Shown one piece after another: positions 1-32,448 of a DNA stretch of 32,448 nucleotides. Within the stretch, counting starts at the first letter, position 1. Every line of letters starts with the position of its first letter. Made by a program: the position numbers and the translations under genes. The notes beneath the pieces were generated by a model. It ran no database searches and was not told the origin of the DNA. It saw only the letters and a program-made list of their open reading frames with translations. The DNA is from a bacterium (GTDB lineage: Bacteria > ARS69), in the NCBI GenBank assembly GCA_025774805.1, contig JALGZR010000108.1:1-32448 (forward strand), written 5' to 3'.

Positions 1-1
1 C

Positions 2-1333
2 GAGCTCGCCTCGCGGGGCGTTCGCTTCTCGTCGTTCACGAGCCAGAGCTCCTATACGAAGCCCTCGGTCGCGTCCCTCCTCACGTCGCTCTATCCCTCC
101 GGGCATCGGGTGGGCCATCTGCGCACGGTGCTCTCCGAGGACGTGCGAACGCTCGCCGAGGTCTTTCACGAAGCGGGTTGGCGGACCGCGAGCTTCGTGT
201 CGAACACGATCATCGGACCCGAGTTCGGCTTCGCCCAGGGAACCGAGCTCTTCCGTACGCTGCCCTCGGAGCTCACGCCGAAGACGAAGCTCGGCTACGC
301 GCTGTTCCGGCTCACGGAGCCGGGCCGGGCCCTTCCCGGCTTCACGCAACTCCGGGGGCTTCTGCGCGCGGTCGAGCGCCTCGTCTGGGGCCGGCAGGAC
401 GCGGGGGTGCTCGGTCTGCCGGCATCGGAGGTCCTGGCGTCCTTCGAGGCGTGGCGCGCCGGTCTCGGCTCCGATCCGTATCTCGCCTACCTGCACGTAA
501 TGGAGCCGCACGCTCCGTACCGTCCGCCGGAGGAGGCGAGGGCGTCGTTCGCCTCTTCCGAGGAGCCGTTCATCGCTCGGCATCCCCCCATGATGGGGAT
601 CTTCCTACCGTTCGGGCGCGCCGATTCCCTCCCGCCGGCGGAGGGGCGCGGCCTCGTCCGCGCGTACGACGCCGAGATCGCCGGGATCGACGCGACGCTC
701 GGCCCGTTTCTCCTCCGTCTCGCGGAGGAGCCGAGCGGTCGCCCGACCCTGATCGCCGTCACCTCGGACCACGGCGAGGAGTTCTACGAGCACGGAGGGT
801 GGGGTCACGGTCAGTCCCTCCACGAAGAGCAACTCGACGTCCCCCTCCTTCTCGTCGGCCCCGGGGTCCCGGAGGACCGTGAGATCTCGCGGTCGGCCCA
901 GCTCATCGATGTGGCGCCGACCCTGATCGATCTGGCCGGGATTCCCGTTCCGGATGAGATGGCGGGGCGCTCTCTTGCGCCGTGGCTGCGCGCGCTCGCG
1001 GGCGACGAGCCGCTTCCCCCCGACGAGGGGCGGGATGTCCTCTCCGAGATCGTCTACGGAGACGCGTACTGGGCGCGAGCGCTCCGGCAAGGGCGCTGGA
1101 AGCTCGTCGTGAGCCGTCTCGGAGAGAGCGAGATCGTGCAGCTCTACGATCTGGAGAGGGATCCCGGCGAGCACGACGACCTCGCCCCGAGACTCCCCGA
1201 ACGGGTCGCGGCGATGCGGGCGGTTCTGGCGGAGCGGGTCGCCCGGGCGGCCGCCGGGAGCGGCGTCGCCTCCACGGCCGCGTTCGATCCGGTGACCCGC
1301 GATCGGCTGCGGGCTCTCGGCTACGTGGATTGA
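2..1333 (+). CDS. Sulfatase-like hydrolase (alkaline phosphatase superfamily), 5' end missing
   Basis: The reading frame is open from base 2 with no start, so the N-terminus lies outside the window. The visible 443 codons match the sulfatase fold. There is an active-site segment S-Y-T-K-P-S followed by ASLLTSLYPSGH, a histidine-rich segment (HVMEPHAPY), and the late metal site TSDHGEEF with a downstream GHG. The protein ends RLRALGYVD, a usual end for this clade. The position that is Cys or Ser in true sulfatases (precursor of formylglycine) is Thr here, at bases 56-58, so formylglycine-dependent sulfate ester cleavage is doubtful. A Thr nucleophile, as in phosphodiesterase or phosphoethanolamine-transferase members of the superfamily, is an alternative. 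The substrate is unknown. Its stop overlaps the convergent regulator gene by 13 nt. Confidence 0.88.
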   Translation, partial: ELASRGVRFSSFTSQSSYTKPSVASLLTSLYPSGHRVGHLRTVLSEDVRTLAEVFHEAGWRTASFVSNTIIGPEFGFAQGTELFRTLPSELTPKTKLGYALFRLTEPGRALPGFTQLRGLLRAVERLVWGRQDAGVLGLPASEVLASFEAWRAGLGSDPYLAYLHVMEPHAPYRPPEEARASFASSEEPFIARHPPMMGIFLPFGRADSLPPAEGRGLVRAYDAEIAGIDATLGPFLLRLAEEPSGRPTLIAVTSDHGEEFYEHGGWGHGQSLHEEQLDVPLLLVGPGVPEDREISRSAQLIDVAPTLIDLAGIPVPDEMAGRSLAPWLRALAGDEPLPPDEGRDVLSEIVYGDAYWARALRQGRWKLVVSRLGESEIVQLYDLERDPGEHDDLAPRLPERVAAMRAVLAERVARAAAGSGVASTAAFDPVTRDRLRALGYVD

Positions 1334-2757
1334 AGCATATCATCGAACGCCGCCCCGAGAAGGCGGATCCCCTCCAATAGCTCCCCCTCCTCGTGCCGGG
1401 TGAGATCGAGAAGGAGAAAGCGATCCCGGGACGGAGGGCCGCCGCAGTCGCGGGCGGTTCGGATCCGCACTCCTTTCGCGCGTGCCGCCTCCGCGAGATC
1501 CGTGGCACGCACGTCCCCGGGAAGATCGAGTCGGACGGCGTCGGCCCCGATCGAAAAGGCGTGCCCCTCGAGCGCGGGCAGACGCCGCCGCAGCGACCGT
1601 GCGATCGTGGGGGACAGGAGCTTGCGTCGCTCCAGGAGCGCGCGCCGCGTCCGCATCCGCCCGGGCGCGTCGAGCGCGCGCGCCAGCACGCGCTGAGACA
1701 GTCGGTCCGCCCCGGGGAACGCCTCCGGTCCGGCACGCCGGCGGAGTCGATCGAGTGCCTTGGGAGGAGCCACGAAGACGGCCGCTCCGAATTCGCCTCC
1801 CACCTCGTCTCCGAGGTCGCACAGCGAAAACACCCGTCCCGTCGGATCGAGCGCGGCGAGCGGGGGGGGAATCGGGGGCTCGGCCAGCCAGTCGATTCCG
1901 GTGACGTCCTCCACGATCGGCAGGCCCTCTTCGCGGGCGAGATCGAGCAGCGCGCGCCGCCGGACCCGGCCCGGAGGCTTCCCCGGGAGACGCGAGGCCC
2001 CGGAGGCCACGAGAAGGAGCCGCGCCTTCGCGCGCCGGGCCCGGCCCGCGAGGGACTTCGGCTCCACGTCGGCGGGGAGAAGGGCCACGCGAGCTCCGCG
2101 CTCCCGGATCGGGAGAGCGAGCTCCGGATCGAGCAGGGAGTCGGCGAGAACCGTTCCCCGGCTCGGTACGAACAGTGACAGGAGATCCCGCACGACGGCC
2201 GCGCGCGTCGGGCGCACCACGACGTCCTCGGAGGAGCGGAGAACGCCACAGCGCGCGAGGTGCCGGCCGGCCGCCGCGCGCAGCGACGTCTCACCGAGGG
2301 GGGGCGGCGGCGAGAACAGCACGCCCCGGCTCGTGGCGAGGGCCTCCTCGTGGAATCGCCGGATCTGTCGGGACGAGATCGTCAGGAGCGGCGGAGTTTC
2401 CCCGGCGAGATCGATCGGGAGCGGCGCCGGAGGTTCCGGTTCGAGCCACGCCCGGTGGGGCAGGGGATCACGTCCCCGGCGGGCCCGGAACGGGAGGTCG
2501 AGCTCGGGGCTGTCCGGGATCCGGCGCCGCACGGAGACCCAGCGCCCTGCCGCCGTGCGGACGAGTCGGCGCGCGGCGAGCTCGTCGTACGCGGCGTCGA
2601 CCGTGTCCTTGCTGACTCCCAGACCGGAGGCGAGCGTCCGTGTCGCGGGAAGTCGGCTTCCCGGCTCCAGGTGCCCGTGCCGGATCAGCCCTTCCAGGTA
2701 GGACGCGATCTGCCGCGCGAGCGGGACGGGGGAGTCGCGGTCGATGGGGAGGAACAT
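1321..2757 (-). CDS. MocR/GabR-type transcriptional regulator with a degenerate PLP site
   Basis: The 478-aa protein has a GntR-type winged helix at residues 1-75 (PLARQIASYLEGLI, then LGVSKDTVDAAYDEL), followed by a class-I aminotransferase-like domain to the C-terminus. This is the MocR/PdxR/GabR architecture, and the length is normal. Family members bind PLP through a lysine. Aligning GRVFSLCDLGDEVGGEFG with the family motif GRV.YLGTFSK.LFPGLR puts Asp317 at the Schiff-base lysine and Gly at the phosphate-binding Arg. The Asp that contacts the pyridine nitrogen is kept (Asp284, exactly 33 residues upstream, as in GabR). The late RLGF arginine is also replaced (LLLDL). PLP binding is therefore unlikely and the effector is unknown. 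It is divergent from the CHAT-like gene and may regulate it. No clear Shine-Dalgarno is seen, only a GGGG near position -5. Confidence 0.88.
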   Translation of the reverse strand: MFLPIDRDSPVPLARQIASYLEGLIRHGHLEPGSRLPATRTLASGLGVSKDTVDAAYDELAARRLVRTAAGRWVSVRRRIPDSPELDLPFRARRGRDPLPHRAWLEPEPPAPLPIDLAGETPPLLTISSRQIRRFHEEALATSRGVLFSPPPPLGETSLRAAAGRHLARCGVLRSSEDVVVRPTRAAVVRDLLSLFVPSRGTVLADSLLDPELALPIRERGARVALLPADVEPKSLAGRARRAKARLLLVASGASRLPGKPPGRVRRRALLDLAREEGLPIVEDVTGIDWLAEPPIPPPLAALDPTGRVFSLCDLGDEVGGEFGAAVFVAPPKALDRLRRRAGPEAFPGADRLSQRVLARALDAPGRMRTRRALLERRKLLSPTIARSLRRRLPALEGHAFSIGADAVRLDLPGDVRATDLAEAARAKGVRIRTARDCGGPPSRDRFLLLDLTRHEEGELLEGIRLLGAAFDDMLQST

Positions 2758-2919
2758 CGCCCCATTGAACTCCCCTCTCCGGTCCGTGGCAAGGCCGGCC
2801 GGGGGTCCGCTCCGGTCGCGGCCGGCCGGGATCCTCGGTAGGATGGCCGGGTGTGTCGTCCGCGTTCGGAGGGTCCGAAAGCGGTTCGCACCGTCCGGGA
2901 CCGGAACGGGGAGAGCTCC

Positions 2920-4026
2920 GTGGTCACGTCATCCGACGGTCGGCCCGCCTTCCGCGCGGGCCTCGCGGCCGCGGCGATCCTCCTCGTCGGCGCGCCGTTC
3001 GCCGCGGGAGCGGATCCGAACGCGCCGTCCGGTCCGATCGCCGGAGGCGATGCTCCGGTCCCGATCGACTCCCTCCGGACCTTTCACGAGAGCGGGGACG
3101 GTGCCGCCTTCCTCGATCTCCTCGATCGGGCCCTCTACTCCGATCTGGTCGCCGATCTTCCCCCGGATCGTCGTCCCGCGCGCCCCCCGCTCGACCTCCA
3201 GCGGCTCGTGCGCTCCCTCGACCCGACCACCGGCCTGGTCGGACTCCATCCCGTCGGGGACGAGGTGTTCGCGTTCACGCTCACCGTCCGGCGGGCCTCC
3301 ACCGCGATCCTCGACAGTCCGGGGATTCCGGTCATGGCGCGTCGCCTCGCGCGGTGGATGCGGGATCCCGTCGCCCACCCCTACGATCCCCATGCCGGTC
3401 TCGTTCTCTACGCCGGACTCCTGCGACCCCTCGAGGGCAAGCTCGCGGGGATCCGTCGGCTCGTGGTGGCCGCGTCCGGTCCGCTGGCCGGGCTCCCGTT
3501 CGAGCCGTTGCTGATGGCCCCCGCCGACGGGCCGGACGAGATCTCGCCCTCCTTTCTGGCGCGCCGCTACGAGCTCAGCTACGAGCCGACCCTGGGGTCG
3601 TGGCTGGCCTGGAGCGCAGCCGGCCCCGAGGCGGGGGCCCGCGTCGGGTCGGATTGCTCGGAGCCGGGATCCTCGGGCCGGCCGGGGGGAGACGGTTCGT
3701 CGGGGGAGCTGCTCGCGGTCCCGGCCCCGCCGGGACGTCGCAGTGCGGAGCTCGCCCTCCGCCTGTGCGGTGCCGGCGGGCGGGGAGCCCTGGTCGGGCC
3801 CTTTCCCGGGGACGACCCGGGAGCCCTTCTCGACTCCCTGCGCGCGGAGCGATCCCGGGGCGCGGAGGCCGACGCGCGGACGGTGGCCCGCCTCAAGCGC
3901 CGCGTCCGGCGGGCCGATCCGGCCGCGCCCCCCTCCGCCTGGGTGTTTCCCCTCCTCTTCGGGGCGCGGGGGACGGGCCGACCCGTTCCCGAGGATGCCG
4001 CATCCACCCGACCGGGAGCTCGTTAA
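2920..4026 (+). CDS. Secreted CHAT-domain-like protein lacking the catalytic His and Cys
   Basis: I place the start at GTG 2920, because GGGGAGAG lies about 5 nt upstream and translation gives a signal peptide (AGLAAAAILLVGAPFAAGA). The open frame extends back to a GTG at 2851 without a ribosome site. The 368-aa product contains the CHAT-domain hallmark LVVAASGPLAGLPFEPLLM, followed by YELSYEPTLGSW. Near the C-terminus WVFPLLFG resembles the WA.FVL.G end of CHAT domains. The segment that should carry the catalytic His (H..cHG) is missing, and the SACeTG cysteine segment reads AVPAPPG. It is probably a non-proteolytic relative of CHAT peptidases. A TAGGAT at 2839-2844 could be a -10 box, but no -35 is convincing. 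Confidence 0.7.
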   Translation: MVTSSDGRPAFRAGLAAAAILLVGAPFAAGADPNAPSGPIAGGDAPVPIDSLRTFHESGDGAAFLDLLDRALYSDLVADLPPDRRPARPPLDLQRLVRSLDPTTGLVGLHPVGDEVFAFTLTVRRASTAILDSPGIPVMARRLARWMRDPVAHPYDPHAGLVLYAGLLRPLEGKLAGIRRLVVAASGPLAGLPFEPLLMAPADGPDEISPSFLARRYELSYEPTLGSWLAWSAAGPEAGARVGSDCSEPGSSGRPGGDGSSGELLAVPAPPGRRSAELALRLCGAGGRGALVGPFPGDDPGALLDSLRAERSRGAEADARTVARLKRRVRRADPAAPPSAWVFPLLFGARGTGRPVPEDAASTRPGAR

Positions 4027-4128
4027 TTTCCGGTCTTCCGCCCGGCGATGGCGCGTGGTAACCATCCCCTTTCCGACGGTCCGGCCGGACCGGTTCCCTC
4101 CCTGGATCGAGAACAGGAGCAGCCGAGG

Positions 4129-5490
4129 ATGTCCGAGAATTCCACGCCGACCATCGAGGAGATTCGCGACGAGTGCGAGTCGCGCGACGTGCGCTACGTG
4201 CAGCTCCAGTTCGTCGACATCCTCGGCACCCCGAAGTGCGTCGAGATCCCCATGGGCCAACTCGAGAAGGCCTACGCGAACGAGATCATGTTCGACGGCT
4301 CGTCGATCCACGGGTTCGCACGGATCGACGAGAGCGACATGGCTCTCTATCCCGACTGGGGATCGCGCTTCTATGAGTCGTCCTTGGACGGTACGGGATC
4401 CGTGTTGCGGGTCCTCTCCGACATCTACACCGACAAGCAGGGGGCGGAGGGCGCGGGACCCTACCACGGCGATCCGCGCCAGAACCTCAAGGCGTACCTC
4501 GCCCGGGTGGAGCGGGAGATGGGCTGGGAGTTCATGGCCGGTTGCGAGGCCGAGTTCTTCCTCTTCGACGCGGAAGATCTCGGCCGGGGGGAGCTCCACA
4601 CGCACGACGACGGCGGGTACTTCGACGTCGACCCGGTCGACCGCGGGGTCCTCGTGCGACGCGAGATCACCGCACAGCTCCACGCGATGGGCCTCGAGGT
4701 CGAGGCGCTTCACCACGAGGTCGCGGCCGGCCAGCACGAGATCGACTTCCGCTTCTCGGAGGCTCTCCAGACGGCCGACAACCTGATGAAGTTCAAATCG
4801 CTGATCAAGTCGGTCGCGCGGGACTACGGCCTGCAGGCAACGTTCATGCCGAAGCCGAGAATGGGAGCGAACGGAAACGGCATGCACACCCACGTATCCG
4901 CCTGGAAAGAGGACGTGAACCTCTTCCGCGACGACTCGTCCGGGAGGTACGGGCTGTCGGAGACGGCGCTGCGGTTCATCGCGGGAATCATGGAGCACGC
5001 CGGGGCGATCACCGCCTTCGCGAATCCGCTGATCAACAGTTACAAGCGCCTGATTCCCGGTTACGAGGCGCCGACGGTCATCGCTTACAGTCTGGCGAAC
5101 CGGAGCCCGATGATCCGGATCCCGAAAGCCACCGGAGACTCGAAGCGCATCGAGGTGCGCTCGCCCGACCCGACGGCGAACCCGTACCTTTTGTTCACCG
5201 CGCTCCTCGCCGCGGGCATCGACGGCGTGCAGCGGGAGCTGGAAATCCCGGAGCCGGTCACGGTGAACGTCTACCTCGAGTCGGAGGAGTGGCGGCGCAA
5301 GAACCGGATCCGAGAGCTCCCGGGCTCGCTCGGGGAGGCGCTCGACGCCCTGGAGACGGACGAGCTGATCCGAGGCGTGTTCTCCGAGCACACGATCACC
5401 CACTACGTCGACTCGAAGCGCGCCGAGATCGCGGACTACCGCAAACAGGTTCACGATTGGGAGGTCCGTAACTACCTCGTGAAGTACTGA
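4129..5490 (+). CDS. glnA: Glutamine synthetase, type I (GSI-alpha-like)
   Basis: It catalyses ATP-dependent amidation of glutamate to glutamine, the main ammonium-assimilation step, as a cytoplasmic dodecamer. The start is ATG 4129 (MSENSTPTIEE); CCGAGG lies just upstream, and the frame's earlier ATG at 4048 would add 27 low-complexity residues. The 453-aa length fits the short GSI-alpha class. Visible motifs are MFDGSSIHGFARIDESDM, the metal-site AGCEAEFFLF, AGQHEIDFRF, NGNGMHTHVS, the ATP/glutamate site KRLIPGYEAPT, and KRIEVRSPDPTANPYL. The Arg in GFARIDESDM corresponds to the residue used for glutamine feedback in Bacillus-type enzymes. I see no clear adenylylation-site tyrosine motif, so control is probably feedback or transcriptional. 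It stands alone, 187 nt before the P5C dehydrogenase gene. Confidence 0.97.
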   Translation: MSENSTPTIEEIRDECESRDVRYVQLQFVDILGTPKCVEIPMGQLEKAYANEIMFDGSSIHGFARIDESDMALYPDWGSRFYESSLDGTGSVLRVLSDIYTDKQGAEGAGPYHGDPRQNLKAYLARVEREMGWEFMAGCEAEFFLFDAEDLGRGELHTHDDGGYFDVDPVDRGVLVRREITAQLHAMGLEVEALHHEVAAGQHEIDFRFSEALQTADNLMKFKSLIKSVARDYGLQATFMPKPRMGANGNGMHTHVSAWKEDVNLFRDDSSGRYGLSETALRFIAGIMEHAGAITAFANPLINSYKRLIPGYEAPTVIAYSLANRSPMIRIPKATGDSKRIEVRSPDPTANPYLLFTALLAAGIDGVQRELEIPEPVTVNVYLESEEWRRKNRIRELPGSLGEALDALETDELIRGVFSEHTITHYVDSKRAEIADYRKQVHDWEVRNYLVKY

Positions 5491-5580
5491 TCCGACAGTA
5501 CGGATCCGAAGGCCCCGGGGAGAGGCGGCGGCACTCCGTCCTCCCGGCGCCGGCCCCGTAGTCCGTATCCGATCCTCCCC

Positions 5581-5609
5581 TCGACGCTCCCTCGGAATCC
5601 GGGTATCCT
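5581..5609 (+). promoter_or_regulatory. Candidate sigma70-type promoter upstream of the P5C dehydrogenase gene
   Basis: TCGACG and TATCCT are separated by exactly 17 nt. Each matches the consensus at 4 of 6 positions. The -10 ends 68 nt before the predicted ATG at 5678. This was found by eye only. Confidence 0.35.
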
Positions 5610-5677
5610 GCCGCGATGGACCCTTCGGTCCTTTCTCTATGAGGCTGAGTACCCTCTCCAGACCGAGCGAGGACAGT

Positions 5678-7291
5678 ATGGCCAACGGGCTGTTTCGGAC
5701 GAAAATGCCGGCAAACGAGCCAGTTCTCGCCTTCGCGCCGGGGTCCCCCGAGCGACGCGACCTCAACGAGACCCTGCGACGGATCGGATCGCGGAAGATC
5801 GAGATCCCTCTCTTGATCGGGGGGAAGAAGGTCAAGACCGGGCGCCTGGGCGACTGCCAGTGTCCCCACGATCACCGTCATCTTCTGGGGCGCTATCACA
5901 AGGCGGGTCGCAAGGAGGTGGAGCTGGCAATCGAGGCCGCCCAAAGGGCCTGGCCCGATTGGTCCCGCATGGACTGGAGCGATCGCGCCGCGATCTTCCT
6001 GCGGGCGGCCGAGCTTCTCGCCGGCCCCTATCGCCAGTCCCTGAACGCGGCCACGATGCTCGGCCAGTCGAAGACCTGTCATCAGGCGGAGATCGACGCC
6101 GCGTGCGAGCTCATCGACTTCCTCCGCTTCAACGTCCACTACCTGCAGCACATCTACTCCGAGCAGCCCGAGAGCGGGCCCGGAATGTGGAACCGGGTGG
6201 AGTATCGCCCCCTCGAGGGTTTCGTCCTCGCCGTCACGCCCTTCAACTTCACCTCGATCGCGGGCAACCTGCCGACCGCCCCCGCGCTGATGGGCAACAC
6301 CGTTCTCTGGAAGCCGGCGTCTTCGGCGGTCTACTCCGCGCACTTCCTGACGGAGCTGTTCACCGAGGCCGGGCTGCCCCCCGGAGTCATCAACTTCGTG
6401 CCCGGCTCCGGAGGCGACGTCGGCGATCCTGCGCTGGCCAGCCCCCGGCTTTCCGGAGTCCACTTCACCGGCTCCACGGCGGTCTTCCAGGGCATCTGGA
6501 AGACGATCGGGACGAACATCGAACGGTACGCCGACTACCCGCGCATCGTCGGAGAGACCGGGGGGAAAGACTTCGTGTTCGCCCACGCCAGCGCCGACCC
6601 GAGATCACTCGCCGCGTCCCTGGTGCGGGGCGCCTTCGAGTACCAGGGACAGAAGTGCAGCGCGGCCTCCCGGGCCTACATTCCCAAGAGTCTCTGGAAG
6701 AGGCTCGAGACGGAGCTCCTCTCGCAGATCTCCGAGGTCCGAATGGGAGACCCGACCGACTACCGCAACTTCATGGGCGCGGTCATCGACAAGAACGCGT
6801 ACGAGGACATCGAGCGCTACCTGAAGTACGCGAAGCGATCTCCCGATGCAAAGACCCTCACCGGCGGAGGGTGCGACCCGAGCCGGGGATGGTTCATCGA
6901 GCCGACCGTCGTCCAGACGACGAATCCCGACTTCCGGCTGCTGTACGTCTATGCCGACCGTCAGCTCGACGCGACCCTGGATCTCTGCGATCGCTCTTCC
7001 CCCTATGCGCTCACCGGAGCCGTCTTCGGGCGCGACCGGAAGGCGCTGGTGCACATGGCCGACCGGCTTCGCCACACCGCCGGCAACTTCTACATCAACG
7101 ACAAGCCGACGGGGGCGGTGGTGGGGCAACAGCCGTTCGGAGGGAGCCGGGCGTCCGGGACGAACGACAAGGCGGGGAGCGCCCAGAATCTCCAGCGATG
7201 GGTGACGCCTCGCACCATGAAGGAGCTCTTCGTTCCCCCGCGACACTTCGCATACTCCTTCCTCCATCCGGAGGAGGAGTCGGAGGAATAG
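5678..7291 (+). CDS. pruA: L-glutamate gamma-semialdehyde (P5C) dehydrogenase, ALDH4A1-like, with an 11-residue internal gap
   Basis: It oxidises glutamate-5-semialdehyde to glutamate with NAD+, the second step of proline catabolism. The start ATG 5678 has GCGAGGA upstream. The 537-aa protein is close in pattern to the monofunctional ALDH4 type: NEPVLAFAPGSPER at the N-terminus, RVEYRPLEGFVLAVTPFNF, GNTVLWKP, the general-base Glu in GETGGKD, the nucleophile Cys327 in GQKCSAASR, and the C-terminal INDKPTGAVVGQQPFGG and RASGTNDK. Between NPDFRL and LYVYADR (junction near base 6940, residue 421), about 11 residues are absent. They carry the near-invariant E-E-I-F-G-P motif, whose Glu binds the nicotinamide ribose. 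The frame continues intact, so activity is uncertain. No proline dehydrogenase gene lies in the window. Confidence 0.93.
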   Translation: MANGLFRTKMPANEPVLAFAPGSPERRDLNETLRRIGSRKIEIPLLIGGKKVKTGRLGDCQCPHDHRHLLGRYHKAGRKEVELAIEAAQRAWPDWSRMDWSDRAAIFLRAAELLAGPYRQSLNAATMLGQSKTCHQAEIDAACELIDFLRFNVHYLQHIYSEQPESGPGMWNRVEYRPLEGFVLAVTPFNFTSIAGNLPTAPALMGNTVLWKPASSAVYSAHFLTELFTEAGLPPGVINFVPGSGGDVGDPALASPRLSGVHFTGSTAVFQGIWKTIGTNIERYADYPRIVGETGGKDFVFAHASADPRSLAASLVRGAFEYQGQKCSAASRAYIPKSLWKRLETELLSQISEVRMGDPTDYRNFMGAVIDKNAYEDIERYLKYAKRSPDAKTLTGGGCDPSRGWFIEPTVVQTTNPDFRLLYVYADRQLDATLDLCDRSSPYALTGAVFGRDRKALVHMADRLRHTAGNFYINDKPTGAVVGQQPFGGSRASGTNDKAGSAQNLQRWVTPRTMKELFVPPRHFAYSFLHPEEESEE

Positions 7292-7351
7292 GCGGCCCCG
7301 GATCCGGTCCCGGGTCGTCGACCGGGTGAGGATCGGCGGGCTGAAGGGGGA

Positions 7352-7864
7352 ATGGGAATCGTGACGCACTCGACCGATGCGTTCCGCGCGATGACCGCGG
7401 AGGAGTGCCGGGCCCTGCTCGAGGAGATGCGACGCGAGCTCCGTCCGCTCTACAAGCGAATCGAGCGCGAGGCGGCGGAGACGCTTCGTCTCCGCCCGAT
7501 CTATCTGGGGCGGCAGCCGTTTCCGAAGCGCAGCGAGATGATCCGAAGAGCCATGTCCCTCCGCACGAACGAGGAGTCGGCGGCGGAGATTCTCGCGGTG
7601 TTCTTCATGGAGCGTTACGGAGACGAGGTGGCCGAGCTCCTCGACGCACTCGGAGTCGAGCACGAGGAGGGAGCGCTGCGCGAGATGAGTCCGGCGCAGC
7701 CCGACGAGAAGAAGCTGCGGGAGGTCGTGCAGAGGTTCCGCGCCGGAAAGGACCCCGTCATGCGGGGTGTGTTGTTGAAGGCATTCGCTGCCCAGTCGGC
7801 AATCGACTGGCCCGCCCTCGAGGCATTGGTCCTCTTCGGGGAAGGGGCCGGAGCAGAATCCTGA
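7352..7864 (+). CDS. Uncharacterised 170-aa alpha-helical protein between two aldehyde dehydrogenase genes
   Basis: I do not recognise a family. The product is rich in Glu, Arg and Leu, and looks all-helical and cytoplasmic, with no signal peptide or membrane segment. Readable blocks are TAEECRALLEEMRREL, RPIYLGRQPFPKRSEMIRRA, EILAVFFMERYGDEVAELLDALG and EKKLREVVQRFRAGKDP. The start is chosen at ATG 7352, just after AAGGGGG, with unusually tight spacing. GTG 7361 is an alternative with better spacing. It lies 60 nt after the P5C dehydrogenase gene and 79 nt before the ALDH7-type gene, all on one strand, so co-transcription is likely. Codon use is the same GC-rich pattern as its neighbours. 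A role linked to the dehydrogenases is a guess from position. Confidence 0.8.
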   Translation: MGIVTHSTDAFRAMTAEECRALLEEMRRELRPLYKRIEREAAETLRLRPIYLGRQPFPKRSEMIRRAMSLRTNEESAAEILAVFFMERYGDEVAELLDALGVEHEEGALREMSPAQPDEKKLREVVQRFRAGKDPVMRGVLLKAFAAQSAIDWPALEALVLFGEGAGAES

Positions 7865-7943
7865 GAAGGCGGCCGGCCGCCGCGCACGGGTGGACCCAAG
7901 ACCCCACCGGGAGCGTCGAGCTCCCGAAGCGGAGGAAGTGAGA

Positions 7944-9485
7944 ATGAGCGACACCATGACGGGCGAGGCCCTGGACATCCTCGGAGAGCTCGGAATCCGG
8001 CCGACCTCCGAGGGGGCCTGCTGGGGCGAGTGGATCGCGTCGCCGGGTGAGGACGTGCTCTCGAGCCACTCCCCGAACGACGGCGGCGAGATCGGAAAGG
8101 TCCGCCTCGCGTCGGCGGCCGCCTACGAGGAGGTTCTCCGCCGGGCCGGCGAGGCGTTCGAGAAGTGGCGGACGTGGCCGGCGCCCCGGCGCGGCGAGGT
8201 GATCCGGTGTCTCGGCAACGAACTCCGGAAGCTCAAGAAGCCGCTCGGAGCGCTCGTCAGCCTGGAGATGGGTAAGATCCGCTCCGAGGGCGAGGGCGAG
8301 GTCCAGGAGATGATCGACATGGCCGACTTCGCCGTCGGGCTCTCCCGCCAGCTCTACGGACTGACCATGCAGTCGGAGCGTCCGGGCCACCGCATGTACG
8401 AGCAGTGGCACCCGCTCGGCGTCGTCGGCGTGATCACCGCCTTCAACTTCCCGGTGGCGGTGTGGGCCTGGAACGCGATGATCGCCGCCGTCTGCGGCGA
8501 CACGACGATCTTCAAGCCCTCGCACCGCACGCCGCTCACCGGCATCGCGGTCCAGAACGTCTGCAACCGCGTGATGGACGAGCACGATTGTCGCGGCGTC
8601 TTCAACCTCCTCATCGGGAGCCGGGCGAACGTCGGCGATCCCCTCGTGAACGATCGCCGGGTGCCTCTCATCTCCGCGACGGGGAGCTGTCGCATGGGAC
8701 GCGCGATCGGGGCGGGGGTGGCGAAGCGCCTCGGCCGGACGATCCTCGAGCTCGGGGGAAACAACGCGATCATCGTGACCCCCGACGCCGACCTCGACAT
8801 GGCGCTGCGCGGGATCCTCTTCGGGGCCGTGGGCACCGCGGGCCAGCGGTGCACGACGACCCGACGCATCTTCCTGCACGAGTCGATCGCGGCCGGCTTC
8901 ATCGATCGTCTGAAGAAGGCCTACTCCTCGATCCGGATCGGGGATCCGCTCGAGGACGGCATGCTCATGGGTCCGCTGGTCGACGAGGACGCGGTCACCG
9001 AGTGCGTGAACGCGCTGGAGGTCATCCGGCGGCAGGGCGGCGAGATCCTCTACGGCGGGAACCGCCTTCCGGGAAACGGGTGCTTCGTCGAGCCGACCCT
9101 GGTCATGGCCCACACCGGCATGGCCATCACGAAGGACGAGACGTTCGCGCCGATCCTCTACATCTTCGAGTACTCGGATCTCGAAGACGCGATCCGCGCT
9201 CAGAACGACGTGGACCAAGGTCTTTCGAGCTCGATCTTCACGAAGAGCTTCCACGCGGCCGAGACTTTCCTGTCCGCTCGCGGCTCCGACTGCGGCATCG
9301 CCAACGTGAACATCGGCACCTCGGGGGCCGAGATCGGCGGGGCCTTCGGGGGAGAGAAGGATACGGGAGGCGGTCGCGAGGCCGGCTCCGACGCGTGGAA
9401 GGGCTACATGCGTCGACAGACGTGCACGTTGAATTGGTCCACGGAGATGCCGCTCGCCCAGGGAGTCGAGTTCGACGTCTCCTGA
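7944..9485 (+). CDS. ALDH7-type dehydrogenase (probable alpha-aminoadipic semialdehyde / piperideine-6-carboxylate dehydrogenase)
   Basis: NAD+-dependent oxidation of alpha-aminoadipic semialdehyde to alpha-aminoadipate is the usual reaction of this subfamily, a late step of lysine and pipecolate breakdown. GGAGGAA at 7931-7937 fixes the start at ATG 7944; the 513-aa length is normal. ALDH7 signatures are VVGVITAFNFPVAVWAWN, LELGGNNAIIV (catalytic Glu), GTAGQRCTTTRR (nucleophile Cys), the intact cofactor loop DETFAPILY, and the C-terminal NVNIGTSGAEIGGAFGGEK, GGGREAGSDAWK and MRRQTCTLNWS. The usual FTGST block reads ATGSCRMG. The lysine-6-dehydrogenase or saccharopine genes that would feed it are not in the window, so the substrate rests on subfamily knowledge. 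Confidence 0.93.
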   Translation: MSDTMTGEALDILGELGIRPTSEGACWGEWIASPGEDVLSSHSPNDGGEIGKVRLASAAAYEEVLRRAGEAFEKWRTWPAPRRGEVIRCLGNELRKLKKPLGALVSLEMGKIRSEGEGEVQEMIDMADFAVGLSRQLYGLTMQSERPGHRMYEQWHPLGVVGVITAFNFPVAVWAWNAMIAAVCGDTTIFKPSHRTPLTGIAVQNVCNRVMDEHDCRGVFNLLIGSRANVGDPLVNDRRVPLISATGSCRMGRAIGAGVAKRLGRTILELGGNNAIIVTPDADLDMALRGILFGAVGTAGQRCTTTRRIFLHESIAAGFIDRLKKAYSSIRIGDPLEDGMLMGPLVDEDAVTECVNALEVIRRQGGEILYGGNRLPGNGCFVEPTLVMAHTGMAITKDETFAPILYIFEYSDLEDAIRAQNDVDQGLSSSIFTKSFHAAETFLSARGSDCGIANVNIGTSGAEIGGAFGGEKDTGGGREAGSDAWKGYMRRQTCTLNWSTEMPLAQGVEFDVS

Positions 9486-9521
9486 CGGGGGGTGATCCGA
9501 CCGCGGCCCGTCGGCAGCGCG

Positions 9522-9563
9522 GGCCGGGAGTCGCACGGCGCGCTCCCGGCCCTTCTTCTTCTC
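9522..9563 (+). terminator. Rho-independent terminator after the ALDH7-type gene
   Basis: GGGCCGGGAG (9522-9531) pairs perfectly with CTCCCGGCCC (9544-9553) across a 12-nt loop. The stem is followed by the T-rich run TTCTTCTTCT. It starts 37 nt after the ALDH7 stop codon. Confidence 0.8.
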
Positions 9564-9605
9564 CACGACGAGTCCGGTGAGAGGCCCGGACTTGCGGGCG
9601 GCCGA

Positions 9606-11387
9606 TCACTCGGCCGCGCCGTCGGCGGTCCGGAGGTACTCGAGCAGCCGGCGCGCGCGCTCGGCGACGGGGGGAGAGGAGTCGCGCACCAGGCCCTCCA
9701 GGACGGCGACGCCCTCTTCCGTGCGCCCGCAGCGGACCAACGCCAGACCCCGGTTGAATTCCGCCTCGGGGGGAGCCCCCGGGAGCTCGACGGTCCGGGT
9801 GAAGGCCTCCGCGGCGTCGCACCAGCGTCCCCGCGCGGACGCGAGGTGTCCCGCCAGAAGCCAGTAGGCGAGGAGATGGGGGGGCTCCGGTCTCAGCTCC
9901 CCGAAGAGCCGTTCCGCCTCCTCGTAGCGCCCGCGTCGCGCGAGGAGATCGGCGAGAGGAATCGAGGAACCCCCGGCCGATCGCGCGTTCCGGTAGGCCG
10001 CCTCCGCCCCGTCGAGGTCCCCGGAGGACTCCCGAATGCCGCCCAGGGTCGTCTGCGCGATCGCACGACTCACTCCCCCCCGGAGGAAGGGGCGCAGGAT
10101 CGCCTCCGCTCGACCCGGATCGCCCGCCTCGAGGGCGGCGTCGATCCGGACCGAGGCCCGGGCCCATCTCTCCCTTATCGCCTCTTTCCACGCCGCCGAC
10201 CCTCCGCCCCCCGCTCCGAGCAGGGCGAGCGCCAGAATCACGGTCCCCGACCACCGTCGACGCGCCGGCCCGCCTCGCCCGGTGTTCCACTCGACGAGCC
10301 TCCCGACACCCCACGCGAGCGGCGGGACGAGCGGGAGCAGGAAGCGTCCGACCGGATTCAGGAACACCGGAACCGCCAGAAAGGGGAGGGCCGCGACCAC
10401 GGCCGGCAGGCGGGTGGAATCCGAGCGTCGGTCCCGCAAGGCCAGACCGACCGCGCCGAGAACGAGGAGAAGCGCGAAGTCGGGCCGGATCGAGCGGGCG
10501 CCCTGGGCGACGTGTCCCAACCAGGCGATCGCGACGTTCTTCGAGAAGACGAATTGTCCGAGGTTCACCGCTCCGGCGATCCGGCGGGGGTCGAGATGTC
10601 CTTCCGCGTCGCGGAAACGGTCGAGGACCTCGCCCCACGCCTTCCGCTGGTCTTCGTAGGTTCCGGGCCCCTGGTAGACCGCCGCCTTGAGCAGGTTGTA
10701 GCGGGGCTTGAGGGACAGCCCCCACACCCCGGACTCGGCCTTGAGCCCCGCGACGTAGGGCGAGACCCCGATCACGAGGACCGCGACGAAGGCGAGCACG
10801 GATCGGGGTCGTCGTCTCCGGGCCAGCGCGAGAACGATGAGGCCGAGGGCCGCCAGCGTCGTCTCCGGCCGAGTGAGCGCCGAGAGTGCGGCCGCGCCCC
10901 CCGCGAGCGCCGCGAGCCACACCCGGTTCCGGTGAAACGCGACCTCGGCGAGGAGCACGGTCCCCGGGACGAGGGCGAGGGCGACCGCGTCGGAGAGGGG
11001 GCGGACCGAGGCCAGCGCGGACTCCGGCAGGAACGCGACGACCAGGGCGGCGACGGCCCCCGCGACGGCCCGCCCGGTCGCCCGCCCCGCCAGGAGGAGC
11101 ACGACCGAGGCGAGCGTGCCCCCGAGCAGCGAGGCGACTCGCAGACCGGTTCCCGCCCCGACGACGGACGCGAGCAGCGCGCCCAGCAGGGGATAACCGG
11201 GCGGCCAGATCCATCCCTCGGGCGGAAGGGACCCCGCTCGGAGCGCTTCCGCGATCCGCAGGTAGACGCGGGCGTCCCCGGTCCACTCCGCGGGAGGCTC
11301 TCCGAACCGCAGGGCGATCGCGATCCGCAGGAGCGCCGCCGCCGTGATCCCGACCCCGGCCAGGGACGTGACGCGCCGCGCGGTCAC
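9606..11387 (-). CDS. Membrane glycosyltransferase (GT-C / PMT-ArnT-like) with C-terminal TPR repeats
   Basis: The 593-aa protein begins with a GTG start 16 nt after the fumC stop, with GGGGAG upstream. The first part (about residues 1-400) has many hydrophobic helices. It shows the layout of lipid-phosphate-sugar-dependent GT-C transferases: after the first membrane segment comes a loop with an acidic residue and tyrosine (EWTGDARVYLRIAEAL), then WPPGYPLLGALLAS. The last part (about 410-593) is soluble TPR-like repeats, for example SSGDLDGAEAAYRNARSAG, RRGRYEEAERLFGELRP and RGRWCDAAEAFTRTVELPG. It probably transfers a sugar from a polyprenyl carrier at the outer face of the inner membrane. 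Acceptor and sugar are unknown. The link with fumC may only be co-transcription. Confidence 0.85.
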   Translation of the reverse strand: MTARRVTSLAGVGITAAALLRIAIALRFGEPPAEWTGDARVYLRIAEALRAGSLPPEGWIWPPGYPLLGALLASVVGAGTGLRVASLLGGTLASVVLLLAGRATGRAVAGAVAALVVAFLPESALASVRPLSDAVALALVPGTVLLAEVAFHRNRVWLAALAGGAAALSALTRPETTLAALGLIVLALARRRRPRSVLAFVAVLVIGVSPYVAGLKAESGVWGLSLKPRYNLLKAAVYQGPGTYEDQRKAWGEVLDRFRDAEGHLDPRRIAGAVNLGQFVFSKNVAIAWLGHVAQGARSIRPDFALLLVLGAVGLALRDRRSDSTRLPAVVAALPFLAVPVFLNPVGRFLLPLVPPLAWGVGRLVEWNTGRGGPARRRWSGTVILALALLGAGGGGSAAWKEAIRERWARASVRIDAALEAGDPGRAEAILRPFLRGGVSRAIAQTTLGGIRESSGDLDGAEAAYRNARSAGGSSIPLADLLARRGRYEEAERLFGELRPEPPHLLAYWLLAGHLASARGRWCDAAEAFTRTVELPGAPPEAEFNRGLALVRCGRTEEGVAVLEGLVRDSSPPVAERARRLLEYLRTADGAAE

Positions 11388-11403
11388 TCCCGCACTCCCC
11401 GCC

Positions 11404-12795
<1,392 letters not shown>

Positions 12796-12942
12796 GGATG
12801 CCATCCTCCGTGAATGGGAAGCGGTCGCCGCCCGGGCCGCGCTCCCCCCGCCGGGAGGCGCCGGTCCGGAGCCCGGGCGAGTGTATCCCCGTCGGGACGC
12901 TCTGGCGCGGGGAAACGCACCGCGCAGGGCGGCCGGTTTCCC

Positions 12943-12971
12943 GGGACAGCCCCGCGACTCGAAGTTACACT
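12943..12971 (+). promoter_or_regulatory. Candidate promoter for the small membrane peptide / symporter operon
   Basis: GGGACA (4/6) and TACACT (4/6) are separated by 17 nt. The -10 ends 19 nt before the ATG at 12991, leaving a short leader that contains AGGAGGG. The same TACACT hexamer appears at 30115-30120 upstream of the beta-helix gene. Confidence 0.45.
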
Positions 12972-12990
12972 CCGTCCCCGAGGAGGGACC

Positions 12991-13101
12991 ATGCCGACCG
13001 GAACGATACTGATCGTCTTCGGCTCCTGGCTGGCGCTCCTCGCGCTCACGATCTGGCTCCACGTGCGCTCCTCGGGCGACGACCGGGACGGCGGATCGTG
13101 A
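12991..13101 (+). CDS. 36-aa single-pass membrane peptide, co-translated with the symporter
   Basis: The short frame begins at ATG 12991 behind a strong AGGAGGG with 3-4 nt spacing. It encodes [20 protein letters not shown], then [16 protein letters not shown]. That is one hydrophobic helix (about residues 5-23) followed by a charged, probably cytoplasmic tail. Its stop overlaps the symporter start in GTGA (13098-13101), the usual sign of translational coupling and matched stoichiometry. I infer a small accessory subunit for the Na+/solute symporter. Some symporters of this superfamily have such partners, but I cannot assign a named family from sequence alone. Confidence 0.75.
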
Positions 13102-14570
13102 CCGCGTCCGGCCCGGGTTGGATCCTCCTCGGAATCGGGATCTACCTCGTCGCGATCCTCGCCGTCGGGTTCATCACCGCCCGGCGCATGCGATCGCTGG
13201 ACGACTTCGTTCTCGGCGGACGGCGACTCTCTCCGTTCGCGGCGGCGCTGTCCGAGCGGGCCTCGGGGGAGAGCGGGTGGTTCCTGCTCGGACTGCCCGG
13301 CATCGCGTACGTGAGCGGGTTCGGCCAGTTCTGGACCGTCATCGGCAGCTCCTTCGGGATCTTCCTCTCCTGGACGCTCCTCGCCCGCCTTCTCAACTCC
13401 GAGTCCCGCCGTCTCGGCGCTCTCACGATTCCGGACTTCCTCGAGTCGAGATTCGGCGACGAGACCCGCGCCCTGCGGATCGTCGCCATGGTGATCATCC
13501 TCTTCTTCTACACCTCCTACGTCGCGTTCCAGTTCAACGCGGCGGGGAAGCTCCTCCATGCGAGCTTCGGGATTCCCCACTGGCAGGGCATGCTGACCGG
13601 GGCGGCCGTGGTGCTCTTCTACACGTTCATGGGGGGGTTCATCGCGGTCGTCTGGACCGACATCGTGCAGGGGCTCCTCATGATGGTGGTCGCGGTGGCG
13701 CTTCCCCTGGTCGGGCTGATGCGTCTCGGAGGTCCGTCGGCGTTCGTGGACGCGCTCGCCGCGGCGAATCCCGATTTCCTGTCGATGTCGGGGGGCAACG
13801 CGGGCTGGGGTCTCGTGAACGGCGTCATGATCGGCGGGCTCATGTGGGGGCTCGGCTACCTCGGCCAGCCCCACCTCCTCGTGCGGTACATGGCGATCCG
13901 GTCTCCCTCCGAGGTGCGGCGAGGGCAGACCGTCGCGGTGAGCTGGGTTCTCCTCGCTTACTGGGGCGCGGCCTTCACCGGCCTGATGGGGATCGGCCTG
14001 CTGCCCGGCCTCGAGGACCGCGAGGACATCATGCCGGAGATGGCGAAGATGCTCCTGCCCGCATGGATCGCGGGGCTCGCGATCGCGGGAGGGATCGCCG
14101 CCATGATGTCGACGGCCGACTCCCAGCTCCTCGTGGCGACCTCCGCCCTGATCGAGGACGTCTACGTCAAGATCTTCCGGCCGAAGGTGGAGGCGGCCCG
14201 GCTCCTGTTCTACTCCCGACTCGCGACCATCCTCATCACCGGGGTGGCCCTCTTCCTCGCGTTCCGGAACCGGGAGTTCATATTCGACTCCGTCGAGTAC
14301 GCGTGGACGGGCCTCGGCTCCTCCTTCGCACCGGTGCTCGTGCTGACGCTGCGCTGGAAACGAATGACGAGGGCGGGGGCCCTCGCCGGAATGCTGAGCG
14401 GCATGTTCTCGACCATTCTCTGGAAGAACGTCCCCGCCCTCCACGCCGCCCTCGACATCAAGCTGGCGACGTTTCTCGTGGCTCTGGCGCTGGCCGTCGG
14501 GGTGAGCCTCGCGACGGGAGCCCGCTCGGCGGGCTCCGGCCGCGCCGGTCTCCGGGGCGCGGCTTCCTGA
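13098..14570 (+). CDS. Na+/solute symporter of the SSS family, PutP-like (probable proline transporter)
   Basis: The 490-aa, 12-13-helix membrane protein starts at GTG 13098, overlapping the preceding stop. PutP-like blocks are [44 protein letters not shown] and the sodium-site helix [25 protein letters not shown], with the Ser-Thr pair kept. In E. coli PutP the ASDMSGW motif carries an Asp essential for sodium. Here it reads ASGESGW, so that Asp is Gly with a Glu next to it. This marks a different subgroup, and sodium coupling or substrate may differ. Proline is a reasonable guess because a P5C dehydrogenase gene lies 6 kb away. The C-terminus ends in an Ala/Gly/Arg-rich tail. Confidence 0.9.
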
Positions 14571-14729
14571 CCGCCCCGGGCCGCTTGTCCATTCCGCCCG
14601 CCGTCGTTATCCTCCTGCTGCGAGGCCTCCCGGCATCCGCCGGCTTCCTTCGATGTCGTGCCCTCCCGCGTAGGCCCCCGCCGGCGCGCGTCTCGAGGGG
14701 TTCGGCATCCCAACCCGGAACGGCCACCC

Positions 14730-15809
14730 ATGTCCCGTCGGATCAGAGCGCTCGGACTCGTCTCCGGCGGCCTCGACAGCACGCTCGCCCTCGCCCTCAT
14801 GAAGGAACAGGGCATCGAGATCGAAGCTCTCAACTTCTCCACCGGCTTCTGCTTCACCGATCATCACCGCGCGATGAAGAGCAAGCGCCACCGCCTGCGG
14901 AACGAGGCGCTGCGGGCGGGGGCGGACCTGGGCGTCCCGGTCACGGTCATCGACGTCTCCCGGACGTACTTCGACGACGTCCTGATGAGCCCGAAGCACG
15001 GCTACGGATCGAACCTGAACCCCTGTCTCGACTGCCGCGCCTACATGCTCGCCCGCGCCCGGGACCACCTGCAGGAGAGCGGGGCCGAGTTCGTGTTCAC
15101 CGGTGAGGTCCTGGGACAACGTCCGATGTCGCAGCACCGCCGCGCCCTCGGGTTGGTGGCGAAGGAATCGGGGCTTGCGGACCGCCTTCTCCGCCCGCTG
15201 TCGGCGAAGCTCCTTCCCCCCACGCTGCCCGAGCGGGAGGGCTGGGTCGACCGCGAGAAGCTCCTGGCGATCTCGGGCCGCAGCCGGAAGATCCAGCTCG
15301 AGGAGGCGACGCGGCGCGGACTCGATCCGAACGACATTCCGCAGCCGGCCGGGGGGTGCTGCTTTCTGACCGACGAGGCCTACACGCGCAAGCTCCGCGA
15401 CTGGCTCGACCATCAGGAGCGGCCCCGCCACGACCCGGAGGCGTTCGTCTTGCTCAAGGTGGGCCGCCACCTCCGGCTCACCGACGACGTGAAGGTGATC
15501 GTGGGACGCGACGAGTCGGAAAACGCGTTCTTGAGCCTCCATCGCCCGGGCCGCTGGGAGTTCTGGGCGCGCGACTTCACCGGACCGGTCGTCCTCGTGG
15601 AGGTCGGCCGAGATCTGCGCTGGGAGGAGATCGAGACGATCGCGGGCATCACCGCGCGGTACGGTCACGGACGCGACGAGGGGCGGGTCGCCGTCCAGTT
15701 CCGGGCACCGGAGGACGCCGACACCCCGGGCCGGGGCGGCGAGGGTCCCGTCGACGAAGTCGTCGTCCCCCCGACGGATCTGGCCGCCATCGAACCGCTG
15801 CGCATCTGA
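14730..15809 (+). CDS. ThiI/MnmA-like PP-loop ATPase with C-terminal NFACT-R-like domain
   Basis: The 359-aa cytoplasmic protein opens with the ATP-pyrophosphatase P-loop LVSGGLDSTLALALM at residues 10-24. Next come NPCLDCRAYML (a CxxC pair) and VFTGEVLGQRPMSQHRRAL, blocks seen in tRNA thiolation enzymes. PAGGCCFLTDEAYTRKLRDWL follows. The C-terminal part (KVGRHLRLTDDVKVIVGRDESENAFL) resembles the RNA-binding NFACT-R-type domain found in this ThiI-like family. A tRNA-modifying sulfur or adenylyl transfer role is inferred; the actual base and donor are unknown. ATG 14730 is picked by homology, since no strong ribosome site is seen. The stop is 3 nt before the next start, so the two genes are likely coupled. 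Confidence 0.85.
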   Translation: MSRRIRALGLVSGGLDSTLALALMKEQGIEIEALNFSTGFCFTDHHRAMKSKRHRLRNEALRAGADLGVPVTVIDVSRTYFDDVLMSPKHGYGSNLNPCLDCRAYMLARARDHLQESGAEFVFTGEVLGQRPMSQHRRALGLVAKESGLADRLLRPLSAKLLPPTLPEREGWVDREKLLAISGRSRKIQLEEATRRGLDPNDIPQPAGGCCFLTDEAYTRKLRDWLDHQERPRHDPEAFVLLKVGRHLRLTDDVKVIVGRDESENAFLSLHRPGRWEFWARDFTGPVVLVEVGRDLRWEEIETIAGITARYGHGRDEGRVAVQFRAPEDADTPGRGGEGPVDEVVVPPTDLAAIEPLRI

Positions 15810-15812
15810 CGC

Positions 15813-17822
15813 ATGGATCGTTCCCGCCTTCTCCGCTTCGCTCTCCGCGGTCTCCTCCCCGCGCTTTCTCTCCTGGCGGCGTGCGCGCCGGGACCCGGCG
15901 CCGGCGATCTCTCCGGGTGGAACGTCCTTCTGATCACGATCGACACGCTGCGCGCCGATCGCCTCGGATTCGCCGGCTGGGACGGAGCCGACACGCCGAC
16001 GCTCGACGGTCTCGCCGAGTCCGGGGTGGTCTTCGAGGACGCCGTCGCGTCCGCCCCGGTGACGCTGCCGTCCCACGCGACGATCCTGACCGGGCTCTAC
16101 CCTCCGCGCCACGGGGCTCTCGACAACGGGATCTATGCCCTTCCGGAGGGAGTCCCGACGATGGCGACGATTCTCGCCGGTGCCGGCTACGAGACCGCAG
16201 CGGTCCTCGGGGCGTTCGTGCTCCATCGACAGTACGGTCTCGGGGCCGGCTTCGATCACTACGACGACCGGTTCCGGCTCCAGCGCACCGAAGACCTGGA
16301 GCACACTGAACGCCGGGCCGAGAGGGTCACGGCCCTCGCGATCGACTGGCTCGAGCGTCGATCCCGGGAGGCGCCGTTCTTCCTGTGGGTCCACTACTAC
16401 GATCCCCACGCGCCCTACCGTCCTCCGCCTCCCTATCTCCAACGGTTCGCCGTCCGACCCTACGACGGCGAGATCGCTTACACCGACCGGGCCGTCGGCG
16501 AGTTGCTCACCGCCCTCCGCACGGGCGGCGAGCTCGAGAGAACCCTCGTCGTCTTGATCGCCGACCACGGCGAGGGTCTGGGGGACGGGGGGGAGAGCAC
16601 CCACGGTCTTCTCCTTCGCGGATCCACGTTGAACATCCCGTTTCTCCTGTCCGCCCCCGGGAAGCTCCCCGCAGGCCGTCGGGTCCGGGGACCGGCCAGC
16701 GGTGCCGACGTCCTTCCCACCGTCCTCGACCTGCTCGGTGTCACCGCTCCCGACCGCCTCGCCGGGTGGAGCCTTCGGGCCGCCGTCGACAACGGCCGGA
16801 TCGAGGACCGAATGGTCTACTCGGAGACGCGGCTCACCCTCGATCAGTTCGGGTGGTCGCTGCTGGCGGGAGTGCGCGATGAGCGCTGGGCGTTCGTGCG
16901 GGCGCCGCGCCCCGAGCTGTACGATCTGCAGTCCGACCCGCGCGAGACGAGCAACTTGGCCGGCGACCATCCGGAGCGGGTCGCCGAGCTCGATGCCCGG
17001 GTGGCGGGGATTCTCTCCGACGCATCGGAGTCCTCCGCGCGCTCACTCGGGGACGAGGAGGTCGAGGCGCTTCGCTCTCTCGGCTACGTTCTCTCGAAGG
17101 AGCGTCCCGAGGCGACGGGCGCCGATCCCAAGGACATGATCGGGATCTGGAGGCGGATCACGGATCTCAAGGGGAGCCTCCACCGCGGAGAGCACCGAGA
17201 GGTCGTCGAGGAGACGGAAGAGATCCTGGCTCTCGATCCCGGCAACCTCGAGACCCTTCTCCTGCGAGGCCAGGCGCTGATCGCGCTCGGGCGCCACGAC
17301 GAGGGCGTCGAGGCGCTCACGACCGCGTATCAGGGGACGGGAGACCCGGGCCGGCACGGGACGATCCTGGCCCGCGGGCTGGCCGACGCCGGGCGATCCG
17401 AGGAGGCGGAACGGCTGCTGCGTGCGTTCGCCGTCCAGGAGCCCACGCACCCCGACCACCCTTACAACCTGGGGCTCCTGCTCGATACGGTCGGCCGTCC
17501 CGAGGAAGCGCGGGTCGCCCTCGAGACCGCCTATCGCCTGAACCCTCGGGCCGTCCACATCGTGGCGACTCTGGCCGACTGCCTCTCCCGGGTCGGCGAG
17601 GGCCGGGAGGATGCCGAGCGCGCCGTCGCGCTGTCCGAGCGCGCGGTCGAGCTCGGCGACGACGACGATCGGACCCGTCTCGTGCGCATCGAGGTCCTTC
17701 GGAATCTCGGTCGGAACACGGAGGCCTGGCGGGAGGTCCGTGCTCTCCAGGCTCGGGGTATCCTCCGAGGCATCACGACCGCGGATCTGCGCGAAGTCCT
17801 GGAGACGCTGCCGCCCGAGTGA
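15813..17822 (+). CDS. Sulfatase-like lipoprotein fused to TPR repeats
   Basis: The 669-aa protein begins with a lipoprotein signal (LLPALSLLAAC, lipobox Cys at residue 24). The sulfatase-like domain runs to about residue 425: LLITIDTLRADRLG (first metal Asp), TLPSHATILTGLYPPRHG, HYYDPHAPY, IADHGEGLGDGG with a later THG, and a LRSLGYV-type end. Thr84 stands where true sulfatases have the formylglycine Cys or Ser. The C-terminal 230 residues are TPR-like (LLLRGQALIALGRHDEGVEAL, then HPYNLGLLLDTVGRPEEARVAL, and others). It is probably a membrane-anchored periplasmic hydrolase or transferase whose TPRs dock a partner. Substrate is unknown; phosphoester chemistry is an alternative to sulfate. It follows the PP-loop gene by 3 nt. 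Confidence 0.88.
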   Translation: MDRSRLLRFALRGLLPALSLLAACAPGPGAGDLSGWNVLLITIDTLRADRLGFAGWDGADTPTLDGLAESGVVFEDAVASAPVTLPSHATILTGLYPPRHGALDNGIYALPEGVPTMATILAGAGYETAAVLGAFVLHRQYGLGAGFDHYDDRFRLQRTEDLEHTERRAERVTALAIDWLERRSREAPFFLWVHYYDPHAPYRPPPPYLQRFAVRPYDGEIAYTDRAVGELLTALRTGGELERTLVVLIADHGEGLGDGGESTHGLLLRGSTLNIPFLLSAPGKLPAGRRVRGPASGADVLPTVLDLLGVTAPDRLAGWSLRAAVDNGRIEDRMVYSETRLTLDQFGWSLLAGVRDERWAFVRAPRPELYDLQSDPRETSNLAGDHPERVAELDARVAGILSDASESSARSLGDEEVEALRSLGYVLSKERPEATGADPKDMIGIWRRITDLKGSLHRGEHREVVEETEEILALDPGNLETLLLRGQALIALGRHDEGVEALTTAYQGTGDPGRHGTILARGLADAGRSEEAERLLRAFAVQEPTHPDHPYNLGLLLDTVGRPEEARVALETAYRLNPRAVHIVATLADCLSRVGEGREDAERAVALSERAVELGDDDDRTRLVRIEVLRNLGRNTEAWREVRALQARGILRGITTADLREVLETLPPE

Positions 17823-17831
17823 GCGGTGGCG

Positions 17832-17848
17832 AGCCTGCATTCCTCACC
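17832..17848 (+). repeat. 17-nt dispersed repeat, copy 1
   Basis: The sequence AGCCTGCATTCCTCACC lies 9 nt after the stop of the sulfatase-TPR gene. It matches the copy at 21990-22006 at 16 of 17 positions and in the same orientation. Confidence 0.55.
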
Positions 17849-17855
17849 GGGCTCG

Positions 17856-17884
17856 TTGGCCGGGGCGCGGATCCGGGATACAAT
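17856..17884 (+). promoter_or_regulatory. Candidate sigma70-type promoter for the PHP-domain gene
   Basis: TTGGCC (4/6) and TACAAT (5/6) are separated by 17 nt. Transcription would start near 17890-17892. That excludes ATG 17887 as a start on this transcript and favours TTG 17938. Confidence 0.5.
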
Positions 17885-17937
17885 GAATGCGCGCGTGCAC
17901 GTTCCCCCCCCGTCCCTCTCACCTCGGGACACCACCG

Positions 17938-20910
17938 TTGCCCTCGCCCCTCGGCTCCTTCCTCCGCTCCCGGGTCCTGGCTCTCCTCCCGATCGTCCTG
18001 ATCGGGATCGCGACTCCGGTCGCGCCGGGCGGCCCGCCGCGGATCGCCCGGCTCCTCGACCCCGCCGACGTCCAGTGGACCGATCGACCCGGCGGTGAGT
18101 CGCCGCGGGAGGGGGAGAGGGTCTTCCTGCGGGGAATCGTCACCGCGGTCTCCCCGGACAGGCTCTTCTACTACGTCGGAACCGAGGGGGGAGGCCCTTG
18201 GAGCGGCCTCAAGATCGAGGGCTCCTGCCTCGACCGGGTCCGCGGAGAGATCGTCACCGTTTCGGGGGTCGTCCGCGAGACGTGGGGCGAGACGCGGCTG
18301 CAGCAGATGTCCGCGCGCCGCGTCGGTCCGGGGAAGATCCCCGCGCCGGCCGCGGTGGGCGTGATCGATCTCGTCGCCGACGGGGAGCGGTGGGAGGGAG
18401 TTCTCGTGCGCCTCACGGACGTCCTCGTGGAGGGGGAGACCCTGTCCTACGGCGAGTTCCTCGTCTCGGACGGCACGGGCACGGGGGGGCTCATCGACGA
18501 CGAGTTCATCACGTCCTACATCTCGGACCCGGGCGACACGTTTACCTCGATCACCGGCGTGGTCTCGTGGGGGTACGGCGACTTCCGCGTAGAGCCCCGC
18601 TCCGATGACGACCTCGAGGGCTGGGTGTCCGTCCGGGACTTCGACGCCGAGATCCGTTTCACGGTCCGCGACGAGACGGGGCGCGAGCTTCCGTGCAAGG
18701 TGACGTTCTTCCCCGTCGGGGGACCGCCCCTCGCGCTCGGACCCGACGATCGTGCGAGCGGATCGGAGGACGTGGCCTACCTTTCCCCGGAGAGGAGGAC
18801 CGTCCCTCTCCCCTCGGGCACGTACGATCTCGTGATCTCGCGCGGCATTGAGTACGGCCTGCACGAGGAGCGGGTAACGGTTCCCCCGGGGGGGTCCGTC
18901 GACGTGCACGCGGTGCTGCCCCGGGAGGTCGACTCCTCGGGGTGGATCTCGGGCGACTTCCACGTGCACTGCGCTCCGAGCACGGACTCTCCGGTTCCGG
19001 TTCCGGGACGGCTGGAGAGTCTGGCCGGAGAGGGCGTGGAGTGGGCGATCGCCACCGATCACAACCGGGTCACCGACTACCGGCCGGTGATCGAGGTGCT
19101 CGGCCTCGAGGACTGGATGCTCTCCTCGATCGGCGACGAGATCACCACGCGCAATCCCGAGTTCGGCCACTTCAACGCCTGGCCGCTCGAGATCGGGAGG
19201 ACGCCTCCGCCCTACGAGGGGCAGACGCCGGTCTCGCTGTTCTCGGGGGCTCGCGCGGACCCGGGCAACGAGGTCGTGCAGGTGAACCACCCCAGCATCC
19301 CCGCATGGGGAGACCAGTACTTCGACGTGTACGCGGTGAGCCGGTACACGGGGGAGCCGGCCGCTCCCGGCTTCTCCTTCGAATTCGACGCGCTCGAGAT
19401 CTTCAACGGCAGATACCTGGACCAGGGCCTCACGACCTTGGAAACGTGGATGCGCATGCTCAACAACGGGCGCCGGATCACCGCCACCGGGAACTCGGAC
19501 TCGCACCACCTCGTCTACGGCGAGCCGGGGTATCCGCGGAACTTCGTCGGCTCTCCGACCGACGCTCCGGGGGCGGCGAGCGAAGGAGAGCTGGTCCAGG
19601 CGGTGTTCGACGGCCGGGTCTTCGTCTCCTACGGGCCCTTCCTCGACTTCGCCGTCAACGGTGCCGGACTGGGTGAGACCGTGGGAACGGTCGACGGGGA
19701 GGCGGAGCTGACACTCCGGGTCCAGTGCCCGTCCTGGTTCGCCGTGGATCGGGGGACGATCTGGGCGAACGGGTTCGAGCTCGCCGGGTTCGCCCTCGAC
19801 GCGATCGAGGGAGAGCCGCAGGACGTCCTCGTGACGCGGATCGATCGTCCCGGGGTCGACACCTGGTACCTCGCGCTCGTCGAGGGAAGCGTGGACCTCG
19901 CCCCGGTCCCGCTCGCCCTCACGAACCCGATCTGGGTGGATGCGGACGGCAACGGCGTGTTCGACCCGCCGGGGAACCACCCCGACGCGACGACCGTCTC
20001 CGCGATCGAGGGCGTGGACGAGCAGGGCGTGGTCGTGCGGATCGCGGATTGGGTCTCGGCGGAAGGGTGTGCGACGACCGATGCGCCGTTCCCGGATCCC
20101 GCGGCGGGAGGATTCTACGTGGACGACGGAACCGGCGGGGTGCGGATCCGGGAGACTCCCGGCACGGTGACCGAGGTCCGGAGGGGAGACCGCGTGCGGG
20201 CGACCGGTTTCGTCGACCAGCTTCTCGGCGAGACCCTGGTCACCGGCGCGACGGTGGAGATTCTGGGAACGGCGGACGACTGCCCCCTCCCGATTCCTCT
20301 GGCGACCGGGGACCTCGGGTCCGGGGTCGAGCCTCTCGAGGGGCGGCTGGTGCGGATCACGGGGGCAAACGTGACCGGAGGCAGCTGGCCCCGCAACGGA
20401 GCGGAAGGGACGGTCACGCTCGACGACGGGTCCGGGCCCGCGACGCTCTACGTTCCGCGGGGAGTCGAGGTCCCGCCCGAGGCCGACGACCTCGTCGACT
20501 TCTCCCTGACGGCGCTCGTCTTCCAGTACGACTTCTCACCCCCTTACCACTCCGGATACCTCCTGATGCTCCGCGCCGGCGGGGATCTCTTTCCTCCGGG
20601 GGCGCTCCCCGGTCCCGAGGCGGTCCCGATCGGCTCGGGGATCGTCTTCGGCGTGGCCCGTCCGAACCCGTTCGGTCTCGCGGTGAAAATCCCCTACGTC
20701 GCGGGCCCGGAAGCGGCGCTCCCCACCGCCGACGTGCTGAACGTCGCGGGGCGGGTCGTGCGGAGAGTCCGCGGAAGCTCCCCCGGTCGGGGAGAGATCC
20801 GATGGGACGGACGCGACTCGCGCGGCCGGGAGACCGCCGCCGGGCTCTACTTCCTCCGCCTGGATTCCGGGAGCGGGGGGCGTGTCTTCCGAATCGTTAA
20901 GTTGCGCTGA
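17938..20910 (+). CDS. Large secreted PHP-domain (CehA-like) metallohydrolase with OB-like modules and a FlgD/T9SS-like tail
   Basis: The frame is open from ATG 17887. I prefer TTG 17938, because it sits after the candidate promoter and gives a clean signal peptide (SRVLALLPIVLIGIATPVAPG). In order: an OB-like module of the DUF5689/YhcR type (FLRGIVTAVSPDRLFYYVG), a linker with an Ig-like part, and the PHP domain. The PHP domain has metal-site residues HVH in GDFHVHCAPSTDSPVP (near residue 342), IATDHNRVTDY, VQVNHPSIPAWG, LEIFNG and GNSDSHH. A second OB-like module follows (DGTGGVRIRETPGTVTEVRRG). The C-terminus RPNPFG, then GRDSRGRETAAGLYFLRL, is a FlgD-Ig-like domain typical of secreted FCB-group proteins. 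It is probably an extracellular phosphoesterase or related hydrolase. The substrate is not predictable. Confidence 0.88.
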   Translation: MPSPLGSFLRSRVLALLPIVLIGIATPVAPGGPPRIARLLDPADVQWTDRPGGESPREGERVFLRGIVTAVSPDRLFYYVGTEGGGPWSGLKIEGSCLDRVRGEIVTVSGVVRETWGETRLQQMSARRVGPGKIPAPAAVGVIDLVADGERWEGVLVRLTDVLVEGETLSYGEFLVSDGTGTGGLIDDEFITSYISDPGDTFTSITGVVSWGYGDFRVEPRSDDDLEGWVSVRDFDAEIRFTVRDETGRELPCKVTFFPVGGPPLALGPDDRASGSEDVAYLSPERRTVPLPSGTYDLVISRGIEYGLHEERVTVPPGGSVDVHAVLPREVDSSGWISGDFHVHCAPSTDSPVPVPGRLESLAGEGVEWAIATDHNRVTDYRPVIEVLGLEDWMLSSIGDEITTRNPEFGHFNAWPLEIGRTPPPYEGQTPVSLFSGARADPGNEVVQVNHPSIPAWGDQYFDVYAVSRYTGEPAAPGFSFEFDALEIFNGRYLDQGLTTLETWMRMLNNGRRITATGNSDSHHLVYGEPGYPRNFVGSPTDAPGAASEGELVQAVFDGRVFVSYGPFLDFAVNGAGLGETVGTVDGEAELTLRVQCPSWFAVDRGTIWANGFELAGFALDAIEGEPQDVLVTRIDRPGVDTWYLALVEGSVDLAPVPLALTNPIWVDADGNGVFDPPGNHPDATTVSAIEGVDEQGVVVRIADWVSAEGCATTDAPFPDPAAGGFYVDDGTGGVRIRETPGTVTEVRRGDRVRATGFVDQLLGETLVTGATVEILGTADDCPLPIPLATGDLGSGVEPLEGRLVRITGANVTGGSWPRNGAEGTVTLDDGSGPATLYVPRGVEVPPEADDLVDFSLTALVFQYDFSPPYHSGYLLMLRAGGDLFPPGALPGPEAVPIGSGIVFGVARPNPFGLAVKIPYVAGPEAALPTADVLNVAGRVVRRVRGSSPGRGEIRWDGRDSRGRETAAGLYFLRLDSGSGGRVFRIVKLR

Positions 20911-20956
20911 TCGAATGGATTGGGCGGATCATCTCCACCATCTTCAGAGGTATTTT

Positions 20957-20981
20957 CCGCGTCGAAAAGGTCCGCGTCGAA
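20957..20981. repeat. Short direct repeat in a GC-poor spacer
   Basis: CCGCGTCGAA occurs at 20957-20966 and again at 20972-20981, 15 nt apart. It lies in the 184-nt spacer 20911-21094, which is visibly richer in A/T than its surroundings. It could be a binding site, or internal repetition of an antisense small frame. No recognised operator matches. Confidence 0.3.
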
Positions 20982-21094
20982 TAGGATTGTCCGGACGTTA
21001 TCGATGCGGTACTTCGTGACGCCGGAGGGCACGAGTGTCCGGGAGCTCCCGAGAGTGCGGGAGCGCCGGAGAACGGGCGACGGAGGAGAGGTCC

Positions 21095-21991
21095 ATGCGG
21101 CTCGGCGACTACACGCTGCGCGAGTGCCTGCCGATCGCGGGCGGCGGCATCGACGCCCTCGCCGACGACCCCCTCACGGGACGGGAGATCCGGCTCTGGA
21201 TCGGCGCGCCGGGGTCCGGCGCCGCCCGGGCGGAACTCGGTTCCGTCGAGGAGCTCGCGCAGACCCTCGCCCGCGTATACCACGCGTCCCTGCCCCGCGT
21301 CCTCGGGGCGGGGATCGTGGAGGACCGGGCCTTCCTCAAGGTCCAGGCCTACCGGGGCATTCTCCTCTCGGATCGGCCCCCGACCGAGGCGCCCGACGTA
21401 CCGGCCTCTCTGGACCTCGTCCGCGGGATCGGAGCGGGTCTCGTCAAGGCCCACCGGGCGGGGGTGATCCACGGGGCCGTGAGCGAGGCGGAGATCCTCG
21501 TCGCGGACGACGGACCGACTCTCCTGCTCCATCTCGGATTCGGTCCGTTCCTGGGGGCGAGGCCACCCCGGTCCCCCGAGGATCTCGACTCGCCGGGGGG
21601 CTCGGAGGACTCGGACGTCTTCGGCCTGGCGCGCGTGCTCGTCCGTCTCGCCACCGGGGAGGACCCGTTCGCCGGCGGGCGCCCGGAGGACGAGGAGAGG
21701 CTTCTCCGCGCCGGAGTTCGGCGCGAGCCCGAAGATTTCCCCTCCGAGCTGCCCGAGGGGCTCCGGAGGTTTCTGCACCGAGCCGTGCACTTCGACCGGA
21801 GCCGCCGCATCCACCGGGCCGAAGAGCTGGTCGGCGACCTGGGGGTGATCCGGGCGTCGTGGGACGCCCTCTCGGCCGTCGGCGAGACGCCTCTCCCGTT
21901 CTTCCCCTGGCTCCTTCGGCGGCGGGTGCTGATTCCCCTGGCTCTCGGGCTCGTCGCGGCGATCGTCGCGATCCTTCGTTCCTGTCGCTAG
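21095..21991 (+). CDS. Membrane-anchored pseudokinase (Ser/Thr kinase-like fold without catalytic residues)
   Basis: GGAGGAGAGG just upstream fixes ATG 21095; the product has 298 aa. The layout follows a bacterial Ser/Thr kinase: a glycine-rich N-lobe start (PIAGGGIDALADDPLTGREI), then VKAHRAGVIHGAVSEAEILV, a magnesium-loop position, DSDVFGLARVLVRLATGEDPF (helix F/G region), and a last hydrophobic helix near residues 275-293 followed by RSCR. All three catalytic residues are gone. The VAIK lysine position is IRLW, the HRD loop reads HGA (residues 126-128), and DFG reads GFG (148-150). It should not phosphorylate. It may bind nucleotide or act as a scaffold at the inner membrane. It lies just upstream of the histone-fold gene. 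Confidence 0.78.
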   Translation: MRLGDYTLRECLPIAGGGIDALADDPLTGREIRLWIGAPGSGAARAELGSVEELAQTLARVYHASLPRVLGAGIVEDRAFLKVQAYRGILLSDRPPTEAPDVPASLDLVRGIGAGLVKAHRAGVIHGAVSEAEILVADDGPTLLLHLGFGPFLGARPPRSPEDLDSPGGSEDSDVFGLARVLVRLATGEDPFAGGRPEDEERLLRAGVRREPEDFPSELPEGLRRFLHRAVHFDRSRRIHRAEELVGDLGVIRASWDALSAVGETPLPFFPWLLRRRVLIPLALGLVAAIVAILRSCR

Positions 21992-22006
21992 CCTGCATTT
22001 CTCACC
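21990..22006 (+). repeat. 17-nt dispersed repeat, copy 2
   Basis: AGCCTGCATTTCTCACC overlaps the last two bases of the pseudokinase stop codon. It differs from copy 1 (17832-17848) at one base. Flanking sequences of the two copies are unrelated. Confidence 0.55.
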
Positions 22007-22057
22007 ATCGTGGACCCCCAGAGCCCGCCGAGGCTCCTCCTCGCCCGATTTTCCGAG

Positions 22058-22087
22058 TTGACGCCCGGTCAGAGGGCGCCCCATGAT
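22058..22087 (+). promoter_or_regulatory. Candidate promoter for the histone-fold gene
   Basis: TTGACG (5/6) and CATGAT (4/6) are separated by 18 nt. The -10 ends 74 nt before GTG 22162. It suggests the histone can be transcribed independently of the pseudokinase. Confidence 0.4.
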
Positions 22088-22161
22088 GCATGCCTCGGAA
22101 GGCTCTGTATGGGCCTCCGTTTCGCCAACGCCTCGTGAGGGCCCGTTCGAGGAGGAATCCC

Positions 22162-22338
22162 GTGGCCGACATTCTGGTCGTTCAGTCGAAGATCCGCGAT
22201 ATGATCAAGGCAGAAGGTTGCTCCACCAGTTCAGGCGCGATCGAGGCGCTCTCCGATGAGGTCTCGCGACTCGTCAAGCGCGCGATCGAGAGAACGAAGG
22301 GGAACGGCCGGAAGACCGTCAAGGGAAACGATATCTGA
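22162..22338 (+). CDS. Small bacterial histone-fold protein
   Basis: GGAGGAA at 22151-22157 sets the start at GTG 22162 and gives a 58-aa basic protein. The pattern is that of a single histone fold: ILVVQSKIRDMIKAEG (helix 1), CSTSSGAIEALSDEVSRLVK (loop 1 and long helix 2), and NGRKTVKGNDI (loop 2 with the RKTV motif shared by histones). It closely resembles, in order and motif, the Bdellovibrio histone HBb, which also starts with a LVV.SK block and carries GRKTV. Here the chain ends at the point where helix 3 would begin, so helix 3 is nearly absent. I expect a DNA-binding dimer acting on the nucleoid. The frame stays open upstream to 22090 but has no ribosome site there. Confidence 0.85.
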   Translation: MADILVVQSKIRDMIKAEGCSTSSGAIEALSDEVSRLVKRAIERTKGNGRKTVKGNDI

Positions 22339-22386
22339 TCTCGAGCTTCAGCGTCCCGAGGACCCGCGCGGGACTCCCGGACGGCT

Positions 22387-22410
22387 CCCCTCCGCCCTCG
22401 GGCGGGGGGG
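22387..22410. terminator. Strong hairpin between convergent histone and rlmN genes
   Basis: CCCCTCCGCC pairs with GGCGGGGGGG (one T-G wobble, 10-bp stem) around the loop CTCG. It lies between two convergent stop codons and may serve both strands. There is no proper T-run on either side. Confidence 0.5.
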
Positions 22411-22438
22411 AGTTCGCGTTCTGGCCCGGTGAGGTAGG

Positions 22439-23479
22439 CTAGCCGGTCGCTCGGGTCGTGTGGAGCTGGCCGCACGCGGCCGAGATGTCGGGCCCCATGC
22501 TCCAGCGTACGGTCACGACGGGAGCCTGGGGCCAGACCCGGCGGGCGAAGGTGTCGACCCGCTCCCGGTCGGGCGCGTCGAGGCCCGTTCCGGCCCCCGG
22601 GTTGTACGGGATGATGTTGATCTTGAACGGCCCGCCCCGGAGCATGCGTCCCAGCCGGCGCGCGTCCTCCTCGGTGTCGTTGATCCGCCTCAGAAGGACG
22701 TACTCGATCGTGACCCGGGAGCCGTACCGCTCCGCATAGCCCCGGGCCGCCGCCAGCAGCTCCCGGAGCGGGGTCCGGGCCGCCTTCGGCATCAGCCTCG
22801 CCCGGACCTCTTCGGTGGTGGCGTTGAGCGAGAGGGCGAGGCGCACGCCGAGCCCCGTGTCGGCGAGCCTCCGGATGCCGGACAGGACCCCTGCCGTCGA
22901 GACCGTGATCCGGTTTCCGCTCAGGTTCAGCGCGAGGGGGTCCATCATCGTGCGACAGGCGGTCACCAGGGCCGGGAGGTTGTGCAGCGGCTCTCCCATG
23001 CCCATGAACACGAGGTTCGTGCGCAACCGGAGGTCCCGAATCCGCGTCCACAGGGGTAGGATCTGCCCCACGATCTCGTGGGGCTCGAGATTCCGGCGGA
23101 ATCCCATCCGGCCGGTCTGGCAGAAGATGCAGTCGAGCGTGCAACCGACCTGCGTCGAGAGGCAGAGCGTCATGCGACGTTCCGCGGGCATCAGAACGGA
23201 CTCGACCGCCTCTCCGTCCGAGAGCCGGAAGAGGAACTTCCGGGTGCCGTCGATCCGGCTGATCCGCTCCTCCTCGATCGTCAGTCCCCGGATCTCGAAC
23301 TCCGACCCCAGCTCCTCCCGCAGGGAGAGGGAGAGGTCTGTCATCCGGGCGAGAGACTCGACACCCTTGTCGTAGAGCCACCGGGCGATCTGGCGGTAGC
23401 GGTACTCCGGGAGCCCCCGGTCGGTGATCAGATCCCGGAGCTCGGGCAGGGTCAGCCGCCGGAGGTCCTTCTTCTCCAT
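22439..23479 (-). CDS. rlmN: Dual-specificity RNA methyltransferase RlmN (23S rRNA A2503 / tRNA A37)
   Basis: This radical-SAM enzyme forms 2-methyladenosine in 23S rRNA and some tRNAs. The 346-aa product starts at ATG 23479 (MEKKDLRRLTLPEL) with GGAGAG upstream; the frame stays open further upstream but that part reads as low-complexity. The iron-sulfur motif CTLDCIFC (CxxxCxxC) is intact. It is preceded by LCLSTQVG and followed by TGRMGFRRNL. Also present are the SAM-contact GMGEPLHN, STAGVLSGIRRLA, LSLNATTEEVR and IIPYNPGAG. The methyl-transfer cysteine is in the C-terminal DISAACGQL. All expected catalytic residues are visible. It is convergent with the histone gene. Confidence 0.97.
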   Translation of the reverse strand: MEKKDLRRLTLPELRDLITDRGLPEYRYRQIARWLYDKGVESLARMTDLSLSLREELGSEFEIRGLTIEEERISRIDGTRKFLFRLSDGEAVESVLMPAERRMTLCLSTQVGCTLDCIFCQTGRMGFRRNLEPHEIVGQILPLWTRIRDLRLRTNLVFMGMGEPLHNLPALVTACRTMMDPLALNLSGNRITVSTAGVLSGIRRLADTGLGVRLALSLNATTEEVRARLMPKAARTPLRELLAAARGYAERYGSRVTIEYVLLRRINDTEEDARRLGRMLRGGPFKINIIPYNPGAGTGLDAPDRERVDTFARRVWPQAPVVTVRWSMGPDISAACGQLHTTRATG

Positions 23480-23728
23480 CTTCCACTCTCCTGGCGGTTG
23501 CGCGGGGGAAGAGCCGATCCTATGCTCGCCCCGAAGGGTCGCCAGCGTATCGAAGGGCGAAGTGAAAGCCAACCCACGGCCCGGAGGCCCCGGTCCCACG
23601 GCCGCGGCCCCACGGACACGGGCGGTGCGGCCCGGGCTCCACGTTCGGCCCGTTCGGCCCGCCCCGGGCTCAGCCGTGGGACCCACGCCGGCACGGTCCA
23701 CTGGCGGCCCGCAGGCGGGAGGCCCGGC

Positions 23729-24538
23729 ATGATGAAGACCGGAGCGCGGGCGGGTCTGGCGTTCGGGATGATCGTGTCCCTCGCCCTTGCCGCCTGCGGC
23801 CCGGGGGCAGGCGTCCGCGGGCGCCCCGGTGGTCCGGGAGCGCGGGTCGAGTCGCGCCAAGACGCCTACCTGCGACTCCAGAACCGTCTGGAGACGTTTC
23901 GGGTCTCCGGTGGGGTCCGGACCTCGGGGGGCCTTCTACTCCCCGAGCGGATCGCCATCGAGATCCGCAGCGAGGTCTGCGTGGAAAGCCGGCAGCCCGG
24001 CACGCGGTTCTGGTCTCTCGACTACGACACGTGCTTCTCGTACGTGGACATCGATACGGTCGACGAGAAGGGCGAGTACTCCGTCTCCGTCCCCTGCCTC
24101 GACGCCGACCAGAGCTACGAGTCCCGACACCACTTCGGAGATCTCCGTCTCGTGCAGAACGGGCCGGTCTCGTTTCTCGCGGAGTCGGATGCCGGTTGGC
24201 GTCACCAGGAGACGTTCGCCTCCTCCCGGTTCGAGCGGCGGGACATTGAGCTGACGCTCGACACCGACACGTTCTACGTGGTCCGCCCGGACGCCCCGTT
24301 CGTCGAGCGGCCCGAGCCCGACGCAACGGTGATCCGGCAATACGGCTTCGGCACGCCGGTCGAAGTGATCCGCTTTCACCGCGGCTGGGCGCAGCTCCTC
24401 ATGGGTGACCGCATCGGCTGGATGGAGATCCAGTACCTGGGGACGGAAGCGGAGAAGAAAGAGCGGGAGCCGTTTCACGGGAAGACGGAGGCGAGGCCGC
24501 TGCCGGAGCCGCTTCTCGAATTCCCAGTTGCACCGTGA
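23729..24538 (+). CDS. Lipoprotein with a C-terminal SH3-like domain
   Basis: The start is ATG 23729 (or the adjacent ATG 23732), behind GGGAGG. The 269-aa product has a lipoprotein signal with lipobox LAAC (Cys near residue 23). The middle part is unrecognised and contains three cysteines (EVCVES, DTCFSYV, VPCLDAD). From about residue 190, YVVRPDAPFVERPEPDATVI, then GFGTPVEVIRFHRGWAQL and GDRIGWMEIQYL, match a bacterial SH3 (SH3b-like) domain, often used to bind cell wall or peptides. A charged tail follows. The last 140 nt are antisense to the end of the convergent histidine kinase gene. Function is unknown; an envelope-anchored wall-binding role is inferred. Confidence 0.82.
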   Translation: MMKTGARAGLAFGMIVSLALAACGPGAGVRGRPGGPGARVESRQDAYLRLQNRLETFRVSGGVRTSGGLLLPERIAIEIRSEVCVESRQPGTRFWSLDYDTCFSYVDIDTVDEKGEYSVSVPCLDADQSYESRHHFGDLRLVQNGPVSFLAESDAGWRHQETFASSRFERRDIELTLDTDTFYVVRPDAPFVERPEPDATVIRQYGFGTPVEVIRFHRGWAQLLMGDRIGWMEIQYLGTEAEKKEREPFHGKTEARPLPEPLLEFPVAP

Positions 24539-26474
24539 AGCACGCCCCGCGACCGGGGGCGGTGTCCACCGCGATCCGCCCGCCGTGATTCGTGACGACC
24601 CGGTGGCAGACGGCGAGCCCGAAGCCGTGCCCCGACGGCTTCGTCGTGAAGTGGGGCTCGAAGATCCGGTCTCGCAACGCCCCGCTCACGCCCGGACCGT
24701 CGTCGGTCACGCGGAATCCCGCCCGAGGCCCTTCCCGGAAGGTCTCGATCGTCAGAGTCCCCCCGTCGGGCCTCACCTCCCGGGTCGCCTCGGCGCCGTT
24801 CCCGATCAGGTTGAGAAGCACCTGGCGGAGCTGTTGCGGGTCGGCGAACAGGGGGAGAGGCTCCTTCGCGAGCTCGACCCGGAACGTGATGCGATCGTAC
24901 TTGTTTTGGGGACGTATCAGGTCGACGGTGCTCTGAACCAGGGCGTTGAGATCGATGTCTTCGGGAGAGGACTCCTTGCGGGCCGACTGGAGCAGGCCGT
25001 CGGTCAGCTTGCGCATCTCCGCCACCTGGTCGGAGATGAGCTGCGCGCTGATCTTCACCTTCTCCAGATTCCGGGAGTTCGATCCCCTCGCCAAAGTGAG
25101 CGGGATGAGCTCCGCCCGCCCCCCGATCGCCATGAGATAGTTGTTGAGCTCGTGGCCGATCTCGCCGGCCATCTCGCCCATGGCCGACAGGCGCTCGCTC
25201 GTCACGAGCCGCTCTTCCATCTGCTTGAGCGCCGTCACGTCCTTCGTGATCTGCAGTACGCCGGTCGGGCTTCCTTCGGCGTCGCGCAGGAGAGAGTGCG
25301 TGACGAGGAGCTTCCGGGTGGACGGCCCCTCGGACGGAGCCCAGGTCGGGCGCTCGCCTTCGTAGACCAGCGGCCTTCCGGTAGAACGCACCGCGGGGAG
25401 GATCGAGTCAAGCCTTCGGGAGGGGTCGCAAGTGTAGGGATCGATCTTCTTCCCGACGATCCACTGCGGCTTCTCACCGAAGATCTCCTCGCTGGGGGAG
25501 TTCGCCGAGGTGATCGTGCCGTCGAGATCAGCCACCAGAACGCTCGCGCCGATGTTCTCCACGATGTCGGCCAGGTGCTTCCGGGTCTCTTCGATCTCCC
25601 GGGTCTTCTCCCGCACCCGTCTCTCGAGATCCCGTCCCCAGAGGCTCTGTCGCCGGAGGGCGGTGCGGAGGCGATCGGCCATTCGATTGAACGAGCGGAT
25701 GAGCACGCCCACCTCGTCGCTCGGCCCCGGCTCCAGATGGACGTCGAGATCCCCGCAGGAGATCCGGTGTGCGGCTCGGGCCAGCTCCTGGATGGGGCCG
25801 ACGATCGTGCCGACCAGAAACAGCGTGCCGAGAATCCCGAGCGTGATCACAATCAGCGTGCTGACCACGGCTTGGGTTCGCATCTGCTCGGCCCGGCGCT
25901 CCGAGGGTCGAAGATCGAGGCCGAAGCGAATCGAGCCGACCGCCGCGAGCTCCCGCTCGAGCCCGCCTCCGAGCGTTCCCGGTCGGACGGGAGACATCGT
26001 CTTCGCACCGGATACCGGCGCGACGACGTCGAGGACGGGGATCCCGTCGTCCCGGAGGACCGTGGCGCGGCGACTCGGTGTGCGATAGAAATCCAGCGGC
26101 GCCTCCTCGTCGAGGCGGGCTTTCGTGGCAGGGGAGCAGCGCCCGCGCCAGGAGGCGAGCTCTCCCCGCTCTCCGTGCACGACGAGGTACAGGATGTCCG
26201 GGGTTCGCTCGACGGCCTCCAGCATGCCGTTGAGAGACCCGGGGTCGTTCGCCTCGACGCCCTTCGCCACCGCTTCCGTGACGACCGCGGCCCACTCCTC
26301 CGCGTGGTGGAGGAGGGCCTCCCGCTGCCCCTGTTCGACCTGGATCGCGAACAGGGTCGAGAGCAGGACGGAGATCATCACCAGGAACGAGGCGACGGCG
26401 AGCGTCGCCTTGAAGCCCAAGCTCCTCGCCATGACGCGGAGTCGGACCCGTTCCCGGATCCGCAGGCTGTTCAT
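24399..26474 (-). CDS. Membrane sensor histidine kinase (periplasmic sensor, HAMP, PAS, HisKA, HATPase)
   Basis: The 691-aa protein has a first transmembrane helix near residues 22-46 and a periplasmic sensor region to about 195. A second helix lies at about 198-220, followed by a HAMP domain (VGPIQELARAAHRISCGDL). A coiled coil leads into a PAS domain (VENIGASVLVADLDGTITSA). The phosphoacceptor is His441 in MGEMAGEIGHELNN. The ATP-binding domain shows QVLLNLIGNGAEA (N box), TDDGPGVSG (G1), FEPHFTTK (F) and GHGFGLAV (G2), so it should be active. After the usual end (FTVQLG) about 45 Ala/Pro/Ser-rich residues overlap the convergent lipoprotein gene. No response regulator is adjacent; the signal is unknown. 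Confidence 0.92.
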   Translation of the reverse strand: MNSLRIRERVRLRVMARSLGFKATLAVASFLVMISVLLSTLFAIQVEQGQREALLHHAEEWAAVVTEAVAKGVEANDPGSLNGMLEAVERTPDILYLVVHGERGELASWRGRCSPATKARLDEEAPLDFYRTPSRRATVLRDDGIPVLDVVAPVSGAKTMSPVRPGTLGGGLERELAAVGSIRFGLDLRPSERRAEQMRTQAVVSTLIVITLGILGTLFLVGTIVGPIQELARAAHRISCGDLDVHLEPGPSDEVGVLIRSFNRMADRLRTALRRQSLWGRDLERRVREKTREIEETRKHLADIVENIGASVLVADLDGTITSANSPSEEIFGEKPQWIVGKKIDPYTCDPSRRLDSILPAVRSTGRPLVYEGERPTWAPSEGPSTRKLLVTHSLLRDAEGSPTGVLQITKDVTALKQMEERLVTSERLSAMGEMAGEIGHELNNYLMAIGGRAELIPLTLARGSNSRNLEKVKISAQLISDQVAEMRKLTDGLLQSARKESSPEDIDLNALVQSTVDLIRPQNKYDRITFRVELAKEPLPLFADPQQLRQVLLNLIGNGAEATREVRPDGGTLTIETFREGPRAGFRVTDDGPGVSGALRDRIFEPHFTTKPSGHGFGLAVCHRVVTNHGGRIAVDTAPGRGACFTVQLGIREAAPAAASPPSSRETAPALSSPLPSPGTGSPSSRCGHP

Positions 26475-26668
26475 GAGGATCCCGTTCCCTCAGTCAGGAG
26501 CGGCCGCCGATCCCGCCGCGCCGGGTGGTCTCCGACCCCGGAACTCCCCGGCACGACGGGGCCCTTCGGACAGGGCGTGATTCACCCTCCGTCGAGCACC
26601 TCTCGCTTCACACTAAGATTCGGCCATATTAGCAAAGAGCTTGAGAGCCACCCCGACCGGAGATCGAC

Positions 26669-26932
26669 GTGAGCAACTCCCGCCGCCCCGGAGCCCCCGT
26701 CCCTCCGTCCGAGGCCGAGGTGGACGCGGTCGGCCTCCTCTGCCCGATTCCGCTGATCCGCCTCGCCGAGAAGGTCCGGGCCCTGCCTCCCGGAGGGGTG
26801 GCCCGCCTGCTCACGGACGATCCGGCCGCCGAGGAGGACGTCCGCCTCTGGTGCCGGAGTCACGGCCACAAGCTGCTCTCCGTCGAGGTGACGGGCCCCG
26901 TGCGCCGTATCCGGGTCCGCCGCTCGGCCTGA
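26669..26932 (+). CDS. TusA/SirA-like sulfur-carrier protein
   Basis: The 87-aa protein starts at GTG 26669 with GGAG 6 nt upstream. It contains the family core VDAVGLLCPIPLIRLAEKV with the CPxP motif. Then come GGVARLLTDDPAAEEDVRLW and SHGHKLLSVEV, the expected order for the small alpha/beta TusA fold. The CPxP cysteine carries persulfide sulfur in this family, for tRNA thiolation or other sulfur relay. The partner is unknown; the ThiI-like PP-loop enzyme 11 kb upstream is a possible but untested consumer. About 15 extra residues at the N-terminus are not conserved. It is divergent from the histidine kinase gene. Confidence 0.88.
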   Translation: MSNSRRPGAPVPPSEAEVDAVGLLCPIPLIRLAEKVRALPPGGVARLLTDDPAAEEDVRLWCRSHGHKLLSVEVTGPVRRIRVRRSA

Positions 26933-27135
26933 GGGAGGCCGGGGTGGGGGGTGTCGGCGTCGGGTCCGAGGAAACCCTCCCGGGGCCCGGAGCGCTTCCT
27001 CGAGCGGCCTCGGGCGGGCCCGCGTTCGGGGGTCGTTCGGAGACCAGAGAACGCAAGAATCGAGTCAAGACCTCGCTCCGTTGCGCCGATTCCACGAGCG
27101 CAAGGGTATCCATGAGCCCGACGAGGAGGAAACGA

Positions 27136-29199
27136 ATGCCTTCGAACAAGTGCCCCTTCGGTCCCGGGGGATTGGCTCTCGGGATGGCGCTGGCGGGGAT
27201 GCTCGTGGCCGGTACCGCTCAGGCGGCAGGAACATCTTTCGATGGAGTGAGCGGCCTTCTTCGCGTCCAATCGGCATCCCCATCGGCGACCGGCTACGTC
27301 TCGGCAACGGTGTACGGTCTCGTCACTCGGGAGTACTACACACGCGATCAGAGCATTCGCTCCCGCGACGAGGTCATCAAGTACGGCGCCGGACGACTGA
27401 GTCTGGGCTACGCGGCGAGTCCCTATGTGGAGCTCGCGGTCAGCGGTCTCGTGGAAGGCCAACTGGCCCACCCGGAGATCGCGGGCGAGGACCGGGCGGT
27501 CGGGATCTCGGACGTGGCCCTCAGCGTGAAGACCCTACTCACCCCGGCGCAGCGACGGGACTGGATGCTCGGAGTCGGGTTGTCCGTCGCGACGGCTACG
27601 GGCGATGACGGTGCCTTCACGGGGAGCTGGGACTCGGAGGGCGTCGACATCGCGGGACGCCTGGCCCTGTCCTACTCGCACCTGCGCGCCGACCAGAGGC
27701 CCGACGTCCGATTCCACCTCAATGCGGGGTACCTCAATCGCACGGGCAGCTTCGACGAGGTCGCCTGGGCGATGACCCGTATGGGGCCGACCCCCGCGCG
27801 TTCCGTCCTGCACGGGGATCAATTCCTCTACGGCGCCGGCATCGAGATTCCGGTGCCGAATCACCTGACGTTCTTCGCCGAGCGGAGCGGTGAGCACGAC
27901 ATCGATTCCCCGGCCGAGTTCAAGTACAACCCCATGCGCGTGACTCCGGGCATCCGTCTGCACAATCGATCGGGCTCGTTCGTCTGGACGAACGGGGTGG
28001 AGCTCTCCGTCGCCGACGAGCTCTCCGGTCCGACGTGGCAGGTGGTCAGCGGCCTGACCTTCGGTGGATTCGTCGCTCCGGTTCAGGGGGGCCTGCTCGG
28101 CATCGTCCGCGACTCCGAGACCGGCGAGCCGATCGCCGGGGCCCGCATCGGGGTCCGGAACAGCGTGGAGGACCCCGTCGTCGCCGACGCCGACGGCCGG
28201 TTCCGGAAGACGCTCGACGAGGGCTACGCGGTTCTGGAGCTCTCCGCCGAGGGATACAACGCGAAGACTCGGGTCGTGGAGATCAAGGGCCACGAGACCG
28301 AGGAGTTCGACTTCACGATGATGCGTCGAAACGTCTTCGGTGGCGTGCGGGGGCGCATCCGTGACCGGGAGACCGGCAATCCTCTGTTCGGTCGCGTTCG
28401 GGTGACCGGGACCGAGCGCTGGGTCGAGACCGATCCGGCGACCGGCGCCTACGTCATCGAGCGGGTGAACGAGGGCGAGGTCGACCTGGAGTTCGAGGCC
28501 CGGAACTACATGACGGCAACGCGCTCGACCAAGATCTTGGCGGGAGAGATGGTCGCTCAGGACATCTCACTGAGCCGCGATCTCACGGCGACGATGGGTG
28601 TCCTGTCCGGCTACGTTCACGACCTGAAGACGGGCAAGAGCATCCCGGCCACGGTCACCGCACGGGGCAAGACGACGCAGACCGCCTCGGTCGATCCGAC
28701 GACCGGTCTTTACGAGCTCGAGCTCGAGGCCGGGACGTACAACCTCTCCGTGACGAGCCCGGGTCACATCGCCCAGGTCGAGTCGGTGGTCATCGAAGAG
28801 ACGGAGGCCGCGGTTCGAAACTTCCACCTGGGCATTCTCCCTCAGAAGATGACACTCAAGGGCGTCTACTTCGACTCGGGGACCGCCAGCATCAAGCAGG
28901 ATTCCTACACCACGCTGGCGGAGGCGGCCAAGTTCCTGCTCGACAACCCGACGGTCCGCGTCGTGATCGAGGGTCATACGGACAGCCAGGGCAGTCTGTC
29001 CACGAACCTGGCGCTCTCCCAGCGGCGGGCGGACGCGGTCATGAAGTACCTCGTCGTGAATCACGGTGTGGAGCCGTCCCGACTCAGCGCCAAGGGCCTG
29101 GGCCCGAACCACCCTATCGCCAGCAACGACAACCGTGATGGGCGGGCGCTGAATCGTCGCATCGAGTTCAGCCTCCTAGACCGCGCTTCAAAGCAGTGA
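27136..29199 (+). CDS. OmpA-family outer-membrane protein with three carboxypeptidase-regulatory-like repeats
   Basis: GAGGAGGA sits just before ATG 27136; ATG 27112 in frame is less likely. The 687-aa product has a signal peptide (ALGMALAGMLVAGTAQAAG). A region of about 270 residues rich in alternating strands follows, probably a beta-barrel. Then come three related modules beginning near residues 316 (GLLGIVRDSETGEPIAGARI), 401 (GVRGRIRDRETGNPLFGRVR) and 487 (GVLSGYVHDLKTGKSIPATV), each like a carboxypeptidase-regulatory domain. The OmpA C-terminal domain starts near 576 (VYFDSGTASI). It carries the peptidoglycan-contact Asp and Arg in IEGHTDSQG and ALNRRIEF. It should link outer membrane and cell wall. 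Two hairpins end the unit. Confidence 0.92.
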   Translation: MPSNKCPFGPGGLALGMALAGMLVAGTAQAAGTSFDGVSGLLRVQSASPSATGYVSATVYGLVTREYYTRDQSIRSRDEVIKYGAGRLSLGYAASPYVELAVSGLVEGQLAHPEIAGEDRAVGISDVALSVKTLLTPAQRRDWMLGVGLSVATATGDDGAFTGSWDSEGVDIAGRLALSYSHLRADQRPDVRFHLNAGYLNRTGSFDEVAWAMTRMGPTPARSVLHGDQFLYGAGIEIPVPNHLTFFAERSGEHDIDSPAEFKYNPMRVTPGIRLHNRSGSFVWTNGVELSVADELSGPTWQVVSGLTFGGFVAPVQGGLLGIVRDSETGEPIAGARIGVRNSVEDPVVADADGRFRKTLDEGYAVLELSAEGYNAKTRVVEIKGHETEEFDFTMMRRNVFGGVRGRIRDRETGNPLFGRVRVTGTERWVETDPATGAYVIERVNEGEVDLEFEARNYMTATRSTKILAGEMVAQDISLSRDLTATMGVLSGYVHDLKTGKSIPATVTARGKTTQTASVDPTTGLYELELEAGTYNLSVTSPGHIAQVESVVIEETEAAVRNFHLGILPQKMTLKGVYFDSGTASIKQDSYTTLAEAAKFLLDNPTVRVVIEGHTDSQGSLSTNLALSQRRADAVMKYLVVNHGVEPSRLSAKGLGPNHPIASNDNRDGRALNRRIEFSLLDRASKQ

Positions 29200-29216
29200 G
29201 CGCCCGCGCGCTCACT
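29195..29216 (+). terminator. Perfect hairpin at the OmpA-family stop codon
   Basis: AGTGAGCGC pairs with GCGCTCACT around CCGC. The stem contains the stop codon TGA and lacks a T-run, so it is more likely an mRNA-end stabiliser than a terminator by itself. A stronger one follows. Confidence 0.4.
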
Positions 29217-29235
29217 CCGGGCTCTGGATATCCGA

Positions 29236-29262
29236 GGGCCCCGTCTCCGGACGGGGCCCTTT
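29236..29262 (+). terminator. Rho-independent terminator after the OmpA-family gene
   Basis: GGGCCCCGTC (29236-29245) pairs perfectly with GACGGGGCCC (29250-29259) around TCCG. TTT follows. Confidence 0.8.
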
Positions 29263-29302
29263 GGCGTTGCGGCAATGCGGCCCTGAGCGCATAGTGAACA
29301 AG

Positions 29303-30109
29303 ATGAGCCGTCTCACCGGTTTCCCGACGAAGCGGAGAAGGAGCCCGATTCTCCTCTCCGCTGCGGCCCTCCTGATGCTTCCCGGCGGCGGGGGAGAGCC
29401 GGCGTACGCCAAGGGGCTCAAGGAGGAGATCCTCGAGAGCCGGTACGATCGCGGGGACTACGCCTTCTTCATCGGATGGCATGATCCGTGGGACTGGCAG
29501 TTCGACGAGCAGGGTTCTTACGCCTGGCCGGTGGGACTGAAGGTCCGTGTCCGACTCACCGACCGGTTTCGCGCGGAGGGAGACTTCAGCTACTACCGAA
29601 CGAGCAGCGAGACCATCCTCACCGTCAGCCGGTTCTCCGCGCCCCAGTTCGACGGTCTGGTCATGAATATGACTCTGCAGGGCCTTCTCCGGACCGACGG
29701 GCTCATCCGTCCCTACGTCGGGGGAGGAGTGGTCTTCGTGTCGCTCGCGAACGACTTCGTCGTCGTTCGCCCCGACGTGCGGGCGGCCGATCCCGGCAAT
29801 CCCGATCAGAGGACCATTGCGAAGTGGAGCCAGTTCGACGTCGGAGTCCAAGGCGTGGTCGGGTGCGACTTCATGCTGCTGAGCCGGGCGTTTCCCTTCG
29901 TCGAGTTTCGATACATCTCCGGCGAGCTGGGCATCGACGACTCCGACGTCAAGATCGGCCAGTTCTCTCTGCCGAGTCTGGAGCTGACGTTCGAGGAGCT
30001 GGAGACGGTGCCCGAGGACGGAGGGTTCGACTCCCGGGGACGCAATTACGAACATGGCTATGATTGGTCGGGTCCGATCGTCATGGTCGGATTGAAGATC
30101 CGATTCTGA
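29303..30109 (+). CDS. Small outer-membrane beta-barrel-like protein
   Basis: The product is about 268 aa from ATG 29303. GTG 29294 and ATG 29261 are other starts, and none has a clear ribosome site. A signal sequence follows a basic N-region (SPILLSAAALLMLPGG, then a cut near AYAKG). The mature part alternates hydrophobic and polar residues: PVGLKVRVRLTDRFRAEGDF, RTDGLIRPYVGGGVVFVSLA and FVEFRYISGELGI. It ends GPIVMVGLKIRF, the usual barrel end with a terminal Phe. The size and blocks fit an OmpW/OprF-like 8-strand barrel, but I cannot assign a named family. It follows the OmpA-family terminator and precedes its own stop by only a few nt from a promoter for the next gene. Confidence 0.8.
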   Translation: MSRLTGFPTKRRRSPILLSAAALLMLPGGGGEPAYAKGLKEEILESRYDRGDYAFFIGWHDPWDWQFDEQGSYAWPVGLKVRVRLTDRFRAEGDFSYYRTSSETILTVSRFSAPQFDGLVMNMTLQGLLRTDGLIRPYVGGGVVFVSLANDFVVVRPDVRAADPGNPDQRTIAKWSQFDVGVQGVVGCDFMLLSRAFPFVEFRYISGELGIDDSDVKIGQFSLPSLELTFEELETVPEDGGFDSRGRNYEHGYDWSGPIVMVGLKIRF

Positions 30110-30120
30110 CCTGGTACACT
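30092..30120 (+). promoter_or_regulatory. Candidate promoter for the beta-helix gene, inside the end of the barrel gene
   Basis: TTGAAG (4/6) and TACACT (4/6) are separated by 17 nt. The -35 lies in the last codons of the preceding gene. The -10 ends 54 nt before GTG 30175. Confidence 0.45.
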
Positions 30121-30174
30121 GGCAGGGCTCCCCGTTCTCCTGCCGAGAAGTCGATATCCCCTGGGAGAGACCTC

Positions 30175-31968
30175 GTGGAGATGCGGTTCCTGGGACGAGC
30201 GGCCGGACGAGCCGCCGGCTTCGCGCTCGCGATCGGGCTGCTCGCTGTCGACTCGGCCCGGGGCGACGTGATACGCGTGCCGGTCGACATCCCGGACCTC
30301 CGACTCGCCTTCAACAGCGTGGCCGCGGGGGACACGATCCGAATCGCGGGCAACGGCGGCTCCACCTACTACGTGAACCGGGGCGTCGGCGTCGACCTCA
30401 AGGTCCGCGACGATCTCACGGTTCAGGGTGGCTGGCGCATCGACTTCGCGGTCCGGGATCCGCGCGTCTACGTCACCGTGATCCGGGACGACACGATCAC
30501 CTTCGATCGGCCGCTGATCCGAATCGACGGGTCACACAAGGTCGTGGTCGACGGGATCCAGTTCCACGGAGGGCGGCATGCGATCCTCGCCCAGGACGCG
30601 GCCGACCTGACGGTTCGGACCTGCCTCATGAGCGATCACCTGAGTCTATCCGAGGGAACCGGCGGGGGCGCGATCCGCATGCTCGGCGGCCGATTGCACG
30701 CGGAAGACACCCGAATCCAGCGGGTCGTTTCGCGATCCTCAGGAGCGGGGATCTACTTGAACGGGTTGGACGCGGCGACGATCCTGAACGTCACGTTGAG
30801 CGAGGCCCTCAGTCAGCAACCGATCGTCCGCACACCGGGGGCCGGGATCTACGCCGCCGACGTCGACACCCTCCGCCTCGAAGGCACGACGTTGAGCACC
30901 GGCACGACGTTCGACCTCGGGGGGCTTCTCCACGCCCTCCGCACCTCGGTGGTCGTGACCGGTGGGGAATTCTCCGCCGGATCGGCCACTTTCGGCGGAG
31001 GGGCGGTCTCACTCGTCGATTGTCCGTCCGCATCGTTCGACGATTGTACATTCGAGTTCTGCCGGGCGAACGAGGGCGGCGCGATCCACTCGACCCGAAC
31101 GACCGCTCTGTCCATCGAGAACTCGCGCTTCGCCTCGAACCGGACGTTAGGCGAAGGGGGAGCGATCTGGCTCGAGTCCACGTCGTTCAGCATTGTCGAC
31201 TGCGAGTTCGACCACAACCACTCGGAGACACCGCCCTTTCGAGCCGATCGGGGGGGAGCGGTCCGGAGTCTGATGAGCAACGGGACGGTTCGCGGGACGA
31301 CGTTTCGAAACGAAAGGGCGATGAGAGCGGGGGGCGCCTGGGCCCAGGTCGGGGGCGACGTCTCCATGAGAGCGTGCGACTTCCGAGGCAACGACGCCGA
31401 ACTCTACGGGGGAGCGCTTCAGATCGAGCTCGGAGGAAAGATCACCGTCCGCGACTGTCTCTTCGAAGGAAACTCCGCGAAGTTCGGCGGGTGCCTCGCC
31501 GGCTCCTTCACGGGCGAGTTCGAAGTCGAAGGAACCACCATGACCGGCAACGCCGGCCGAAGCGCCGGGGCCGCACTGTTCGTCGACACGGGCGCGCGGG
31601 TTCACGTCCTCGACTCCATCCTCTGCTGCGCGACTCGAGGTGATCTTGTCTTCTGCTCGTCCGCGGTGGCGGAGTTTTCCCATTGTGACATCTGGAATGA
31701 TGACGCGGTCAACGTGCGCGGGGAGTTCGGGGGCGGGTGCATCTACCCGATCGGAACCGACTCCAACTTCTCCGAGAATCCCCTGTTCTGTGATCCCGCC
31801 GGATCTGACGACTACCGGATCTTCGAGAGCTCTCCCTGCCACGGGGCGGCGAGCGACGGCGGAGACATCGGTTGGGCCGGGGTCGGGTGTGCGGCCCCGG
31901 CGCCGCTCCACTTCGAGACCTCCAGCTGGGGCTCTCTCAAGGCCCGATATCGGGACGGGCGCCCCTGA
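30175..31968 (+). CDS. Secreted right-handed beta-helix repeat protein
   Basis: GGGAGAG lies 5-6 nt before GTG 30175; ATG 30181 is an alternative. The 597-aa product has a signal peptide (AGFALAIGLLAVDSARG). Many parallel beta-helix rungs follow, with repeated GGA[IV] motifs (GGGAIRML, NEGGAIHS, EGGAIWLE, GGALQIEL). These motifs resemble polymorphic outer-membrane and pectate-lyase-like proteins. Repeated phrases such as DCTFEFCRANEGGAI and DCLFEGNSAKFGGCL show the repeat period. Near the end, NPLFCDPAGSDDYRI and SPCHGA are the usual closing rung. The last residues SSWGSLKARYR may be a sorting tail. It is probably cell-surface or secreted, with no catalytic residues that I can identify. Confidence 0.87.
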   Translation: MEMRFLGRAAGRAAGFALAIGLLAVDSARGDVIRVPVDIPDLRLAFNSVAAGDTIRIAGNGGSTYYVNRGVGVDLKVRDDLTVQGGWRIDFAVRDPRVYVTVIRDDTITFDRPLIRIDGSHKVVVDGIQFHGGRHAILAQDAADLTVRTCLMSDHLSLSEGTGGGAIRMLGGRLHAEDTRIQRVVSRSSGAGIYLNGLDAATILNVTLSEALSQQPIVRTPGAGIYAADVDTLRLEGTTLSTGTTFDLGGLLHALRTSVVVTGGEFSAGSATFGGGAVSLVDCPSASFDDCTFEFCRANEGGAIHSTRTTALSIENSRFASNRTLGEGGAIWLESTSFSIVDCEFDHNHSETPPFRADRGGAVRSLMSNGTVRGTTFRNERAMRAGGAWAQVGGDVSMRACDFRGNDAELYGGALQIELGGKITVRDCLFEGNSAKFGGCLAGSFTGEFEVEGTTMTGNAGRSAGAALFVDTGARVHVLDSILCCATRGDLVFCSSAVAEFSHCDIWNDDAVNVRGEFGGGCIYPIGTDSNFSENPLFCDPAGSDDYRIFESSPCHGAASDGGDIGWAGVGCAAPAPLHFETSSWGSLKARYRDGRP

Positions 31969-32089
31969 CCGAATCCGGGGGTTCTTTCGCCTTTCTGGGG
32001 TTCCCTGGCCTGCGTCCCTCTCCGGGCGTGGCGGGCCGCCGCGGCTGCAGAGACAGAGGCGAGTGAGATCTGCACGGCAGGGTGGCTCC

Positions 32090-32106
32090 CCGCCGGGGCC
32101 CGGCGG
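32090..32106. repeat. Inverted repeat next to a promoter-like site
   Basis: CCGCCGGG and CCCGGCGG flank one central base, a perfect 8-bp inverted repeat. It ends one base before the -35 box at 32108. It could be a terminator remnant for the beta-helix gene or a regulator site. Confidence 0.35.
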
Positions 32107-32107
32107 A

Positions 32108-32137
32108 TTGACCTGCCTTTTGGGACTTTGGTAGAAT
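32108..32137 (+). promoter_or_regulatory. Strong candidate sigma70-type promoter
   Basis: TTGACC (5/6) and TAGAAT (5/6) are separated by 18 nt, the best match in the window. Downstream to the edge I see no convincing complete gene. A perfect palindrome CCGCACGTGCGG lies at 32171-32182, and a TCGGTACCG direct repeat at 32264 and 32276. The stretch 31969-32448 otherwise holds only small, uncertain frames. Confidence 0.55.
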
Positions 32138-32196
32138 CTTCGGACGATCGTCGCCGTCCGTGATCCCGCCCCGCACGTGCGGTCCAGCACTGCACC

Positions 32197-32385
32197 GTGG
32201 ACAACACCCTGCTCTCGAGGACCATGTCGCACGACCGGATCTTTCGGGATCGAACGGCCAGCGTCGGTACCGGAATCGGTACCGAGGAAACCCGTCGCAT
32301 CACCACGACGGCTATTGACGGGCGGTTGGCCGTCGATCTCGGCCCCGCATCACTGAACCCCACACCCCTCCCTGCCATGAGGTGA
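32197..32385 (+). CDS. Doubtful 62-aa open frame
   Basis: The frame runs from GTG 32197 to TGA 32385 and lies downstream of the promoter-like site at 32108-32137. It has no clear ribosome site, no recognisable domain and a weaker third-position GC bias than true genes nearby. The product starts MDNTLLSRTMSHDRIF and contains VGTGIGTEETRRITT. It may be chance coding or an untranslated leader. Confidence 0.2.
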   Translation: MDNTLLSRTMSHDRIFRDRTASVGTGIGTEETRRITTTAIDGRLAVDLGPASLNPTPLPAMR

Positions 32386-32390
32386 TGTTG

Positions 32391-32448
32391 ATGTCGGTTC
32401 GTCTCGCTCCGCCGCCTTTTGTTCTCACGTTGAATTCAGCATCTCGGT
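32391..32448 (+). CDS. Possible start of a gene cut by the window end
   Basis: ATG 32391 follows GAGGTGATG with plausible spacing, and the frame stays open to the last base (MSVRLAPPPFVLTLNSAS). Only 19 codons are visible, so neither identity nor reality can be judged. Confidence 0.25.
   Translation, partial: MSVRLAPPPFVLTLNSASR

Follow-up and report, generated by a model that had tools for sequence, protein, structure and literature searches.

The window analysed here, a 32,448-nucleotide stretch of bacterial DNA, carries on its forward strand a gene of 58 codons (22162–22338), whose product is VADILVVQSKIRDMIKAEGCSTSSGAIEALSDEVSRLVKRAIERTKGNGRKTVKGNDI*, with the initiator GTG read as M. 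From sequence matches, an AlphaFold2 monomer and signature residues we annotated it as an alpha3-truncated histone gene, probably of the face-to-face (FtF) type. A Shine-Dalgarno sequence, AGGAGG (22150–22157, forward strand), is located just 5′ of the GTG, and AGGAG-type sites are found at a roughly equal position 5′ of the histone gene in its relatives. Further upstream, a motif scan identified a promoter-like site on the same strand, TTGACG-18-CATGAT (22058–22087), with one site found against 0.1 expected in shuffled sequences. The GTTGAC and CAT-AT core of this site is invariant across four genera, one relative having a one-base gap between the two elements. An earlier note on this DNA had given the coordinates, frame and sequence of the 58-aa ORF as described here and had assigned it a promoter-like site of its own; the first observation holds and the second is supported. 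An upstream ATG at 22090, which would yield an 82-aa product, was rejected because both the Shine-Dalgarno sequence and the conservation of the start point to 22162; this longer reading is also disfavoured by nearby upstream stops in two relatives (L002 and L004).

Three further genera of the family have these 58 codons with an identical end, at 69–79% identity. Differences between the homologous genes are weighted to the third codon position (for example 10/4/32 and 12/10/27 at first, second and third positions, respectively), and the usable NG86 dN/dS values are 0.14–0.23, saturated comparisons having been left out so that only codon-position counts and usable NG86 values were considered. 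A chance ORF was rejected on three grounds, namely full-length matches in the PDB, conserved relatives and the codon-position pattern. The histone gene is real, conserved and under purifying selection.

The gene located 5′ of the histone (21035–21991, forward strand) encodes a kinase-like protein with a hydrophobic C-terminal segment. Its match to PF00069 is weak (E 2e-4), relatives of this protein giving E values of 7e-6 and 9e-7, and on reading the sequence we observed that HGAV replaces HRD and LGF replaces DFG. The pseudokinase gene that had previously been noticed beside the histone is consistent with this weak match and these replaced motifs. The hydrophobic segment is likely a tail anchor, and the protein is possibly a tail-anchored pseudokinase. 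On the other side, a convergent gene (22439–23506, reverse strand) encodes RlmN, a 23S rRNA/tRNA adenine methyltransferase, with Radical_SAM and RlmN_N matches. The order of kinase-like gene, histone and convergent RlmN-like gene is the same in three relatives (L004, L011 and L012, RlmN being recognised there by sequence). The recurrence of this order in three further genomes of the family makes a mis-binned contig unlikely. Upstream of the kinase-like gene, a 1007-aa protein (17887–20910) carries a C-terminal FlgD-Ig-like domain (PF13860, sub-threshold); by eye, the protein located upstream in L004 also seems to finish with a FlgD-like tail of this sort.

The family of the window is represented in the searched set by five genomes, which are all the genomes of its phylum there; among named relatives, the nearest is listed as ‘Gemmatimonadota bacterium DHS20C21’. 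We found the histone in four of the five. The fifth (G001) is only 67% complete and gave neither a histone nor an RlmN match, so that the absence of the histone there is uninformative. Searches of the window's genome with the window protein and with PF00808 detected no second histone. The gene is thus single copy and no histone partner is needed, which argues against the earlier guess that the protein might require one. All five genomes contain two or three HU-family matches each; the histone need not therefore be the main organiser and probably acts beside HU.

The HU-family genes, together with the adjacency of the kinase-like gene conserved in four genera, would also suit a local, regulatory DNA binder, tied for instance to the kinase-like membrane protein and not a general organiser. 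We consider this very unlikely. The conserved promoter-like site of the histone indicates that it and the kinase-like gene are probably transcribed separately, and homologues that have been characterised more fully bind DNA non-specifically and are abundant (PMC10627809, PMC12701072). Moreover, the neighbours are different in the next closest relative, a Deltaproteobacteria MAG (CG11_..._45_16; L013:1-4174): its histone, 66% identical to that of the window, comes after an FtsY-like gene (SRP54 domain), with an SMC-family gene further upstream.

In phmmer searches of the PDB, the window histone matched HBb of Bdellovibrio bacteriovorus over its full length (E = 2.7e-8), HLp of Leptospira perolatii over nearly its full length (E = 1.4e-7) and the archaeal FtF histone HTkC (E = 2.5e-4). 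Profile models, which the earlier note had proposed as a check, also matched, both below threshold: Pfam PF00808 with 17.8 bits for a cut-off of 21.4 (E 0.004) and NCBIfam archaea_histone with E 8.4e-5. Automatic annotation would therefore probably miss this protein. The AlphaFold2 monomer (pLDDT 92.5) displays a histone fold with helices at 8–17 and 24–47, the latter being the long central helix 2, while helix 3 is limited to a single three-residue helical turn (55–57). The histone fold first read from the letters alone, and its comparison with bacterial histones such as HBb, are thus borne out by full-length matches and by a confident model. Foldseek ranked HLp first (TM 0.90/0.93, 0.9 Å). 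With VIA-align, Z was 9.0 for HBb, 8.9–9.0 for HLp and 8.1 for the archaeal FtF histone HTkC, compared with at most 6.5 for nucleosomal and eukaryotic histones; the model superposed on HBb at 0.7 Å and on HLp at 0.9–1.0 Å. Since HBb and HLp are tied in Z, the monomer fold alone cannot separate tetramer and dimer modes, and the FtF assignment rests on the signature residues and the tree.

The near absence of helix 3 is not unusual. A short helix 3 gives the alpha3-truncated histone family its name (Schwab et al., PMC11390915) and is a hallmark of its published members: alpha3 is a single turn in HBb (PMC11317129, PMC10627809) as well as in HLp (PMC12701072). The description of a protein with almost no third helix was therefore accurate, the turn at 55–57 being all that remains of it, but the novelty attached to it was not. 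Within this family, the FtF type is recognised by R, N, R, T and D close to the end of the chain, the category being formally defined by a predicted torus-shaped homotetramer (PMC11390915). Residues of the dimer-dimer interface are R48 and N52 in the published profile, and R49 and N53 in HLp. Every published FtF sequence mark that we tested is present in the window histone, which carries R44, N48, R50, T52 and D57 and ends with I58. Three of these residues, R50, T52 and D57, constitute the RxTxxxxD loop 2 motif or RD clamp, which is kept in relatives, and all five are invariant in an alignment of 12 sequences (A4). The stop codon immediately follows I58 (D57+1) in the window and in the three sister genera.

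We then compared 41 histone sequences for the R/N pair of the FtF interface and for the position of the chain end. The pair is present in 31; the chain ends at D+1 in 27 of these versus 1 of the 10 without the pair, a comparison that is no more than indicative since the rows are related. Five sequences (L010, L030, L031, L036 and L020) possess the R/N pair yet carry three or four extra C-terminal residues (CACA, ISM, FAS), which would move the carboxylate off the FtF interface. Nor is the signature absolute, because T61 and F63, interface residues of HLp, correspond to N56 and I58 here and HTkC assembles as a tetramer although it has E at the position of N48 (phmmer alignment).

As HBb is the best PDB sequence match, superposes at 0.7 Å and also has a one-turn alpha3, the window histone might instead be an HBb-like bacterial dimer that bends or coats DNA without wrapping it. 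We judge this improbable: HBb-type proteins do not have the R/N tetramer pair (PMC11390915), while R44 and N48 are both present here. In HBb and the other members of its clade, the R44 position is occupied by S, K, V, T, N or R and the N48 position by D or A, and the chains carry 1–6 extra C-terminal residues, of which the window histone has none. The tree points the same way. In this exploratory tree (42 sequences, 57 columns, backbone without resolution), HBb and eight relatives form a clade that is supported (100/97), although on a short alignment, and that leaves the window protein outside. HLp is found in a separate clade with L033 (100/82), and the window family groups with the Deltaproteobacteria MAG protein (98/98). 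Predicted histones of archaeal MAGs (L015–L018) are 50–54% identical to the window histone, and the tree does not decide on transfer between domains for the window family and these archaeal proteins.

A profile built from 19 sequences gave a match in 36 of 386 bacterial genomes, a sample weighted by kinship and not a census. One genome (G033) carries two alpha3 histones, L005 without N48 and L010 with R/N and the CACA tail; two genomes of the same family (G180 and G315) have two profile matches each.

Taken together, the sequence, the model and the analogy with characterised proteins make it rather probable that the window encodes an FtF-type histone whose tetramer wraps about 60 bp and which organises the nucleoid beside HU. 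The earlier note had suggested that the protein may bind DNA without wrapping it. This is disfavoured, the FtF determinants absent from HBb being present and HLp, a bacterial FtF homotetramer (PDB 9QT0-9QT2), wrapping about 60 bp (PMC12701072). By analogy with HLp and the archaeal FtF histones, a homotetramer and wrapping are likely, and a dimer as building unit, high abundance and a similar role in the cell would be expected. Two chains would pair head to tail via the central helix (24–47), and two dimers would then associate through two separate interfaces, to which the C-terminal part of helix 2, loop 2 and the final residues contribute. In these contacts, N48 would face R50 of the other dimer, and R44 would pair with the free carboxylate that ends the chain at I58. 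The proposed R44-carboxylate and N48-R50 interfaces would account for a chain that stops at the expected start of a third helix. In the ring-like tetramer formed in this manner, DNA may be carried round the rim via S9, K10, R12, K16, T22, K51 and T52, with about 60 bp wrapped irrespective of sequence; the tetramer could thus serve as a nucleoid organiser beside HU.

The window histone would thus belong to the known FtF kind, the new points being the lineage in which it occurs and its presence alongside HU. It adds to the holders of FtF histones a lineage that is not among the phyla named in the main texts of the papers cited here, in genomes where FtF histone and HU genes occur together. We suggest tentatively, and hold it somewhat less likely than not, that in this poorly sampled, HU-encoding bacterial lineage an FtF histone that lacks a tail and looks archaeal belongs to the regular gene complement and that, if it wraps DNA, wrapping and HU coexist there. 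The protein also offers a compact test case for the hypothesis of the C-terminal carboxylate, and not the missing helix, as the cause of tetramers in short histones.

The archaeal nucleosomal histones HMfA and HMfB share with the window histone the histone fold and the RxTxxxxD loop motif, at a lower structural score (Z 6.1–6.3). In the HMf proteins alpha2 is longer and alpha3 comprises three turns, and these helices form a four-helix-bundle tetramer (PMC10627809), whereas alpha3 is one short turn here. HBb (Bd0055; PDB 8FVX, 8CMP, 9EZZ, 9F0E), a dimer that bends DNA (PMC11317129), has the same fold at 39–41% identity. Both proteins contain the S9-K10 motif, the RKTV loop, the RD clamp and the one-turn alpha3. 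In contrast, R44 and N48 are replaced by S and D in HBb, which also has five more C-terminal residues.

Among archaeal FtF members, D4GZE0 of H. volcanii carries R41, N45, R47, T49 and D54 and ends at 55 (PMC11390915), which is the spacing of the window histone (R44, N48, R50, T52 and D57, end at 58) shifted by three. Like the window histone, archaeal FtF members, which include the HTkC tetramer (PDB 9F2C), are devoid of an N-terminal tail; the host differs, being bacterial here.

The bacterial tetramer HLp is 37–38% identical to the window histone on superposition (0.9–1.0 Å), with a single-turn alpha3 in both. Residue 3 of the window model falls on residue 8 of HLp, such that R49, N53 and R55, the tetramer residues of HLp (PMC12701072), correspond to R44, N48 and R50; D62 has its equivalent in D57, and both chains end at D+1. 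Most DNA contact positions are retained or conservatively altered: S14, K15, K21, T27 and T57 of HLp are S9, K10, K16, T22 and T52 in the window histone, and K17 is changed to R12. The N terminus is five residues shorter than that of HLp. The loci are also different, Leptospira hlp being reported to adjoin smc (PMC12701072) whereas we identified no SMC gene beside the histone at the window locus. Finally, Leptospira is reported to have no HU-family genes and its histone to stand in for HU (PMC12701072), whereas HU-family genes are present in the window host. If the window histone wraps DNA, nucleosome-like wrapping and HU would operate side by side in this lineage, unlike in Leptospira.
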